Source: Herbidospora sakaeratensis (GTDB lineage: Bacteria; Actinomycetota; Actinomycetes; Streptosporangiales; Streptosporangiaceae). From it: a stretch of DNA of 64,000 nt. The translations under genes were made by a program, and so were the position numbers. The number at the start of each line of letters is the position of its first letter. Within the stretch, counting starts at the first letter, position 1. The stretch covers positions 124,001-188,000 of the forward strand of contig NZ_BBXC01000015.1 in the NCBI RefSeq assembly GCF_001570525.1. Direction: 5' to 3'. Below the pieces are notes generated by a model that was not told the origin of the DNA, did not search any database, and worked only from the letters and a program-made list of their open reading frames with translations. Shown here piece by piece: positions 1 to 64,000 of the stretch.

Positions 1-129
1 GCCGACGAGGACGGCGGGTCCGGCCTGGCCGGCATCCGCCGCCGGGTCAGCGCCTTCGACGGGGAGACCACACTGACCAGCCCGCGCGGCGGGCCGACGA
101 CACTGCGGGTGGAGCTGCCGTGCGAGTGA
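1..129 (+). CDS. Sensor histidine kinase, C-terminal end (partial)
   Basis: The window opens inside this gene; only the last 42 codons are present, ending at a TGA at 127-129. The residues GLAGIRRRVSAF followed by a GGPTTLRVELP strand match the G2 box and last beta strand of a histidine kinase ATPase domain (HATPase_c, NarX/DesK-type). The next gene, a NarL-type response regulator, starts 10 bases inside it, so the two form a two-component system read from one transcript. The sensory region lies outside the window, so the signal cannot be inferred. Confidence 0.75.
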   Translation, partial: ADEDGGSGLAGIRRRVSAFDGETTLTSPRGGPTTLRVELPCE

Positions 130-764
130 TCATCGTTGAGGACAGCGTGCTGCTGGCCGAGGGCCTCACGCTGCTGCTCACCACCGAGGGCCACGAGGTG
201 GTCGCCACCGTGGGCACGGCCGAGGAGTTCCACGAGGCCGTCGACGAGCACCGCCCCGACATCGCCGTGGTCGACATCCGGCTGCCGCCGACCTTCCGCG
301 ACGAGGGCGTGCGCGCCGCCGTGGAGGTCCGCCGCGTGCACCCCGGCCAGCCGATCCTGGTGCTCTCCCAGTACGTCGAGCAGACCTACGCGACCGAGCT
401 GCTGGCCGGAGGCGGCGGCGGCATCGGCTACCTGCTGAAGGACCGGGTGGCCCGGGTGTCGGAGTTCGTCGACGCGCTGGAGCGGGTGGCCAAGGGCGGC
501 ACCGCCATGGACCCGGAGGTCATCGCCCAGCTGCTGGTGCGCCGGCACGCCCACCCGATCGACTCGCTCACCCCGCGCGAGCGCGAGGTCCTGTCGCTGA
601 TGGCCGAGGGCCACTCCAACACCGACATCGCGGCCTCGCTCGTGGTCACCGAACGGGCCGTGCACAAGCACGTCGGCAACATCTTCGCCAAGCTCGGCCT
701 GCCGCCGAGCGACAGCGGCCACCGCCGCGTGCTGGCGGTGCTCGCCTACCTGAGCGGGGTCTAG
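120..764 (+). CDS. NarL/FixJ-family response regulator
   Basis: A 214-residue two-domain response regulator. The receiver domain (about 1-120) has the acidic pair E7/D8, the phospho-acceptor D52 in VVDIRLPP and the conserved K in YLLKD. The LuxR-type helix-turn-helix (about 147-210) reads LTPREREVLSLMAEGHSNTDIA. It is expected to bind DNA when phosphorylated by the kinase whose end lies just upstream. The GTG start at 120 overlaps the kinase stop by 10 bases, which indicates translational coupling. The downstream acyltransferase is 159 bases away and may be separately expressed. Target genes cannot be predicted. Confidence 0.93.
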   Translation: MRVIIVEDSVLLAEGLTLLLTTEGHEVVATVGTAEEFHEAVDEHRPDIAVVDIRLPPTFRDEGVRAAVEVRRVHPGQPILVLSQYVEQTYATELLAGGGGGIGYLLKDRVARVSEFVDALERVAKGGTAMDPEVIAQLLVRRHAHPIDSLTPREREVLSLMAEGHSNTDIAASLVVTERAVHKHVGNIFAKLGLPPSDSGHRRVLAVLAYLSGV

Positions 765-923
765 CCGGCGGGCGGCGAAGGGCGCCGATCCCGGGGGTGT
801 AGCCAGCACCACCACCCGGGGTAGCGGAAACCCGTCGATCAAGCCGGGTGCCCGCGGGACCGACTTTCGCGGCCGTTCTCGGGAGGCTCAAGGGGACCCG
901 ATTCCCCCCGAAGGCGGCCCCCC

Positions 924-2171
924 ATGTCGATGACCCACCCCCACCCCGTCCATCCCGTGGCCTCGCCGCGCGACCCGTTCGTCGACGTCCTGCGGGTGCT
1001 GGGCATGGTGCTCGTCGTGGTGCAGCACTGGACGATGCCGGTGCTGCTCGACCGCGGGGGCGACCTGGTCACTGGCAACGCGCTGGCGTCGGTGCCGCTG
1101 GTGACGTGGGTCAGCCAGGTCATGCCGCTGGTGTTCTTCGCCGGGGGCGCGGCCAACTACCTCAGCTGGACCGGCAAGGCGCAGAGCGCGGAGAAGTGGA
1201 TCGGCCAGCGGGTGGTGCGGCTCGGCTGGCCGGTGCTGCCGCTGATCGCGGTGTGGTTGCCGCTGCCCTACCTGCTCGGCGCGCTGGGCGTGCCGGCGCA
1301 GCCGCTGGAGGTGGCCTCGCGGCTGGTCGGCCAGCTGCTCTGGTTCCTCGCCGTCTACCTGCTCGCGGTCGTGACCACGCCGCTGCTGTCGCGGGCGCCC
1401 GCCGGGGTGCTGCTGCCGCTGTGCGCCGCCGGGGCGCTCGCCGTCGACGTCGTGCGCTTCTCCGGGTTCGAGGCCGCCGGTTACCTGAACGTCGTGTTCG
1501 TCTGGCTCGCCGTCCACCAGATCGGGTTCCTGTACGCCCAGGGCAGGCTCGCCCGCCTGACCGGCCGCAAGGCCCTGTGGCTGGCCGTCGCCGGGTTCGG
1601 CATGACGGCGGCCATGGTGCTCGCCGGCCCCTACCCGGCCAGCATGATCGGCATGCCCGGCCTGCCGTCGAACATGGCCCCGCCCAGCGCCGTCATGCTC
1701 GTGGTCTTCGCCGGTCAGCTCGGCCTGGCGTTGTGGGCGCGCGAGCGGCTGAACCGGGCGCTGCCCGCGCCGGTGCTGGCCTGGCTGGCGCCCCGCATGA
1801 TGACCTTCTACCTCTGGCACATGACGGCGCTCATCACCGTGGGCGGCGTCGCGTTCGTCGGCTTCGGCGCGCAGACCCCCGAGCCGTGGTCGGTGACCTG
1901 GTGGCTGCTGCTGCCCGTCTGGCTCGGCTGGTTGTCGCTGGTGCTGGCGGTGCTGACGGCGCTGCTGGCCCGGTTCGAGGCGGCGCCCCCGGCGAGCCCG
2001 ACCCGCGCCCGGACGGTCGCGGCGGTCGTGTTGTCGGCGGCCGGGCTGCTCACCCTGACCGTCACCGGGTTCACGCCGGGCACGTTCGGGCCGGCCGCCG
2101 GCAGCGCCGCGCTCGCCCTGGGGCTGGCCCTGCTGCTCAGGCGGCGAGCTGCCGCTCCGCTTCCGCGATGA
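924..2171 (+). CDS. Acyltransferase family 3 membrane protein
   Basis: A 415-residue polytopic membrane protein of the Acyl_transf_3 (AT3/OafA-like) family. The N-terminus has DPFVDVLRVLGMVLVVVQHW, the family's first transmembrane helix with its conserved basic residue and QHW, and about ten hydrophobic segments follow. WHMTALITVGG near residue 298 is the late conserved helix. Family members transfer acyl groups to extracytoplasmic sugars, lipids or antibiotics; the acceptor here is unknown. The ATG at 924 gives a natural N-terminus. The 3' end overlaps the convergent dehydrogenase gene by 35 bases. Confidence 0.85.
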   Translation: MSMTHPHPVHPVASPRDPFVDVLRVLGMVLVVVQHWTMPVLLDRGGDLVTGNALASVPLVTWVSQVMPLVFFAGGAANYLSWTGKAQSAEKWIGQRVVRLGWPVLPLIAVWLPLPYLLGALGVPAQPLEVASRLVGQLLWFLAVYLLAVVTTPLLSRAPAGVLLPLCAAGALAVDVVRFSGFEAAGYLNVVFVWLAVHQIGFLYAQGRLARLTGRKALWLAVAGFGMTAAMVLAGPYPASMIGMPGLPSNMAPPSAVMLVVFAGQLGLALWARERLNRALPAPVLAWLAPRMMTFYLWHMTALITVGGVAFVGFGAQTPEPWSVTWWLLLPVWLGWLSLVLAVLTALLARFEAAPPASPTRARTVAAVVLSAAGLLTLTVTGFTPGTFGPAAGSAALALGLALLLRRRAAAPLPR

Positions 2172-3009
2172 CGCGCTGGAGGCGCAGCCCGTGGGCCGCG
2201 TCGAGCGGGTGGCCGCCGCCGTTCCTGACCGTCTGGGCGAACTGCGCGACCATGCGCTCGAAGGCGTCGTCGCCCAGCATCGCCCCGAACAGGGTGGCCG
2301 AGCCCTTGCGGCCGAACACCTCGACGCGGGCGTCGGGCAGGTCGCCGATGGCGGCCATGGTCAGCGACGCCTCGCTGACCGCGCCGGTCTCGTGCTCCAG
2401 CAGCAGCCCGACCCAGCCGAGGGAGTTGCCGTGGGCGCGCACCCCGGCGATCGGGCCGAGCGCCGCGTCGAGCAGGTCGAGCATGTGGGGGCCGACGTCG
2501 AGGATCGCACCGCGCTCCAGCCGCCAGGGGGTCGCGAACGGGCCGCCGTGCAGCGCGCCCCCGATGTTGGCGGCGTATCCGCCGAACGGCTCGATCCCGG
2601 CGGCCTTCTCCAGGAAGGCGGCGGTCGCGGTGGCGTACCGGAAGGAGAACACCATCTGCGTCGCCACGCCGGCCTCGGCGACCGCGTCGGCCAGCCGCAG
2701 GGCGCCGTCGAGGCTGTCGGCCAGGGGCTTCTCCAGCAGCAGCGCCTTGCCGGCCTGCGCGGCCAGCACGCCGAGCTCGGCCTGCACACCCGGGGGCACG
2801 CAGAACGCCACCGCGTCGCAGTGGTCGAACAGCTCGTCGAGCAGCTCGAACGCGCGGGTGCCGTTTCTGGCGGCCAGCTCGCGGGCGGCCTCGGGGCGGC
2901 GGGCCCAGATCCCGGCCAGCCGGGTGTCCGGCCCGGCGGCGAGCTTGGGCGCGTGGATCATGCCGGCCCACGGCCCGGCTCCGATCAATCCCACAGATAC
3001 CGGTTCCAT
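2137..3009 (-). CDS. Gfo/Idh/MocA-family oxidoreductase
   Basis: A 290-residue NAD(P)-dependent dehydrogenase. The N-terminal Rossmann fold has the GLIGAGPWAG nucleotide loop (residues 7-16), and EKP at 93-95 is the family's catalytic/cofactor motif. The C-terminal half holds the GxH-type segment DVGPHMLDLLDAALG. Relatives oxidise or reduce sugars, inositols or sugar nucleotides. I chose ATG at 3009 because GGGGAG lies 8 bases upstream and the Rossmann strand begins at once; a longer open frame upstream lacks family sequence. Its 3' end overlaps the acyltransferase gene. The substrate is unknown. Confidence 0.85.
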   Translation of the reverse strand: MEPVSVGLIGAGPWAGMIHAPKLAAGPDTRLAGIWARRPEAARELAARNGTRAFELLDELFDHCDAVAFCVPPGVQAELGVLAAQAGKALLLEKPLADSLDGALRLADAVAEAGVATQMVFSFRYATATAAFLEKAAGIEPFGGYAANIGGALHGGPFATPWRLERGAILDVGPHMLDLLDAALGPIAGVRAHGNSLGWVGLLLEHETGAVSEASLTMAAIGDLPDARVEVFGRKGSATLFGAMLGDDAFERMVAQFAQTVRNGGGHPLDAAHGLRLQRVIAEAERQLAA

Positions 3010-3073
3010 CTGCTGACTCCCCTTTGTCGCGACACGTCCGCGATCAGAGACTATCGACCGGGCACCGGCCATC

Positions 3074-3685
3074 ATGGGGTCGGTGAACATCATCCTGCTG
3101 CGCCACGGCGAGACCGAATGGAGCAGAGCCGGCCGCCACACCGGGCGGACCGACATCCCGCTGACCCCCCACGGCGAGACGCAGGCGCGTGCCCTGAACG
3201 CCGTGGTCGCCGAACGCGACTTCGCGCTGGTGCTGGTCAGCCCGGCCCAGCGGGCCGAGAAGACGGCCGAGCTCGCCGGGCTCACCGAGTGGGAGACCGA
3301 CCCCGACCTGTGGGAGTGGGACTACGGCGGCTACGAGGGCGTCACCACGGCCGCCATCAGGGAGTCGATCCCCGGGTGGTACATCTGGCGCGACGGCGTG
3401 ATCCCGGGCGACTCGGCCCACCCGGGTGAGAGCGTCGACCACGTCGGCGAGCGCGCCGACCGGGCGATCACCCGGGCCGTCGACGCGCTCACCGGTGACG
3501 ACAGCTCGGTGCTGCTCGTGGCGCACGGCCATTTCCTGCGGGTGCTGGCGGCCCGCTGGCTCGGCCTGCCCGCCTCCGAGGGGAGGCTGCTCCGGCTCGA
3601 CACCGGCACCTACTGCTCACTGGGGTACGAGCACGGCGAACGGGTCGTGCTGAGCTGGAACTGCCCGATCCACGGCCCGGTCTAG
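3074..3685 (+). CDS. Histidine phosphatase family protein
   Basis: A 203-residue member of the phosphoglycerate-mutase-like histidine phosphatases. LLRHGETEW places the phospho-accepting His at residue 11, SPAQR supplies a phosphate-pocket Arg at 60, and VLLVAHGHFLRVL supplies the second His at 151. Such proteins act on small phosphoesters or nucleotides; the substrate is not determined. A GTG three codons in is an alternative start. The gene is divergent from the Gfo/Idh/MocA gene (64-base gap) and its stop codon overlaps the stop of the convergent hypothetical gene. Confidence 0.9.
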   Translation: MGSVNIILLRHGETEWSRAGRHTGRTDIPLTPHGETQARALNAVVAERDFALVLVSPAQRAEKTAELAGLTEWETDPDLWEWDYGGYEGVTTAAIRESIPGWYIWRDGVIPGDSAHPGESVDHVGERADRAITRAVDALTGDDSSVLLVAHGHFLRVLAARWLGLPASEGRLLRLDTGTYCSLGYEHGERVVLSWNCPIHGPV

Positions 3686-3963
3686 GAGTTGACGGGCGCG
3701 GGCTGCGGTCCGCGCCCGGTGAGCCACTCGAGGACCTTGCGGTGTCCCCGGCGGGCGTCTTCGAAGTGTCCCCAGCGCCAGTAGCGGGGCTGGTCGCGGA
3801 CCCCGGTGACCCACGTCCGGTAGGCCACCGGCCGCGGCTTGCCGTCATGGGGGTCGGCCGCCGAGGCGACACCGTACGTCCTGATCACGACCCGGCCGCC
3901 GGGTGCGAAGAGCACGTCGTCGGCGACGGGATACAAGGTCATCTGGTCCAGCATGGGAACCAT
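3682..3963 (-). CDS. Hypothetical protein
   Basis: A small basic protein of 93 residues (MVPMLDQMTLYP...), rich in Arg, Gly and aromatic residues, with no membrane segment or signal peptide. I do not recognise a family. ATG at 3954 is an equally plausible start. The segment RYWRWGHFEDARRGHRKVLEW is helix-like and amphipathic. It converges with the histidine phosphatase gene with a 4-base stop overlap. Codon use is strongly GC-ending like its neighbours, which is the main support for coding. Confidence 0.6.
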   Translation of the reverse strand: MVPMLDQMTLYPVADDVLFAPGGRVVIRTYGVASAADPHDGKPRPVAYRTWVTGVRDQPRYWRWGHFEDARRGHRKVLEWLTGRGPQPAPVNS

Positions 3964-4043
3964 GCTGCCGGACCCGTGTTACACACCTGGCCCAAAGGCG
4001 TTAAGTGCGTGAACCTCGTGTTAAAAGTCGTGGTGAAACGGCG

Positions 4044-4277
4044 TTACGCGACCAGGCCGTCGAACTCCCCGTCCTTGACCCCGAGCACGAGCGCGCGGAT
4101 CTCGTCCCGCGTGTAGATGAGCGCCGGGCCCTCGGGGAACCGGGAGTTGCGGACGGCGACGCCGCCGTCGGGCAGCTCCGCGAGTTCCACGCAGTTGCCC
4201 GTGGAGTTGCTGTGCAGGCTCTTCCGCCACTGGACCCCGGAAAGGGCGGTGGCGGGCATCCCGTTATAAGTCTGCAT
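4044..4277 (-). CDS. DUF397 domain-containing protein
   Basis: A 77-residue DUF397 protein: WRKSLHSNSTGNCVELAELPDGGVAVRNSR is the family core, ending with a short helix TRDEIRALVLGVKDGEF. In actinomycetes DUF397 proteins are nearly always encoded beside an XRE-family regulator of the WhiJ type and act as small partners of it. Here the start at 4277 lies inside the 3' end of that regulator gene, so the pair is co-translated. ATG 4259, just after the regulator stop, is an alternative start. Confidence 0.88.
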   Translation of the reverse strand: MQTYNGMPATALSGVQWRKSLHSNSTGNCVELAELPDGGVAVRNSRFPEGPALIYTRDEIRALVLGVKDGEFDGLVA

Positions 4278-5145
4278 ACACTTTCTCTCTGAGAAGATCA
4301 TCGAGCAGGTCCCTGGTCCCGCCCGGCGTGGTGCTCTCCACGCAGAGTTGTTCCATGGCCGTGAGGTACGGATCGATGTCCTCGCGTTTGTCGAGGTACA
4401 GAGCGCCCCAGAGTTGCTCGACGTAGACCACGTCCGAAAGGTCGGACTCCGGAAACCGCAGGATGGTGAAGGCCCCGCCCTCGGCGGCGTGCATGCCGAA
4501 GCGGAACGGCATCACCTGCAGGGTGATGTTGGGCAGCCGGGCCACGTCGAGCAGATGCTCGATCTGCTCGCGCATGATCTTGGGCCCCCCGATGGGCCGG
4601 CGGAGCGCCGCCTCGTCGATGACCGCCCACAGGCGCGGGCCGCCCGCATGGGCCAGCCGCTCCTGTCGCTGCATCCGCACATGCACGCGGCGTTCGATCT
4701 CGTCATCGGTGGCGTCGGGGAACCCGAGCCGGATGACCGAGCGGGCGTACGCCGACGTCTGGAGCAGGCCGGGCACGAACTGCACCTCGTAGGTGCGGAT
4801 CACGCTGGCCGCCTCCTCCAGTCCGATGAAGGTGACGAACCAGCCCGGCAGCACCTCGCCGAACTTGTGCCACCAACCGGGCGTGTTGGCCTCCCGGACC
4901 ATCTCCAGGAGCTGCCGTCGCTCCGCGTCGTCGACGACGCCGTACAGGGTGAGCAGGTCTTCGACATCTCGTGTCTTGAATCCGACCCGGCCGAGTTCCA
5001 TCCGGCTGATCTTGGATTCGGAGGCGCGGATGTGGAATCCGGCCTCTTCGCGGGTCAGGTCCCGCTCCTCGCGCAGCCTCCGGAGACTGGCGCCGAGCAT
5101 GATGCGCCGGACGGTGGAGCCGGAACCTGGCGGGTCGATGGACAC
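4264..5145 (-). CDS. XRE-family regulator with DUF5753 (WhiJ-like)
   Basis: A 293-residue DNA-binding protein. The N-terminal helix-turn-helix (about 17-72) reads LGASLRRLREERDLTREEAG and ISRMELGRVGFKTRDVEDLL. The rest is a DUF5753 domain, with typical segments FIGLEEAASVIRTYEVQFVPGLLQT and LPNITLQVMPF. In Streptomyces such proteins (WhiJ and its paralogues) work with DUF397 partners in development and antibiotic control; transfer of that role here is inference. It overlaps the DUF397 gene downstream and is divergent from the RsbW-like ATPase gene. Confidence 0.92.
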   Translation of the reverse strand: MSIDPPGSGSTVRRIMLGASLRRLREERDLTREEAGFHIRASESKISRMELGRVGFKTRDVEDLLTLYGVVDDAERRQLLEMVREANTPGWWHKFGEVLPGWFVTFIGLEEAASVIRTYEVQFVPGLLQTSAYARSVIRLGFPDATDDEIERRVHVRMQRQERLAHAGGPRLWAVIDEAALRRPIGGPKIMREQIEHLLDVARLPNITLQVMPFRFGMHAAEGGAFTILRFPESDLSDVVYVEQLWGALYLDKREDIDPYLTAMEQLCVESTTPGGTRDLLDDLLREKVYADL

Positions 5146-5269
5146 GAGTCATTCCTCCGGTATGTGGACTGAACTACAGTCTGTCAAAGATCGCCCCTTT
5201 CGTCCCAGGGTCGTTTTGGGTAACCGTAGCGCCTGCAACGACCATCTGCACGTGCATCCGCTGTTGCAC

Positions 5270-5788
5270 ATGCACGAGACCGTGCCCCATCATGATCTCG
5301 TGCACTCGGTCCTCGAATGGTCGGCACTCGATTGGTGGCCCCCGGTCGGCTGGTGGCCCGAACCCGCGCGCGACCTCCCGCCTGCCGTCTCCCCCACGCA
5401 GGCCGCCACGTTCGTCCTCCCGCCCAGAGCCGATTCCGTCCACAGCGCCCGCAGCTTCGCCACCGGCACGCTGACCGGCTGGGAACTCGGCGACCTGTGC
5501 GACGGCATGGAGCTCGTCGTCTCGGAACTGGCCACCAACGCCCTGCGCCACGGCCTGGAGATCGGCCACCGCCACCGGCGCGAGGTGATCAGGCTCGCCC
5601 TCATCCGGCGCGGCGGGTTCGTCACCTGCGCGCTCACCGACCCCGGCTCGGCCACCCCGGTCATGCGCGAGGCCAACCCCTTCGAACCCGGCGGGCTCGG
5701 CCTCCACATCGTCGAGTCGATCAGCGTGCGGTGGGGCTGGTCGCCCCTCGCCCCGCACGGCAAGGCCGTCTGGGCCGTCCTGAATTAG
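5270..5788 (+). CDS. ATP-binding protein, RsbW-like anti-sigma factor fold
   Basis: A protein of about 172 residues with a GHKL/HATPase_c_2 fold. The N box is VVSELATNALRHG, the G1 box is DPGSATP and the G2 box is EPGGLGLHIVES. Relatives are serine kinases/anti-sigma factors or standalone regulators. The start is uncertain: ATG 5270 gives MHETVPHHD, while GTG 5252 or ATG 5162 would extend it. It lies divergent to the XRE-DUF5753/DUF397 pair, completing the WhiJ-type trio frequent in actinomycetes. No sigma factor or antagonist gene is adjacent, so its partner is unknown. Confidence 0.85.
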   Translation: MHETVPHHDLVHSVLEWSALDWWPPVGWWPEPARDLPPAVSPTQAATFVLPPRADSVHSARSFATGTLTGWELGDLCDGMELVVSELATNALRHGLEIGHRHRREVIRLALIRRGGFVTCALTDPGSATPVMREANPFEPGGLGLHIVESISVRWGWSPLAPHGKAVWAVLN

Positions 5789-6093
5789 TCCCTCGCCGGC
5801 CGAGGGGTGTCCCCGTGCAGCCCGGACTGCGCGGGGGCGCCCCTTGGCCGACGATCCCCCCGACGATCTCCTGAGCCTGCTGGGACCACTGTTAACGCCC
5901 GGCCAGGAATTCCCCATCGAGTATCCGGGATCGCCTTCCGATCGCGTGATCCTGTGCTGAGGTGGAGTCCAGCACTCTTCGCGGGGAGGAGGGAGAACAG
6001 GAGAATGACCTTTTCGTCGCCCAGGGTGCCGAATATCTTGATCTCACGTGCGTCTCCACCACCGCGGCTTCCCGAGGCCCTGAGAGATCTGTG
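5789..6093. other. Gene-free interval of 305 bases
   Basis: No convincing gene is seen here. It begins with a small hairpin at 5790-5806 just after the ATPase stop. An open frame continuous with the downstream large protein runs through it from about 5962 but lacks the codon bias and sequence character of the protein proper, so I treat it as leader/promoter DNA. I cannot identify a confident promoter. Confidence 0.5.
5790..5806 (+). terminator. Short hairpin after the RsbW-like gene
   Basis: The arms CCCTCG and CGAGGG (6 bp) enclose a CCGGC loop 2 bases after the TAG stop. There is no T-run; actinomycete terminators often lack one. The stem is short, so confidence is modest. Confidence 0.4.
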
Positions 6094-8469
6094 ATGGACG
6101 ATCACCTAATCGCCTGGCTGACAACTCTCGACGAAGACCGTCTCGCGCGTGTCCTGGCCAACCGCCCGGACGCCATCGCCCCGCCCTGGCCCCGGCGGAT
6201 CGATGCGCTCGCGCAGCGGCTCGGCAACACGTTCGCGGTCATGGAGGTCATGCGCGGCCTCCCGCTGCCCCCTCTGGAGCTCCTGCAGGCGTGCCTGGTC
6301 ATCGGCGGCCGCCCGACGGAGGACGAACTGGCCCGGTTCCTCGGCGTGTCCACCTCCGAGGTCATCCCGTGGCTCGACCGGCTCTACGACTGCGCCCTGG
6401 CCTGGCCCGGTCCCGACGGCCGCATCAACCTGGCCGAGGCGGTGGCCCGCTGGTGGACCGCCCCGTGCGGCCTGGGCGAACCGCTGGCCCAATACCTGGA
6501 GTCGTGGGCGCTGAACGCCGAAGGGCTGCGGCGCATGTGCCGCACGCTGGGCATCCCCCCGGCGGGCGGCAAACGCCAGATGACGGCCCGGGTGACCGCC
6601 CTGCTCAGCGACCCCGACAAACTCGGCGACCTGCTGTCGAGCGCCCCCGAAGGAACCGTCGGCCTGCTCGACGACTTCGCCTGGGACGGCCCGGTCCGCA
6701 GCGTCGACGGCAACCGCTTCGTCAACCCCGGCACCCCCGAGAAGTGGGCGCAGGACCGCGGCCTGCTGTTCCGCACCCAGTGGGACGTCGCCGAGATGCC
6801 CCGCGAGGTCGCCCTCGGCCTGCGCGGCCCCGAATACCACGGCCCCTTCACCCCCTATCCGCCCGACCTGGCGACCATCCCGGTCGACCGCGACGCCGTC
6901 GACCTGGCGATGGCGCTGGCCGCGCCCCACCTGCTCGACCGCGCCACCGCGCTGCTGGAGAACACCGACAAGACCACCCTGCCGCTGCTGAAGAACGGCG
7001 GCGTGGGCGTGCGCGAGATCCGCCGCGTGGCCAAGGAGACGGGCACCTCGGAAGACGAGACCCGGCTGCTGATCGAGGTCTGCGCGGTGGCCCGGCTGCT
7101 CGCCCTCGACGACAAGGCGGGCGGCCTGGTGCCGACCGAGCGCTTCGACGCCTGGCGGCTCGAAGACGCCCCCCACCGGCTGCGGGTGCTGCTGGCGGCC
7201 TGGTGGCGGATGGAGCGCTCGTCGCTGCGCCGCGTCGACGGCCGTTATCCGGTGGTGCTCGGCGACGACCCCGCCGGCGAGACCCTCGCCCGCATCCGCC
7301 GGGCCGTTCTCGGCGCCCTGACCGACGTCGAGCCCGGCCAGGGCTTCGCCACGCTGCAGGAGCTGGTGCAGTCGGTGCACTGGCGGGCGCCGCTGCTCGA
7401 CCGCGAGCTGCTGGCCGAGTCGGCGCCCGGCATCCTGGAGGAGTCGCGGCTGCTCGGCCTGACCGCCTGCGACTCCCTCACCGACCTCGGCCGCGCCCTG
7501 GCCTCCCTCGGCTCGGTCGCGGGCGACGAACACGACGACAGCGCCCCCGAGGTCGAACACGACCCGGCGCTGGCCGAGACCTCCACCCGGGCGCTGGCCA
7601 GCGCGCAGCGCACCGCCCTGTTCGGCGCCGACCTGACCGCCGTGGTCACCGGCCCCCCGGCGGTCGAACTGGCCTCGCTGCTCGACCGGGTCGCCACCCG
7701 CGAGGCGAAGGGCGCGGCGTCGATCTGGCGGTTCAGCCCCGCGACCGTGCGCCGCGCGCTCGACGCCGGGTCGACCGCCGACGAGCTGCTCGACGAGCTC
7801 GCCCAGGTCGGCACCCTCCCCCAGCCGCTCGTCTACCTCATCAACGACGTCGCCCGCCGCCACGGCGAGGTGACCGTCACCTCGGTCGGCTGCATCGTGC
7901 AGGGCTCCGATCCCGGCCTGCTGGCCGAGATCGCCGGCCACCGCAAGCTCGCGAAACTGGGCCTGCGCCAGCTCGCCCCGACGGTGCTGGCCAGCAACGC
8001 CCCCGCCGACCGCACCCTGCGCTCCCTGCGCGAGGCCGGCTACGCCCCCGTCCCGGTCAACGACACCGGCGACATCGAGATCCGCCGCGAACCGGCGGGC
8101 GGCCGGCTGATCCTGCTGCCGGGCGGCCGGGTCGCCGAGCTCGAACCGCCGCCCATGTTCACCGAGCCCCCGCCCGACCCCCACGAACACGCCAAGCGCC
8201 TGATCAAGAGCCGCGACGACGGCCGCCAGAGCGGCCACACGTGGGCGCTGATCGGCCGCCTGGCCAGCCGCCTCCCGACGGCCCAGCAGTCGCTCCTGGG
8301 CTTCGTCGTCGACCGTGGCGTGCGCGCGCTGATCACCCTGTCCGACGGCGTGACCGCGACGGTCAGCCACGGCGAACTCCACAGCGGCGTCCTCGACGCC
8401 TGGTGCGAGGAGGCCGGCGACTACCTGGAGTTCCCCCTCAACGAGATCGCGTCGGTAACCGCTTCTTAG
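6094..8469 (+). CDS. XPB/Ssl2-like helicase-associated domain protein
   Basis: A 791-residue protein resembling the actinobacterial 'helicase-associated domain' family (Helicase_C_3, XPB/Ssl2-like). LAWHxLT-type openings are replaced by LIAWLTTLDEDRLARVLANRP, followed by winged-helix repeats in the first 450 residues. The C-terminal third (from about 560) has the family segment QPLVYLINDVARRHGEVTV, followed by CIVQGSDPGLLAEIAGH and LRQLAPTVLASNAP. I see no Walker A GKT or DEAD/DEAH box, so it is unlikely to be a motor. ATG 6094 (GTG 6091 also possible) starts the conserved sequence. It is probably a DNA-binding protein linked to repair, but its role is unknown. Confidence 0.8.
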   Translation: MDDHLIAWLTTLDEDRLARVLANRPDAIAPPWPRRIDALAQRLGNTFAVMEVMRGLPLPPLELLQACLVIGGRPTEDELARFLGVSTSEVIPWLDRLYDCALAWPGPDGRINLAEAVARWWTAPCGLGEPLAQYLESWALNAEGLRRMCRTLGIPPAGGKRQMTARVTALLSDPDKLGDLLSSAPEGTVGLLDDFAWDGPVRSVDGNRFVNPGTPEKWAQDRGLLFRTQWDVAEMPREVALGLRGPEYHGPFTPYPPDLATIPVDRDAVDLAMALAAPHLLDRATALLENTDKTTLPLLKNGGVGVREIRRVAKETGTSEDETRLLIEVCAVARLLALDDKAGGLVPTERFDAWRLEDAPHRLRVLLAAWWRMERSSLRRVDGRYPVVLGDDPAGETLARIRRAVLGALTDVEPGQGFATLQELVQSVHWRAPLLDRELLAESAPGILEESRLLGLTACDSLTDLGRALASLGSVAGDEHDDSAPEVEHDPALAETSTRALASAQRTALFGADLTAVVTGPPAVELASLLDRVATREAKGAASIWRFSPATVRRALDAGSTADELLDELAQVGTLPQPLVYLINDVARRHGEVTVTSVGCIVQGSDPGLLAEIAGHRKLAKLGLRQLAPTVLASNAPADRTLRSLREAGYAPVPVNDTGDIEIRREPAGGRLILLPGGRVAELEPPPMFTEPPPDPHEHAKRLIKSRDDGRQSGHTWALIGRLASRLPTAQQSLLGFVVDRGVRALITLSDGVTATVSHGELHSGVLDAWCEEAGDYLEFPLNEIASVTAS

Positions 8470-8556
8470 TTACGGCTCCGCCTGCCACGGCCCCGCCCGC
8501 CGTCGGCGGTTCCGCGCCGCGTCCGGCGCCGACCGGCCGCGCCCGGCGGGCGGCCG

Positions 8557-9447
8557 TCACGGCAACGCCGCCACCGTCCGGGCCGCCGGGCGGAGCGTGG
8601 CGTCCTGACTGGGCGGCGCGCCGAACTGGCGGCGGTACTCCCGGCTGAACTGCGACGGGCTGTCGTAGCCGACCCGGTGCCCCACCCCGGCGATGTCGCC
8701 GCCGCCCGCGGCCAGCAGGAGCCGCGCCTCCTGGAGCCGGATCTGCTTCTGGAACTGGATCGGGCTCATCGCGGTGACCGCCTGGAAGTTGCGGTGGAAC
8801 GCCGACACGCTCATGCCCGACAACCGCGCCACCTCCTCCACGCGGAACGGCTGCGCGTAGTGCTCCCGGATCCACCGCACCGCCCGCGCGACGTGGCTGA
8901 GCCCGCTGTCGGCCAGCCCGAGCTGCCGCACCGTCCCGCCCTGCGGCCCGCTCGCGACCAGCCACAGGATCTCCTTGACGACCAGCGGCGCGAGCACCGC
9001 CCGATCCCTCGGCCGCTCGATGAGCCGGAGCAACCGCACGACCGCGTCGAGCAACTCGGCCGGCACGTCGCTGACCGCCAGCCCCGACGCGGCTCCCGCT
9101 TGCCGGGGCACGTCCCCGGCCGCCAGCAGCACTTCCGCCACCGCCTCGGGCCGCAACACCAGCCCGAACCCCAGCGCGGGCGCCTCCCGGGTGGCGCCGA
9201 CGAAGTGCCCGGTGACCGGCAGGTCGACGGAGGCGACGAGATACTGCCCGGCCCGGTAGTCGTAGACCCGGTCGCCGAGCGCCAGCCGCTTCTCCCCCTG
9301 CGCGATGACCGCCAGCACCGTCCCCGACATTGAGGTCTCCGGCGGCTCCGACCGCTCGACCCGGGAGACGAGCACCCCGTCGATGGGCGTGGTCATGTCG
9401 GGCCGGGCGTGCCGGTTCAGCAACCCGCGCAGCTCTTCCATGCTCAT
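8557..9447 (-). CDS. AraC-family transcriptional regulator
   Basis: A 296-residue regulator with an N-terminal AraC_N cupin-like domain (about 20-180, with GVLVSRVERSEPPETSMSGT and GQYLVASVDLPVTGHF) and a C-terminal double helix-turn-helix (about 195-290; FRVEEVARLSGMSVSAFHRNFQAVTAMSP, then VGYDSPSQFSREYRRQFG). It is divergent from the monooxygenase-fold and esterase genes, which it probably controls. A TGTAAT -10-like hexamer lies six bases before the ATG, suggesting a leaderless transcript. Confidence 0.92.
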   Translation of the reverse strand: MSMEELRGLLNRHARPDMTTPIDGVLVSRVERSEPPETSMSGTVLAVIAQGEKRLALGDRVYDYRAGQYLVASVDLPVTGHFVGATREAPALGFGLVLRPEAVAEVLLAAGDVPRQAGAASGLAVSDVPAELLDAVVRLLRLIERPRDRAVLAPLVVKEILWLVASGPQGGTVRQLGLADSGLSHVARAVRWIREHYAQPFRVEEVARLSGMSVSAFHRNFQAVTAMSPIQFQKQIRLQEARLLLAAGGGDIAGVGHRVGYDSPSQFSREYRRQFGAPPSQDATLRPAARTVAALP

Positions 9448-9555
9448 CGCCCGATTACACCGCAGGCGAGAGGATCAGGCAAGCGTTGGCCAGCATCGTG
9501 CTACCTCGGAGCGGCCGGAAGCCGTGTAATTGAAGCACCGACGAGAGGAACGAGC
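9448..9555. promoter_or_regulatory. Divergent promoter region with mirrored GTGTAAT boxes
   Basis: The 108-base gap between the AraC regulator and the monooxygenase gene contains ATTACAC at 9454-9460 and GTGTAAT at 9524-9530. Read toward each gene, both are GTGTAAT, whose TGTAAT resembles a -10 hexamer. On the minus side it sits 6 bases before the AraC start; on the plus side it is about 26 bases before the start and a GAGAGGA ribosome site follows. They may be paired promoters or AraC half-sites. Confidence 0.5.
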
Positions 9556-9873
9556 ATGACCCCCACCTACGGTTTCACCGCCACGATGACCGCCCTGCCC
9601 GGCCGGGGAGACGACCTGATCGCCCTGCTGCTGACCGGCCTGGCGGAGGGCTCCCCCGCCGCGAGCGAGCACTGCCTGGTCTACCTGGTCAGCCGCTCGG
9701 CCACCGACCCCGACGTCGTCCAGGTCACCGAGGGCTGGACCACCGAGGCCGACCACCACCGCCTGTTCGCCGGCGAGACGGCCCAGGCGATGGTCGCCAG
9801 GATCGCCCCGCTGCTCGCGGGCGAGTCCACCTACACCGACCTCACCCCGGTAGCCGGCAAAGCCGCCCTCTGA
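9556..9873 (+). CDS. Antibiotic biosynthesis monooxygenase-fold protein
   Basis: A 105-residue single-domain protein of the ABM dimeric alpha/beta barrel fold: GFTATMTALPGRGDDLIALLLTGL, then HCLVYLVSRSATDPDVVQVTEGWTTEADHH and a late helix FAGETAQAMVARIAPLL. Members are quinol monooxygenases or small stress enzymes; no catalytic claim can be made here. The start at 9556 is supported by GAGAGGA upstream. It is followed 42 bases later by an esterase gene in the same direction and is probably co-transcribed with it under the divergent AraC regulator. Confidence 0.85.
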   Translation: MTPTYGFTATMTALPGRGDDLIALLLTGLAEGSPAASEHCLVYLVSRSATDPDVVQVTEGWTTEADHHRLFAGETAQAMVARIAPLLAGESTYTDLTPVAGKAAL

Positions 9874-9915
9874 CCCCCGCCCGAGCCCGTCCCCGTACCA
9901 CCGAAAGGACCTCCG

Positions 9916-10854
9916 ATGACCCCCGTCCGGCCCGCCGTCGACGCCGAACTGCTCGCCCTGTCCGCCGATCTGCCGTCCATGCCCGAACTGACGCCCGACG
10001 TCGTCGCGATGTTGCGCGGGATGCCGTCGCCGCCGCTCGACGACCTGCTCGCCGGGCGGGAGGTCGAGCGGCGGGAGGTGACCGTCACCGCCGACGACGG
10101 CGCGGAGATCGTGCTGACCGTGCTCGGGCCGCCCGGGGCCGTCGACGCGCCGTGTGTCGTGTGGATCCACGGCGGCGGCATGATCATGGGTGACCGGTTC
10201 GCCAACCTGGACATCCCGCTGGAGTGGCTCGACCGGTTCGGGGCCGTCGTCGTCACCGTCGACTACCGGCTCGCGCCCGACGTCACCGGCGTCACCCTCG
10301 TCGAGGACTGCTACCGGGCGCTGACCTGGGCCGCCGAGAACGCGGCCGAGCTGGGCGCCGACCCGGCGAAGCTCGTCGTCGCGGGCATCAGCGCCGGGGG
10401 CGGGCTGGCCGCCGGGGTCGCGCTGATGGCCCGTGACCGGGGCGGGCCCGCGCTCGCCGGGCAGGTGCTCATCTGCCCCATGCTCGACCATCGCGACGCG
10501 ACGACGTCCACTCTACAGTTCAGCGGCCCGGGGGTGTGGAGCCGCGAGATGAACGCCTACGGCTGGCGGGCCGTGCTCGGCGGGCTGACCGGTGACGACG
10601 TCCCGGCCTACGTCTCCCCGGCCGTCGCCGCCGACCTGTCCGGCCTCCCGCCGGCCTACGTCGACGCCGGTTCGGCCGAGGTCTTCCGCGACGAGGACGT
10701 CGCCTACGCCACCCGCATCTGGGCCGCCGGAGGCCGCGCGGACCTGCACGTGTGGGACGGCGGCTTCCACGGCTTCGACGCCCTCTACCCGGCCGCCGCC
10801 CTCTCCGCGGAGGCCCGCCGAACCCGCACCGCGTGGCTCGACCGGCTCCTCTAG
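9916..10854 (+). CDS. Alpha/beta hydrolase (HSL-type esterase)
   Basis: A 312-residue hydrolase of the hormone-sensitive-lipase group. WIHGGGMIMGD carries the oxyanion HGGG motif, GISAGGG the nucleophile Ser, and the C-terminal HVWDGGFHGFD the catalytic His; an Asp in DAGSAEVFRDED completes the triad. It should hydrolyse small carboxyl esters in the cytoplasm. An AAAGGA ribosome site precedes the ATG. It follows the ABM-fold gene and converges with the penicillin-acylase-family gene. Confidence 0.92.
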   Translation: MTPVRPAVDAELLALSADLPSMPELTPDVVAMLRGMPSPPLDDLLAGREVERREVTVTADDGAEIVLTVLGPPGAVDAPCVVWIHGGGMIMGDRFANLDIPLEWLDRFGAVVVTVDYRLAPDVTGVTLVEDCYRALTWAAENAAELGADPAKLVVAGISAGGGLAAGVALMARDRGGPALAGQVLICPMLDHRDATTSTLQFSGPGVWSREMNAYGWRAVLGGLTGDDVPAYVSPAVAADLSGLPPAYVDAGSAEVFRDEDVAYATRIWAAGGRADLHVWDGGFHGFDALYPAAALSAEARRTRTAWLDRLL

Positions 10855-10877
10855 CCGCGCCGCGCCCGGCGCGACCT

Positions 10878-13373
10878 CTACGGGGTGAGCGTCAGTTCGT
10901 CGGTGGCGGCGCTACGGACGCGGTCCTCGGTGAAGGGCCACGGGGTCGTCTTCCCTTCGGCCCACAGGTCCGCCTGGTCGGTGTAGTTGCCGTTGAAGGC
11001 GTGGCCCGACGCGCCCGTCAGGTTGACCCACGTCGACGCGTCGAGGTCGGCCAGGTCGACGACCATGCGCATCGACGGCACCCAGTTCACCTCGTAGCCG
11101 CCCGACGCGGCGTCCCAGCCGGTCGCGTTGACGGCGTCCTTGCCGCCCGGCAGGCGGTAGGGGCCGCGGTTGAACAACCACTCGATGGGGCCGATGCCGC
11201 TGGTGCCGAAGGTCTCGTTGGTGAGTTCCAGGGTGTGCAGGTCGCCCCACGTCCACGCCTTCGGGTCGTCGCCGAGGGTGCGGCGCAGTTCCTTCGAGGC
11301 GGCCGCGAGGGCGGCGCGCAGGACGTCGTCGCGCTGCTCGGCCCTGGGCGTCCTGACGTCGTCCCACCAGGTGTCGGAGGGGGCGTCGAGGAGCCGGCGG
11401 ACCACTTCCCACCAGCGGTCGTTGCCGCCGGGGCGCAGGTCTTCGGGCAGTTCGTCGTCGAAGGTCAGCGTCAGCAGGTTGCGCCAGACCGCGTTGAAGT
11501 AGGCCGCGGCCGCGCTGTCCTTCTCCTGGGTGAAGTCCCAGCCGGTGAACAACCCCGTGTCGGCGCCGCCGACGCGGGCCAGGTGCGGGACCAGGACGGG
11601 GGCCAGGCCGTTGTGGGAGTCCTGGTGGATCGCCGACATGACGTCCTTGGTGACCTTGCCGGCCGAGATCGCCTGGGTGAGGCGGTCGGCGATGCGCTGG
11701 GAACGGTAGCCGTAGGCCCAGTCGTCGGTGAGGAAGTGGGTGTAGCCGGGGCCGACGACGGCGTTGTTGGCGGTCGCGATGAAGCCCTCTTCGGGGTTGA
11801 ACGCCGTCGGGAGCTCGTCGAACGGGATGAAACCGGTCCACTCCTGTTCGCCGGTCCAGCCCTCGGCGGGCCACTTGCCGTCGCCGCCCGATCTGACCGG
11901 GATCTTCCCTGGGGCCTGGTAGCCGATGTTGCCGGAGGTGTCGGCGTACACGAGATTCTGCGACGGGACCTCGAACTGGGCCGCGGCCTTGCGGAACTCC
12001 TCCCAGTTCGTGGCCCTGCCGAGCAGGAAGATGGCGTTGCCGGTGTTGCCGGGGTCGAGGGCGGTCCAGCGCAGCGCGACCTCGACGCCCGTGGTCTTCA
12101 GCCCGGCGACCGGTTCGAAGACGTCGGAGACGATCGGGCCGTGCCGGGTGGTGCGCACGGTCAGGTCGACCGGCGTGCCGCCCGCGACCTCGATGCGCTC
12201 GGTCCGGGTCTCCAGCGGCGCCCAGGTGCCGGAGATCTCGTACGTGTTCTCGCGCACCCGCTCCAGATAGAGGTCGGCCACGTCGGGGGCGAGGTTGGTG
12301 AAGCCCCACGCGATCGTGCGGTTGTGGCCGATGACGACGCCGGGCAGGCCCGAGAAGGTGAAGCCGGAGACGTCGTAGGGGCAGTCGGCCGACAGGGTGC
12401 GGCAGTGCAGGCCGGCCTGGTACCAGATCGAGGGCATCTTCGGCCCGAGGTGCGGGTCGTTGGCGAGCAGCGGCTTGCCGGTGTCGGTGTGCTCGCCCGA
12501 CACCACCCACGAGTTGGAGCCGATGCCCTTGGGGTCGCCGCCGCTGCCCAGCAGCGACGGCACGGCGTTCAGCGTCGCCGAGACGCGCCGGAGGGCGTCG
12601 GCCGCGGCGACCGGGCGCTCACCCGAGGTGAACGCGCCGTCGCGGACGCCGCCCGAGGCGACGATGGGCCGGTGCCGGTCGTAGGGGTAGGGCGGGAACA
12701 GCTCCTCGACGCGTTCCCTCGGCACGGTCGCGGCGTCGACGGCGCGCTCGATCTCGTCGTCCATGTTCGACCGCAGGTCCCAGGCCATCGCCTTCAGCCA
12801 CGACAACGAGTCGACCGGCGTCCACGGCTCGGGTTCGTAGTCGGCGTTGGTGAGCTTGAGGACCGCGTACTCCAGGCTCCTGGAGGTGTAGCCCTCGTTG
12901 TCCCGCATCCAGGCGTTCACCCCGGCGGCGTAGGCGTCGAGACCCGCCTTCGCCTCCGGGGTGAGGAGGTTGATCTCCTGCTCGGCCACCCGGCGCCAGC
13001 CGAGTGTGCGGACCACCTTGTCGATGTCCAGCGTGGAGTCGCCGAACAACTCCGACAACCGCCCGGCCGTGGTCTTGCGCCGGAAGTCCATCTCCCAGAA
13101 CCGGTCCTGGGCGTGGACGTAGCCCTGCGCCCGGAACAGGTCGGCGGCCGTGTCGGCGTAGATCTGCGGCACGCCGTACGCGTCGCGCCGCACGACGACC
13201 GCCTTGGTGAGCCCCGGCAGCCGCAGCTCGCCGTCGGTCTGCGGGAACGACGCGCGGACCACCCAGACGATCCCGCCGACCGCGACGAGCACGAGTACGA
13301 GAAGCGTCGTGAGCAGCCGCAACGCCCAGCGGAGCGGCCACGAGAACCTCTTGTACGGAGCGAATCTCACCAT
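10878..13373 (-). CDS. Penicillin acylase family protein
   Basis: An 831-residue N-terminal-nucleophile hydrolase. A transmembrane anchor or uncleaved signal lies at about 19-39 (LLTTLLVLVLVAVGGIVWVV). The alpha-chain region has RDAYGVPQIYADTAADLFRA, and GIGSNSWVV at 283-291 places the likely autocatalytic Ser at 286, the first residue of the mature beta chain. The beta chain has the family ANDPHLG and the NLAPDVADLYLER segments. Relatives cleave amides such as beta-lactams, N-acyl-homoserine lactones or lipopeptides. It acts outside the membrane. The substrate is unknown. Confidence 0.92.
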   Translation of the reverse strand: MVRFAPYKRFSWPLRWALRLLTTLLVLVLVAVGGIVWVVRASFPQTDGELRLPGLTKAVVVRRDAYGVPQIYADTAADLFRAQGYVHAQDRFWEMDFRRKTTAGRLSELFGDSTLDIDKVVRTLGWRRVAEQEINLLTPEAKAGLDAYAAGVNAWMRDNEGYTSRSLEYAVLKLTNADYEPEPWTPVDSLSWLKAMAWDLRSNMDDEIERAVDAATVPRERVEELFPPYPYDRHRPIVASGGVRDGAFTSGERPVAAADALRRVSATLNAVPSLLGSGGDPKGIGSNSWVVSGEHTDTGKPLLANDPHLGPKMPSIWYQAGLHCRTLSADCPYDVSGFTFSGLPGVVIGHNRTIAWGFTNLAPDVADLYLERVRENTYEISGTWAPLETRTERIEVAGGTPVDLTVRTTRHGPIVSDVFEPVAGLKTTGVEVALRWTALDPGNTGNAIFLLGRATNWEEFRKAAAQFEVPSQNLVYADTSGNIGYQAPGKIPVRSGGDGKWPAEGWTGEQEWTGFIPFDELPTAFNPEEGFIATANNAVVGPGYTHFLTDDWAYGYRSQRIADRLTQAISAGKVTKDVMSAIHQDSHNGLAPVLVPHLARVGGADTGLFTGWDFTQEKDSAAAAYFNAVWRNLLTLTFDDELPEDLRPGGNDRWWEVVRRLLDAPSDTWWDDVRTPRAEQRDDVLRAALAAASKELRRTLGDDPKAWTWGDLHTLELTNETFGTSGIGPIEWLFNRGPYRLPGGKDAVNATGWDAASGGYEVNWVPSMRMVVDLADLDASTWVNLTGASGHAFNGNYTDQADLWAEGKTTPWPFTEDRVRSAATDELTLTP

Positions 13374-13435
13374 TCCCGGACCTTCCCGCTCATGTGCGCA
13401 TCACAGTATGCGGGTCCGGAAGGGTGTTCTGGTAC

Positions 13436-13972
13436 CTAGCCGGTGATCACGACTTCGGAGAACTGGACCTGGAAGCCCTTGCCGACCGGGGCCGCCGCCA
13501 TCGCGCCGGCGAGGGCGGGCACGTTCGGCGGGAAGTAGGCCAGCCGGAGCAGCGTGTCGGGCTCGCCGCCGTTGACCCCCCAGTTGATGTGCACGGAGTC
13601 GCCCTCGCGGACGAGCTCGAAGGTGACCGAGGTGGTGCCCTCGGGGGCGCGCATCACCGACCAGTCGGAGAAGTCGCGGGTGACGACGGCGCTGATCTGG
13701 ACGGCGCCGTCGACGTACTCCACCCCCGCCTTGATCCAGTTGTTCTCGTCGGCGCGCAGGATGGCCCCGGCCTGGTCGTACTGCTCGGCGTAGTCGGCCG
13801 TGAAGGTGACCCGCACCGTGGCGTCGCCCTCGACGGTGCGGCCGTACATCGGCGCGGTGTCGTAGGTGTAGCCGTAGTGGGTCTGCCGCCACAGGTCGGT
13901 CTCACCGGTGACGGAGAAGGTCAGGGTGTCTCCGTCGGCGGTCCAGCTCGAAGGCTCGTTGATCCACGTCAT
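13436..13972 (-). CDS. DUF1349 domain-containing protein
   Basis: A 178-residue beta-sandwich protein of the DUF1349 (concanavalin-like) family: FSVTGETDLWRQTHYG, then DQAGAILRADENNWIKAGVEY and TRDFSDWSVM are characteristic. The family is often fused to or co-encoded with carbohydrate enzymes, but function is unproven. No signal peptide is seen. It starts 5 bases after the desaturase stop, so the two genes form one operon. The ATG at 13972 is chosen because the family sequence begins there. Confidence 0.85.
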   Translation of the reverse strand: MTWINEPSSWTADGDTLTFSVTGETDLWRQTHYGYTYDTAPMYGRTVEGDATVRVTFTADYAEQYDQAGAILRADENNWIKAGVEYVDGAVQISAVVTRDFSDWSVMRAPEGTTSVTFELVREGDSVHINWGVNGGEPDTLLRLAYFPPNVPALAGAMAAAPVGKGFQVQFSEVVITG

Positions 13973-13977
13973 ATGGG

Positions 13978-14910
13978 CTATTTTGCCGCTTCCCGGGCGC
14001 GCCGGGCCTCTCTCCGCTCCTCGAATTTCCGGGCGGTGATCTCGAGGTTGTCGAGGAACTCGGCGAGCTCCTGGCGGGCCTTCTCGCCCTCGGGGTCGAG
14101 GCCCTCCTTCTCGAAGACCTTCCACTGCCGCAGGACCGGCATCAGCACCTCGTCCTTGTGCGAGCGCAGGTCGTAGATGCCGGCGTGGGCGATGGCCATC
14201 GACATGCGGGCGAACCCGGCCATGCCGGCGCCGGGCATCTGGAAGGAGGTCACCACGTCGGTGATGGCGCGCATGGTCTGGTTCGGGTCGAGCTCCAGGG
14301 CCGCGCCGAGCAGGTTGCGGTAGAAGAGCATGTGCAGGTTCTCGTCGGCGGCGACGCGGGCCAGGATGCGCTCGCACGTCTCGTCGCCCGACGCCTTGCC
14401 GGTGTTGCGGTGGGCGATGCGGGTCGCGAGCTCCTGGAACGACACGTAGGCAAGCTGGCCGAGCATCGTGCCGTACTCGGTCTGGAAGCCGTTCTCCATG
14501 TGCGCCATGCGGGCCCGCTCCAGCGCCGTCGGGTCGAGGGCGCGCGAGGCGATCAGGTAGTCGCGGATGACGATCGCGTGGCGGCCCTCCTCGGCCGTCC
14601 AGCGCCCGACCCAGGTGCCCCACGCGCCGTCGCGGCCGAAGGTGGTCGCGATCTCGTGGTGGTAGCTCGGCAGGTTGTCTTCGGTCAGCAGGTTGACCAG
14701 CAGAGACGTGCGGGCGACGTCGGGGATGGTGGAGTCTTCTGGCCGCCAGGCCGTGCCGCCGAGGATCCCGTCGAAGGTGCGGGCGTCGTCCCACGGGATG
14801 TACTCGTGCGGGAACCATTCCTTGGCCACGCCCAGGTGCCGGTTGAGATTCTCCTCGACGACGGGTTCCAGCTCGATGAGGAATTCCGTCTGCGTCAGTG
14901 CGCGCGCCAT
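13978..14910 (-). CDS. Acyl-ACP desaturase
   Basis: A 310-residue soluble di-iron fatty acid desaturase. The iron ligand motifs are EEGRH (E108, H111) and DENLH (E190, H193), with E160 in SFQE between them. Similarity is to the actinobacterial DesA1/DesA2 stearoyl-ACP type enzymes, which introduce a double bond into ACP-bound acyl chains using oxygen and ferredoxin. ATG 14910 has GGGGAG at a good distance; ATG 14925 is an alternative. Two palindromes directly upstream suggest control by a TetR-type repressor encoded elsewhere. Confidence 0.92.
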   Translation of the reverse strand: MARALTQTEFLIELEPVVEENLNRHLGVAKEWFPHEYIPWDDARTFDGILGGTAWRPEDSTIPDVARTSLLVNLLTEDNLPSYHHEIATTFGRDGAWGTWVGRWTAEEGRHAIVIRDYLIASRALDPTALERARMAHMENGFQTEYGTMLGQLAYVSFQELATRIAHRNTGKASGDETCERILARVAADENLHMLFYRNLLGAALELDPNQTMRAITDVVTSFQMPGAGMAGFARMSMAIAHAGIYDLRSHKDEVLMPVLRQWKVFEKEGLDPEGEKARQELAEFLDNLEITARKFEERREARRAREAAK

Positions 14911-14927
14911 CTCAGCTCCCCACATAC

Positions 14928-14956
14928 TTACGTTTTCGTAACCTACGCTAGCGTAG
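14928..14956. promoter_or_regulatory. Two adjacent palindromes upstream of the desaturase
   Basis: TTACG-TTTT-CGTAA spans 14928-14941 and the perfect 14-base palindrome CTACGCTAGCGTAG spans 14943-14956, one base apart. They sit 18-46 bases before the desaturase ATG, where a repressor would block transcription. Palindromes of this form are typical operators for TetR-family regulators of lipid genes. Confidence 0.65.
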
Positions 14957-15042
14957 CTTTGTGGCGAAAGGTTCCACCCCGTGCACAAGCCGACGCCCCA
15001 GTTCTTGTAGATACCGATGCTTGCCGAGGTAATGTGCGGCAC

Positions 15043-15648
15043 ATGCCCAAAGGTGCACGCGTCTGGATCGGTCTGTCGGTCGGTCTCCAGCTGATCTGGA
15101 GCCTGCCTCTGGCGGTCTTCATGTACGTCCTCTGGACGAACGGCGGTGCGCAGGTCAACCTCACCATGTCCATCGTCTTTGGAACGCTCTCCCTCGCCGT
15201 CGTGGTGGCACTCGTTCTCACGATCGCGGCGTGGCGGCGCACCGACGCCCGCGAACGCGCGCTGCGCGAGAACGGCCTGCGCGCCGAAGCGGTGGTGACC
15301 GACGTGGTGCCGACCGGCGTGCGGGTCAACAACCAGCTCATGTACCGGCTGATCGGGCACGTGCCCGACGTGCCCGGCATGGAACTGCGCCAGTCGACCA
15401 TCTGGCCGGTGCCGCCGGGCACCCGCCTGACCATCGCCTACAGCCCCGACCGCCCGGGCCGGCCGCTGATCCTCGACGACCTGAAGTCGCTCGCCCACCG
15501 GATGCGCGTCGGCCCGGTGCCGCCGCTGGCGACGGGCGCCGACGCGGTCATCCAGCGGCTGACCCAGCTCGACGGGCTGCGGCAGTCGGGCGCCATCTCC
15601 GACGAGGAGTTCGACCGGCTGAAGTCCGACGTCATGGACGGGCGCTAG
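15043..15648 (+). CDS. Membrane protein with C-terminal SHOCT domain
   Basis: A 201-residue protein with two transmembrane helices near the N-terminus (about 8-30 and 42-62), a middle region (AEAVVTDVVPTGVRVNNQ, IAYSPDRPG) resembling DUF3592-type extracytoplasmic modules, and a C-terminal SHOCT motif (RLTQLDGLRQSGAISDEEFD). SHOCT domains are oligomerisation elements common in actinomycete membrane proteins. Function is unknown. A GTG three codons upstream (15034) is an alternative start. The 3' end overlaps the convergent hydrolase gene by 17 bases. Confidence 0.82.
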   Translation: MPKGARVWIGLSVGLQLIWSLPLAVFMYVLWTNGGAQVNLTMSIVFGTLSLAVVVALVLTIAAWRRTDARERALRENGLRAEAVVTDVVPTGVRVNNQLMYRLIGHVPDVPGMELRQSTIWPVPPGTRLTIAYSPDRPGRPLILDDLKSLAHRMRVGPVPPLATGADAVIQRLTQLDGLRQSGAISDEEFDRLKSDVMDGR

Positions 15649-16555
15649 TTCCCGTGTGCGCGCGGACCAGCGCGATCACGAGACCGGCGGTGCGGGCCAG
15701 ATGGGTGCGGCCGTCGGGCAGGAGCGCCGCCGGGTCGATGTAGCTGCGCCGCCCCATGTGGGTGGCCGGGTCGAGCCGGTGCGTGGTGACCTTCCCCGCG
15801 CGCACGGCCCGGTTCCAGCCGCTGCGGCGCAGCAGCGGCCAGCGCTGGGGGAAGATCCAGACGGAGACCCGCTCGATGACGTCGGCGGCGCTGGTGAGCC
15901 GGTGCAGACCGCAGGCGCCGGTGAGGTCGTTGGCGCCGTTGTGGAACCCGCCGATGGTGATCAGCAGGATCGGGACGCCGAGCCGCGCCCGCAGTTCCCC
16001 GGCCGCACCGGTGGCGACCTGCGCGCCGCCGCTGTAGCCGAGCAGCACCACGGGGACGCCGCTGCCGGGCCGGTGGCCGGCCAGGCGCAACTGCGCGGCG
16101 ATCTGCGCACCCACCGCGCCGTTGTAGAGCGGACGGTACCGGCGGTCGGCGGCGACGAAGATCTGCATGACGTTGTGCAGGAACAGCAGCAGCCCCGCAT
16201 GGCGCCGGATCCAGTCCCACACCGGCCGGCCGGCGAGCGGCTCGGCCAGCGGCGAGTAGGGCTGCACCTGACCCAGCACCCGCAACTCCGGGGCCCCGTC
16301 GATCAGGGCCTTCACCAACTGGCCGCCGTCGCGGCTGTCGCGGAACCGGCGTTTCCCGATGCCGTCGAGGTAGACCAGGTAGGCGGCCGGTGGACGGCCG
16401 GGGTCGGCGCCCCGGGCGTACGGCATCCCGTGGGGCAACTCGGTGACCGGGGTGCGCCAGCCCGCGGTGTAGGCCAGCACCTCGTAGCGGGCCAGCAGCG
16501 CCTCGGCGAGCAGGACTGGGCCGAGCACCAGGACGAACAGCGGGAACTCGATCAC
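15632..16555 (-). CDS. Alpha/beta hydrolase-like membrane-associated protein
   Basis: A 307-residue protein. A hydrophobic N-terminal segment (VIEFPLFVLVLGPVLLAEALLA) suggests a membrane anchor, and VPVVLLGYSGGAQVATGAAG is a nucleophile elbow (GYSGG) typical of lipases and hydrolases. PYARGADPGRPPAAYLVYLDGIG precedes it. The substrate is unknown, but its position after a patatin and a glycosyltransferase suggests lipid or glycolipid metabolism. The GTG start at 16555 shares GTGA with the stop of the upstream membrane-protein gene, so translation is coupled. Confidence 0.7.
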   Translation of the reverse strand: MIEFPLFVLVLGPVLLAEALLARYEVLAYTAGWRTPVTELPHGMPYARGADPGRPPAAYLVYLDGIGKRRFRDSRDGGQLVKALIDGAPELRVLGQVQPYSPLAEPLAGRPVWDWIRRHAGLLLFLHNVMQIFVAADRRYRPLYNGAVGAQIAAQLRLAGHRPGSGVPVVLLGYSGGAQVATGAAGELRARLGVPILLITIGGFHNGANDLTGACGLHRLTSAADVIERVSVWIFPQRWPLLRRSGWNRAVRAGKVTTHRLDPATHMGRRSYIDPAALLPDGRTHLARTAGLVIALVRAHTGTSARP

Positions 16556-17043
16556 ATGACCAGCCCCCTGACCGGCACGCCGCCGGTCGCCGCGACCAGG
16601 CGGCGCACCGCCTCGATGGCGGTGCCGAGCCCGGCCCCGGCGACGGCCACGCAGCCCGCGGCGGCCCACCAGCCGAGACCCGTCGCCGCGGCGAGCGGGG
16701 CGACCAGGCCCAGCCCAACCTTCACGAAGAGCAGCAGGTGCAGCAGCGGCCCGAGCAGCGGGAACGCCAGCACGGCGGCGAGCAGCAGCGGGGCGACCAG
16801 GCCGGGCGTCCAGGCCAGCGTGGTGACGTCGGACATCGGGGCCGACCGCACCAGCTCGGCGAGCGTCCAGGCGGTCAGCGGCCAGAGCGCGAAGGCCGTG
16901 CCCTCGACCACCGCGCCCGACAGCAGGAGCAGCACGGCGTGCGACCGCGACTGGCCGGGCCGGCGGGCGACCATGGGCAGGATCCGCCCGGCGGCCTCCG
17001 ACAACCCGGCGAGCAGCAGCATCACGACGAGGACAGGCGACAT
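16552..17043 (-). CDS. Integral membrane protein, unknown function
   Basis: A 163-residue protein made mostly of four or five hydrophobic helices (VLVVMLLLAGLSEAAGRILP, HAVLLLLSGAVVEGTAF, LVAPLLLAAVLAFPLLGPLL, LGWWAAAGCVAVAGAGLG). I do not recognise a family. It begins within the 3' end of the glycosyltransferase gene (22-base overlap) and its stop overlaps the start of the hydrolase gene. Its place in this coupled operon suggests it works with their lipid or glycolipid products. Confidence 0.7.
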   Translation of the reverse strand: MSPVLVVMLLLAGLSEAAGRILPMVARRPGQSRSHAVLLLLSGAVVEGTAFALWPLTAWTLAELVRSAPMSDVTTLAWTPGLVAPLLLAAVLAFPLLGPLLHLLLFVKVGLGLVAPLAAATGLGWWAAAGCVAVAGAGLGTAIEAVRRLVAATGGVPVRGLVM

Positions 17044-18212
17044 GGGTCGGCGCTCCCCCGGCGCAGGTGGTGCTCGAGTTCGTCGGCCGCCCTGCGATGG
17101 CCGCCGGCCGCGCGCTGGGCGACGCGCAGGGTGGCCGCCGCGGCCCGGAACCTCGGTTCGCCAAGCAGCCGGCGGGCGAGGGCGCGCACGGCCGCCTCGG
17201 TGGCGTCCTGCGTCCGGATCGCCAGGCCCGCGCCGAGTTCGGCGACCCGGCGGGCCACGAGCGGCTGGTCGGCGCCCTGAGGGACTACCAGCATCGGCAC
17301 CCCGGCGTACATGGCCTCGTTGACGCTGTTCATCCCGCCGTGCGTGACGAACAGCGCGGCGCGGGCCAGCACCTCCGGCTGCGGGACGAAGCGGCGGGCG
17401 AGCACGTTGCCCGGCAGCGGCCCCAGCGCGGCCGGGTCGGTGGCTCCGGTCGCGACGACCACGGTGCCGCCCAGCGGCGCGAGCGCGGTGGCGAAGGCCC
17501 GCAGCAACCGGGGGCCGCCGTCGAACACGGTGCCGAGCGAGGCGTACAGCACCGGGTCGCGCAGCCGGTCGGAGGCGAACTCCGGGTCGGGTGGGCGGGC
17601 GCCGAGGCTCGCGCCGACGAACCGGTAGGAACGGTCGAAGGCGTCGGCCCTCGGCTGGAACGCGCGCGAGGTGAAGACCAGGTTGAGCGGCTCGCGGACA
17701 TTGGCCAGGTCGACCGGCGGCAGGTGGCGCAGCCCCCACCGCGACCGCAGGTAGCCGAGGGCGGCGGCGGGCCGGGCGACGGCGGAGGCCAGCAGGTCCC
17801 ACGAGGCGCGGGTCGGGCTGGGCGTCCGCCGGTCGAACGCGAACGTGGTGAACAGCGCCGCCGCCGGCACCCCGAGTTCGCGCGCCGCGACCGCGCCCCA
17901 CGGGCAGGCCGCGCCGTGGACGACGAGGTCGGGCCCGATCTCCCGCAGGTCGGACCGCAGGCCGGGCAGCACGTCGGCGGTGGTGCGCGCGAGCGCGCCG
18001 AGCATGGTGAGCGGGATCGGCGGATCGGGCATCGGCCGGTCGCCGCCGGAGTAGAGGCGCACGCTCGCGCCGGCTGCCTCGACGCTCCCCGCGAACGCGG
18101 GCGCGGTGTGGTAGCTGACCGAGTGGCCACGCCGGACGAGCTCGGCGACGACCGGCAGCGTCGGGTTGACGTGCCCGTGCATGGCGAGGTTGACGAACGC
18201 GACGGTGCTCAC
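17022..18212 (-). CDS. UGT/MGT-family glycosyltransferase
   Basis: A 396-residue GT1-family (GT-B fold) glycosyltransferase. The N-terminal acceptor domain begins FVNLAMHGHVNPTLPVVAEL. The C-terminal nucleotide-sugar motif is FVTHGGMNSVNEAMYAGVP followed by PQGADQPLVARRVAELGAG, as in macrolide and flavonoid glycosyltransferases. It should transfer a sugar to a small hydrophobic acceptor. GTG 18212 overlaps the patatin stop (GTGA). Acceptor and donor are unknown; the neighbours suggest a lipid acceptor. Confidence 0.9.
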   Translation of the reverse strand: MSTVAFVNLAMHGHVNPTLPVVAELVRRGHSVSYHTAPAFAGSVEAAGASVRLYSGGDRPMPDPPIPLTMLGALARTTADVLPGLRSDLREIGPDLVVHGAACPWGAVAARELGVPAAALFTTFAFDRRTPSPTRASWDLLASAVARPAAALGYLRSRWGLRHLPPVDLANVREPLNLVFTSRAFQPRADAFDRSYRFVGASLGARPPDPEFASDRLRDPVLYASLGTVFDGGPRLLRAFATALAPLGGTVVVATGATDPAALGPLPGNVLARRFVPQPEVLARAALFVTHGGMNSVNEAMYAGVPMLVVPQGADQPLVARRVAELGAGLAIRTQDATEAAVRALARRLLGEPRFRAAAATLRVAQRAAGGHRRAADELEHHLRRGSADPCRLSSS

Positions 18213-19090
18213 TGGACGACCTCCGTTCGGACGGACGCCGCGGCCGGGCCGTCGACCCCGTAGAGACCGGGCCCGCTGACGCGCAGCCCGTCGAGGAACC
18301 GGCCCGCCGTGTGGCAGGCGGTGTCGATCAGCCGCTGGGCGTGGCCGAAGTCCCACGGCGCGGGCCAGGAGTCGACGCCCGTCGGGAGCACGACGGTCGG
18401 GATGCTGGCGGCCACCTCGTGGAGGTCGCGCTCGATCTGGTGCTGCCACAGCAGCAGCCCGGCCCTGGCCGCGACGGTGTGGGCCCGGCGCGGCAGGCCG
18501 GCCGTCCGCTGCGGCACGCCCGCAGGCCCGGCCGAGAGCACGACCACGCTGGCCGCGCCCGCGCGCAGGGCCGCCAGCACCGGCAGGTAGGCGACCACCC
18601 CGCCGTCGACGAGCGTGCGGCCGTCTCGATCGACGGGAGGCAGCACCCCCGGGATGGCCGCGCTGGCCAGCAGCGCCGATTCGAGGTCGCCGTGGTCGAG
18701 CGGGATCGGGGCGCCGGTGCCCAGATCCATGGCGACGGCGGTGAACGGCACCGCCAGCTGCTCGATGCGCGCCGGCAGCCCGGCCATGGCGATCAGGTCG
18801 CGCAGGCCGCGGTCGGAGAAGACGCCGCCCCGCGAGGAGGGGTGGCCGAACGGGAACACGGTGCGGCGGCGCGCCCGCGTCCACACCCGGTGGAGCCAGG
18901 GGGCGGCCCGCCCGGGGTGGGCGGCGGCGATCGCCCCGTTGAGCGCGCCCACCGACGTCCCAACGATCAGGTCGGGGACGAAGCCGCGCTGCTCCAGCGC
19001 GTATCCGAGGCCGACCTGGGCGGCCCCCAGCACGCCCCCGCCTCCCACGGCCACCGCCACCGGACGCGGCAGGCTGCGTGTGACGTTCAT
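18209..19090 (-). CDS. Patatin-like phospholipase
   Basis: A 293-residue patatin-family lipid acyl hydrolase. GGGGVLG (17-23) is the oxyanion loop, GTSVG (44-48) holds the nucleophile Ser46, and DGG (162-164) holds the dyad Asp162. It lies 11 bases after the nitroreductase stop and overlaps the glycosyltransferase start by four bases. It probably releases fatty acids from membrane lipids. Expression is likely driven from the promoter upstream of the nitroreductase. Confidence 0.92.
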   Translation of the reverse strand: MNVTRSLPRPVAVAVGGGGVLGAAQVGLGYALEQRGFVPDLIVGTSVGALNGAIAAAHPGRAAPWLHRVWTRARRRTVFPFGHPSSRGGVFSDRGLRDLIAMAGLPARIEQLAVPFTAVAMDLGTGAPIPLDHGDLESALLASAAIPGVLPPVDRDGRTLVDGGVVAYLPVLAALRAGAASVVVLSAGPAGVPQRTAGLPRRAHTVAARAGLLLWQHQIERDLHEVAASIPTVVLPTGVDSWPAPWDFGHAQRLIDTACHTAGRFLDGLRVSGPGLYGVDGPAAASVRTEVVQ

Positions 19091-19101
19091 GGTCCGTCCT
19101 C

Positions 19102-19791
19102 TCAGGCGGCCTGGAGTCGTCGTCCCGGGTCGCCCACGAACGTGACCGTCTCGTCGAGCGGCGCGCGGCCCGTGCGGGGGTGCCGCACCGTGGCGTCCTC
19201 GTAGCCGATCGACAGACCGCAGAAGAGCATCAGCCCCTCAGGCGGCGACAGGACCTCGGCGACCGTCGTGCGGTAGACCGACCAGGCCATCTGCGGGCAG
19301 CTGTGCAGCCCCTCGTCGCGCAGCAGCAGCATGACGGTCTGCAGGTACATGCCGACGTCGGCCCACTGGGGCGGCCCCATGTCGCGGTCGATGTAGACGA
19401 ACAGGGCGGCGGGGGCGCCGAAGCACTGCCAGTTGGCGGCGGCCGCCCGCTGGCGGGCCTCCCAGTCGTCGCGCCCCACGCCGAGCGCGCCGTAGCGTTC
19501 CCGGCCGAAGGCCTCACGACGCTCGCGGTACGGCGACTTCAGCTCGGCCGGGTACATCGGGTATTCGCGCTCGTCCCACGGATCGCCCGCGTCCACGCGT
19601 TCGCCCGCGCGCTTCTTGAGCTCGGCCAGCGGCGCGCCGGTCAGCACGTAGACGTGCCACGGCTGGAGGTTCGATCCCGAGGGCGACCGGGCCGCGGCGG
19701 CCAGCACCCGTTCCAGCACCTCTGCCGGGACCTGCCGTCCGGTGAATCCGCGAACCGCCCGCCGGGTGGTCACCGCTTCGTAGACGTTCAC
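19102..19791 (-). CDS. Nitroreductase family protein
   Basis: A 229-residue FMN-dependent nitroreductase-fold enzyme. The N-terminal VNVYEAVTTRRAVRGF carries the RR/S flavin-binding segment, AAAARSPSGSNLQPWHVYVL the second FMN loop, and the C-terminal LFCGLSIGYED the third. I chose GTG 19791 because AGAAGG lies 7 bases upstream and the family N-terminus starts there; the ATG at 19809 has no ribosome site. It heads the patatin/glycosyltransferase operon and is downstream of a MarR gene, whose product may control it. Confidence 0.88.
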   Translation of the reverse strand: MNVYEAVTTRRAVRGFTGRQVPAEVLERVLAAAARSPSGSNLQPWHVYVLTGAPLAELKKRAGERVDAGDPWDEREYPMYPAELKSPYRERREAFGRERYGALGVGRDDWEARQRAAAANWQCFGAPAALFVYIDRDMGPPQWADVGMYLQTVMLLLRDEGLHSCPQMAWSVYRTTVAEVLSPPEGLMLFCGLSIGYEDATVRHPRTGRAPLDETVTFVGDPGRRLQAA

Positions 19792-19830
19792 GATCACACC
19801 TTCTCCCATGTCGTTACATATACGACAGTA

Positions 19831-19856
19831 TCACATGTGATGGTATCGATCGATAC
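19831..19856. promoter_or_regulatory. Two palindromes between the MarR and nitroreductase genes
   Basis: TCACATGTGA (19831-19840) and GTATCGATCGATAC (19843-19856) are perfect palindromes two bases apart. The second touches the MarR stop codon. They lie 40-65 bases before the nitroreductase start, a natural position for a MarR-family operator controlling the downstream operon. Confidence 0.6.
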
Positions 19857-20293
19857 TATTCTGCCGGATAGGCGAACCGGGTCAGTAGATCTTTCAGCTG
19901 CTCGGCCTCGCCGGGCCGCAGGTCGGCGACCAGCCGTTCGGCCAGCGGCTCGGCCGCCACCTGGGCCGCCTCGAAGAGCTCGACGCCTTCGGGCGTGATC
20001 TCGACCGCCCGCACCCGCCGGTCTCCCGGCACGGCCTTGCGCACGGCCAGCCCCATACGCTCCAGATCGTCGACGACCCGCATGATCCCGGCCTTGTCAG
20101 ACCCCGTCGCCGCCGCCAGGTCCCGCTGCACGGTGGGCCCCTGCTCGACCAGCACGACCAGGACGGCGAAGTGCCGCAACTCGATGCCGAGGGGGCGGAA
20201 GGCCTCGGTCATCACCGTGACCGCACGCCAGTGGGCCTGCCGCAGCAGCAGGCCCAAGGCGAACGGACCGGTGGAAGGTTTCTCAGTGCTCAC
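19856..20293 (-). CDS. MarR-family transcriptional regulator
   Basis: A 145-residue winged-helix regulator: the recognition region is LRHFAVLVVLVEQGPTVQRDLA, then GSDKAGIMRVVDDLERMGL, and the wing is PGDRRVRAVEITPEG. MarR proteins usually repress their own and a neighbouring operon and release DNA on binding a phenolic or lipid ligand. It sits between the lysine catabolic genes and the nitroreductase operon on the same strand, with palindromes on both sides. Which of the two it controls cannot be told from sequence. Confidence 0.93.
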   Translation of the reverse strand: MSTEKPSTGPFALGLLLRQAHWRAVTVMTEAFRPLGIELRHFAVLVVLVEQGPTVQRDLAAATGSDKAGIMRVVDDLERMGLAVRKAVPGDRRVRAVEITPEGVELFEAAQVAAEPLAERLVADLRPGEAEQLKDLLTRFAYPAE

Positions 20294-20332
20294 GAGACAA
20301 TATTAACCGAGACTGTCTCATTCGATACTATT
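20294..20332. promoter_or_regulatory. Inverted repeats upstream of the MarR gene
   Basis: GAGAC-T-GTCTC spans 20309-20319, and a further GAGACA at 20294-20299 pairs with TGTCTC at 20314-20319. TCGATACTATT at 20322-20332 is repeated exactly at 19850-19860 after the MarR gene. The dyads directly precede the MarR start, which suggests autoregulation. Confidence 0.5.
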
Positions 20333-20696
20333 TCGCGGGCACCACGACCGTCCCGGTCGCCGTGACGACCACGATGGGCGGGTCGAGCACCTCGCTCGCC
20401 GACGGCGACAGGTCGGGCCGGGCCCGGCAGACCACCCGCGCCTCGAAGGCCAGCGTCCGGCTGCGGGTGCCCACGCGGGCCACCTCGGCCGTCACCTCGA
20501 TCACGTCGCCCGCCACGACCGGGGCCCGGAACTGCACGTCCTGGTACGACGCGAACAGCCCCTCGTCGCCGTCCGTCCGGATGCACACCTCGGTCGCCGC
20601 GTCGCCGAACAGGGCCAGCACGTAGGCGCCGTCGACCAGCGAGCCGCCGTAGTGGGCGTGCGAGGCCGGCACGTAGCGCCGGTGGGTGACCCTCAC
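20328..20696 (-). CDS. kal: 3-aminobutyryl-CoA ammonia lyase
   Basis: A 122-residue single hotdog-domain protein ([40 protein letters not shown]). In lysine fermentation Kal removes ammonia from L-3-aminobutyryl-CoA to give crotonyl-CoA. The call rests on the hotdog fold plus position: its GTG start overlaps the stop of the aminomutase beta-subunit gene. A MaoC-like or thioesterase role would be the alternative if it stood alone. The MarR gene follows 34 bases downstream. Confidence 0.85.
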
Positions 20697-21457
20697 TCGC
20701 GCACCAGCGCGTGGACGAGATAGCTCGCCACCTCACCCGGGGTGGTGCCCTTGCCGAAGATGCGGTCGACGCCCAGGTCCGACGGGGTGACCGTGTCGAA
20801 GCGGGGACCGCCGACGATCAGCAGGGGGCGGCCGAGGCCGCCGGTCAGGGAGGTCGGATACGCCTCGGCGAAGGCGGCGGCCATCTGCTTGGTGTTGTGG
20901 ATGTGGGCGCTCTTCTGGGTCACCACCTGGGAGACGAGCACCGCGTCGGCGTCCACCGCCTTCGCCCGCGCCACGAGATCGCCGACGGCCACCTGGGCCC
21001 CCAGGTTGTGGACCTCGATCTCCCGGTAGTACTCCAGGCCCTTCTCCCCGGCGAAGCCCTTCACGTTGAGGATCGCGTCGATGCCGACCGTGTGGGCGTC
21101 GGTGCCGATGCACGCGCCGACGACGACCAGCCGCCGGCCGAGCCGGGCCTTGACCGCCGCGTTGACCTGGGCCGGGGTGAGCAGCTCGAACTCCCGCCCC
21201 TCCGGGACCTCGATGCCCGCGTAGTCGATCAGGTGCGTCGCCTTCCCGTACACGATGAAGAAGGTGAAGTCGGGGCCCATCGCCTTGCTGTGCACCACGC
21301 TCGCCGGGTCGAGGCCCATCTTCCCGGCCAGCTGGAGCGCCGCGAGGTCGGCGCGCGGGCCGTGCGGAACCGGCAGGGTGAAGCTGACCTGGATCATCGC
21401 GTCGCCGGTCGTGTCGCCGTACGGGCGGATGATCTGTTTCATCGTCTCGACGGTCAC
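20693..21457 (-). CDS. kamE: Lysine 5,6-aminomutase beta subunit (B12 and PLP binding)
   Basis: A 254-residue protein. GTDAHTVG carries the DxHxxG base-off/His-on adenosylcobalamin motif (H122 as cobalt ligand). Lys133 in LNVKG is 11 residues later, the same spacing as the cobalamin His and PLP Lys (133 and 144) in the characterised clostridial beta subunit. With KamD it moves the terminal amino group of beta-lysine or D-lysine from C6 to C5. The GTG start overlaps the alpha-subunit stop (GTGA), ensuring paired synthesis. Confidence 0.93.
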
Positions 21458-22953
21458 GGGGCCGCCTCCAGGATCTCGGTCGCGGGGTTGACGTAGTCGC
21501 CGGCCTTCTCGACGACGCCGTCGAGGCCCCGGCCGCCGTCGGCGGGGCGTCTGGTCACCCCGAACACGCCGTCGGCGATGGCGTCGAGCAGGCCGTCGCC
21601 GGCGACCCGGTGCAGCAGGTCGACGGTCTCCGAGAGCACCCGCGCGGCCCGCTCGCGGATGAAGGGGCCGGGGGTGAAGTCCTCCGACAGGTCCCCGGCC
21701 GCGCGGCGGACGTACCGGACGTTCTCCAGCGCGAGGTCGCGGTCGGAGAGCCAGGGGGTGTGGATGCCCTCGGTCATCATGCCGATGAGGATGATCGACT
21801 GGCCGGTCATCACCCCGGCCAGGTTGAAGAACGCGTCGAGCAGGTAGCCGGCGAAGATGTTGCCGGTCATGTGCTTGGTCGGCGGCATGTACTTCAGCGG
21901 CGCGTCCGGGAACAGCTCCCGCACGAGTTGCGCGTGCGCCAGCTCCAGGCGGAACGAGTCGGGGATCTGCGGGTTGATCTCGAAGGCGTGGCCGAGGCCG
22001 AGTTGCGCGTCGGCCAGGCCCGCCTCGTGGCCGAAGCGCTCGTTGAGCAGCTGCGAGGCGACCACCGTGTGGGCGGCGTCGATCGCGTCGGCCGTGGTGA
22101 GGTAGTTGTCCTCGCCGGTGTTGATCACGATCCCGGCCCGCGCGTGGATCTGGCGGGAGAACCGCTGGTCGACGAAGGTCCGGCGGGGGTTGATGTCGCG
22201 GAAGATGATGCCGTACATGCAGTCGTTCAGCATCATGTCGAGCCGTTCGAGCCCGGCCAGGGTGGCGATCTCGGGCATGCACAGGCCGCTGGCGTAGTTC
22301 GTCAGCCGGACGTAGCGGCCCAGTTCCGCCGACACCTCGTCGAGGGCGGCCCGCATGAGGCGGAAGTTCTCCTGGGTCGCGTACGTCCCGGCGTACCCCT
22401 GGCGGGTCGCTCCCTCCGGCACGTAGTCGAGCAGCGACTGCCCGGTCGAGCGGATGACCGCGATGACGTCGGCGCCCTCGCGGGCGGCGGCCTGGGCCTG
22501 CGGGATGTCCTCGTGGATGTCGCCGGTCGCGACGATCAGGTAGATCCACGGTTTGCCGGGGTCGCCGTGCCGGGCGAGCAGCCGGTCGCGGTCGGCGCGG
22601 TTGCGGTCGATCCGGGCGACGCCCGCCCCGACCGCCTCGCGGGCCCGCAGGAGGGCCAGGTCCCGCTCGGTTCCGGCCGGCAGCCCGAACTTCAGGGAGC
22701 GCCAGTTCTCGGCCGCGAAGAACGGCAGCGCGACGCCGTGTTCGAGGCCCACCTGGTCGCGGACGGCGTCGACGACGCGGTTGACCCACGGGATGCCGTC
22801 GGCGTCGGCGCCGGTGACGCCCGCCAGCCGGAGCACGGCCCGTTCGACGGAGACGGTCGTGTGCGTGCGGGCCATCTCGATGACCGGCTCGGCGGCGCGG
22901 GCGGCCAGCTCGCGCGCCTTGCGCACCACGGCGGGGTCGAGGCCGAGCTTCAT
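21454..22953 (-). CDS. kamD: Lysine 5,6-aminomutase alpha subunit
   Basis: A 499-residue TIM-barrel subunit of the adenosylcobalamin-dependent lysine 5,6-aminomutase. Family segments include GIPWVNRVVDAVRDQVGLEHG, then GEDNYLTTADAIDAAHTVVASQ and PPTKHMTGNIFAGYLLDAFFN. It holds the substrate pocket against the beta subunit's cofactors. It overlaps the dehydrogenase gene upstream (ATGA) and kamE downstream (GTGA). The known reactivating factor is not encoded nearby. Confidence 0.95.
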   Translation of the reverse strand: MKLGLDPAVVRKARELAARAAEPVIEMARTHTTVSVERAVLRLAGVTGADADGIPWVNRVVDAVRDQVGLEHGVALPFFAAENWRSLKFGLPAGTERDLALLRAREAVGAGVARIDRNRADRDRLLARHGDPGKPWIYLIVATGDIHEDIPQAQAAAREGADVIAVIRSTGQSLLDYVPEGATRQGYAGTYATQENFRLMRAALDEVSAELGRYVRLTNYASGLCMPEIATLAGLERLDMMLNDCMYGIIFRDINPRRTFVDQRFSRQIHARAGIVINTGEDNYLTTADAIDAAHTVVASQLLNERFGHEAGLADAQLGLGHAFEINPQIPDSFRLELAHAQLVRELFPDAPLKYMPPTKHMTGNIFAGYLLDAFFNLAGVMTGQSIILIGMMTEGIHTPWLSDRDLALENVRYVRRAAGDLSEDFTPGPFIRERAARVLSETVDLLHRVAGDGLLDAIADGVFGVTRRPADGGRGLDGVVEKAGDYVNPATEILEAAP

Positions 22954-23942
22954 CGCAGCCGCCCCTCGAACGCGGCCCGCACAGCCGGTTCCTCGCGCAG
23001 CAGCGTCAGGGCCAGTTCGGCGTGGCCGGGGGCGTAGCCGTTGCCGATCAGCATCGTGACGTCGGCCCCGAGCCCCTCCGCGCCCAGCGCGGCGGCGGGG
23101 AACGAGGTCGCCATCGAGAAGAACACCACCGTCCCGCCGTCGCGGGTGGCCAGGATCGCGCCGTGCTCGCAGCCCGGCACGTCCACGCAGACGACCGTGA
23201 CGTCGGCGCCGAGCCCGGAGAGCGCCACGGCGTCACGGGCGTCGGCGACCACCACCTCGTCGGCCAGCCCCTCGACGGTGGCGGCCTCCCGCTCGTCGAG
23301 CACCACGCCGACCGTCCGGGCCCCGGCCCGGCGGGCGGCGGCCAGCGAGAGCGACCCGCTCTTCCCCGCCGCGCCCAGCACCGCCACCACCGGGTCCCGA
23401 TGTTTCCGGACCACGCGATCGGTCAGCGCCGGCGCGCCGCAGACGTCCATGACCGCCAGCGCCAGCGGGACCGGCAGGTCGCCGGGCAGTTCCGCCGCGA
23501 CCGAGCGTTCGAAGAGGATCGCGTGGCCGTCGCAGGGCACCTGCTCCGAGAGGCCGTCCCAGGTCGTCGAGGTGAGCACCAGCGGGGTCAGGGTGAGGGA
23601 GACGAGCGTGGCCACCCGGGTGCCGACGGGAAACGCCGGGCCCTCCTCGACCACGCCGACCAGCATGCCCCCCGACCCCGTGACCGGGTTGTGCATCTTG
23701 CCCCGGGTGCGGATGATCTCCAGCACCTCGCCGCGCACCGCCGCGCCGTCGCCGTGGTGCTTGCCGTGCAGTTGCCGGTACGACGCCGCGTCGAGGTTCA
23801 GCCGTTCGACCCGGAGCCGGGTCTCCCCCGGCCACAGACCCGGCGAGGCGTCGAGCCGCCGGGCCGCCTGAGGGAGCACGCCCGGTGGCGACAACACCCG
23901 GTGCAGCCCGATCGGAGAGGCCGTCGGCAATGGTCCCACCAC
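22950..23942 (-). CDS. kdd: L-erythro-3,5-diaminohexanoate dehydrogenase
   Basis: A 330-residue NAD-dependent dehydrogenase with an MDR-like architecture and a Rossmann segment VVAVLGAAGKSGSLSLAAARR. RGKMHNPVTGSGGML is characteristic of Kdd. It oxidises and deaminates 3,5-diaminohexanoate to 5-amino-3-oxohexanoate. It is first in the minus-strand kam operon; GTG 23942 (or the GTG one codon later) follows GGGAAGG. The divergent kce gene starts 67 bases away across a dyad. Confidence 0.93.
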   Translation of the reverse strand: MVGPLPTASPIGLHRVLSPPGVLPQAARRLDASPGLWPGETRLRVERLNLDAASYRQLHGKHHGDGAAVRGEVLEIIRTRGKMHNPVTGSGGMLVGVVEEGPAFPVGTRVATLVSLTLTPLVLTSTTWDGLSEQVPCDGHAILFERSVAAELPGDLPVPLALAVMDVCGAPALTDRVVRKHRDPVVAVLGAAGKSGSLSLAAARRAGARTVGVVLDEREAATVEGLADEVVVADARDAVALSGLGADVTVVCVDVPGCEHGAILATRDGGTVVFFSMATSFPAAALGAEGLGADVTMLIGNGYAPGHAELALTLLREEPAVRAAFEGRLR

Positions 23943-23947
23943 CCTTC

Positions 23948-23965
23948 CCTGAGTCTCGACTCAGG
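23948..23965. promoter_or_regulatory. Operator-like dyad between kdd and kce
   Basis: CCTGAGTC-TC-GACTCAGG is a perfect 8-base inverted repeat with a 2-base centre, and flanking bases extend the arms to 10 of 11 matches. It lies in the 67-base gap between the divergent kdd and kce genes, so one regulator bound here could control both arms of the lysine pathway. Confidence 0.7.
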
Positions 23966-24009
23966 AAAGCATCTTGTCCCGCCCGGGAACAAGGGGGCAA
24001 TATCCGGGT

Positions 24010-24864
24010 ATGTCCAGCACCCTCATCACCGTCGCCCCGACCGGCGCCGAATCGGCCAAGGCCGACGTGCCCGCCCTGCCGGTGACCCTCGCCGAACTGG
24101 TCGCCACGGCGCGGGCCTGCGAGGCGGCGGGGGCGGCGGTGGTGCACGTCCACATCAGGGACGCCGCGACCCGGCCCACGCTCGACCTCGGGCTGCTCAG
24201 GGAGACGGTGGCCGCGCTGCGGGAGACCGATCTGGTCGTCCAGCTCTCCACCGGCGGGTCGGTGCACGACCCCTACGAAGATCGGCTGAAGGTCCTGGAC
24301 GCCGCCCCCGACGCCTGCTCCCTCACCTGCGGCACGGTGAACTTCGGCGACGACGTCTTCATGAACCCGTGGGGGTTCGCAGCCGAGCTCTACCGGGAGA
24401 CCCAGGCGCGCGGCATCGTGCCGGAGTTCGAGCTGTTCGACCTCGGCCACGTCGCCACCATGAACCGCCTGCTCGACCGCTACGGCCCGCCGGCGGGCGG
24501 GCGGGTGCACTGCGACCTGGTCATGGGGGTGCCCGGCGGATTCGCCGGCGACCTGCGCACGGTCGCCGCCGCCGTCGGCCAGCTGCCCGCGGAAGCGACC
24601 TGGTCGGCGACCGGGATCGGCCGCGCGTCGCTCCCGGTCATGTTCGCCGCCCTCGCCGGGGGCGGCCACCTGCGGGTCGGCATGGAGGACACCCTCACCT
24701 ACGCCAAAGGCCGCCCGGTGCGCGGCAACGAGGAACTGGTCGCCCGCGCGGCCGAGGCGGCCCGGCTGGCCCAGCGGCCCCCGATGACCACCGCCGAGGC
24801 CCGCGCCTTCCTGGGCGTCAGACCCGCTCCGGCTCCCGGTCCGACGGCGCCGCCAGCTGCGTGA
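24010..24864 (+). CDS. kce: 3-keto-5-aminohexanoate cleavage enzyme
   Basis: A 284-residue BKACE-family Zn enzyme. VVHVHIRD carries the two metal-binding His residues near 46-48, and LSTGGSVHDPYEDRL and SLTCGTVNFGDDVFMNPWG are family segments. Kce condenses 5-amino-3-oxohexanoate with acetyl-CoA to give 3-aminobutyryl-CoA and acetoacetate, linking Kdd to Kal. It is divergent from kdd. Start ATG 24010 begins the conserved first strand. The 3' end overlaps the convergent membrane-protein gene by 47 bases. Confidence 0.93.
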   Translation: MSSTLITVAPTGAESAKADVPALPVTLAELVATARACEAAGAAVVHVHIRDAATRPTLDLGLLRETVAALRETDLVVQLSTGGSVHDPYEDRLKVLDAAPDACSLTCGTVNFGDDVFMNPWGFAAELYRETQARGIVPEFELFDLGHVATMNRLLDRYGPPAGGRVHCDLVMGVPGGFAGDLRTVAAAVGQLPAEATWSATGIGRASLPVMFAALAGGGHLRVGMEDTLTYAKGRPVRGNEELVARAAEAARLAQRPPMTTAEARAFLGVRPAPAPGPTAPPAA

Positions 24865-25336
24865 CGGTCCGCCGCGTCCGCATCAGCAGGTAGGCCGCGC
24901 CCGCACCCCCGGTCAGCGCCATCAGCAGCGCCACCACGCCGAGCACGCTCCAGTCGCCCCGGACCCCGATGGTGTCGATGTCGCTCGCGCACACCTCGGG
25001 CCGCGCCGGGTCGTCGAGGTAGACGCAGGCCGTCGCGGCGACGGCGTCGGACGGGCGGCCGCCGTCGGCCAGGCCGCTCAGCCGGAACGTGCTCGTGCCC
25101 GTCGGCAGCAGCGCCTCCCACCCGGCGTGCGCCGCCGACAGGGTCGCGCCCTCGGCGCGCAGGTTGGCCAGGCCCGGCGGGAACGCGATCCGCACGTCGG
25201 CCTGGACCGGCCGGGGCTCCCGGTTGACCACCTGGACCGTGTACTCCACCCGGCCGGACAACTCGGTCACGCCGTTCTCGATGGTGATGGAGACACCGCC
25301 CGAGAGCAACGCGGACATGATGAGCGGGATGATCAT
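24818..25336 (-). CDS. Secreted/membrane-anchored hypothetical protein
   Basis: A 172-residue protein with an N-terminal signal-like helix (MIIPLIMSALLSGG), an immunoglobulin-like extracytoplasmic region (ELSGRVEYTVQVVNREPRPVQADVRIAFPPGL) reminiscent of DUF11-type surface domains, and a C-terminal transmembrane helix (VLGVVALLMALTGGAGAAYLL) followed by a basic cytoplasmic tail. It looks like a single-pass surface protein. ATG 25336 has GGGAGGA upstream. Function is unknown. Confidence 0.75.
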   Translation of the reverse strand: MIIPLIMSALLSGGVSITIENGVTELSGRVEYTVQVVNREPRPVQADVRIAFPPGLANLRAEGATLSAAHAGWEALLPTGTSTFRLSGLADGGRPSDAVAATACVYLDDPARPEVCASDIDTIGVRGDWSVLGVVALLMALTGGAGAAYLLMRTRRTVTQLAAPSDREPERV

Positions 25337-25449
25337 GGTTCCTCCCGGCGCCGGTGACAGGACGTCACCAAGAATCGCAGCTGGTGACGGACCGCGGGCG
25401 AAAAGGCGCGCCGCGTTGAGAACGATCCGCACCCGGTCGAGGATGAGGC

Positions 25450-26625
25450 ATGACCTTTCAGGACGAGCTGGAAAAACTGCGGCGATCCATCCACCGGGAA
25501 CCCGAGATCGGCCTCGATCTGCCGCGTACGCAGGAGAAGGTGCTGGCCGCCCTCGACGGGCTGCCCCTGGAGGTCACCACCGGCGAGAAACTCACCTCCG
25601 TCACCGCCGTGCTGCGCGGCGGACGGAGCGAGGGCACGAGCGTGCTGCTCCGGGCCGACATGGACGCCCTGCCCGTCCAGGAGCGGGTCCCGGTCGACTA
25701 CCGCTCGGTGATCGACGGCGCGATGCACGCCTGCGGCCACGACCTGCACACCGCCATGCTCGTCGGCGCCGCCCGGCTGCTGTCGGACCGCCGCGACCAC
25801 CTGGCCGGCGACGTCGTCTTCATGTTCCAGCCCGGCGAGGAGGGCCACGAGGGCGCCAAACTGATGATCGACGAGGGGGTGCTGGACGCCTCGGGCCGCC
25901 GCGTCTCCGCCGCGTACGGCCTGCACGTCTTCTCGGCCATCGTGCCGAGCGGCTGGTTCGTCACCAAGCCGGGCCCGGTGCTGGCCGCCGCCGACACCTT
26001 CGACGTGACCGTGCGCGGGCGGGGCGGCCACGCGTCCACGCCGCACCGGGCGCTCGACCCGGTCCAGGTGGCCTGCGAGATCGTGAGCCAGCTGCAGACG
26101 TACACGACCCGGGCCTTCGACGTGTTCGACCCGGTGGTGATCACCGTCGGGCAGTTCCACGCCGGCACGGCCGACAACGTGATCCCCGACGACGCCTGGT
26201 TCCAGGCGACGATCCGGGCCTTCTCCGCCGAGACCAGGGCGAAGGTCAAGGAAGGGGTGGTCCGGCTGGCGACGGGCATCGCCGAGGCCCACGGCCTGCG
26301 CGCGGAGTGCTCGTTCGGGATCGGCTACCCGGTGACGGTCAACGACGCCGCCGAGGCCGCCTTCGCGGCGGAGGTGGTGCCGGAGGTCGTCGGCCCCGAC
26401 CGCTATCTGACGATGCCGCGCCCGGCCACCGGGTCGGAGGACTTCTCGTTCGTCCTCGACGAGGTGCCGGGCGCGTTCCTGGTGCTGGGCGCCCACGCGA
26501 AGGGGGCCGACCCGGCGACCTGCGCGACCAACCACTCCCCCGAGACCGAGTTCGACGACTCGGTGATGGCCGACGGGTCACGCGTGCTGGCCGCCCTCGC
26601 GGAGCGGCGCCTACTTGAGGTTTAG
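25450..26625 (+). CDS. M20-family amidohydrolase
   Basis: A 391-residue metallopeptidase/aminoacylase of the M20D group. Metal-binding motifs are the DMDALP segment (70-75), HACGHDLH (93-100) and GEEGHEG (129-135), and the C-terminal region has the family His in CATNHSPETEFDD. Such enzymes hydrolyse N-acyl amino acids, hippurate or auxin conjugates. It is monocistronic in appearance, and its 3' end overlaps the convergent PGPGW gene by 15 bases. Confidence 0.93.
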   Translation: MTFQDELEKLRRSIHREPEIGLDLPRTQEKVLAALDGLPLEVTTGEKLTSVTAVLRGGRSEGTSVLLRADMDALPVQERVPVDYRSVIDGAMHACGHDLHTAMLVGAARLLSDRRDHLAGDVVFMFQPGEEGHEGAKLMIDEGVLDASGRRVSAAYGLHVFSAIVPSGWFVTKPGPVLAAADTFDVTVRGRGGHASTPHRALDPVQVACEIVSQLQTYTTRAFDVFDPVVITVGQFHAGTADNVIPDDAWFQATIRAFSAETRAKVKEGVVRLATGIAEAHGLRAECSFGIGYPVTVNDAAEAAFAAEVVPEVVGPDRYLTMPRPATGSEDFSFVLDEVPGAFLVLGAHAKGADPATCATNHSPETEFDDSVMADGSRVLAALAERRLLEV

Positions 26626-27057
26626 GAAGTTCAGCCCGTATTCGACCATGTCGAAGCCGAGCGTCAGCTTCAGGCAGCCCCACACGATCGCGAAGGCCAC
26701 CGCGAAGGTCAGCACCCCGGCGATGATCCGGACCGCCCAGTTCTGCCGCTTCAGCCAGTCGGTCGCCATGGTGACGTAGCGCTTGGCGAACTCCAGCACC
26801 CGATGGGCCCAGCTGAACTCGGTCGCCAGCAGCGCCAGACCGGCGAACACGACCAGCCAGCCCGGACCCGGGAACGGCACCATGATGAGCCCGCCGATCA
26901 CCATGGCCCCGCCGATCGTGCCGATCACGATCTTCAGGGTCAGGGCGCCCGTGCGGGTCGCGCGGAAACGGTCGAGCCGTCCCTTGATTCCACTGTTGTC
27001 CACCGCGACCGGCGTCTTCGGATCGACGTCGGGATCGGTGGGCCCGGCCATAGCCAT
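26611..27057 (-). CDS. TIGR02611-family PGPGW membrane protein
   Basis: A 148-residue membrane protein. The signature FPGPGWLVVFAGLALLATEF follows a hydrophobic helix GTIGGAMVIGGLIMVP, and a third helix lies at about 105-125 (IIAGVLTFAVAFAIVWGCL). This matches the actinobacterial TIGR02611 group, whose function is not known. ATG 27051 is an alternative start. It converges with the M20 gene and is divergent from the sigma factor gene. Confidence 0.88.
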   Translation of the reverse strand: MAMAGPTDPDVDPKTPVAVDNSGIKGRLDRFRATRTGALTLKIVIGTIGGAMVIGGLIMVPFPGPGWLVVFAGLALLATEFSWAHRVLEFAKRYVTMATDWLKRQNWAVRIIAGVLTFAVAFAIVWGCLKLTLGFDMVEYGLNFLNLK

Positions 27058-27219
27058 ATAGGTGTCACCCCCACGGCCAGCATAACCAGAGGTCTTGCAG
27101 CAGACTTTCAGCCAGATGGACCATTCGCCCTGATCCCTTGGTCGCATACCGACATGTCGTGATCCGCCCCAAGGATGGTCCTCTGAGAATGCGGGAAAGC
27201 GATTCGCGCCTGCGGCGGA

Positions 27220-27831
27220 GTGCAGATGTCAGATGACCGCACCGCCCGGGGGGCACCCATGACGGCCGATATCGGCGAGCAGGTGGGAGACGCCGAGCTC
27301 GTCGCCGGATTCCGGCAGGATCCGGAGGCGTTCACCCGCGTCTACGACCACTACTTCCGAGACGTCTACCGCTACGTGGCCGGACGGCTCGGCGAGTCCG
27401 CCGCCGACGACCTCGCGGCGGAGACCTTCCTGACCGCCTTCCGCCTGCGGGCCAGATTCGAACCCGAACGCGGCGGGCTGCGGCCCTGGTTGTTCGGGAT
27501 CGCGACCAACCTGGTCGCCCGCCACCGGCGCAAGGAAGCACGGCACTACCAGGCGCTGGCCCGCACGGGGGCCGAGCCGGACGCCGAGAGCCACGAGACC
27601 CGCGTGCTCGCCTCCGTCGCGGCCGGGCGGCTGCACGCCGACCTGGTCCGGGCGCTGGCGTCGCTCAACCGGGGAGAACGCGACGTGCTGCTGCTCGTGG
27701 CCCTGGCGCAACTCACCCATGAGGAGGTCGCCGAGGCGCTCGGCATCTCCTACGGCACGGTCGGCTCACGTCTGAGCCGGGCGCGCACGAAGCTTCGCAA
27801 ACTGATCGGCAAGGAGTCGTTCAATGGATGA
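27220..27831 (+). CDS. ECF-type RNA polymerase sigma factor
   Basis: A 203-residue sigma-70 family factor. Region 2 is FTRVYDHYFRDVYRYVAGRLGES followed by DDLAAETFLTAFRLR, and region 4 is LTHEEVAEALGISYGTVGSRLSRAR. It lacks region 3, as expected of ECF factors. ATG 27226 and 27259 are possible shorter starts. The stop overlaps the next gene by 8 bases, so its partner, a CU044_5270-type membrane protein, is probably its sensor/anti-sigma equivalent. Confidence 0.92.
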   Translation: MQMSDDRTARGAPMTADIGEQVGDAELVAGFRQDPEAFTRVYDHYFRDVYRYVAGRLGESAADDLAAETFLTAFRLRARFEPERGGLRPWLFGIATNLVARHRRKEARHYQALARTGAEPDAESHETRVLASVAAGRLHADLVRALASLNRGERDVLLLVALAQLTHEEVAEALGISYGTVGSRLSRARTKLRKLIGKESFNG

Positions 27832-28723
27832 CCTTGAGTCGCTGCGCGTCGCGCTCGCCAAGGAACCCTCGCAGGACACGATCGACCAGGGCCGGCACCG
27901 GCTCATGAACGCGGCCCGCCGGCCCGCCCCCCGCAGGCGCGGCCTGCTGGCCGCCGGGGTGCTCGCCCTCGGCGCGTCGGCCGCCGCGGTGATCACCCTG
28001 CTGCCCTCGGCCACCCCCCAGCCGGCCCCGGCCGAGGCACGGCCGTCGGTGAGCACGCCGGTCCAGCTCACCGGCCGGCAGATCCTGCTCGCCGCCGCCG
28101 ACACCGCCCAGCGTGTCGCCGAGGAGCCCGGGAAGTACTGGCACGTCGTCATCGAGCACCCCGGGTCCGGCAAGATCGTGAAGGGCCGGAAGGACGAGTC
28201 GTGGCGGGCCGAATGGTGGTACCGCCGATCCGACGGCCACCTCTTCGGCGGCACCCCGGACGGCAAGGCCATGGACAACCCGAAGTCCGGCGACTTCTGG
28301 GCGTTCGACCAGTCGTTCACCTACCAGGAGCTCCAGGACCTCCCGACCGACCCGGACGCGCTGAAGGAACTGGCCCTCAAGGGCATGCGCGAGGGCCTGA
28401 AGGGCGAGCCGCCCCGGGTCGGCGAGGACGGCTACGTCGCCCTCTCGATGTCCTACCTGCTCTATGACGTGCCGATCCCGCCGCAGGTCAGGGCGGGCGT
28501 GTTGCGGGCCATCGCGGCGCTGCCGATCGTGTCGAACACCGGCGACGTCGACGGCGGCCACGGGGTGACCGTGGACATCGAGGACTCGTCGTTCACGCTG
28601 GTCGTCGACCCGGAGACGGGGCTGCTGCGCAGCATCGTCACCTCGCCCGACAACACGATCGACATCACCACCGCCGAGTGGACCGACGACCTGCCCGAGG
28701 TGGTTGCGCCGCCCGCCGAGTGA
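27824..28723 (+). CDS. CU044_5270-family protein
   Basis: A 299-residue protein with a short cytoplasmic N-terminus (LESLRVALAKEPSQDTIDQGRHRLMNA), one transmembrane helix at about 42-62 (RGLLAAGVLALGASAAAVITLL) and a large extracytoplasmic domain starting QLTGRQILLAAADTAQR. This layout is typical of proteins encoded immediately after ECF sigma factors in actinomycetes, where they probably act as anti-sigma/sensor partners; that is inferred from linkage. The start overlaps the sigma gene by 8 bases. A strong hairpin follows the stop. Confidence 0.88.
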   Translation: MDDLESLRVALAKEPSQDTIDQGRHRLMNAARRPAPRRRGLLAAGVLALGASAAAVITLLPSATPQPAPAEARPSVSTPVQLTGRQILLAAADTAQRVAEEPGKYWHVVIEHPGSGKIVKGRKDESWRAEWWYRRSDGHLFGGTPDGKAMDNPKSGDFWAFDQSFTYQELQDLPTDPDALKELALKGMREGLKGEPPRVGEDGYVALSMSYLLYDVPIPPQVRAGVLRAIAALPIVSNTGDVDGGHGVTVDIEDSSFTLVVDPETGLLRSIVTSPDNTIDITTAEWTDDLPEVVAPPAE

Positions 28724-28744
28724 GGTCCCGGCACCCGCGGGCGC

Positions 28745-28775
28745 ACCGGCCAGGACGGTTTCCGTCCTGGCCGGT
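28745..28775. terminator. Bidirectional intrinsic-type terminator hairpin
   Basis: A perfect 14-base-pair stem (left arm ACCGGCCAGGACGG) closes a TTT loop between the convergent CU044_5270 and xyloglucanase genes. It can terminate transcripts from both sides. No T-run follows, which is common in high-GC actinomycetes. Confidence 0.85.
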
Positions 28776-28793
28776 CGCCGCTGTCCCGAAGGG

Positions 28794-31499
28794 TCAGGCG
28801 GGAGTGCAGGTGACGGCCGGGATCGGGTTGGTGCCCGACTGGCCGGCGTTGAAGCCGAACGTGGTCGTGCCGTTCGGGCTCAGGTTGCCGTTGTAGTTCA
28901 TGTTCACGACCGTCTGCTGCGCGCCGCTCGCGGAGTGCACGCCGTTCCAGAGCTGGCTGACGGTCTGCCCGTTGGCCCAGGTCCAGCGCACGGTCCAGCC
29001 GGTGATCGCGCTGGTGCCGCTGTTCCTGACGGTCACGCTCGCGCCGAACCCGCCGGGCCACGAGTTCGTGATCGTGTACGTCGCCGCGCACGCCTTACCG
29101 GGATTGGGAGACGGGGACGGCGAGGGACTGGGGCTCGGGCTCGGCGAGGGGCTCGGCGAAGGCGACGGGCTGGGGCTCGGGCTCGGAGAAGGGCTGGGCG
29201 ACGGCGACGGGGTGGCGCCGGTGCGGTCGGCGTACAGGATGCCTCTGCCGTTGGTGCCCAGGTAGACGCGGCCCCAGATGCGGGGGTCGCCGGTGATGGC
29301 CTCGCCGATGTTGCCGTACTGGTGCTGGTCGTCGTTGATGCGCACCCACGACGCGCCCGCGTCGTCGGAGCGGAAGACGCCGCGCACGCCGTCGACCTTC
29401 GCGACGAGGAAGATCGCCATGTACGACTGCCCGGGGGCCGCCTTGCCGAAGCCGACGTTGTCCGACTCCTCCACATTGGAGATCTTGGTGAACGACGTCC
29501 CGGAGTTGGTCGACCGCCACAGGCCCGCGCCGCCGGCCAGCCAGATGTCGCCCTCGCGTCCCGGCACCGCCTTGAACCGGGCCGTCGTGGGCAGGCCGGT
29601 CGCGCTGGAGGCGGTGAAGGTCTGGCCGCCGTTGGTCGAGACGTAGAACCGCCCGTTGGCGAAGGCGTAGAACTTCTGCGGGTTCACCCGGTCGGACTCG
29701 ACCCGGGCGCCCGACGGGACCCCGCTGGAGGTCGCCCACGAGTTGCCGTACCCGACCGAGTAGACGACCGAGGCCCCGCTGTCGGCGGGCGCCCAGACGA
29801 ACCGGCTGCCGTCGGCCGCGGCGGCGACCGTGCCGCCGTTGTTGATGCCGCCGGGCTCCTGGCCCTGGAACCAGTTGGCGCCGCCGTCGGTGGAGAAGGC
29901 GACGTGGTTGTCGTTCGGGCGGTCGGCCTCGGTGAAGTTGCCGACCCTGACCATCGTCGAGGGGTTGAGCTCGGCGTAGTCGAGCGAGGTCGTCGAGGTG
30001 AAGTTGGGCTGCAGGAACATCATCGGCGGCACGGCGTCGAGGTTGGTGTGCCGGAAGCCGCCGATGTCGCCCAGGCCCGAGATCAGCGGGGCGCTGCCGG
30101 TCGGCGGGCTGATCAGGTCGAGGACGGCGGTCTCCTCCAGGCCCTTGACCATCGGCTTGATGGTGAGCTGGCCGCCGGTGTCCCACAACTTCAGGTCGGT
30201 CGATCCGTAGATGGTGGCGCCGGTGCCGTACATGAAGCGGTTGCCGTCGAAGGGGTCGATCTCCATCGACTCGGTCATCCAGCCCAGCTTGGGCGTGACC
30301 TCGGGGGGTTGCGGGTTGGCTCCCCAGCTGAGCCACGGCGCGGAGCTGATGTCCATCTTGTAGCGGAAACTGCGGTTCGGGTACGAGGTGAAGTCCCAGA
30401 TCCGCGTCCAGGTCGCCCCCGAGTCGGTCGACCGCCAGAAGATCACGTCGGGCCACCAGGAGATCTGCGTGGCCACCATGATCGTGCTCGGGTTGGTGCG
30501 GTCGATGGTCAGGCCGGAGTAGCCGAAGTAGGCGTCGCCGCTGCTCGACGGGATCGGCGAGATCTGCGTCCAGGTCCCGGTCGCGGTGGCGTAGCGCCAG
30601 ACGTCGCCCTTGGCCCCGGAGTAGGGGCCGGCGGTGTCGGAGGTGGCGAGGTAGAGGTAGCCGTTGACGTGGTCGAGCACGCCCTTGTGGGCGATGTAGC
30701 CGGTCGGGGTGCCGGGCAGCCGCTCCCAGGTGGAGCCGCCGTTGGTGGTCCGGTAGACGGTGTTGGCCTTGTCGGCCACGCCGACGTAGATCGTCTGGGT
30801 GGCGTTGCCGGACGTCCCGGTGCGCTTGTCGAAGGTCACCCACACGACGCCGGGCTGGTGGCTGGTGTAGCCGTTGGGGTCGCTCGGGTCGTCACTGTAG
30901 TTGCCGGCGTTCGGGAAACCGGTCACCTTGGCCCAGGTCGCGCCGTAGTCGGTGCTGCGCCACAGGCCGTTGCCCATCGGCGCGCCCAGGTAGAGGGTCG
31001 AGTTGCGGTTGGGATCGATCGCGAGCCGCTCCCCCATGCCCCGGCCGGGCATGTTGCCGCCCATCTTGAACGGCAGCGGGGTGACCGCCCAGGAGTCGCC
31101 CTTGTTCGTCGACCGCAGGATCGCGCCGTTGTTGGGGTCCCACGAGTTGGTGTACATGCCCACGGCCGCGTAGACGCGGTTGGTCTGCACCGGGTCGGTC
31201 GCGATGCTGTCGACCCCGTTGTAGCCCCAGTTGGTGAAGCCGACCCAGTCGAGCAGCGGCTTCCACGACGACCCCGACTGGTCCCAGCGGTACATCCCGC
31301 CGATGTCGGTCCGGGCGTAGATCAGGTTCCGCTCGGTCGGGTTGAACACGATGCCCGGCACGAACCCGCCGCCGTCGATCCGCACGTTCTTGTACGTGTA
31401 CGGATCGGAGGCGACCGCCCCGGCCGGCGCCATCCGCACCACCGCCGCGACCAGCGCCAGGGCGACGATCGCGAGCAGGCTGACGATCTTTCTTCGCAT
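28794..31499 (-). CDS. Secreted xyloglucanase (GH74) with CBM2
   Basis: A 901-residue secreted glycoside hydrolase. A signal peptide occupies about 1-29 (RRKIVSLLAIVALALVAAVV... ending AGAVA). The GH74 double beta-propeller follows: YKNVRIDGGGFVPGIVFNP, repeated STDGGxTW-like blades (WRSTDYGATWAKV, RSTDSGATWTRIWDF). A long Pro-Ser linker leads to a C-terminal family 2 cellulose-binding module (CAATYTITNSWPGGFGASVTV, GWTVRWTWANGQTV). It should cut xyloglucan backbones outside the cell. ATG 31499 has GGAGGAG upstream. No other xyloglucan genes adjoin it. Confidence 0.93.
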   Translation of the reverse strand: MRRKIVSLLAIVALALVAAVVRMAPAGAVASDPYTYKNVRIDGGGFVPGIVFNPTERNLIYARTDIGGMYRWDQSGSSWKPLLDWVGFTNWGYNGVDSIATDPVQTNRVYAAVGMYTNSWDPNNGAILRSTNKGDSWAVTPLPFKMGGNMPGRGMGERLAIDPNRNSTLYLGAPMGNGLWRSTDYGATWAKVTGFPNAGNYSDDPSDPNGYTSHQPGVVWVTFDKRTGTSGNATQTIYVGVADKANTVYRTTNGGSTWERLPGTPTGYIAHKGVLDHVNGYLYLATSDTAGPYSGAKGDVWRYATATGTWTQISPIPSSSGDAYFGYSGLTIDRTNPSTIMVATQISWWPDVIFWRSTDSGATWTRIWDFTSYPNRSFRYKMDISSAPWLSWGANPQPPEVTPKLGWMTESMEIDPFDGNRFMYGTGATIYGSTDLKLWDTGGQLTIKPMVKGLEETAVLDLISPPTGSAPLISGLGDIGGFRHTNLDAVPPMMFLQPNFTSTTSLDYAELNPSTMVRVGNFTEADRPNDNHVAFSTDGGANWFQGQEPGGINNGGTVAAAADGSRFVWAPADSGASVVYSVGYGNSWATSSGVPSGARVESDRVNPQKFYAFANGRFYVSTNGGQTFTASSATGLPTTARFKAVPGREGDIWLAGGAGLWRSTNSGTSFTKISNVEESDNVGFGKAAPGQSYMAIFLVAKVDGVRGVFRSDDAGASWVRINDDQHQYGNIGEAITGDPRIWGRVYLGTNGRGILYADRTGATPSPSPSPSPSPSPSPSPSPSPSPSPSPSPSPSPSPNPGKACAATYTITNSWPGGFGASVTVRNSGTSAITGWTVRWTWANGQTVSQLWNGVHSASGAQQTVVNMNYNGNLSPNGTTTFGFNAGQSGTNPIPAVTCTPA
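29098..29216 (-). repeat. Pro-Ser repeat coding for the xyloglucanase linker
   Basis: About 120 bases of near-identical 12- to 18-base units encode an alternating Pro-Ser linker between the GH74 catalytic region and the CBM2. Such linkers are flexible spacers. The repeat may vary in copy number between strains and is prone to assembly collapse. Confidence 0.85.
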
Positions 31500-31584
31500 G
31501 GACGGTTTCTCCTCCGTGAATGGATAACCGGCCATGCACGATCAGGTGGGGACCCTGACCGTCCGCCCAGCGCGTGCATGGAAC

Positions 31585-31605
31585 TTGGTTTGATTACCAA
31601 ACCAA
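31585..31605. promoter_or_regulatory. Perfect inverted repeat between xyloglucanase and deformylase genes
   Basis: TTGGTTTG, a 5-base centre ATTAC, then CAAACCAA: perfect 8-base arms in an otherwise GC-rich gap. It is 86 bases upstream of the xyloglucanase ATG and about 28 bases before the deformylase start. It could be an operator for a sugar-responsive repressor controlling the xyloglucanase. Confidence 0.6.
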
Positions 31606-31632
31606 CTATCTCAGGTGGGGACCGCTGCGACA

Positions 31633-32172
31633 ATGGACCACATGAGACCCATCACGATCGTCGGGACACCGGTCCTGCACACCCCGTGCCGCCCGGTGGA
31701 GAAGTTCGACGACGAGCTCGCCGCCCTGGCCGACGACATGTTCGAGAGCATGTACGCCGCCGAGGGCGTCGGCCTGGCGGCCAACCAGATCGGCGTCGAC
31801 CTGCGCGTCTTCGTCTACGACTGCCCCGACGCCGACGAGGTCTTCCAGAAGGGCGTGGTCGTCAACCCGACCCTGGAGCTCCCGCCCGAGGAGGAGCAGG
31901 AGTTCGACGTCGGCGGCGAGGGCTGCCTGTCGGTCCCCGGCCCGCGCGCCGCCCTGGGCCGCCCCAACGTGGCCACCGTCCACGGCTTCGACCTCACGGG
32001 CGAGCCGATCACCGTGGTCGGCACGGGCGTGCTGGCCCGCTGCTTCCAGCACGAGACCGACCACCTGAACGGCATCCTCTACATCGACCACCTGACCCCC
32101 GAGGCCCGCGAGGCCGTCTTGACCGAGTTCCGCGAGGGCCGCACTCCCGAAGCCGACGCCGATAGAACATAA
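31633..32172 (+). CDS. def: Peptide deformylase
   Basis: A 179-residue iron/zinc enzyme that removes the formyl group from nascent N-terminal methionine. The three family motifs are GVGLAANQIG (46-54), EGCLSVPG (96-103, metal ligand C98) and QHETDHLNG (139-147, ligands H140 and H144, catalytic E141). ATG 31642 is an alternative start. Actinomycetes often carry several deformylases, so this may be a secondary copy. A patatin gene follows 8 bases downstream. Confidence 0.95.
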   Translation: MDHMRPITIVGTPVLHTPCRPVEKFDDELAALADDMFESMYAAEGVGLAANQIGVDLRVFVYDCPDADEVFQKGVVVNPTLELPPEEEQEFDVGGEGCLSVPGPRAALGRPNVATVHGFDLTGEPITVVGTGVLARCFQHETDHLNGILYIDHLTPEAREAVLTEFREGRTPEADADRT

Positions 32173-32180
32173 TTCGGTAT

Positions 32181-33005
32181 ATGACGAGAGCATTGGTCCT
32201 GGGCGGCGGGGGCATCGCCGGAATCGCCTGGGAAGCAGGGATTGTCACCGGTCTGCGCCGTGAAGGCGTCGACCTCGGCACCGCCGACACGATCATCGGC
32301 ACGTCCGCCGGGTCGGTCGTCGGCACCCTTATCGCCACCGGCGCCGACCTGGAGCAGGCCGTCGCGCGCCAGTCGACCTCCGACCACGGCCCGCGACCGG
32401 CGGTCGACATGGCCCCGGTCATGCAGGCGTTCGCGATCCTCTTCGACCCGAACGTCGAGCCGAAGGAGGCCCGCCGACGGGTCGGCGAGCTGGCCCTGGC
32501 GCTGCCCGTCGTCGACGGCATGGCCCGGATCGAGTCGGTCGGCGACCGGCTGCCGGTGAAGGTGTGGCCCGAGCGCGATCTCCAGATCACCGCCGTCGAC
32601 GCCGCCACCGGCCAGTTCGTCGTCTGGACCCGCGAGTCGGGGGTCGAGCTGACCCTCGCCGTCGCCTCCAGTTGCGCCGTCCCGTGCGTCTACCCGCCGG
32701 TCGAGATCAACGGCGCCCGCTACATGGACGGCGGCGTGCGCAGCGGCACCAACGCCGACCTGGCCAGGGGCGCCGGCACGGTCGTCGTGCTCGAGCCCCT
32801 CATCGGCATGGTCCCGCCCGAGCGCCTGGCCCGGGAACTGGAGAAGACGGGCGCGGCGCGCACCGTGTCGGTCGGCCCCGACGAGGCGGCCAAGGCCGTG
32901 TTCGGCGACAACGTGCTCGACCCGGGCCTGTGGGCGCCCGCCTTCAAGGCCGGCCTCGCCCAGGCGCCGACGGTCGCCGCGCGGGTCTCCGAGGTGTGGG
33001 ACTGA
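32181..33005 (+). CDS. Patatin-like phospholipase
   Basis: A 274-residue patatin-fold acyl hydrolase. The oxyanion loop is GGGGIAG (8-14), the nucleophile is Ser42 in GTSAG, and the dyad Asp is D183 in YMDGG. It lies 8 bases after peptide deformylase and 29 bases before an F420-type oxidoreductase gene, so the three are probably co-transcribed. It is a second, divergent patatin in this window, only distantly similar to the one at 18-19 kb. Confidence 0.92.
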   Translation: MTRALVLGGGGIAGIAWEAGIVTGLRREGVDLGTADTIIGTSAGSVVGTLIATGADLEQAVARQSTSDHGPRPAVDMAPVMQAFAILFDPNVEPKEARRRVGELALALPVVDGMARIESVGDRLPVKVWPERDLQITAVDAATGQFVVWTRESGVELTLAVASSCAVPCVYPPVEINGARYMDGGVRSGTNADLARGAGTVVVLEPLIGMVPPERLARELEKTGAARTVSVGPDEAAKAVFGDNVLDPGLWAPAFKAGLAQAPTVAARVSEVWD

Positions 33006-33034
33006 GAGCCGCTTTTCCGGCAAGTATGGGGCGC

Positions 33035-33457
33035 ATGAGCAACCCGACTGACGGCGACATCCGCGAGATCAACCGCAAGACGATCGAGGAGTTCCGCGCC
33101 CACAAGGGCGGCGGCCCGTTCGAGGGCCGCGCCCTGCTGATCCTCACCACCCGCGGCCGCGTCACCGGCCGCCCCCACACGACCCCGATGATGTACGTCA
33201 TCGAGGGCGACCACCTGCTGGTCATGGCCTCGGCCGCCGGCGCGCCCGACGATCCGGAGTGGTACCGGAACCTCCTCAAGACCCCGGAGGTCACCGTCGA
33301 GGTCGGCGACCAGGTCTACATCGCCAACGCGCGGCCGACGGAGGGCCCGGAGTACGACGCGGTGTGGTCGGAGATCAAGAAGAACTTCCCGTTCTTCTCC
33401 GACCACGAGAAGGCGGCCGGCCGCAAGATCCCGGTCGTCGCACTGGAACGGACCTGA
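33035..33457 (+). CDS. Deazaflavin (F420)-dependent nitroreductase-family protein
   Basis: A 140-residue split beta-barrel protein of the Ddn-like family: INRKTIEEFRAHKGGGPFEG, then LLILTTRGRVTGRPHTTPMMYV and NLLKTPEVTVEVGDQVYIANA. Members use cofactor F420 to reduce quinones or nitro compounds; cofactor use here is inferred from family. ATG 33026 is an alternative start. It closes a small group with deformylase and patatin. Confidence 0.9.
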   Translation: MSNPTDGDIREINRKTIEEFRAHKGGGPFEGRALLILTTRGRVTGRPHTTPMMYVIEGDHLLVMASAAGAPDDPEWYRNLLKTPEVTVEVGDQVYIANARPTEGPEYDAVWSEIKKNFPFFSDHEKAAGRKIPVVALERT

Positions 33458-33540
33458 ATTCGTTCGTTGGCCTGCGCAGGTCACCCGGCTACGGTAATCT
33501 AGAACAGATATTCGATGAATCGCCGAGGGAGGTGCTGGCC

Positions 33541-34221
33541 ATGGCACGACCGGTCCCTACACTGAAGAGCGTGCCGGCCCCTGCGCCTCTTCGCGGTCCT
33601 GCGGCAGCCGTCGCCTATCTTCTCGCGACGGCTCGCGCCAGCGGCATGCGCATCAACCGCACCAAACTGGCCAAGCTCCTCTACCTGGCCGATCTTCGCG
33701 CCGTGGAGCAGGGCCTGCCCCCGGGATCGGGTGTGGAGTGGCGATGGCGTCACTACGGCCCGCACAGCCTTCGCCTTGCCGAGATCGAGCGGGACCTCAG
33801 CGAAGCTGGAGTCATCGACGTCGAGGAGAGCGCCGACCCCTTCGCCGGATATCGCGAACGCGTCATCTACCTGATCGATGCGCCACAGACAGTCGTCGAT
33901 GCCCATTTCGTCGAGATCATCGATGCCGTCCTCGCAGAATACGGGCGATGGTCTGCGGGGCAGCTGAAAAGCTTCACCTATCAGACGGCCCCGATGCAGA
34001 TGGCGATTCAGCAGAATCGGCGCGAAGTGCGACTTGATCTAGCTGGTGGGGCGCCGCTCCCCGACCTGGGTTCGGGCCTCAACCGGCTCCGCCGATGGGC
34101 CGCCCGCAATCCATTGCCCGACGACGAGCCCGGCGGAGTCGATGATCTGGTCGAAGAGAGTTCGCAGTTCACCGACCACCGTGCCGAGGCCACTCGGCAC
34201 CTCATGGGGGAAGAGGAATAA
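33541..34221 (+). CDS. Panacea-domain (SocA/DUF4065-like) antitoxin
   Basis: A 226-residue protein. The Panacea/DUF4065 core is MRINRTKLAKLLYLADLRAV and RWRHYGPHSLRLAEIERDL at about 35-90. Panacea-domain proteins are known antitoxins that pair with many unrelated toxins (PanAT systems; SocA is related). The extra C-terminal region (from about 155) with DDLVEESSQF is probably toxin-specific. Its TAA is followed at once by the toxin's GTG, with no gap. Codon use is less GC-ending than neighbouring genes, hinting at lateral acquisition. Confidence 0.85.
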   Translation: MARPVPTLKSVPAPAPLRGPAAAVAYLLATARASGMRINRTKLAKLLYLADLRAVEQGLPPGSGVEWRWRHYGPHSLRLAEIERDLSEAGVIDVEESADPFAGYRERVIYLIDAPQTVVDAHFVEIIDAVLAEYGRWSAGQLKSFTYQTAPMQMAIQQNRREVRLDLAGGAPLPDLGSGLNRLRRWAARNPLPDDEPGGVDDLVEESSQFTDHRAEATRHLMGEEE

Positions 34222-34596
34222 GTGCCGGGTCCTTATGTGGCCGGCGGCGTCTACCTCGTCCGCGACAAGTCGCTTCGCCTGATCCCCGAAGAAGACCGTG
34301 TCATCCACGACGAACGTCGCCCTGTCGTCTTGGTCAGCGGTGGAGAGTCGAACGGCGACCCCAGCTGGCCGTTCGTGCTGGCCTGCCCGATCTCGGGGTC
34401 AACGCGGCGGCGTACCCGCTATGACATCCAACTCGCCATGGGCCAAGGCGGCGTCCTCAAGAAATGTTGGATCAGAGTGCCGGCAGTCCAGCCCTTGATG
34501 AAGTCGGTCCTGGAAGACCGGACCGGCATCCTGGACGAGGACCTGCTGACCCAGGTTCAGGCGCGGCTGGCCCAGTATCTCGGTCTTCTCGACTGA
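34222..34596 (+). CDS. MazF/PemK-like toxin
   Basis: A 124-residue protein resembling the PemK/MazF ribonuclease fold: GGVYLVRDK, then RRPVVLVSGG, FVLACPISGSTRRR and KCWIRVPAVQPLMKSVLED. The terminal helix ILDEDLLTQVQARLAQYLG is also typical. MazF toxins cut mRNA at short motifs. It directly abuts the Panacea antitoxin gene, which supports a type II toxin-antitoxin pair. GTG start. RNase activity is inferred; the match to MazF is by pattern and moderate. Confidence 0.8.
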   Translation: MPGPYVAGGVYLVRDKSLRLIPEEDRVIHDERRPVVLVSGGESNGDPSWPFVLACPISGSTRRRTRYDIQLAMGQGGVLKKCWIRVPAVQPLMKSVLEDRTGILDEDLLTQVQARLAQYLGLLD

Positions 34597-34650
34597 GCTC
34601 CCGCACCGTGGCCCGCGTGACACCGTGAGCTCCGTGGGTAGCGGGGGTCC

Positions 34651-36315
34651 GTGCTCGCTCTTGCTCCCCAGGACCTCCGCCTGGATGTCAACGCGCTGGA
34701 CTATCTGATCCTGGCGCTCTACTTCGCCGTCGTGGTGGGCATCGGATTCGCCGCCCGCCGCGCCATCCGCTCCTCCAGCGACTTCTTCCTCGCCGGGCGT
34801 GCCCTGCCCGCGTGGATCACGGGTCTCGCGTTCGTCTCCGCCAACCTCGGGGCGATCGAGATCCTCGGCATGGCCGCCAACGGAGCCCAGTACGGCCTCA
34901 TGACCGTGCACTACTACTGGATCGGCGCCATTCCGGCCATGGTGTTCCTCGGCATCGTGATGATGCCGTTCTACTACCGGTCGAAGGTGCACAGCGTCCC
35001 GGAGTTCCTCAGAAGAAGGTTCAACCCGGCAACCCAGTTGTTCAACGCCATCGCGTTCGCCGTCGCGCAGGTGCTGATCGCGGGGATCAACCTCTACGCG
35101 CTCGCCCTGGTGATGGAGGCGCTGCTCGGCTGGCCCCTGTGGTTGTCGGTGATCGTGTCGGCGGCGATCGTGCTGGCGTACATCACGCTGGGCGGGTTGT
35201 CGTCGGCGATCTACAACGAGGTGATGCAGTTCTTCGTGATCATCGCGGGGCTGGTGCCCGTGGTGGTGCTCGGGCTGATCCGGGTCGGCGGGTTCGAGGG
35301 GCTCGGGCAGAAGGTGCGCGAGAGCGTGCTCGGCGAGGGCGGGCTGCACACGTGGTCGACGACCGCGACCACGGACAATCCGCTGGGGGCGAGCTGGATC
35401 GGGATCGTGTTCGGGCTCGGGTTCGTGTTGTCGTTCGGCTACTGGACGACCAACTTCGCCGAGGTGCAGCGCGGGTTGTCGGCGCGCAACACCAACGCGG
35501 CGCGGCTGACGCCGATCGTGGCGGCCTATCCGAAGCTGCTGATCCCGGTGGTGACGGTGATCCCGGGGCTCGTCGCCCTGGTGTTGTTCTCGAACCTCGG
35601 CAAGGACGGCGGGCCCGCCTACAACTACGCGATCCCGCTGCTCATGAACGAGTTCCTGCCCAACGGCGTGCTCGGCGTCGCGGTGACCGGCCTGCTCGCG
35701 TCGTTCATGGCCGGCATGGCGGCCAACATCTCGGGCTTCAACACCGTGTTCACGTACGACATCTGGAAAGGTCACGTGAACGGCGACAAGCCCGACGAGT
35801 TCTATGTACGTCTGGGCCGGATCGCCACCGTCGGCGGTGTGGTGGCCGGGATCGGGACCGCGTTCATCGCGGCCGGGTTCTCGAACATCATGAACTACCT
35901 CCAGGCGCTGTTCGCGTTCTTCAACGCGCCCCTGTTCGCGACGTTCATCATCGGCCTGTTCTGGAAGCGGATGACCCCGTGGGCCGGCTTCTGGGGCATC
36001 ATCGCGGGCACCCTGGCGGCGTTCGCGGTCTACATCCCCTACCGGGCCGACCTGATCGACCTGGGCACCGACCTGAACGCGTCGTTCGTCGCGGCGGGGG
36101 CGGCGTTCCTGGTCGACGCGATCGTGTCGGTCGTGATCACGCTGGTGACCACGCCCAAGCCGGAGGAGGAGCTGCGGGGTCTGGTGTACGGCCTGACCGA
36201 CGTCGACCTCAAGGACGACTCCCTGGCCGGGGACCGGGCGTGGTACCGCTCGCCGGTGGTCCTCGGCTCCGGCGCGCTGGTCCTGGCCGCCGCCTTCTAC
36301 CTGCCGTTCCTGTAA
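34651..36315 (+). CDS. Sodium:solute symporter family protein
   Basis: A 554-residue polytopic transporter of the SSS family with about 14 helices. DYLILALYFAVVVGIGFAARR is the first helix, SSSDFFLAGRALPAWITGLAF and NLGAIEILGMAANGAQYGL carry the conserved loop and helix 2, and SVPEFLRRRF follows. Sugar (SglT-type) transport is likely, though the substrate is unproven. GTG start at 34651. A tiny membrane-protein gene follows 10 bases after it and probably belongs with it. Confidence 0.92.
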   Translation: MLALAPQDLRLDVNALDYLILALYFAVVVGIGFAARRAIRSSSDFFLAGRALPAWITGLAFVSANLGAIEILGMAANGAQYGLMTVHYYWIGAIPAMVFLGIVMMPFYYRSKVHSVPEFLRRRFNPATQLFNAIAFAVAQVLIAGINLYALALVMEALLGWPLWLSVIVSAAIVLAYITLGGLSSAIYNEVMQFFVIIAGLVPVVVLGLIRVGGFEGLGQKVRESVLGEGGLHTWSTTATTDNPLGASWIGIVFGLGFVLSFGYWTTNFAEVQRGLSARNTNAARLTPIVAAYPKLLIPVVTVIPGLVALVLFSNLGKDGGPAYNYAIPLLMNEFLPNGVLGVAVTGLLASFMAGMAANISGFNTVFTYDIWKGHVNGDKPDEFYVRLGRIATVGGVVAGIGTAFIAAGFSNIMNYLQALFAFFNAPLFATFIIGLFWKRMTPWAGFWGIIAGTLAAFAVYIPYRADLIDLGTDLNASFVAAGAAFLVDAIVSVVITLVTTPKPEEELRGLVYGLTDVDLKDDSLAGDRAWYRSPVVLGSGALVLAAAFYLPFL

Positions 36316-36325
36316 GGGGGACCCG

Positions 36326-36559
36326 ATGTTGTTCGACATCCGCCGCATCCTGGGCGGCCTGTTCGCCGTCTACGGCGTGATCCTGGTCGTCGCCGGCCTC
36401 CTCGACGGGGCCGAGGAGATCGCCAAGGCGGAAGGGGTGCGCATCAACCTGTGGACCGGGATCGGCATGCTCGTGCTGGCCGGGGTGTTCCTGCTCTGGG
36501 AGCGGCTGCGGCCCAAGGACGTGCCCGACCCCTCCGACGACACCTCAGGTGATGCCTAG
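36326..36559 (+). CDS. Small membrane protein, symporter-associated
   Basis: A 77-residue protein with two transmembrane helices (LFAVYGVILVVAGLLDG and LWTGIGMLVLAGVFLLWERL) and an acidic C-terminal tail. Small proteins of this type often sit directly after SSS transporter genes and may be accessory subunits; here the gap is 10 bases with GGGGGA upstream. Its 3' end overlaps the convergent sugar-binding lipoprotein gene by 15 bases. Confidence 0.8.
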   Translation: MLFDIRRILGGLFAVYGVILVVAGLLDGAEEIAKAEGVRINLWTGIGMLVLAGVFLLWERLRPKDVPDPSDDTSGDA

Positions 36560-37618
36560 TTCCGCGCACATCGACCGCATGCCGGCGGGGTTGCAGACCT
36601 CGTTGGCCGTCCAGAAGCCGTCCTTGACGACGGTGTCCTTGATCGTCGACCGGGTCACCACGATCGCCTTGGTGATCATGGCGGGGATGTCCGCCTCGGT
36701 GTCGTTGCTCACCGTGCTGGTGCCCCTGATCGGCCGTCCGGCGCCGAGGTCGACGGCCAGCTGCGCGGCGTTCTGGGCCTCGGGCTGGATCGGCTTGTAG
36801 ATGGTCATCGTCTGGGTGCCGAGCATGATGCGGTGGATGGCGTCCAGGTCGGCGTCCATGCCGGTCAGCGGGGTGTCGGGGGGCAGGCCCGAGTCGCGGA
36901 TCGAGCCGGCGGCGCCGCCGGCGAGGCCGTCGTTGGCGGCGTACACGCCGACGATGGTGTCGAGGCCGAGCCGGTCCATGGCCATCTCCGACTCGCGTTC
37001 GGCCTCCTCGGCGCTCCAGCCGGGGGTGGAGTACTCGGCGCCGATGCGCACCCGCCCGTCGAGGGCCGCGTGGGCGCCGGCCTTGAACTCGGCGGAGTTG
37101 GGGTCGGTGACCGGGCCGTTGAGCATGATGATCTGGCCTTTGCGGCCGCGCGCCCTGATCGCCTCGACGAGGGCCTGGCCCTGCAGGCGGCCCACCTCGA
37201 CGTTGTCGAAGGAGGTGTAGGCGTCGATGGGGCCCTCGGCGAGGCGGTCGTAGGAGACGATCCGGACCGCCCGCGCGGCGGCGCGGTCGACCGACGGCTG
37301 GATGCCCCGGGCGTCGACGGGGGTGAGAATGACGATCTTGATCCCCTGCGCGGTCAGCTGGTCGAGCTGGCGGCCCTGCTGCGCGGGGTCGCCCTGGGCG
37401 TTGACCGGGACGATCTCGCAGTTGGGGCAGAGCTGGGCGACCGACGAGGTGATGTACGGACGGTCGAACTTCTCCCACCGGGGGGTCGTCTGGTCGGGGA
37501 GCATGAGTCCGATCTTGAACCCCCGGGCGATGACCTCGGCCGGACCCATCACCCTGGGCTTCTCGGCGGCGCACGCGGCCATGCCGACGAGCAGCGCCAG
37601 CGCGAGAAAGGTCCTCAC
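36545..37618 (-). CDS. Sugar-binding lipoprotein (XylF/RbsB-like)
   Basis: A 357-residue periplasmic-binding-protein-like (type 1) lipoprotein. The signal sequence ends VGMAAC with the lipid-modified Cys at 16. FKIGLMLPDQTTPRWEKFDRPY and VAQLCPNCEIVPVNAQGDPAQQGRQ resemble D-xylose/ribose binding proteins, as does AANDGLAGG. No ABC ATPase or permease genes accompany it, so it is an orphan, perhaps serving a sensor or a distant transporter. GTG or ATG at 37618 gives a standard signal. Confidence 0.87.
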   Translation of the reverse strand: MRTFLALALLVGMAACAAEKPRVMGPAEVIARGFKIGLMLPDQTTPRWEKFDRPYITSSVAQLCPNCEIVPVNAQGDPAQQGRQLDQLTAQGIKIVILTPVDARGIQPSVDRAAARAVRIVSYDRLAEGPIDAYTSFDNVEVGRLQGQALVEAIRARGRKGQIIMLNGPVTDPNSAEFKAGAHAALDGRVRIGAEYSTPGWSAEEAERESEMAMDRLGLDTIVGVYAANDGLAGGAAGSIRDSGLPPDTPLTGMDADLDAIHRIMLGTQTMTIYKPIQPEAQNAAQLAVDLGAGRPIRGTSTVSNDTEADIPAMITKAIVVTRSTIKDTVVKDGFWTANEVCNPAGMRSMCAELGIT

Positions 37619-37707
37619 TCATCTCCCCCGTTCGTCTGGGGAGGCCTACCCTGCGCCTTGCCGCGGGCTAACGGCGGCGGCGGAGTCTTGATGGACCTTT
37701 TCCGACA

Positions 37708-37717
37708 TGACTAGTCA
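37708..37717. promoter_or_regulatory. Palindrome in the LysR/lipoprotein divergent gap
   Basis: TGACTAGTCA is a perfect 10-base palindrome 90 bases upstream of the lipoprotein start and 56 bases upstream of the LysR start. The surrounding AT-rich stretch suggests promoter DNA. It is a plausible regulator-binding site, but a 10-base palindrome can occur by chance. Confidence 0.4.
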
Positions 37718-37772
37718 GAATGTGTGACAAATCATCATTGCTGGAGTTATTCGAGGGTCATACCTTCGCGTT

Positions 37773-38732
37773 ATGGACCTGGAGCTCCGCCATCTGAGAA
37801 TCGTGCGTATGGTCGCCGAGACCGGCAGCGTCACCAAGGCGGCCAGTGCGCTCGGGCTCGCCCAGCCCGCGCTCACCGCACAGCTGAAGCGGATCGAACG
37901 GGCACTCGGGGGCAGCCTGTTCGAGCGGGACCACACCGGTTCCCGCCCGACCGCGCTCGGGGAGCTGGTGCTCGCCCGCGCGCAGGTGTTACTGCCGGCC
38001 GTGCAGCAACTGCAGGAGGAGGCCGCCCGGCTCGCCAACGGCGAACCCGACGGCCGCCGCTACCGCATCGGCGCCGCCAACGGGCCGATCCTGGGCGGCC
38101 TGGTCGACCGGCTGGCCGCCGCCGAGCCCGGCGCCGTGATCACCACCGCCACCTCGTGGTCGACCGGGGAACTGGCCACCAAGGTGATGCTCGGCCGGCT
38201 CGACTTCGTGCTCTTCGGCGTCTGCGGCGACTCCCGGCCGCCCGGCGACGAGGCGCTGTCGTGGGCGCTGGTCGCCAACGACCCGGTGTTCGTGCTGGTC
38301 GCCGAGTCGCATCCGCTCGCCGGGGAACGGGAGGTCGAGCTCGGCGACTTCGCCAGGGAGCAGTGGGCGGTCACCCCCGGCGACGGCTGCTTCGGCGAGT
38401 GCTTCGCCGTGGCCGCGTCGCGGTCGGGCTTCGCCCCCGAGGCGATCTACGAGACCGACGTCGCGACCTGCGTCCACCTGGTGCGGGTCGGCCGCGCCGT
38501 GGCGTTGTGCCAGGCCACCTTCCGCCGGAGTGAGGGCATGGTCGCCTTACCCGTGCGGGGGGCGCCGCTGCGCTGGCGGCAGCTGCTCGGCTGGCATCCG
38601 GACACCCCCGCCGCCCAGTCGGCCCCCGCCGTGGTCAGCCACGCCAAGTTCTCGCATCTGGACGCCGTGCGGCAGAGCACCGCCTACTCCAACTGGCTGG
38701 CCCGGAACCCGGGATACGGCACCATGCCATAG
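37773..38732 (+). CDS. LysR-family transcriptional regulator
   Basis: A 319-residue regulator: winged HTH at 1-60 (LRHLRIVRMVAETGSVTKAASALGLAQPALTAQLKRIERAL) and a co-inducer-binding domain after residue 90. It is divergent from the sugar-binding lipoprotein gene with a 154-base gap containing the palindrome TGACTAGTCA at 37708-37717, a possible operator. It may regulate that neighbour or itself. The ligand is unknown. Confidence 0.92.
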   Translation: MDLELRHLRIVRMVAETGSVTKAASALGLAQPALTAQLKRIERALGGSLFERDHTGSRPTALGELVLARAQVLLPAVQQLQEEAARLANGEPDGRRYRIGAANGPILGGLVDRLAAAEPGAVITTATSWSTGELATKVMLGRLDFVLFGVCGDSRPPGDEALSWALVANDPVFVLVAESHPLAGEREVELGDFAREQWAVTPGDGCFGECFAVAASRSGFAPEAIYETDVATCVHLVRVGRAVALCQATFRRSEGMVALPVRGAPLRWRQLLGWHPDTPAAQSAPAVVSHAKFSHLDAVRQSTAYSNWLARNPGYGTMP

Positions 38733-38760
38733 CCGGGGCCATAACCGGGCCATAACACGG
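38726..38760 (+). repeat. Three tandem GCCATA repeats
   Basis: Three consecutive 11- to 12-base units, GCCATAGCCGGG, GCCATAACCGG and GCCATAACACGG, begin in the last codons of the LysR gene and run into the gap before the S1 protease gene. They may be binding sites for a regulator of the protease or a small slippage product. Confidence 0.5.
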
Positions 38761-38841
38761 TGGTAGGGGGCAAACGACGGCTCCTCCGGGGGCGTGCCGG
38801 GAGTTTACGTTCAGGGCACTCCCAGCCCCCAAGGAGAATCG

Positions 38842-40275
38842 ATGCGCAGCAGGCACATCCTGAGCGCGGCGAGCGCCCTCACCATGGGCGTCGCCCTCGT
38901 CCTGTCCTCCGCCCCGGCCGCCGTCGCGGCGCCGGCGAAACCGGCACCGTCGATGGTGGAGGCCCTCCAGCGCGACCTCAACCTCACCGCCGAGCAGGCC
39001 CAGCTCCGCCTCGTCAACGAGGCCCGGCTCGGCAAGCTCGAAGGCAAGGTCCGCACCGACCTCGGCGCCGCCTTCGGCGGCTCCTGGCTCAGCGGCGACA
39101 CCGCGAACGCGCTGACCGTCGCGACCTCGGACGCGTCCAAGGTCGGCCTGATCCAGGCCGGCGGCGCGAAGGCGCAGCTCGTCAGCAGATCGTTGGGCGA
39201 CCTGACCGCGCTCAAAGACAAGCTCGACGCCGCGACCGCCCCGCAGACCGTGCCCGTCTACTACGTCGACGTGAAGTCGAACTCGGTCGTCGTCGAGACC
39301 CGCGACCAGGCCGCCGCCGAGGCGTTCGTGGCCGCCGCCGGGGTCGACAAGGCCGCCGTGACCTTCGTCGCGTCCAGCGAGCAGCCGGTCCCCTACTACA
39401 ACCTGCGCGGCGGCGACGCCTACTACATCAACAACTCGGGCCGCTGCTCCATCGGCTTCTCGGTCACCCGCGGCAGCACCCCCGGCTTCGTCACCGCGGG
39501 CCACTGCGGCAACGTGGGCGCCTCCACCCAGGGCTACAACCGGGTCGCCCAGGGCACCTTCCAGGGTTCCTCGTTCCCCGGCAACGACTACGCCTGGGTC
39601 GCGGTGAACTCCAACTGGGTGCCGACGGGGACCGTGGCCGGCACCTCCGCCACCGTGGCGGGCTCGACCGCCCAGGTCGTCGGCGGCTCCATCTGCCGCT
39701 CGGGCTCCACCACCGGCTGGCACTGCGGCACCGTCCAGCAGATCGGCACCTCGGTCACCTACCCGCAGGGCACCGTCTCGGGCGTGACCCGCACCAACGT
39801 CTGCGCCGAGCCCGGCGACTCGGGCGGCTCGTGGATCTCCGGCACCCAGGCCCAGGGCGTCACCTCGGGCGGCAGCGGCAACTGCTCCGTCGGCGGCACC
39901 ACCTACTTCCAGCCGGTCAACGAGATCCTGTCGGTCTACGGCCTGACGCTGACCACCACGGGCACCCCGCCCGGCGGCGGCACCTGCAACGGCGGCACCC
40001 TCACGGGCTCGCTGAGCAGCGGCCAGTACGGCAACAGCAGCCAGTTCAGCGCCAACGCCGGCACGCACACCGTCTGCCTCGACGGCCCGAACGGCACCGA
40101 CTTCGACCTCTACCTCCAGCGCCTGAGCGGCTCGACCTGGACCACCGTCGCCAGCGGCACCAGCGCCTCCGCCGACGAGTCCATCACCTACACCGGCAGT
40201 GCGGGCACCTACCGCTACCGCGTCCACGCCTACAGCGGCTCGGGCTCCTTCTCGGTGACCTACACCCGCCCGTAG
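38842..40275 (+). CDS. Secreted S1-family serine protease with PPC domain
   Basis: A 477-residue pre-pro-protease of the streptogrisin/alpha-lytic type. Signal peptide 1-30 ending AVAA; prodomain about 38-180, the folding chaperone; mature protease from about 186. The triad is H221 (TAGHCG), D249 (GNDYAWV) and S327 (GDSGGSW), with paired Cys residues. After a Thr/Pro/Gly linker, a C-terminal PPC-type beta domain (about 381-477) probably aids secretion or substrate binding. AAGGAG precedes ATG 38842. The enzyme is expected to be extracellular. Confidence 0.95.
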   Translation: MRSRHILSAASALTMGVALVLSSAPAAVAAPAKPAPSMVEALQRDLNLTAEQAQLRLVNEARLGKLEGKVRTDLGAAFGGSWLSGDTANALTVATSDASKVGLIQAGGAKAQLVSRSLGDLTALKDKLDAATAPQTVPVYYVDVKSNSVVVETRDQAAAEAFVAAAGVDKAAVTFVASSEQPVPYYNLRGGDAYYINNSGRCSIGFSVTRGSTPGFVTAGHCGNVGASTQGYNRVAQGTFQGSSFPGNDYAWVAVNSNWVPTGTVAGTSATVAGSTAQVVGGSICRSGSTTGWHCGTVQQIGTSVTYPQGTVSGVTRTNVCAEPGDSGGSWISGTQAQGVTSGGSGNCSVGGTTYFQPVNEILSVYGLTLTTTGTPPGGGTCNGGTLTGSLSSGQYGNSSQFSANAGTHTVCLDGPNGTDFDLYLQRLSGSTWTTVASGTSASADESITYTGSAGTYRYRVHAYSGSGSFSVTYTRP

Positions 40276-40300
40276 AACGTAAAGTTTTCGGTCGATTCAG

Positions 40301-40332
40301 CACCGTCGGGCTTTATTTGCGGCCCGGCGGTG
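40301..40332 (+). terminator. Stem-loop after the S1 protease gene
   Basis: CACCGTCGGG (40301-40310) pairs with CCCGGCGGTG (40323-40332), 10 pairs with one G-U, around a 12-base loop. It lies 26 bases after the protease stop and before the next gene, so it likely terminates the protease mRNA. Confidence 0.6.
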
Positions 40333-40378
40333 TTGACCATTTTGAGACCATTTCGCAGAACTCGTATGGGGGACGTCA

Positions 40379-41362
40379 ATGTCGGGCACCAGCCGCCGTA
40401 TCAGAGCGCTGGCGGGCTGCATCGTCGCAGCACTCGCCGGTCTGCTCCTGATCGGCACGGGCCTTCACCTCTCGGGCGCCGGCTGGCACCTCGCCCGGTG
40501 CCTGTCCGGCGACGAATCCCCCTTCGACGCGGCCGTCCTCCCCGCAGGCTACCCGGGGCTCGGGACCATCCCGTCCCTGCCCACGACGGCCGTCTCCGAC
40601 ATCCGCGCGGTGCCCGGCGTGGCCGAGGCCGTCCCCGTCCAGGGCGGCGAGGTCGGCCTGGTCGGCTTCGGCACCCTGGTCCCGCTGGAGGCGGTCGCCC
40701 TCGACATGGCGCTGCTGTCGTCGTCGGGTATGGAGGGCGAGGCCCCGCGCAGCGCCTCCGACGCGGTCCTGGACAAGCGCACCGCCGACCAGCTGCACCT
40801 GGAGGTCGGCCAGACGATCACCGTGCACGGGAACGGCGCCGACCGCGCCTTCGAGATCACCGGCGTGACCGCGTCGCGCGGCAACCCCACCTTCGACGTG
40901 CGGGGCACGCTCGGCGTGCTGCCGATGTCGGCGGCCGACCTGGTCGGGCCGCTGGAGACCGAGGCGGTGCACGTGCGCGCCGACTCCGGCGTCGACCCCG
41001 GCGAGCTGCGCGACCGCCTGCAGACCTCCCTGGGCGGCGAGGTCGACGTCGTGACCCACACGGAGATGCTGGCCAGCGGCGACGTGACCACCGAGACGCT
41101 GCCGCCGGTGCTCGGCGTGGTGGGCTCGCTGCTGGTGGTGGGGGCGGCGCTGGCCGCGTACACGGGCCGGCAGACGACGACGTCCACGAGCCTGCTGATG
41201 GCGACGACGGTGCTGAGCCTGACGGCGACGGCCGCGGTGATCGTGGCGTCGGCGGGCCTGGAGATCTCCACGCCGACGATCCTGGCGGTGATGGGCACGA
41301 CCGCCGCGGCGGCCATGGCGGCCATGGTGCTGCGCCAGAAGATCGTCGCCCACCTCGGCTGA
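40379..41362 (+). CDS. MacB/FtsX-like membrane protein without ATPase
   Basis: A 327-residue protein with an N-terminal helix (ALAGCIVAALAGLLLIGTGLHL), an extracytoplasmic domain resembling the MacB periplasmic core (LPTTAVSDIRAVPGVAEAVPVQGG; VLDKRTADQLHLEVGQTITVHG) and three C-terminal helices. Such domains belong to FtsX-type ABC permeases, but no ABC ATPase gene is present and only one permease-like repeat is seen. A GGGGGA ribosome site precedes the ATG. Its role is unknown. Confidence 0.75.
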   Translation: MSGTSRRIRALAGCIVAALAGLLLIGTGLHLSGAGWHLARCLSGDESPFDAAVLPAGYPGLGTIPSLPTTAVSDIRAVPGVAEAVPVQGGEVGLVGFGTLVPLEAVALDMALLSSSGMEGEAPRSASDAVLDKRTADQLHLEVGQTITVHGNGADRAFEITGVTASRGNPTFDVRGTLGVLPMSAADLVGPLETEAVHVRADSGVDPGELRDRLQTSLGGEVDVVTHTEMLASGDVTTETLPPVLGVVGSLLVVGAALAAYTGRQTTTSTSLLMATTVLSLTATAAVIVASAGLEISTPTILAVMGTTAAAAMAAMVLRQKIVAHLG

Positions 41363-41367
41363 GCCGG

Positions 41368-41736
41368 TCAGGGCACGTAGGGCGGCTGCCGCTCCGTGGC
41401 GGTGATGTAGTCCTGCAGCGCCGCGCACGTCTCCGTCAGCGCCTCGATGTGCTCCTCCATGCCCGCCAGCCGTGACCGCAGCAGGTCGAACACCTCGGGG
41501 CAGGGCCGGAACTCGGGCAGCTCACCGGTCGCGCACGGCATGAGGAACGCGATCTCCTGGGTCGACAACCCCGCCTTGAGCATGCGCCGGATCCGGGTCA
41601 CGGTCCCGACCGCGTCGGCGGAGTACTCGCGGTAGCCGCCGGGGCTCCGGGCGGGTTCCAGCAGGCCCTGGGCCTCGTAGTAGCGCAGCTGGTGCGTGTT
41701 GACCCCGGTTCTGCGGCTGAGTTCCCCGATCAGCAT
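41368..41736 (-). CDS. MerR-family transcriptional regulator
   Basis: A 122-residue MerR regulator: MLIGELSRRTGVNTHQLRYYEAQGLLEPARSPGGYREY is the winged HTH, followed by a coiled-coil helix (LRSRLAGMEEHIEALTETCAALQDYI). Cys residues at FLMPCATGELPEFRPCPE resemble ligand-sensing positions, but the metal-binding pattern is not clear. It is divergent from the dehydrogenase gene, whose promoter contains a MerR-type dyad. Confidence 0.92.
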   Translation of the reverse strand: MLIGELSRRTGVNTHQLRYYEAQGLLEPARSPGGYREYSADAVGTVTRIRRMLKAGLSTQEIAFLMPCATGELPEFRPCPEVFDLLRSRLAGMEEHIEALTETCAALQDYITATERQPPYVP

Positions 41737-41747
41737 CGTGTGCCCCC

Positions 41748-41786
41748 TTGACCTTCACACCGGTATGAACCCTGACGATTCTCCCA
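41748..41786 (+). promoter_or_regulatory. MerR-controlled, apparently leaderless promoter
   Basis: TTGACC at 41748-41753 is a -35-like box. It is followed by the dyad TTCACACC-GGTATGAA (41754-41769; 14 of 16 positions symmetric) and a -10-like GACGAT at 41774-41779. The long 20-base spacer with a dyad inside is the hallmark of promoters twisted open by MerR proteins. The dehydrogenase ATG 41786 begins seven bases after the -10, so the transcript has no leader. Confidence 0.7.
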
Positions 41787-42613
41787 TGCAGACCACCGAT
41801 GTCACCGTGATCGGCCTGGGCCTGATGGGTCACGCCCTGGCCCGGGCCCTCCTCGCCGGCGGACGTACCGTCACCGTCTGGAACCGCACCCCCGGCAAGG
41901 CCGACGACCTGGCCGGCGCCCAGCGAGCCGCGACGCCTGAGGAGGCGGTGACGGCGAGCGAGCTGGTCGTCGTCTGCGTCTCCGACTTCGCGGCGGTCGC
42001 CGACCGGCTCGGCAAGGCCGTCACCCTGGTCAACCTCTCCTCCGGCACGTCGCAGTCGGCCCGCGACACGGCCCGGTGGGCGCCGGACGGCCTCGACGGG
42101 GCGATCATGGCCGCCCCCGGCGGGATCGGCACCGCCGACGCGACCATCGTCTACTCCGGCGACCGGGCCGCGTTCGACCGCCACGAGGCCACCTTCGCGC
42201 TCCTCGGCGGCGCCGTCTACCTCGGCGAGGACCACGCGCTGGCCGCCCTGCACGAGATGGCGGTCGTCAGCCTGATGTGGAACCTGCTCAACGGCTTCCT
42301 GCACGGCACGGCCCTGCTCCGGGCGGCCGGGGTCGGGGCGGCGGGCTACGTGCCGCTGGCCGCGAAGGGGGTCGAGACCGTCACGGGCTGGCTGGCGGCC
42401 TACGCCGACCAGGTCGACGCCGGCGACTTCCCGCCGCTCGACGCGACGCTCGACGTGCACGTGGCGGCGATGGACCACCTGATCGAGGAGTCGCGGCACC
42501 TGGGCGTCGCGACCGAGCTGCCCGAGTTCCTCAGGTCGCTGACGTCGGGGATCGACGGGTCGCAGGGATACGCGGCGCTGGTCGAGCGTTTCGGGCGGCC
42601 GCCCGGCCGGTGA
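41786..42613 (+). CDS. NAD(P)-dependent oxidoreductase (imine reductase-like)
   Basis: A 275-residue beta-hydroxyacid dehydrogenase/imine reductase-type enzyme. The Rossmann motif VIGLGLMGHALARALLAGG opens the protein, followed by the NADP-type WNRTPGK and a substrate-binding segment VNLSSGTSQSARDTARWA. The helical C-terminal half (from about 165) resembles the IRED dimerisation domain. ATG 41786 fits the leaderless promoter; ATG 41765 is less likely. It is probably induced through the divergent MerR regulator. The substrate is unknown. Confidence 0.87.
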   Translation: MQTTDVTVIGLGLMGHALARALLAGGRTVTVWNRTPGKADDLAGAQRAATPEEAVTASELVVVCVSDFAAVADRLGKAVTLVNLSSGTSQSARDTARWAPDGLDGAIMAAPGGIGTADATIVYSGDRAAFDRHEATFALLGGAVYLGEDHALAALHEMAVVSLMWNLLNGFLHGTALLRAAGVGAAGYVPLAAKGVETVTGWLAAYADQVDAGDFPPLDATLDVHVAAMDHLIEESRHLGVATELPEFLRSLTSGIDGSQGYAALVERFGRPPGR

Positions 42614-42621
42614 TCGGGACT

Positions 42622-42655
42622 GGAGACGGCCCGGCTCGCAACCGGGCCGCTCTCC
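42622..42655 (+). terminator. Strong hairpin after the dehydrogenase gene
   Basis: GGAGA plus CGGCCCGG pairs with CCGGGCCG plus TCTCC (one bulged C), closing the 7-base loop CTCGCAA. The 13-pair stem begins 8 bases after the stop codon. It is an intrinsic terminator candidate that also shields the downstream tRNA gene on the opposite strand. Confidence 0.75.
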
Positions 42656-42743
42656 GGCACGGTCCAATGATCATCTTGCGTTGATCACCGGATATCCTGT
42701 GGAGGGCCGTCCGCTCGTCGGCGAGTTGGCCTGGGGTTTTGAG

Positions 42744-42817
42744 TAGGGCGGGTGGGACTTGAACCCACGACCCACGGATTATGAGTCCGATGCTCTGACC
42801 GGCTGAGCTACCGCCCC
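42744..42817 (-). tRNA. tRNA with CAT anticodon (Met or Ile2)
   Basis: A 74-base cloverleaf: 7-base acceptor stem (GGGGCGG / CCGCCCT), D arm beginning GCTC, anticodon loop CTCATAA flanked by TCGGA/TCCGT, and T loop TTCAAGT between GTGGG and CCCAC, then discriminator A. The anticodon is CAT, so it is either elongator Met or an Ile2 tRNA whose C34 becomes lysidine; initiator features are absent. The first acceptor pair is G-U. CCA is not encoded. Confidence 0.93.
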
Positions 42818-42987
42818 GCAATGCTGGAGTCTCTCACAGTTCTTCTTCAGGGGGACCCACCGAAGTGCACTTGTGATCAGGTCGTTCGTTAGGGTCCGCT
42901 TACCTGCCGTTGATGACCTCTTGGTGTCTGGACGATTGCTCACCGTCAGAGCAGATTCGTCCCTCGAAGTCGAGTATGTTCTCGCGC

Positions 42988-43911
42988 ATGCCGCTGCACC
43001 CGCAGTCCCAATTCTTCCTCGACCGTTTCCCGCCCGTGGCCGGCGCCGACCTCGACGCGCTCACCGACGACGAGGTGGCCGTCCTGCGTCAGCTCGACAA
43101 CAAGAGCGTCGAGCGCGGGGCCCCCGTCGACGTGTTCTCCGCCGTCGACACGACGGCCGCCGGGGTTCCCGTACGCGTCTACCGCCCCACCGGCGAGACG
43201 CCCCTTCCCGTGGTGGTCTACCTGCACGGCGGCGGCTGGGTCTACGGTACTCTCCCCCAGCTCGACCCCCTCGGCCGTGACCTGGCGGTCCGCACCGGAG
43301 CGGTGGTCGTCATGGCCGACTACCGGCTGGCCCCCGAGCACGTCTTCCCGGCCGCCGTCGACGACGCCTGGGCGGTGGTCCGCGACGTCTTCGAGCGCCC
43401 CTCCGGCTACGACGCCGTGCCGGGACAGGTCGCCGTCGCGGGCGACAGCGCCGGGGGCAACCTGGCCGCCGTGACCGCCTGGCTGGCCCGCGACGCCGGG
43501 TTGCCCCTCGCCCACCAGGCCCTGATCTACCCGGTCACCGACGTGGCCATGGACACCCCGAGCTATTCGGCGTTCGCCCACGGCTTCGGCCTCAGCGTGA
43601 CCGACATGGCCTGGGTCGTCCGCAAGTACGCCCCCGGCGCCGACCCCCGCGACCCGCGCCTGTCCCCCCTCCGTCTGAAGGACAAGTCGGGCCTGGCTCC
43701 GGCGACCGTCGTCACCGCCGAGTACGACGTGCTCCGGGACGAGGGGCGGGCCTACGCGGAGGCGCTGGAGGAGGCCGGGGTGCCGGTCGACTACCGCGAC
43801 TACGCGGGCGCGCTGCACGGGTTCGTCACCTTCCCGGGCTTCTTCGACGCCGCCGACGAGGCCAGGGAACACGTGGCGCGGAACCTGCGGGCGGCCTTCA
43901 GACGTCCCTGA
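42988..43911 (+). CDS. Alpha/beta hydrolase (HSL-type esterase)
   Basis: A 307-residue carboxylesterase. The oxyanion motif is VYLHGGGWVYG, the nucleophile is in GDSAGGNLA, the Asp in AEYDVLRDEG and the His in GALHGF. ATG 42976, four codons earlier, is an alternative start. It follows the tRNA region with a 170-base gap holding no other clear feature. It is related to, but clearly different from, the esterase at 9.9-10.9 kb. Its 3' end overlaps the convergent membrane-protein gene by 14 bases. Confidence 0.93.
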   Translation: MPLHPQSQFFLDRFPPVAGADLDALTDDEVAVLRQLDNKSVERGAPVDVFSAVDTTAAGVPVRVYRPTGETPLPVVVYLHGGGWVYGTLPQLDPLGRDLAVRTGAVVVMADYRLAPEHVFPAAVDDAWAVVRDVFERPSGYDAVPGQVAVAGDSAGGNLAAVTAWLARDAGLPLAHQALIYPVTDVAMDTPSYSAFAHGFGLSVTDMAWVVRKYAPGADPRDPRLSPLRLKDKSGLAPATVVTAEYDVLRDEGRAYAEALEEAGVPVDYRDYAGALHGFVTFPGFFDAADEAREHVARNLRAAFRRP

Positions 43912-44731
43912 GCTCGCCGAGTTCCTCCGGCGTCACCGGCCGGGTCTGCCCGAAGCCGCGCACCAGCACGTCTTCGGGCACGTCGTGCGCGATCATCTGC
44001 ATGGTCACGCCGCCGGCCCGGCCGAGCGCCCTCACCCAGCCGGGCGCGGTCCTGACCCACACCCCGGGCGCGGCCTCACGGCAGTCGACGTTCTCATCTA
44101 TGGCGAGCAGGGGAGCCGGGTCGAGGCACATCTCCTCGGGTTCGCTCGTCTCCGGGTGGAGGAAGACCTCGACCCTGGTCTCCCCGTCGGGCGACTCGTA
44201 GGTCAGCCCGATGTTCCCGTCCATCGGGAGGCTGCTCGACGAGGCCAGGGTGTGCCCGGGGATGATCGGCACGACCAGGGGCACGCCCGCAGAGGTGATC
44301 ATGTCGTGAAACTCGGCGTCGGATCTGGACTCCTCCAGCGGACCGGTCACCGCGAATCCCACGACGAGGATCGCGCTCAGGCCGATCTTCGGCCAGCGGA
44401 ATCCGGGCGAGAACAACCACGAGACGATCAGATATCCGAGCGCCGGAAAGGCCACGCCGACCGGCAACGGCGGGGTGTCCACTTCGAGCAGGTCGAGCCA
44501 CGGCGACGCGACGGACATCAGGAAGAAGGTGCCGGGAAAGGCCAGCAGACCCACGGGCAGCCACCAGGGCAGACGTGCCAGCAGGCCGAGGATCAGGCCC
44601 ATCGTCAGAGGGGCCGTGAAGAACAGCACGACGTCGGCGAAGTCGTCGTCCATCGGCGACCAGTGCTCGAACGCGAGCGCCGTCAGCCAGATCGCCATGA
44701 CGACCAGCAGGCGTCTCCCCCATAACGGCAT
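43898..44731 (-). CDS. Membrane protein, unknown function
   Basis: A 277-residue protein with four to five helices in the N-terminal half (LLVVMAIWLTALAFEHW, VVLFFTAPLTMGLILGLLARL, PVGLLAFPGTFFLMSVA, VAFPALGYLIVSWLF) and a soluble C-terminal half (from about 150). The latter contains MDGNIGLTYESPDGETRVEVFL and a Cys pair (EEMCLD, VDCREA). ATG 44731 starts just before the first helix. I do not recognise a family. Confidence 0.75.
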   Translation of the reverse strand: MPLWGRRLLVVMAIWLTALAFEHWSPMDDDFADVVLFFTAPLTMGLILGLLARLPWWLPVGLLAFPGTFFLMSVASPWLDLLEVDTPPLPVGVAFPALGYLIVSWLFSPGFRWPKIGLSAILVVGFAVTGPLEESRSDAEFHDMITSAGVPLVVPIIPGHTLASSSSLPMDGNIGLTYESPDGETRVEVFLHPETSEPEEMCLDPAPLLAIDENVDCREAAPGVWVRTAPGWVRALGRAGGVTMQMIAHDVPEDVLVRGFGQTRPVTPEELGELRDV

Positions 44732-44735
44732 GCGC

Positions 44736-45083
44736 CTAGTCTGGCAGTGCCGTCCAATGCCGCCATAGATGTACGTCAATCACGATGAACGGCCCGTCAG
44801 GCGGAATTTCCCGATATTGCGGATATTTTGCCGTCAACGAATCGACCGGCCATTCCTCGACGACCCGGGCGGTCCCGTCCGCCCGCACCCACCACAACCG
44901 CCCCCAGTCCTCCTCGTAGTGGTCGGCGAGCACGCTCACCCGGGGATCGGCCGCGATGTTGTCCAGGCGGCGCAGCCGCCGGGTCGTCTTCGGCTTGTGG
45001 TCGACGGCCGTCACGATCGTCTCGCCCTCCAGGGCGAACGTCACCGGCACCACGTGCGGGCCCGAGGTGGCCAGCCGGGCCAC
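44736..45083 (-). CDS. PPOX-class F420-dependent oxidoreductase, start unclear
   Basis: A protein of at least 115 residues matching the TIGR03668-type split-barrel enzymes: ARLATSGPHVVPVTFALEGETIV, then DNIAADPRVSVLADHYEEDWGRLWWVRADG and a late YREIPPDGPF. The GTG at 45083 is the only standard start in frame. However, the frame continues upstream with RERFAAAR, the family's normal N-terminus, and meets a stop without any ATG, GTG or TTG. The gene may therefore use a rare start, be shortened, or carry a sequence error. Confidence 0.75.
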   Translation of the reverse strand: MARLATSGPHVVPVTFALEGETIVTAVDHKPKTTRRLRRLDNIAADPRVSVLADHYEEDWGRLWWVRADGTARVVEEWPVDSLTAKYPQYREIPPDGPFIVIDVHLWRHWTALPD

Positions 45084-45102
45084 CCGGGCCGCCGCGAACC
45101 GC

Positions 45103-46017
45103 TCACGCGGTGATGACGATCTTGCCTTTCGCGTGTCCGTTCTCGACCTCCCTCAACGCCCGGTCGGCCTGGTCGAGCGGGTAGGTCGCGGTCACGTGGG
45201 GGTCGAGCACGCCGTCGGCCACCAGGTCGGCGACCGCGCCCAGCACCTCCTTGGTGCGGGCCCGCGCGACCGGCCCGCCGCCGAGGTCCCGGGCCGTGGT
45301 CTGGTCTCCGGCGGAGATCAGCTTCGAGTGGTCCTTGAGCACCGGCGCGACCTCGCGGAGCGCGTCGCCGCCGACCAGGTCGTAGATCCCGTCGACCCCC
45401 TGCGGGGCCACCGCGCGCACCCGCTCGGCGACGCCGGGGCCCGGTTCCACGTACGCCGCCCCCAGCGACTCGACGAACTCGCGCTTGGCCGGGTCGGCGG
45501 TGCCGACCACGCGCACCCCGGCGTGCCGGGCGATCTGCGCGGCGGCCGTGCCGACGCCCCCGCCGACACCGGTGATCAGCAGGGTGCCCCCGGCGGGCAG
45601 GCCGAGCTGGCGCAGGCCGTCGTAGGCCGTGGCGGCGGCGACCGGGAGGGTGGCGGCGTCCTCGAACGACACCACGTCGGGCTTGCGGGCCAGGCCGGCC
45701 GCCGGGAGGAGGGCGTACTCGGCGTAACCGCCCTTCAGCGGGCTGCCGAAGACGGCCTCCCCCGGCTTGAGCCCGGTGACGCCGGGTCCGATCTCGGCGA
45801 TGACCCCGGCGACCTCGTTGCCGAAGACGGCCGGGAAGTGGTCGGGGTTGACGCCCGGCCCGCGCCAGCCGGTGCGGCGTTTCCAGTCGGCCGGGTTGAC
45901 CCCGGCGGCCCTCACCTTCACGACCACCTGGCCCGGACCGGCGGTCGGTTTGGGCAGGTCGGCGAACTCCTCGACCTCGGGGCCGCCGTATTCCCGGTAC
46001 ACGTAGGCTTTCGGCAT
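45103..46017 (-). CDS. NADP-dependent quinone oxidoreductase-like (MDR)
   Basis: A 304-residue zinc-free medium-chain reductase of the quinone oxidoreductase group. The N-terminal GroES-like domain has VKVRAAGVNPADWKRRTG and NEVAGVIAEIGPGV, and the Rossmann motif is LLITGVGGGVGTAAAQIAR. It lacks the structural-zinc Cys cluster. It probably reduces quinones or enones with NADPH. It is followed by the F420-type gene and preceded by an SDR gene on the same strand with a 30-base gap, forming a redox group. Confidence 0.92.
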   Translation of the reverse strand: MPKAYVYREYGGPEVEEFADLPKPTAGPGQVVVKVRAAGVNPADWKRRTGWRGPGVNPDHFPAVFGNEVAGVIAEIGPGVTGLKPGEAVFGSPLKGGYAEYALLPAAGLARKPDVVSFEDAATLPVAAATAYDGLRQLGLPAGGTLLITGVGGGVGTAAAQIARHAGVRVVGTADPAKREFVESLGAAYVEPGPGVAERVRAVAPQGVDGIYDLVGGDALREVAPVLKDHSKLISAGDQTTARDLGGGPVARARTKEVLGAVADLVADGVLDPHVTATYPLDQADRALREVENGHAKGKIVITA

Positions 46018-46047
46018 CTCGCCCTCCCTGGCTTGCCGTTCCTGGGC

Positions 46048-46806
46048 TTACCGTTCCTGCTCCGTCGGCCGGATGAGCACCTCGTTGATCGCGACGTGCC
46101 GGGGCCGGGTGACGACGTAGGCGATGGCGTCGGCGATGTCCTCGGGCTGCATGCGCTCGATGTCGCCGAAGGTGCTCCGGATGCCCTCCAGCACCTCGGG
46201 CCGGTTGTGCCCGGCGAGCTCGGTCTCGACCGCGCCCGGCTCGACCAGCGAGATCCGCACGTGTTTCTTGGTGACCTCCTGCCGCAGCGCCTCGCTGAAC
46301 GCGCCGACGCCGTGCTTGGTGAGGTTGTAGACGCCGCTCCCGCTGCGGGCGATGCGCCCGGCGACCGACGAGATGTTGACCATGTCGGCGACGTAGCGGG
46401 GCCCGTCGTCGGCGGCCCTGATCAGGTGCGGCAGCGCGGCGTGCGCGCAGTAGAGCAGGCCCAGGACGTTCACCTCGACCATGCGCTGCCATTCGGCGAC
46501 CGGCGCGTCCTGGGCGGGCCCGAGGAGCATGACGCCGGCGTTGTTGACCAGGGTGTCGATCCGGCCGAGCTCCGAGGCGGTGCGCTCGACGGCCGCGCGG
46601 GCCTGCGCCTCGTCGGTCACGTCGGCCTCGATCACCAGAACCCGGCCGCCGTCCTTGCCGATCCGGGCGGCCAGGTCCTCCAGGCGCTCCCGCCGCCGGG
46701 CGACCACCGCCACCGCGGCGCCCTGGTGGGCGAGCGCCACAGCGGCGGCCTCCCCGATTCCGCTCGACGCCCCTGTGACCAGGGCGACCGTGCCGTCCAG
46801 GCGCAT
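46048..46806 (-). CDS. SDR-family oxidoreductase
   Basis: A 252-residue classical short-chain dehydrogenase. TGASSGIGEA (11-20) is the cofactor glycine motif, NNAG follows at about 87, the catalytic Ser is in NISSVAG and the Tyr-Lys pair in VYNLTKHG. The C-terminal EDIADAIAYVVTRPRHVAINEVLIRPT matches the YdfG/clavaldehyde dehydrogenase-like group. It probably uses NADP(H) on a small alcohol or ketone. It is first of three minus-strand redox genes. Confidence 0.93.
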   Translation of the reverse strand: MRLDGTVALVTGASSGIGEAAAVALAHQGAAVAVVARRRERLEDLAARIGKDGGRVLVIEADVTDEAQARAAVERTASELGRIDTLVNNAGVMLLGPAQDAPVAEWQRMVEVNVLGLLYCAHAALPHLIRAADDGPRYVADMVNISSVAGRIARSGSGVYNLTKHGVGAFSEALRQEVTKKHVRISLVEPGAVETELAGHNRPEVLEGIRSTFGDIERMQPEDIADAIAYVVTRPRHVAINEVLIRPTEQER

Positions 46807-46882
46807 GACTTACCCCTTTCGTCCGATTCCTACTCTACGGACACGGTGATTCCGCCCCCGTAAGCCCGGGCAAAGGACGATC

Positions 46883-47089
46883 ATGAAACTGAGTGCACGC
46901 AACACGATCCCGGCCGAGGTCACCGGGATCACGAAGGGCGAGGCCACCGCCAACGTCGAACTGTCGGCGGGCGGCCTCCGGCTGGTCGCGTCGATCACCA
47001 CCGAGGCGGCCGAGGAGCTCGGCCTGGGGATCGGCAGCCGGGTCACGGCCTACGTGAAGGCGTCCGACATGATCCTGGCGACCGACTGA
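46883..47089 (+). CDS. TOBE/Mop-domain molybdopterin-binding protein
   Basis: A 68-residue single TOBE domain: SARNTIPAEVTGITKGEATANVELSAGG, then SITTEAAEELGLGIGSRVTAYVKASDMILA. Stand-alone molbindins of this kind bind molybdate as oligomers and act in storage or homeostasis. No molybdate transporter or molybdoenzyme gene adjoins it. ATG 46883 begins the domain. It converges with the VOC gene 13 bases away. Confidence 0.93.
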   Translation: MKLSARNTIPAEVTGITKGEATANVELSAGGLRLVASITTEAAEELGLGIGSRVTAYVKASDMILATD

Positions 47090-47102
47090 GAACCGTGGGC
47101 GG

Positions 47103-47510
47103 TCAGCCGCGCGAGGAGATCTGCTGCACCGCCCACCCGTTCCCGTCGGGGTCGTCGAAGAACACGAACCCGACGTTGTCGAGGGGATCGGGCACCTCTT
47201 GGGGGTTCTCGCCGATCTTCTGTACGTCGGTCACGGCGACCCCCCGCTCCACGAGCAGCGCGTGCGCCTTCCGGATGTCCGGCACCACCAGTTGGAGCCC
47301 CTTGAGCGACCCCGGCGGCATCTGCGGCACCGCCCCCTTCCCGATCACGATCGAGCAGCCCGACCCGGGCGGGGTCAGCTGCACGATCCTGACGTCGTCG
47401 CCGAACGCCGTGTCGTGGTCGACGGCGAAGCCCAGCCGGTCGGCGTAGAAGGCCTTGGCCCGGTCGACGTCCGACACGGGCACCACGACCACTTCGAGGG
47501 TCCAGTTCAT
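47103..47510 (-). CDS. VOC-family (glyoxalase/bleomycin-resistance fold) protein
   Basis: A 135-residue protein with two beta-alpha-beta-beta-beta modules: VVVPVSDVDRAKAFYADRLGF and VVPDIRKAHALLVERGVAV with FFDDPDGNGWAVQQ. This is typical of the small VOC proteins linked to ArsR/SRPBCC genes. Its ATG overlaps the SRPBCC stop (ATGA), so the three genes form one translationally coupled operon. Function is unproven; detoxification of a small molecule is likely. Confidence 0.92.
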   Translation of the reverse strand: MNWTLEVVVVPVSDVDRAKAFYADRLGFAVDHDTAFGDDVRIVQLTPPGSGCSIVIGKGAVPQMPPGSLKGLQLVVPDIRKAHALLVERGVAVTDVQKIGENPQEVPDPLDNVGFVFFDDPDGNGWAVQQISSRG

Positions 47511-48016
47511 GCCTGTCCTTCCAACAGCAGATCGAATCTCGTGTACGACTCGGCCATCCCCCTGGCCATCGGATACCGCAGCGCGGTCGCCCGCCCGTCG
47601 GGGGTGGCATAACGGATCGTGGTGGTGAGCAGGGTCGCGGGCCCCTCCTCGGCGAGGTCGTGGGTGATCAGGGTGACCCCGGGATACGACTGCTCGTCGA
47701 AGACCTCGCTGAGGGTGATCGACACCGGCGGTTCGACGGCCCGCACCTCCCCGCGCTGCGTCATCCGCGCCCCGCCCGGCCCCTCCGAGACGAACACGTA
47801 GGCGCTCCCGGCCGCCGCCTCGAACGAACACTCCACCAGCCGCCACCCCTTCGCGCCGTACCACCGCACGAGCAGGTCGGGCACGGTCAGCGCGGCGAAC
47901 ACCCGGTCACGCGGCGCGGCGAACCGGCGGGTGACGACGATCTCCCGATCGCCCCGGGCGACGACCCGGGTGCCCGCCTCCGCATCCGCGTGTTCTCCTG
48001 CCGTTCCCGAGGTCAC
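47507..48016 (-). CDS. SRPBCC (AHSA1-like) domain protein
   Basis: A 169-residue START/AHSA1-fold protein: IVVTRRFAAPRDRVFAALTVPDLLVRWYGAKGW, then FEAAAGSAYVFVSEGPGG and the terminal helix GMAESYTRFDLLLE. These proteins hold hydrophobic ligands in a cavity and are very commonly encoded after ArsR regulators. GTG 48016 overlaps the ArsR stop (GTGA) and its own stop overlaps the VOC start. Confidence 0.92.
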   Translation of the reverse strand: MTSGTAGEHADAEAGTRVVARGDREIVVTRRFAAPRDRVFAALTVPDLLVRWYGAKGWRLVECSFEAAAGSAYVFVSEGPGGARMTQRGEVRAVEPPVSITLSEVFDEQSYPGVTLITHDLAEEGPATLLTTTIRYATPDGRATALRYPMARGMAESYTRFDLLLEGQA

Positions 48017-48321
48017 TCCGCGCCCCGCAACAGGGAGTCGAGCCGCTGGAAGCTCTCCTCCCAGTAGTCGCGGTAATCGGCCAGCCATTCGGTCGCCTCC
48101 CGCAGCGGCTCGGCGGCCAGGCGGCAGGGGCGGCGCTGGGCGTCCCTCCCCCGGGTGATCAGGCCCGCCTTCTCCAGCACCTTGAGGTGCTTGGAGACGG
48201 CCGGCTGGCTCATCGCGAACGGGGCGGCCAGCTCGTTCACCGTGGCCTCGCCCTGCGCGAGCCGGGCCAGGATCGCCCGGCGGGTGGGATCGGCCAGGGC
48301 GGCGAACGTGGCGTCCAGCAT
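48013..48321 (-). CDS. ArsR-family transcriptional repressor
   Basis: A 102-residue winged-helix repressor: FAALADPTRRAILARLAQGEATVNELAAPFAMSQPAVSKHLKVLEKAGLI is the HTH. It lacks the metal-binding Cys motif, fitting the metal-independent ArsR group linked to SRPBCC proteins. It is first in the three-gene operon. A 28-base imperfect palindrome lies 9 bases upstream of its start and is the probable autoregulatory operator. Confidence 0.93.
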   Translation of the reverse strand: MLDATFAALADPTRRAILARLAQGEATVNELAAPFAMSQPAVSKHLKVLEKAGLITRGRDAQRRPCRLAAEPLREATEWLADYRDYWEESFQRLDSLLRGAE

Positions 48322-48329
48322 GGATGAAT

Positions 48330-48357
48330 AACCTTCCAGTTATGTAACAGGATGGTT
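48330..48357. promoter_or_regulatory. 28-base palindromic operator for the ArsR operon
   Basis: The left arm AACCTTCCAGTTA, centre TG and right arm TAACAGGATGGTT match at 11 of 13 positions. It is AT-rich relative to its surroundings and lies between the ArsR start and the divergent membrane-protein gene. An ArsR dimer bound here would repress the operon and possibly the neighbour. Confidence 0.7.
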
Positions 48358-48367
48358 TTATACCACT

Positions 48368-48390
48368 CTGTCGGCGGGCCTCGCTAGGGT
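48368..48390 (+). promoter_or_regulatory. Leaderless-type promoter of the first tandem paralogue
   Basis: A TAGGGT -10-like box (48385-48390) lies 8 bases before ATG 48399 and is preceded by CTGTCGG. A nearly identical element (18 of 23 bases) precedes the second paralogue at 49778-49800, also 8 bases before its start. The spacing implies leaderless transcription. Confidence 0.55.
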
Positions 48391-48398
48391 TGCCGCCC

Positions 48399-49772
48399 AT
48401 GTCCCGAAGATCATCGATCTGCCTGACCCTCGCGTCCGTGATCTCGGCGGGCGCCCTCGTCTCCATGTCGACGCGTGAGGGGCTGCGGTTCGGGGTGCTG
48501 TTCCCCGGCTTCGGCGACTGCCTGGGCAGCGATCTCCACTTCGCGGTCGCGCGCCACCTGGGGCGGCTCGACGAGCCCGAGTGGATCGCCCGCACGGCCC
48601 TCGGAGGGCCCCGGCTCTTCGGTCTGGGACTGGCCGGCGCCGGCCTCACCGAAATCCTCGTCTTCGGCGGGCTCGCCCTGGTCATGCTGGCCGCAGTGGT
48701 ACTTGCCGCGGCAGGCGGATCCCGGGCCGCTCGGGCGGCGGTCCGGATCATGGGATGGTGGCTGGTGATCGGCCACGGCTGGCGGCTCGTCCTGTTGGCG
48801 CTCGACCTGGTGCGCGACCCGATGTGCTTCGAGTACTCATGGGCGGGCTGGGACGGCGTCCGGGTGCTCGTGCCGCCCGTCGCGCTGGGGGCGCTGAACG
48901 GGTTCCTGCTGCTGGCGGCCGCCCGGCGGCGACCCGGGAGTCTCATGCGGCTGCCGTCCCGGCCGGGGGTGCGCCGCGCGTTCGCCCGGCTGGCGGCGAC
49001 CGGCCTGGTCGTCGCCCTGGCGCAGACCGACGGGCACCGGGGCGCGATCACCGAACCCGACTGCCTCAAGCCGACCCACACCGACGACCTCGACGTCGGC
49101 GACGACGCGTTCCTCTGCGGGGCGCGCAGCGGCGGGCGCTACCCGGGCATCCCCGACCGCGACCTGCTGGCCTACGGCCGCGCGGACTGTGCGCGCCACC
49201 CCCACAGCGAGCTCTCGGACACCGAGCTCTCCCCGATCTGCCCACTGGCCCACCGCGACGCGACGGCGTGGTTCACCGCCGAAGAAGCCTCCTACGCCGT
49301 GGCCGACGCGGCGGCCGACGTCTTCTGCGACCTGAACCGCCACCGGCCGAGGATCAGGCCGACCCACGTGGTCAGCGCCCGGAAGTGGACCGATTACGGC
49401 GCCATCGAATCGTGGGACCCGGGCGTGGAGGAGGAGGGCGACTGGGACGCGCCGGAAGCCCCGCTCATCGGCGCCGCTCCGGGTGTGCTCGCGCTGCGCG
49501 TCCACCCCGACTTCGACGTCTGCCTGACCGCCCAGGTCTACCGGAAGCGGCCCCCGCTGGAGAGGAAGGGCTGGGAGCAGGTGGTCGAGGTCGGGTACCG
49601 GAGCCTCACCGGCCATCTGGAGCTGTACGACCCGATGACGGGCGAGAACGGCCTGAAGGTGCCGGGCCTGCAGCGGGGCGACTACCGGGTCAGAGCCCAC
49701 TTCGCCCCGACCGACGGCGACGGTCCGCAGGTCATGCTCTTGATGATCTTTCCGGTCGAACGGGCCGGTTGA
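48399..49772 (+). CDS. Membrane protein of unknown family, tandem paralogue 1
   Basis: A 457-residue protein: an N-terminal SRRSSICLTLASVISAGALV helix, three more helices before about 200, then a large Cys-containing soluble part. Conserved with the next gene are the RDLLAYGRADCARHP segment, the SDTELSPICPLAHRDA segment and, near the C-terminus, PPLERKGWEQVVEVGY with GLKVPGLQRGDYRVRAHF. The pattern suggests a membrane-anchored extracytoplasmic domain. I know no family for it. ATG 48399 is favoured over TTG 48390. Confidence 0.75.
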   Translation: MSRRSSICLTLASVISAGALVSMSTREGLRFGVLFPGFGDCLGSDLHFAVARHLGRLDEPEWIARTALGGPRLFGLGLAGAGLTEILVFGGLALVMLAAVVLAAAGGSRAARAAVRIMGWWLVIGHGWRLVLLALDLVRDPMCFEYSWAGWDGVRVLVPPVALGALNGFLLLAAARRRPGSLMRLPSRPGVRRAFARLAATGLVVALAQTDGHRGAITEPDCLKPTHTDDLDVGDDAFLCGARSGGRYPGIPDRDLLAYGRADCARHPHSELSDTELSPICPLAHRDATAWFTAEEASYAVADAAADVFCDLNRHRPRIRPTHVVSARKWTDYGAIESWDPGVEEEGDWDAPEAPLIGAAPGVLALRVHPDFDVCLTAQVYRKRPPLERKGWEQVVEVGYRSLTGHLELYDPMTGENGLKVPGLQRGDYRVRAHFAPTDGDGPQVMLLMIFPVERAG

Positions 49773-49777
49773 GCGTT

Positions 49778-49800
49778 TTGTCGGCCGCCGTGGCTAGGGT
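49778..49800 (+). promoter_or_regulatory. Leaderless-type promoter of the second tandem paralogue
   Basis: TTGTCGG followed by TAGGGT at 49795-49800, 8 bases before GTG 49809. It matches the promoter of the first paralogue at 18 of 23 positions, so the duplication included the promoter. Confidence 0.55.
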
Positions 49801-49808
49801 GTGCGCTC

Positions 49809-51128
49809 GTGCCCCGGAGATCATGGATCTGTCTCACGCTGGCCTTCGTCGTCTCGGCAGGCACGTTCGCCTACTACGCGATGACGGGCGCCGGAGAGTT
49901 CTCGTTCGGCTACGTCGGCCCCCTTGAGCCGTGCGTGGGAAACGAACTCAACGACCACGTGTCGATGTCGCTCTGGTCCGCCATCGGCGAATCCGGCTTC
50001 CCCGACGGCGTGCTGAGCTTCCTGATCGGCCACCTCGGACCGATCGCCGTCGTCCTCTCGATCATCGTCCTGGTCGTGACCACGATGAACGGACGTCCCC
50101 TCCTGGGGCGCGCGAGCGTCCGGGCGCTGGCCCTCGCCGTGCTCCTGGCCGGCGGCCACACCTCCGCGTTCGCTCTCTACGACCTGCTCGATCACCCCGA
50201 CTGCGCCGAGATGTGGGGCGGACCGGAGGGGCTGTGGTACTTCACGATGCCCCAGGGCCCCGTGACGGTCGTGACCACCCTGCTGATGCTGCTGGCCGCC
50301 CGCCCGGCGCCGCGAACCCCGGCGGCACGGCGGGTCCTGGCCGGGACTGCCGCCGTCGCCCTGCTGCTGGCCTTCGTCGAGACCGACCTGAGCCAGGCCG
50401 GCGGCGCGCGCGTGAAGTGCGAAACCGACTACGCCTACCCGGAGATCGCCCAGACCCCCGACGAGGTGTTCGTCTGCTCGATGCGCGCCGACCCGCTCTA
50501 TCGCGGGCGGTCCGACCGCGACCTGCTCGCCTACGGCCGGGTCGCGTGCGAGCGCTACCCGGTCAGGGAGTTCTCCGACACCCGGCTCGCGCCGATCTGC
50601 CCCGCCGCGAGGCGCGACGCCGAAGCCGCCAGAGCCGCCCAGGACGCCTCCATCGCCGAACATCAGGCCGCCACCCAGGCATTCTGCGACCGGCACCGCC
50701 ACCGGCCGAAGATCAGGGCCCGCCACGTGGTGCGCGACGTCATCTGGCCCGACTACGGCGTGATGGAGTCCTCCGAGGGCGACCACTACGACGAGGGCCT
50801 GCTCGACCGGTCGTACGACACGGGCATCGCGACCAGCCGTGGCCACCTGCTGCTGAACACCGCGGCCGACTTCGAGAACTGCGTCCAGGTGGAGGTCTAC
50901 GGCAGGCGTCCCCCGAAGGAGCGGAAAGGCTGGGACCGCGTCGTCGAGGTCGGCTACACCAGCCCCGAAGGCCAGATGGAGCTGGTCGATCCGATGTTCG
51001 CCGACCAGGGTCTCGTGGTGCCGGGGTTACGGCCGGGCCGCTACCGGATCCGGTTCCACTACGCCGCACCCGACCAGGAGGACTGGACCCCGCAGATCGT
51101 CCTCCTGATGATCTGGCCGAAACCTTAG
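49809..51128 (+). CDS. Membrane protein of unknown family, tandem paralogue 2
   Basis: A 439-residue paralogue of the preceding protein. Shared blocks are RSWICLTLAFVVSAGTF at the N-terminus, SDRDLLAYGRVACERYP, FSDTRLAPICPAARRDA, HRHRPKIRARHVV and PPKERKGWDRVVEVGYTSPE. The four N-terminal helices are again followed by a soluble domain with conserved Cys. The copies are diverged enough to be an old duplication or to have different partners. GTG 49809 aligns with the ATG of paralogue 1. Function is unknown. Confidence 0.75.
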   Translation: MPRRSWICLTLAFVVSAGTFAYYAMTGAGEFSFGYVGPLEPCVGNELNDHVSMSLWSAIGESGFPDGVLSFLIGHLGPIAVVLSIIVLVVTTMNGRPLLGRASVRALALAVLLAGGHTSAFALYDLLDHPDCAEMWGGPEGLWYFTMPQGPVTVVTTLLMLLAARPAPRTPAARRVLAGTAAVALLLAFVETDLSQAGGARVKCETDYAYPEIAQTPDEVFVCSMRADPLYRGRSDRDLLAYGRVACERYPVREFSDTRLAPICPAARRDAEAARAAQDASIAEHQAATQAFCDRHRHRPKIRARHVVRDVIWPDYGVMESSEGDHYDEGLLDRSYDTGIATSRGHLLLNTAADFENCVQVEVYGRRPPKERKGWDRVVEVGYTSPEGQMELVDPMFADQGLVVPGLRPGRYRIRFHYAAPDQEDWTPQIVLLMIWPKP

Positions 51129-51149
51129 TTCAACCCTTTGACATAAGCA

Positions 51150-52340
51150 TCAACTGGCGGCGTGCAGCCGTAGTGGAGCGCTCGTGTCGAGGAACTCCTC
51201 CAGCACCAGCGTGGCCGCGCCCATCGCGACCGCGTCGGGGCCCAGCTCGCCCAGCACGATCGAGGTCGCGTTGTAGGGCTGGGTGAGGGAGTTCTCCCCC
51301 ACCACCACGCGGATCTGGTCGAGGTGGCGTTCGCCGATCATCAGCCCGGCCCAGCCGCCGACCAGTATGCGCTCCGGGTTCAGCATGTTGATCAGGTTGG
51401 CCAGGCCGGTGCCCAGGTAGGTGACGGTCTCGTCGACGACCGGCCCGCCGTCGTCGAGCACCCGGCCCAGCGCCGAGGGCCAGTCGGTCGTCTGGACCGG
51501 CACCCCGGCCCTGGCCAGCAGCCCTTCGGCCCCGATGTACGCCTCCAGACACCCCCGCGACCCGCAGCGGCACGGACGGCCGTTCATCTCGATCTTGGTG
51601 TGGCCCCACTCGCCGGCGGAGTTCGACGTCCCGCGCACGGCCTGGCCGTCGGCCACCACGGTGGCCCCGACCCCCGACCCGATCAGCACGATCACCGCGT
51701 GGTCGGCCCCCCGCCCGGCCCCGAACCACAACTCGGCCTGCCCCATGGTCTTGGCGCCGTTGTCGATGAAGACGGGCAACGTGGTCCCGGCCCTCATTAA
51801 GGCTCCCAGCGGGACGCCGTCCCAGCCGAAGGTCTTGGCGTGGATGAGCGCGTCGGGGGCGCCGCGCTCGACGATCCCGGGCACCCCGATGCCGACGCCG
51901 AGCACCTGGGCCGCGGTCACCTGCCCGTCGGCCAGCACCACGTCGATCCCGGCCAGGATGCGCCGCGCGACCAGCTCGATGTCGTGGTGGGAGGGGCGGA
52001 GGGTGTAGTCGACGCGGGCCTTCTCGGTCATCTCGAGGTCGAAGAGCTCGACCCGGACGTGGGTCTCGGCGACGTCGACGCCGATGAGGTAGGCGTACAC
52101 GGGATTGACCCGCAGCAGCACCCTCGGCCGGCCGCCGTCGCTGTCGACCTGACCGGCCTCCATGAGGATCTTCTCGGTCAGCAGGTCGCCGGTCATGGTG
52201 CTGATGGTGGCCGCGCTCAGGCCGGTGAGGCCGGTCAGCTCATGGCGGCTGCGGGGGCCGCCGAAGTAGAGGGTCCGCAGCAGCATGCCGCGGTTCCCCT
52301 TCCGGACGTCCCTGACCGTCTTGCGCTCCGGCCTTGCCAT
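51150..52340 (-). CDS. ROK-family transcriptional regulator
   Basis: A 396-residue regulator (NagC/XylR type): an N-terminal winged HTH (SRHELTGLTGLSAATISTMTGDLL) and a ROK sugar-kinase-like domain. The zinc site is H247 with CRCGSRGCLE (C257, C259, C264), and an ATP-binding DIGG-like motif is weak (IGVDVAETHVRV), fitting a regulator more than a kinase. It is divergent from the ABC transporter genes and should control them through a sugar ligand. A dyad lies 34 bases upstream of its start. Confidence 0.92.
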   Translation of the reverse strand: MARPERKTVRDVRKGNRGMLLRTLYFGGPRSRHELTGLTGLSAATISTMTGDLLTEKILMEAGQVDSDGGRPRVLLRVNPVYAYLIGVDVAETHVRVELFDLEMTEKARVDYTLRPSHHDIELVARRILAGIDVVLADGQVTAAQVLGVGIGVPGIVERGAPDALIHAKTFGWDGVPLGALMRAGTTLPVFIDNGAKTMGQAELWFGAGRGADHAVIVLIGSGVGATVVADGQAVRGTSNSAGEWGHTKIEMNGRPCRCGSRGCLEAYIGAEGLLARAGVPVQTTDWPSALGRVLDDGGPVVDETVTYLGTGLANLINMLNPERILVGGWAGLMIGERHLDQIRVVVGENSLTQPYNATSIVLGELGPDAVAMGAATLVLEEFLDTSAPLRLHAAS

Positions 52341-52373
52341 GGGCCTATCCTCCCGTTTTCTGCCGACATGTTA

Positions 52374-52388
52374 GTTCAATGCGTGAAC
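52374..52388. promoter_or_regulatory. ROK-operator-like dyad
   Basis: GTTCA-ATGCG-TGAAC, extendable to 7 of 8 matched arm bases (TTAGTTCA / TGAACGAA). It is upstream of the ROK gene and about 133 bases upstream of the ABC binding-protein gene. ROK repressors often bind TTC/GAA-rich dyads like this. Confidence 0.55.
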
Positions 52389-52520
52389 GAAACGGCTACC
52401 AGGCAAGTGCCGCCGCACAGGGTAGCGGGTGCCGCGTTACCAAAGCGTTTCCGACGAGGGACTGATCTTTTTTTGCGTCTTACATTATCGTCTGTTCAAC
52501 CCCCCGAGAAGGAGATGGAA

Positions 52521-53747
52521 ATGATCAGGAGAGTCACTGGGGCGGCTGCCGCAGCGGTGCTGCTCGCCGGGCTCGCCGCCTGCGGCGGCGGCTCCGAGGA
52601 GGGCGGCGCGGGGTCTGCCACGGAGTTGACCTACTGGATGTTCCAGGACCGCACCCCTCAGGCCGGCGAAGTGGTCGAGAAGATCCGCACCGACTTCGAG
52701 AAGGCCAACCCCGGGGTCAAGGTGAACATCGTCAAGATCCCCAAGGACGACTACAACACCAAGCTCGGGTCCGCCCTGGCCGGGAACACGGTTCCCGACG
52801 TCGGCATCCTCGACCAGCCCCTGGTCTCCCGCTTCGCGCAGGAGGGCACCATCAAGGAGGTCCCGGCCGGCACGCTCAACGAGGCCGACTTCTGGGAGGG
52901 CGCGCTCAACACCAACAAGGTGGGCGGCAAGCTCTACGGCTTCCCGATCGACCACACCGCGGTCGCCCTCTTCTACAACAAGGCCCTGGTGCCGACCCCG
53001 CCGAAGACCTGGGACGAGCTCAAGTCGATCAGCGCCGGCATCCACCAGAAGGACCCGAAGGTGGCCGGCATCGTGGTGCCGAAGGGCGACGGCTACGGCG
53101 CCTGGATGTGGCCGGGCGTGGTCGGCGGCGCGGGCGGCCAGATGGTCGACGAGGCGAACAAGAAGATCCTGTTCGACCAGCCGCAGGCGGTGGAGGCCCT
53201 CCAGCTCTGGGTCGACCTGCTGCCCTCCTCGCCCCGTGAGATCACCGACTCCGACCAGGCGTTCGCCAACGGCCTCGCCGGCATGATGATCTCCGGCCCG
53301 TGGGACGTGGCCACGATCAAGGACCAGTTCCCCGACCTCGACTTCAACGTCGCGCCGCTGCCCTACAAGACGACCCCGGCCGGCAACATCGGCGGCGAGA
53401 ACGCGGTCGTGTTCACCAAGGGCAAGAACGAGGCGCTGGCCTGGAAGTGGCTGCAGCACCTGACCAACGCGACCAACAACACCACCCTGGCCCAGGCCCT
53501 GGGCGGCTTCCCGGTCAACAAGGAGGCCGCCGAGCGCGACGCCGCCACCTTCGGCGAGCAGCAGCAGGCCTTCCTCGAGCAGCTCAAGGTGGCGCAGGCC
53601 CGTCCGGCCATCCCGCAGTGGATCCAGATCAACGACGAGATCATCGCCCCGGCCCTGGAGTCGGCCCTGAGCGGCAAGATGACCGCCCAGGAGTCGCTCA
53701 CCGACGCGGCGAACAAGACCCGCGCCCTGCTCGGCTGGAACAGCTAG
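52521..53747 (+). CDS. Carbohydrate ABC transporter, substrate-binding lipoprotein
   Basis: A 408-residue extracytoplasmic binding protein of the MalE-like family (family 1). The signal sequence ends LAGLAAC (lipid-modified Cys). The YWMFQDRTPQAGEVVEKI opening and the NALVPTPPKTWDEL-type hinge region (here YNKALVPTPPKTWDELK) are typical, as is GMMISGPWDV. ATG 52521 gives a 6-base spacing to GAAGGAG; ATG 52515 is too close to it. It is the first gene of the transport operon, in the region controlled by the divergent ROK regulator. Confidence 0.93.
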   Translation: MIRRVTGAAAAAVLLAGLAACGGGSEEGGAGSATELTYWMFQDRTPQAGEVVEKIRTDFEKANPGVKVNIVKIPKDDYNTKLGSALAGNTVPDVGILDQPLVSRFAQEGTIKEVPAGTLNEADFWEGALNTNKVGGKLYGFPIDHTAVALFYNKALVPTPPKTWDELKSISAGIHQKDPKVAGIVVPKGDGYGAWMWPGVVGGAGGQMVDEANKKILFDQPQAVEALQLWVDLLPSSPREITDSDQAFANGLAGMMISGPWDVATIKDQFPDLDFNVAPLPYKTTPAGNIGGENAVVFTKGKNEALAWKWLQHLTNATNNTTLAQALGGFPVNKEAAERDAATFGEQQQAFLEQLKVAQARPAIPQWIQINDEIIAPALESALSGKMTAQESLTDAANKTRALLGWNS

Positions 53748-53774
53748 CCCAGTCATCACGGAAGCGAGGCAACC

Positions 53775-54743
53775 GTGGCATCTCCGGTCGTGGCCCAGCG
53801 GCCCGCCGAGACGCCCGCCGGGCCCGGACGGCGCCGCCGTCCGGGCGTCGGCAGGCGTGACCATCTGATCGGGTGGCTGCTCATCGCCCCCGCGTTGGTG
53901 TACTTCATCATCTTCCTGCTCTATCCGGCCCTGGCGGCCCTGTACTACAGCTTCACCGAGTGGGACCTGCACTCCGCGCCGATCTGGGTGGGGCTGCAGA
54001 ACTACACCGACCTGTTCTTCGACGACGTGAAGTATCCGCACTTCTGGAAGTCGATCCAGGTCACCCTGCAGTACACGCTCGTCGCGGTGCCGCTCACGCT
54101 GGTCGCGGCGCTGGGCCAGGCGCTGCTGATCAACACGATCAGGCGCGGCTCGAACCTGTTCCGGCTGCTGCTGTTCCTGCCCGTCGTGACCGCGGAGGCG
54201 GCGGTCGGCGCCATCTGGCGCTGGCTCTACGACCCGCAGTACGGCCTGGTCAACGCCGTGCTCGGCCTGGTGGGCATCCCCCGGCAGAACTGGCTGAACA
54301 CCCCGGAGCTGGTCATCCCGGCGCTGGCGTTCATCGCCGCGTGGCAGTGCGGCATCTCGATGATCATCTACCTGGCCGGCCTGAAGAGCATCCCCGAGTC
54401 GATCAGGGAGGCGGCGGTCATCGACGGCGCGGGCCCGGTGCAGCGCTTCTTCAAGGTGGTCGTGCCGATGCTCCGCCCGACGACCTTCTACCTCGTCGTG
54501 ACCGGCATCATCGCCGCGCTCCAGGTCTTCGGGCTCGTGTACGTCATCTTCAGCGGCGGCGGCAACCGGAGCGTCACCGGCGGCCCCGAGCAGTCGGGCC
54601 TGGCCTACGTGCTGCACATCTACCTCTACGCGTTCCGCTACAACGCGATGGGCGCCGCCTGCGCGATGTCGTTCATCCTCCTGGTCTTCATCATGATCAT
54701 CACGTTCGTGCAGTTCAAGTTCATGAAGCAGGAGGCGTCGTGA
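53775..54743 (+). CDS. Carbohydrate ABC transporter permease (MalF-like)
   Basis: A 322-residue permease with six transmembrane helices (first: LIGWLLIAPALVYFIIFLLYPALAALYYSF) and the ATPase-coupling EAA loop around IREAAVIDGAGPVQRFFKVVVPML. GTG 53775 follows GGAAGCGAGG, 27 bases after the binding-protein stop. Its stop overlaps the start of the second permease (GTGA). Confidence 0.93.
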   Translation: MASPVVAQRPAETPAGPGRRRRPGVGRRDHLIGWLLIAPALVYFIIFLLYPALAALYYSFTEWDLHSAPIWVGLQNYTDLFFDDVKYPHFWKSIQVTLQYTLVAVPLTLVAALGQALLINTIRRGSNLFRLLLFLPVVTAEAAVGAIWRWLYDPQYGLVNAVLGLVGIPRQNWLNTPELVIPALAFIAAWQCGISMIIYLAGLKSIPESIREAAVIDGAGPVQRFFKVVVPMLRPTTFYLVVTGIIAALQVFGLVYVIFSGGGNRSVTGGPEQSGLAYVLHIYLYAFRYNAMGAACAMSFILLVFIMIITFVQFKFMKQEAS

Positions 54744-55585
54744 ACCAGAAGACGGTGCGCCGCCTGCCCATCTACATCGCGCTGATCCTGCTGGCGCTGG
54801 TGTCGGTCGTCCCGTTCGTGTGGATGCTGGCGACGTCGTTCAAGAACGGCCCCGATGTCTACACCCAGGTGCCGCAGCTCCTCCCGCTGGACAAGAAGAC
54901 CGGCGAGTGGAACCCCACGCTGGGGAACTACGAGTACGTCTTCACCATCAGCGGCCTGGGCACGGCGTTCTGGAACAGCGTGTGGATCACCTGTGTGCTG
55001 GTCCCGGTGAAGCTGCTGATCGACGCCCTGGCGGCCTACGCGTTCGCGCGCATCCCGTTCCCGGGCCGGGACAAGATCTTCGTCCTGATGCTGGCCGGCA
55101 TGATGGTGCCCACGATCACCCTGCTGGTGCCGCGTCTGCACGTCACCCAGGTGCTCGGCGTCTACGACTCGCCGTGGGGCATCATCCTGCCCAACGTGGC
55201 CTCGGTGCTGGACATCTTCCTCATGCGGCAGTTCTTCCGCACGCTTCCGGTCGAACTGGAGGAGGCCGCCCGCATCGACGGCGCCGGCCGGATGGCGATC
55301 TTCTGGCGGGTGATCCTGCCGCTGTCGAAGCCGGTGCTGGCCGTCGTGACGATCACCAGCTTCATCTTCCACTGGAACGACCTGGTGTGGCCGCTGATCG
55401 TGCTGAACAGCCCCGACTTCTACACGCTGCCGCTGGCGTTGCAGCAGCTGGCGAGCACGGAGTCGGGCCGGGCCTACTACATCATGGCGGGCGCGGCGCT
55501 CGCGGTGGTCCCGGTCATGATCGTGCTGCTGATCTTCCAGCGGCGCATCATGCAGGGCATCGCGTTCTCGGGCCTGAAGAGCTAG
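54740..55585 (+). CDS. Carbohydrate ABC transporter permease (MalG-like)
   Basis: A 281-residue partner permease, six helices, with the EAA loop LEEAARIDGAGRMAIFWRVILPL and the family ending QRRIMQGIAFSGLKS. GTG 54740 has GGAGG upstream and shares GTGA with the first permease. No ATPase gene follows, as in many actinomycete sugar operons that use a shared MsiK-type ATPase encoded elsewhere. The 3' end overlaps the convergent hydroxyacid dehydrogenase by four bases. Confidence 0.93.
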   Translation: MNQKTVRRLPIYIALILLALVSVVPFVWMLATSFKNGPDVYTQVPQLLPLDKKTGEWNPTLGNYEYVFTISGLGTAFWNSVWITCVLVPVKLLIDALAAYAFARIPFPGRDKIFVLMLAGMMVPTITLLVPRLHVTQVLGVYDSPWGIILPNVASVLDIFLMRQFFRTLPVELEEAARIDGAGRMAIFWRVILPLSKPVLAVVTITSFIFHWNDLVWPLIVLNSPDFYTLPLALQQLASTESGRAYYIMAGAALAVVPVMIVLLIFQRRIMQGIAFSGLKS

Positions 55586-56516
55586 GCCTGGCGGGACAGG
55601 ACGCGCGGGTCCACCTCGTACCTGAGGGGGAGCCCGCGCGTCAGCCGTCCCACCTCGTCGAGGGCGGCCTGCCCGAGCCGCCCGACCTCCGACCCCAGCG
55701 CCCCCGCGACGTGCGGAGTGAGCACCACGTTGGGCAGCTCCCACAACGGCGAGCCGGGCGCGGGGGGCTCGGGGTCGGTGACGTCGAGGATCGCGGAGAT
55801 CCGGTTCGTGCGCAGCTCGGCGATTAGCGCTTCCTCGTCGATGAGGGAGCCCCGCGCGGTGTTGATGAGGGTCGCTCCTGTTTTGAGAGCCTTCAGGCGC
55901 TCCGCGTTGATGAGCCGGTACGTCTCCGGCGTGGCCGGCGCGTGGATCGACAGCACGTCGCTGCGGCCGATCACGTCGTCGAGGTCGTGGGTGACCAGGT
56001 CGTCGGCGTAGGGGTCGGCGACCAGGACGTCCAGGTCGAAGGGCCCGAGCAGGTCGATCACCCGCCGGCCGACGCGGGAGGCCCCGACGATCCCCACGGT
56101 CTTGCGGTAGTTGCCCAGGTCGTTGTCCTGCGTCAGCAGGCCCAGGTCGCCGCGGGCCGCGCGGTAGTCGCGGGCCAGTCTCGGCACGGCCTTGTTGGCC
56201 AGCAGGATCATCGCGAGCGTGAACTCGGCGACCGGGATCGCGTTGGCGTCGGCGGCCGAGCTGACCACGATGCCGCGCGCGAACACCTCGGGCGTGACGT
56301 GGCCCTTGATGCTCCCGGCGGCGTGCACGACGGCCTTGAGGTTGGGCGCGGCGTCGAGCGCCCCGCCGTCGAGGACGGGGCACCCCCAGCCGGTCACCAG
56401 GATCTCCACGGCGGCCAGCCGGTCGCGCGCCGCCGGGCTGCGGAACTCGGTCAGCGGCGACCCGGACGTGCCGAACAGCCGGACCGTGAGCTCCGGGTGC
56501 ATCGCATGGTCGACGA

Positions 56517-56532
<16 letters not shown>
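55582..56532 (-). CDS. D-isomer 2-hydroxyacid dehydrogenase family protein
   Basis: A 316-residue NAD-dependent dehydrogenase. The Rossmann motif is TVGIVGASRVGRRVIDLL, the catalytic Arg is in LINTARGSLIDEEAL, the Glu in ILDVTDPEPP and the His in LTPHVAGA. ATG 56532 starts 16 bases inside the aldehyde dehydrogenase gene, so they are coupled. Given the adjacent sugar transporter, it probably reduces or oxidises a sugar-derived hydroxyacid; the substrate is unknown. Confidence 0.9.
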
Positions 56533-57902
<1,370 letters not shown>

Positions 57903-57957
57903 AGGCTATATTCTATACTTAAGCGTATATATAAAAATAAGTATTGACAGGAGCGAG
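57903..57957. promoter_or_regulatory. AT-rich divergent promoter with inverted repeats
   Basis: A 55-base, strikingly AT-rich gap between the aldehyde dehydrogenase and DUF2264 genes. ATACTTA (57915-57921) and TAAGTAT (57938-57944) form an inverted repeat with a 16-base spacer; TATAC/GTATA is nested inside. AGGAG precedes the DUF2264 start. It is a likely shared operator for both directions. Confidence 0.6.
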
Positions 57958-59637
57958 ATGGCAGCGGATCGTGCGTCGATGGCCCAGCTCGTCCGGGATC
58001 TCGTCACCCCGCTGCACCCCTTCTTCAGCCCCGGCCGGGCCCGCCTGAGACTGGGCGTGAACACCGCCCACTACGACGACGCCGCCGCCGAACTGGAGGC
58101 CTTCGCCCGCCCCCTGTGGGGCCTGGCGCCGCTGGGTGAGGGCCTGGACCTGTGGCGCGCGGGCCTGGCGGCCGGCACCGACCCCGCCCACCCCGAATAC
58201 TGGGGCGACATCGCCGACGTCGACCAGCGCCTCGTCGAGACCGCCGCGCTCGGCTTCGCCCTGGCCCTCGCCCCCGAGCAGTTATGGGACGGTCTGAGCG
58301 GAATCGAGCGCGATCGCGTGGCGACGTGGCTCTCCCAGGCCCTCGCCCGTCCGGGCGTCGACAACAACTGGCAGTTCTTCCCCGTCCTGGTCGCCCTCGG
58401 CCTGCGCCGCGTCGGCGTGACGGTCGACGAGCAGCCTCTGCAGGCCCGGCTCGACCGGCTGGAGTCCTTCGCCCTGGGCCGAGGCTGGTACTCGGACGGC
58501 CCGACCGCCCAGCGCGACTACTACGTGCCGTTCGCGATGCACTACTACGGCCTGATCTACGCCGGTCTGAGCGACGACGCCCGAGCCGAGCGCTTCCGCA
58601 CCCGCGCGGGCGAATTCGCCCTCGACTTCCGCCACTGGTTCGCCGCCGACGGCGCGGCCGTCCCCTTCGGCCGCTCGCTGACCTACCGGCACGCGCAGGC
58701 CGCGTTCTGGGGCGCCCTGGCGTTCGCCGGGGTCGACGCCCTGCCATGGGGCGAGACGAAGGGCTACCTGCTGCGGCACCTGCGCTGGTGGCAGGACCGT
58801 GACGTGGCCGACCGGGCCGGGGTCCTGACGATCGGCTACGCCTACCCGCAACCGCTGCTCGCGGAGCAGTACAACGCCCCCGGCTCGCCCTACTGGGCCA
58901 TGAAGGCGTTCCTCCCCCTGGCCCTGCCGGAAGAGCACCCCTTCTGGACCACCCCGGAAACCCCCGCGGCGCTGCCCGACGGGGTCGTCCACCAGCCCGA
59001 AGCCGGCACGGCCGTGATCCGGTCGGACGAAGGCCGCCACGTCGTCCTGCTGAGCACCGCGCAGCACAACATGTGGGCCCGAGGCGGTGCGGCCAAATAC
59101 GCCAAGTTCGCCTACTCGACCGTCTTCGGCTTCAGCGTCCCGGCCGGAAGCCACGGCCTGGACCAGGGCGCCCACGACAACACCCTGGCGCTGAGCGACG
59201 ACGGCCGGCACTGGCGCTGCTGCGAGGTCCCCGAAGGGCTCGGCGACCTCCACCTGCGCTGGTCGCCGTGGGACGACGTCGAGATCGAGACGTGGCTGAT
59301 CCCCCGCGAGCCCGACCACCTGCGCGTCCACCGCATCGTGTCGGCCCGCCGCCTGTTCACGGCGGAGGCGTCCTTCGCGGTGAACCGCGACACCGAGACG
59401 GGCCGCGACACCGGCGACGGCTACGCGTGGGCGGCCTCCGACCAGGGCCTGTCCCGCATCGAAGACGTGACCGACGCCGACTGGCCGACGGGGGTCCGGC
59501 GGGAGGGGGAGGTCGTGCAGCCGCACCCCGGGACCAACGTCCTGGTGCCGCGCACGATCCTCCCCACCCTGCGGGGCGAGCATGAGGCGGGCGAGTTCTG
59601 GCTGGTCAGCCGGATCACCGGCACGCCCGCTCGATGA
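57958..59637 (+). CDS. DUF2264 domain-containing protein
   Basis: A 559-residue protein of the DUF2264 family: an alpha-helical barrel-like N-terminal part (MAQLVRDLVTPLHPFFSPG, GVDNNWQFFPVLVALGLRR, DGPTAQRDYYVPFAMHYYGLIY) and a beta-rich C-terminal part (from about 340). The aromatic residues and the conserved W-Q-F-F, D-Y and H-Y-Y blocks fit a glycoside-processing enzyme; I do not claim a specific reaction. It is divergent from the aldehyde dehydrogenase and has AGGAG before the ATG. Confidence 0.9.
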   Translation: MAADRASMAQLVRDLVTPLHPFFSPGRARLRLGVNTAHYDDAAAELEAFARPLWGLAPLGEGLDLWRAGLAAGTDPAHPEYWGDIADVDQRLVETAALGFALALAPEQLWDGLSGIERDRVATWLSQALARPGVDNNWQFFPVLVALGLRRVGVTVDEQPLQARLDRLESFALGRGWYSDGPTAQRDYYVPFAMHYYGLIYAGLSDDARAERFRTRAGEFALDFRHWFAADGAAVPFGRSLTYRHAQAAFWGALAFAGVDALPWGETKGYLLRHLRWWQDRDVADRAGVLTIGYAYPQPLLAEQYNAPGSPYWAMKAFLPLALPEEHPFWTTPETPAALPDGVVHQPEAGTAVIRSDEGRHVVLLSTAQHNMWARGGAAKYAKFAYSTVFGFSVPAGSHGLDQGAHDNTLALSDDGRHWRCCEVPEGLGDLHLRWSPWDDVEIETWLIPREPDHLRVHRIVSARRLFTAEASFAVNRDTETGRDTGDGYAWAASDQGLSRIEDVTDADWPTGVRREGEVVQPHPGTNVLVPRTILPTLRGEHEAGEFWLVSRITGTPAR

Positions 59638-62600
59638 CCTCCTCGGTGGTCAGGGGGGCGCGGGGGTGGTGGCTGAGACAGAGGGGGGTGCGCACCTTCG
59701 CGAACCCCGCCCCTTCGGGCGCGACGTAGAACTGACCCGTGATCAGGGAGCTGATGTCGTTCGCGCTGCCCCCCTTGGCCCGGGCCATCTCCTTGGCCGC
59801 GTCGATCTGCACCTGAGCGTTGAGCAGCCCGAAGAACTGGGTCGCGGCGTTGCCCGGGATCTGGTTGTGCAGCCCCTTCGGCGCCTGCGTCGCGAAGACC
59901 AGCCCCAGCCCGTACTTCCTGGCCTGAGAGGCCAGGGCGAGCGTGCTCTTGGTGCAGACGGTCGTCGCGCCGGACGGGGCGAAGTTCTGCGCCTCGTCCA
60001 TGACGAAGAGCCCGCCGAGCGGCCGGTCGCCCGCGGGGTTCTTCTTGATCCACGCGAACAGCCCCATCTGGAGCTGGTTGACGAAGCTCTGCCGCTCGGC
60101 GTTGCTCTGCAGTCCCACGAACGAGATGACCGACACCCGCGCCCGCTTCCCGGCGGCCGGGGTGAGCAGCACCCCGGGGTCGACCGGCTCCCCCTCCCCG
60201 CCGAACAGCGGATCGTTGACCTTCGCCGCGTGCAGCACCTGCGAAAGCCCATGGGCGATCTTCACCGAGTCGCCGATCTGGCTGATGTCCTCGGGGAAGT
60301 CCTCAAGCAGGTGGATCAGCCCGTCGAGCCCGCCGCGCTGGTGTCGCCCGAAGTGGACGACGGCCGCCTTCAGCACCGCCCGGGCCATCTCGGCCTTGCC
60401 GGTGTTCCCTTCGAGCTTGGCCCGGGGCACCAGCGCGGCCACGGCGGCGTCGACGGCCTCGTTGAACTCGTCGACGTCGTCCCGCACGCCGGCGAAGTCG
60501 GGCAACGGCTGGAACGCCAGCGGGCGGCCCTTCTCCCGGCGCGGCGTCCACACCACGACGTCGGTGTCGGCGATGTAGCGCGCGGCGCGGGCGGCGTCCC
60601 CCGGGCCCCAGGCGGAGGGCTCGTCAGGCCATGGGTCGCCCAGCCGGGCGAGGTCGTTGTTGGTGTCGAGCACGATCGAGGAGACGCCGTTGAGTGCGCA
60701 CTCCTCGACGATGCGCCTGATGAGGACCGTCTTGCCGGAGCCGGAGCCGGCGAAGATCGCGACATGCTTCCGCAGCGCTTCCAGCTCGACCGAGACCGGG
60801 AGCCCACGCTCGTAGGAGCGGCCGACGACCAAGGTGGGGGCCTTGGCGGGCAGGACCACGGCGTCGGGAACGTCGGCCACCGGAGCGTGGCCCGACTCAC
60901 CGGCCTTCCGGGTGGGCAACGGCTGATCCTTGACGGGCGGATCGTCGAGGATGTCTCCCTCAGGCACTTTTGGGACCTGCACCTCCTCCGGAGCGGGCGC
61001 CTGCGGCTCGTCCGACCAGTCGTCCAGAATGTCCCTGAGCAGCTTGATCGCGCCGGCCGGCCGCTTGAGAACCAGCCACTTGTTGAGGCTCGGCGGATTC
61101 TGCGCCATCAGGTCGCGCAGAGCACTGAGGGTCTTCAGGTCGGCCTCGTCGACGGTGACGACCCGCCCGCCACGCGCGCGGAAGTCGGCCAGGGCCTGCT
61201 GGGTCTTGGGTCCGGCGGCCCACGGAACGTTCCTCAGGACGACGAGCCTGCGCTTGGGCGTCTCGGCTTCGAGGCCCGCCGCGATGGCCGCCCTCCTGAG
61301 CCGGGTCAGCGCCGCGTTCGGATGCCTGGCGCTGATGCCGCGGATCGCCCAGTGGACCTCGTCCTCCCTGGCCTCGTCGAGGACCTGGCGGAGGCGTGCG
61401 TGCAGGGAGGTCTTCTGGCCGAAGGTCGGGTCGACCTTGTAGGTCGTCGTGTCGTCGCCCTTCTCGATCGCCCACGCCTGCAAACCGGCGGCCAGCAGGC
61501 CGGGGAGGACGGCGTCCTCCTGCGTCGCGTCCAGCGCGCCGGTGACGTGGGCGGCGTCTTCGAGCAGGGCGAACTTCGTCTCGATGCCGTGGACTTCACT
61601 GAGCGTGTTCTGGATCGCGGCGACCGGTTCGACCTGGTAGACCTCCACTCCGTTGAAGCGGAACAGTTCCCTGACCTCGCTGCGGGCGACACAGGCCGCA
61701 ATATGATCGGTGAGGGCCCGGAGGATCTTTCGCGGCGTATATGCCTGTGCCTCGGAGAAGGCCTCCGGCCGGACCGGCCACGTGGGGTAGGGCGGCTCGA
61801 AGCCGATGCTCTTGAAGTGCTCTGCCAGCCGCTTGATCACCAGTTCCCGGCCCACTTCGGGAGAGGGCACCCGCTTGAGGACCGTGGTCTCCTCGAACCG
61901 GTCCTTGAAGCTGGACACCGCCAGCTTCTTGAGCAGGATCCAGGTGTCCGGCAGACAGGAAACGACCGACAGGGTCCTGCTGGTCACCTCGCGCAGTGAG
62001 GTCAGCCCGTGGGCGATCTGCAGGGCGGTGGCCCGGGTCTTCGGGTCGACCTCGCCGCTCCCGAACAGCGTCATCGAGCTGATGAGCGGGTCGAGCTGGT
62101 CGAAGGCCATCACGCTGGGCCCGGTCATCGCGAGCAGCCGCGAGATGTCCCGGACCAGCTCCTGCGGAGTCCGGATGATCGGCCGGAATTCCCATTCACG
62201 CCGACCGCCGTCGAAGTCCTCCATGCCGTACATGTAACCGTCGCCCAGGCTGGCCAGGTTGTAATCGTTGGAGGCCAGCAGGACCAACGCGCGGGCCGTG
62301 TCCTGGGCTTCCATGAACACCCGAGGGTCCTGCTTGTACAGCCCCTGCATGAACTCCTTGAGATGCTCCTTCTCCAGCGGCTGGTTGCCGATGACCGCCT
62401 GCTGGGTCCGGCGGGGCAGTGACATCGGCTCGGTCAGGTTGCGGAGGAAGCGCTTGAGCTGGCTCTCCTCGTCGGCTCCGATCCTGCCGAGACCGTCCTG
62501 GATGGACACCAGGGCGCTCTCCCAGAAGTTGCGCGCGTCGAGCACGCTCATGAGGAAGAAGTAGCCGTCACGCCGGATGACCTGCTCGCGCAGCCAGCTC

Positions 62601-62824
62601 ATCAGGTGCGTCTTGCCGCTGCCCGCCGTCCCTTCGAGGACGACGCCGATCGGACTGGAGGTGCCCCCGCTGCGCGCGGCCGCCTCCAACCCCGTGGTCA
62701 GTGCCTGCGACGCCTGGGGGTGCAACCCGTCGACGTGGAAGGGCACCGGACGCCAGACGTCCTCCCCTCCATTAACGGTCGAGATGACGTTAAGGGAGCT
62801 GATCGCGTACCAGTCTGTGATCAT
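59615..62824 (-). CDS. Double-NTPase protein: AAA-type plus HerA-like domain
   Basis: A 1069-residue protein with two nucleotide-binding modules. The N-terminal AAA-type domain has Walker A GTAGSGKT (65-72) and a Walker B-like VMAFDQLDPL (about 238-247). A middle region (about 525-600) carries VVTVDEADLKTLSALRDL. The C-terminal HerA/DUF87-type domain has Walker A GSGSGKT (693-699), Walker B LFVMDEAQNF (939-948), sensor FATQ (977-980) and QARKYGLGL. HerA-type motors pump or process DNA and recur in defence systems. The ATG overlaps the winged-helix gene stop (TGATG). The whole protein matches no system I know by name. Confidence 0.85.
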   Translation of the reverse strand: MITDWYAISSLNVISTVNGGEDVWRPVPFHVDGLHPQASQALTTGLEAAARSGGTSSPIGVVLEGTAGSGKTHLMSWLREQVIRRDGYFFLMSVLDARNFWESALVSIQDGLGRIGADEESQLKRFLRNLTEPMSLPRRTQQAVIGNQPLEKEHLKEFMQGLYKQDPRVFMEAQDTARALVLLASNDYNLASLGDGYMYGMEDFDGGRREWEFRPIIRTPQELVRDISRLLAMTGPSVMAFDQLDPLISSMTLFGSGEVDPKTRATALQIAHGLTSLREVTSRTLSVVSCLPDTWILLKKLAVSSFKDRFEETTVLKRVPSPEVGRELVIKRLAEHFKSIGFEPPYPTWPVRPEAFSEAQAYTPRKILRALTDHIAACVARSEVRELFRFNGVEVYQVEPVAAIQNTLSEVHGIETKFALLEDAAHVTGALDATQEDAVLPGLLAAGLQAWAIEKGDDTTTYKVDPTFGQKTSLHARLRQVLDEAREDEVHWAIRGISARHPNAALTRLRRAAIAAGLEAETPKRRLVVLRNVPWAAGPKTQQALADFRARGGRVVTVDEADLKTLSALRDLMAQNPPSLNKWLVLKRPAGAIKLLRDILDDWSDEPQAPAPEEVQVPKVPEGDILDDPPVKDQPLPTRKAGESGHAPVADVPDAVVLPAKAPTLVVGRSYERGLPVSVELEALRKHVAIFAGSGSGKTVLIRRIVEECALNGVSSIVLDTNNDLARLGDPWPDEPSAWGPGDAARAARYIADTDVVVWTPRREKGRPLAFQPLPDFAGVRDDVDEFNEAVDAAVAALVPRAKLEGNTGKAEMARAVLKAAVVHFGRHQRGGLDGLIHLLEDFPEDISQIGDSVKIAHGLSQVLHAAKVNDPLFGGEGEPVDPGVLLTPAAGKRARVSVISFVGLQSNAERQSFVNQLQMGLFAWIKKNPAGDRPLGGLFVMDEAQNFAPSGATTVCTKSTLALASQARKYGLGLVFATQAPKGLHNQIPGNAATQFFGLLNAQVQIDAAKEMARAKGGSANDISSLITGQFYVAPEGAGFAKVRTPLCLSHHPRAPLTTEEVIERACR

Positions 62825-63459
62825 CAGCGGGCCCCGATCCGCAGCTGATGGTTGGGCTCGTCGCCGATCACGACGGCGGCGGCGTGGTCCTCGGGCGACA
62901 GGTGACCGACGATCGCCGCGGCGAGAATGTGCACCTCGGGGGCGTTGAACAACATCCGGCGCAGGGCCTCGTCCTGTTCGGCCCGGTCAATGTCGTCGAG
63001 CAACGGTCGCAACCTCGTCAGCGAGACCCACTCCCCCACTCCCGGGGTGATCTTCGAATAGGCCTCGCGGATGCGGTCCTCGACCTCGTCGTCGGGAAGA
63101 GCGACGGGCGCGGCCACCGGTTCGGGCGCGACCTCCACGGCGGCCGGGGTCGCCGGCCAGACAAGGGAGCGCAGGTAGAGCAGCGCAAGAGTCTTGCCCG
63201 ACCGCGAGGTCACCGCGACGCCCTTCCGCACCTCTTCCAGCGCCCTCTCTTCACCGGCGGGCGTGATCGAGTACCAGATGGTCCTGCGCTCCCGCTTCTC
63301 CGACTCGATCAGCTTGGCGTCCACCAACCCGGCCCGGTTCTTGGCGTCGAGGTCCAGGCCCCAGTTGTCGCGCAAATCCTTGTGGCCCACGTCGGTCCCC
63401 AGTTCCTTGAGGACAAGGAGGGCCGCAACCTGCCGGTAAGTGAGTCTTTCTTCGGACAT
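62824..63459 (-). CDS. Winged-helix protein of the HerA/nuclease operon
   Basis: A 211-residue protein. The N-terminal part (LTYRQVAALLVLKELGTDVGHKDL, then KLIESEKRERRTIWYSITPAGEERALEEV) looks like a PadR/MarR-style winged helix. The C-terminal half (from about 120) is acidic and helical (DDEVEDRIREAYSKI, LRPLLDDIDRAEQDEALRRML). It could be a regulator or a structural adaptor between nuclease and ATPase. Stop-start overlaps on both sides (TGATG) show it is made together with them. Confidence 0.75.
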   Translation of the reverse strand: MSEERLTYRQVAALLVLKELGTDVGHKDLRDNWGLDLDAKNRAGLVDAKLIESEKRERRTIWYSITPAGEERALEEVRKGVAVTSRSGKTLALLYLRSLVWPATPAAVEVAPEPVAAPVALPDDEVEDRIREAYSKITPGVGEWVSLTRLRPLLDDIDRAEQDEALRRMLFNAPEVHILAAAIVGHLSPEDHAAAVVIGDEPNHQLRIGAR

Positions 63460-64000
63460 CAGACTGCTCCTTCGCTCAGCCCGAGGCGACGCCCCAGGAG
63501 GAAATCCCTGATCCGGCGGAGCACCGCCGGCAGATCGTCGAGCACCTGCTCGTTGGTGAAGCGCAACACGGTGAAACCGTCACGTTCCAAATGCCGGTCC
63601 CGAAGTCGGTCCATCTCGGCCTTGGCCGCCGTCAGGTGCTCGGGTCCGTCGAGTTCCACGACGCACTTCTCGTGCGCCCACATCAGGTCGGTCCGGATCG
63701 ACACGAACAGCGGGTCGTTCGACGGGTAGGTCTGGTTCCACTCGCGCCCGTGCGCCCAGGGGCAGTCGAGCAGCGCCTGCTCCACGGCCTGCTCGACCTC
63801 GCTGTAGCGGGCGGGCTCGCCGCGGAGCGGCGGCACCCGCAGCACCTCGGCGCGCGTCACGGGCGCCGGCAGCTGCGCGGCCAGCCGGGCCACCGGCTCC
63901 GGCACCTTCAGATGCACGGTTTCAACCCGTCTCACCTCGGGACCGACCAGCCAGACGCCCATCCCGCTCTGGTGGGCCAGCCATTCGCAGCCGGCCACGA
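63459..64000 (-). CDS. DUF559/Vsr-like nuclease domain protein (partial)
   Basis: The 3' part of a gene that continues past the window. The C-terminal 110 residues fit the DUF559 group of PD-(D/E)xK nucleases: an Asp in RTDLMW, the ExD-like VVELDGPEHL, the helix KAEMDRLRDRHLERDGFTVL and the final RFTNEQVLDDLPAVLRRIRDFL. Preceding sequence (EVRRVETVHLKVPEPVARLAAQL) is unassigned. The nearest in-frame GTG (63998) is likely internal. The stop overlaps the winged-helix start by one base. Nuclease activity is inferred from the residue pattern. Confidence 0.8.
   Translation of the reverse strand, partial: VAGCEWLAHQSGMGVWLVGPEVRRVETVHLKVPEPVARLAAQLPAPVTRAEVLRVPPLRGEPARYSEVEQAVEQALLDCPWAHGREWNQTYPSNDPLFVSIRTDLMWAHEKCVVELDGPEHLTAAKAEMDRLRDRHLERDGFTVLRFTNEQVLDDLPAVLRRIRDFLLGRRLGLSEGAV

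Follow-up and report, generated by a model that had tools for sequence, protein, structure and literature searches.

Three coupled genes at the end of the analysed window, a stretch of 64,000 nucleotides from the Herbidospora source genome G000 (G000:C15:124001-188000), are probably a conflict system, most likely anti-phage or anti-plasmid, that moves between genera. The genes encode a DUF559-type nuclease (A), a winged-helix-like protein (B) and a protein in which an Orc/Cdc6-like AAA+ module, a middle alpha/beta domain and a HerA/DUF87 motor are fused (C). The gene architecture and its sequence motifs are conserved in relatives, partner proteins are exchanged around the B-C core, the family is patchily distributed, and in one genome the trio has been replaced in place. 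That the proteins form a complex, sense DNA, are active as enzymes and confer immunity is predicted. The family occurs in 32 of the 296 sampled genomes of the class, yet its core has no strong full-length match to any PADLOC 2.0 model. The interpretation given in the first-pass annotation is partly supported as a whole, and it was right to see a defence-like logic in a trio of nuclease and HerA motor.

Gene order and domain composition

The junctions between A and B and between B and C both read TGATG, a one-base overlap (Table 1). Tight spacing of B and C recurs in relatives, where 62 of 91 called pairs have a gap of -4 and another 18 a gap of -1 (a set that includes duplicate genomes, with starts taken from our own codon-usage gene caller). 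The earlier description of the locus as one coupled unit holds. A promoter scan found none. The gene caller overlooked atypical genes, for example A and B in G033, for which six-frame profile searches corrected. Gene A is longer than its window part: its frame stays open for another 547 bases, as far as a GTG at L003:6547 (window position 64547), which makes a protein of 362 aa and not 179 aa.

Table 1. Genes and protein domains of the trio, in window positions
Feature	Position	Strand	Basis or remark
Gene C	59615..62824	-	ORF list; 1069-aa double-ATPase protein
Gene B	62824..63459	-	ORF list; 211-aa winged-helix-like protein
Gene A, window part	63459..64000	-	180 complete codons including stop; DUF559 E 2.4e-13
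C residues 1-396, Orc/Cdc6/TnsC-like AAA+ module	61637..62824	-	Walker A GxGKT; Walker B D242-Q243-x-D245 in 92/92 sequences
C residues 418-606, alpha/beta domain	61007..61573	-	AF2 secondary structure; order of elements would fit an inactive restriction-endonuclease fold
C residues 664-1069, HerA/DUF87 motor	59618..60835	-	Walker A GKT, DE-Q (943, 944, 946), R969 and Q980 in 92/92
DUF559 nuclease domain of A (residues 247-355)	63483..63809	-	D287, E298, D300 and H304 invariant in 37/37 rows
N-terminal domain of A (residues about 5-220), window part	63888..64000	-	weakly P-loop-NTPase-like fold

The nuclease type assigned earlier to A is confirmed by the Pfam match of its window part to DUF559. 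Foldseek ranked ABC transporters first for A (E 3e-3 and above); on a second look at the fold comparison, the nuclease half, which is Vsr-like, is prominent and the signal of the N-terminal half is weak, with no Walker A motif found in that half by eye. Full-length A has no match in PADLOC 2.0, and neither has B. Protein B itself has no Pfam match, and the winged-helix-like character proposed for it agrees with its relatives, of which 2 of 47 weakly match DUF6293_C, a family of winged-helix proteins (best E 4.8e-4, the match of L027 lying below the Pfam cut-off). It is the least conserved member of the trio in all six Herbidospora comparisons, for example in G001, where identity is 72% for A, 46% for B and 70% for C. 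A search of the B profile against the PDB gave only calmodulins, some of them fused, among the 60 matches listed, which were taken as chance.

The fusion of a HerA motor to an N-terminal AAA-type ATPase, also claimed in the first-pass annotation, is borne out in C by Pfam matches to DUF87 (E 8.4e-12) and AAA_22 (E 3.7e-9), and the HerA half matches solved HerA. Further matches are to TrwB_AAD_bind (E 2.6e-5, just above the Pfam cut-off), weakly to TCAD9 (E 0.043), and weakly to TraD/VirB4 in NCBIfam, where all matches of C, of B and of the window part of A lie far below cut-off. In PADLOC 2.0, C has mainly matches of the HerA-domain type, the best being mad8 (E 3.4e-16, residues 675-1045). The fold comparison of C barely reaches past residue 396. 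A profile of residues 1-640 searched against the PDB gave a best E of 0.025 and led nowhere, and the profile of the middle domain gave a best E of 0.024, to an unrelated chain, with no consistent Pfam match; no winged helix-turn-helix (wHTH) was recognised after this domain. Since a glutamine replaces the usual glutamate of Walker B in every aligned C sequence, the N-terminal AAA+ may be an ATP-binding clamp or switch with slow hydrolysis.

Exchange of partners around the B-C core

Among 112 non-redundant C rows, which omit duplicates and loci with a called C of 850 aa or less, the partner is a DUF559-type A in 80, a TIR-DUF559 form of A in 3, a DUF4365 protein together with a protein of about 366 aa in 5, a 571-731-aa P-loop/TPR-type protein in 9 (one cut by a contig end) and a divergently transcribed 1291-1368-aa trypsin-STAND-WD40 protein in 6, while 4 rows have no recognised partner (B-C only) and 5 are long-C variants; the proportions of these types are biased, because the best 80 loci of the contig scan were picked for their resemblance to an alignment that is largely of the DUF559 type. 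The partner types are mutually exclusive in a check that is partly circular, as the A, B and partner profiles come from the same loci and the labels were assigned beforehand; the sole two-type exception is the long-C row L126, whose locus also contains a complete trio of its own. Of the 112 row loci 111 have a B, the one counted for L126 being that of the other trio. On the tree of C, at least nine partner changes are required (with the TIR type merged, long-C variants excluded and the lack of a partner counted as a state).

The partner labels draw on several kinds of match. Pfam recognises TIR in L130, L150 and L151, DUF4365 in L041 and L042, and Trypco1 in L111, and a profile finds a Trypco1-type neighbour at 5 of the 6 protease-type loci. 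TIR domains can deplete NAD. Four scanned N-termini of the protease type match trypsin families in three cases (one below cut-off) and nSTAND1 in all four (two below cut-off). The P-loop/TPR label rests on a motif seen by eye and on sub-threshold matches, with one scanned member having no match. In PADLOC, the L042 pair is matched nearly over its full length, the DUF4365 protein by PDC-M02A (4e-71) and the 366-aa protein by PDC-M02B (4.8e-141); the TIR part of L130 matches PDC-S66 and TIR-containing defence models (E 2.6e-6 and weaker), a protease N-terminus has weak matches (E 0.001 and up), and the P-loop/TPR partner of L079 and a Trypco1 protein have none.

Counted by genome over the 32 C-carrying genomes of the class sample, all but G178 being covered, the types are DUF559 in 14, TIR-DUF559 in 3, DUF4365 in 3, P-loop/TPR in 2 and protease in 1, with no recognised partner in 3, long C only in 3 and a fragment or truncated copy in 2; in 2 of the 14 DUF559 genomes (G211 and G302) the C gene looks broken. 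C genes that appear broken, either split in two ORFs or with an N-terminus that was not called, lie at L146:3340-7012 and L142:5252-7612, in two sampled genomes. The long C proteins (L126:8842-13185, L127:5467-10686, L128:7878-12722, L129:5117-9355 and L132:8578-11973) measure 1131-1739 aa as called and carry large inserts; three scanned neighbour genes of such loci, two in L126 and one in L127, are protein kinases, and the long C of L126 directly adjoins the complete trio. The B-C pairs with no recognised partner are L118, L122, L145 and L140, of which L118 and L122 are mycobacterial and L140 has a 241-aa same-strand gene upstream of B. At L079:3488-6654, three related genes that resemble transposase pieces, as judged by eye, lie upstream of this copy of the system.

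Distribution and genomic place

C is present in 18 of 60 near genomes (source included; G026 and G030 hold only split or partial copies) and has no match in 42. In the class sample it reaches 13 of 114 genera and about a tenth of the genomes. A tblastn scan of genome contigs with E up to 1e-3 found at least 567 stretches that encode a relative, some of which may be other HerA proteins, and the best 80 of them, which were examined, are actinobacterial. No match was found in 50,697 phage records, and none was confirmed in viral contigs by pattern-limited scans. In the plasmid collection three records match, with A-B-C sets in Nonomuraea, Tsukamurella and the alphaproteobacterium Methylobacterium; the Methylobacterium copy, whose B was found by an iterated profile, lies on a 1.57 Mb plasmid typed as mobilizable. 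An 11.85 Mb Nonomuraea record labelled plasmid (L025; NZ_LT559118.1) looks, from its size, like a chromosome. Similarly, the Tsukamurella tyrosinosolvens record NZ_LR134464.1, called plasmid 22, is probably chromosomal because it carries ribosomal protein genes; at L026:5819-21885 on this record, the trio, a DEAD/DEAH helicase and VapBC lie between rpsQ and rplN, within a ribosomal protein cluster.

The trio occupies one spot in all seven Herbidospora genomes. On one side it adjoins the same DUF2264-like gene throughout; on the other it adjoins an SGNH-like hydrolase gene, except in G001, where it borders on the macro-like gene that neighbours the hydrolase gene (the names DUF2264, macro domain and SGNH hydrolase were assigned by eye). 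In G033, G028 and G015, which represent three other genera, the trio lies on one contig and the DUF2264-like and macro-like genes lie on two others, one on each. Neighbours are also shared within some other genera, as judged by gene order and length (L136-L139; L036/L063/L065/L070/L071). The system thus seems to be handed down inside a genus and to sit at different places from one genus to another. The first-pass annotation had named, as a finding that would overturn its proposal, a housekeeping set whose chromosomal place is the same in every relative. Strictly taken this does not hold, despite the single place within Herbidospora, and it is ruled out by the presence of C in 32 of 296 genomes and its position elsewhere in three genera. 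A gene resembling a bacterial nitric oxide synthase oxygenase, by eye, was seen at L003:18009-19121.

The C protein of G001 is 70.5-75.4% identical to those of the six other Herbidospora genomes vs. 81.9-82.9% to those of three Acrocarpospora genomes, and in a FastTree phylogeny it groups with Acrocarpospora and Sphaerisporangium (support 99). Ten matched flanking genes of G001 are 88.6-97.3% identical to those of the window. With an Acrocarpospora-like C between Herbidospora-like flanks, this genome has had its trio exchanged in place for a foreign version. In G000, GC3 is 85-92 for the trio vs. 94-96 for five neighbours, and in G033 it is 71-78 vs. 91 for two neighbours. The enrichment in defence islands that the first-pass annotation proposed to look for was not seen, as PADLOC matches near the trio are no richer than farther away: the nearest neighbours (130 proteins; 130 of 132 near) gave 61 families vs. 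86 for farther ones (124 proteins; 124 of 132 far, after leaving out 6 that also belong to the near set and 2 others), with mad3, for example, at 3 vs. 4 among the best 25 of 61 and best 25 of 86 families. The far neighbours include a Cas1-like protein.

Proposed function and relation to known systems

The earlier statement that no system of this composition has been described was too strong, as an Orc/CDC6-HerA/FtsK class is described in the main text of Rakesh, Aravind and Krishnan (2024; PMC10853773). According to that text, the class combines an Orc/CDC6 AAA+, an inactive REase, an active REase, a HerA/FtsK ATPase and a wHTH in one or several polypeptides, with the inactive REase between the AAA+ core and a C-terminal wHTH, two families of active REase, and a separate fast-evolving wHTH protein in a subset. 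The Orc/CDC6-family AAA+ and the HerA/FtsK ATPase are both present in C. The middle alpha/beta domain, the DUF559 nuclease with its conserved residues and the fast-evolving wHTH-like protein B are candidates for the inactive REase, the active REase and the separate wHTH protein, and the patchiness is shared with the class. The trio family fits most of this description and appears to belong to, or to stand close to, the Orc/Cdc6 "HerA/FtsK capture" class, which was described computationally. Exchange of whole partners on an Orc-HerA and wHTH core is not among the features given for the class in sections 22 and 26 of the paper, and the words DUF559, DUF4365 and trypsin are absent from its main text; an overlap with the supplements of PMC10853773 is possible. 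Related Orc/CDC6 copies outside HerA loci are reported in the text to be fused to STAND or TIR domains (PMC10853773), which makes the TIR and STAND partners found here less surprising.

In the proposed mechanism, B and C would be the conserved core. The Orc/Cdc6-like AAA+ of C, aided by the wHTH-like B, would load on or recognise invading DNA; with the glutamine in its Walker B, this module would bind ATP in the manner of a stable clamp or switch and hydrolyse it slowly. The HerA half, its motifs intact, would assemble a hexameric translocase. Assembly of the core on foreign DNA would then activate the partner. In the window the partner is A, which may dock onto the core through its N-terminal domain and would cut DNA with its DUF559 domain; abortive infection or destruction of the invader is the probable outcome. 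For conflict systems, Kaur et al. (2020; PMC7159879) describe sensor-like cores that stay conserved while their effectors are exchanged. The chances are even that the trio represents an undescribed immune family, widespread in actinobacteria and present on an alphaproteobacterial plasmid, in which an Orc/Cdc6-HerA and wHTH core with a natural E-to-Q change in Walker B triggers interchangeable effectors. If so, one DNA-associated sensor core would drive effectors of different chemistry (DNA cutting, proteolysis and probably NAD cleavage), what the core senses could be asked apart from the effector, and the role of HerA as a DNA feeder vs. an activation platform would become testable.

Points against a conflict system are the lack of PADLOC enrichment near the trio, its stability within genera, the lack of phage or confirmed viral matches, the 4 of 112 rows that are partnerless, a middle domain that is only a candidate for the inactive REase expected in the capture class, and the lack of PADLOC matches for full-length A, the P-loop/TPR protein and the Trypco1 protein. 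A possible but distinctly less probable reading is restriction-like HerA/FtsK capture proper, in which captured conjugating or packaging DNA is only fed to a bound nuclease and the cell survives. This is the model given for the capture class in the main text of its authors (PMC10853773), and the HerA motifs are intact in all 92 aligned sequences; however, the protease and P-loop/TPR partners are not obviously in need of fed DNA, and the TIR fusions suggest, by prediction, NAD depletion and cell arrest. The association of the same core with a TIR-nuclease, a DUF4365 pair, a P-loop/TPR protein and a trypsin-STAND-WD40 protein argues for a sensor or activator rather than a mere DNA feeder.

Neither of two further roles is probable. 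In DNA repair or end-resection, HerA and nuclease would work on broken chromosomal DNA like archaeal HerA-NurA, with the Orc-like AAA+ as loader. A HerA motor, a DUF559 (Vsr-like) nuclease and one locus in 7 of 7 Herbidospora genomes are in keeping with such a role, but it is made unlikely by the trypsin-STAND-WD40 or P-loop/TPR partner in 15 of 112 rows, by the 42 of 60 near genomes with no C match and by the in-place replacement in G001. Least probable is a part of a mobile or conjugative element, with a coupling-protein-like motor serving transfer: the phage records hold no match, none is confirmed in viral contigs and the swappable partners are of conflict type, against which stand the TrwB_AAD_bind match (E 2.6e-5), the weak TraD/VirB4 matches, the copy on the mobilizable-typed Methylobacterium plasmid and the lower GC3 of the trio.

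Other known systems share parts of the presumed conflict system. DUF4297-HerA and Sir2-HerA are anti-phage pairs that likewise join a nuclease or other effector to a HerA motor. The trio is unlike these pairs in that its HerA half shares one protein with an Orc-like AAA+ and a middle domain, that a wHTH-like protein lies between, and that the nuclease is of the DUF559 type. MADS is an eight-gene mad locus. The PADLOC comparison recommended in the first-pass annotation gave a divided answer: no named system matches the trio, A and B having no match at all, but the HerA half of C, and that half only, matches mad8, with no other mad model matching A, B or C. DndFGH and BREX differ from the trio in gene set, no modification gene being present among A, B and C, and PADLOC gave no Dnd match for any of the three. 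The available text of PMC8195603 holds nothing on the trio family. The two models of the PADLOC candidate PDC-M02, of which a literature search found no mention, match only the DUF4365-type partner pair (L042) and none of the A, B and C proteins of the window. The VMAP/vWA-MoxR ternary systems, in the available text of Kaur et al. (2020; PMC7159879), have interchangeable effectors and the pairing of trypsin with Trypco1 in common with the trio family, whereas their core is vWA-MoxR-VMAP and that of the trio family is Orc-HerA with a wHTH-like protein.
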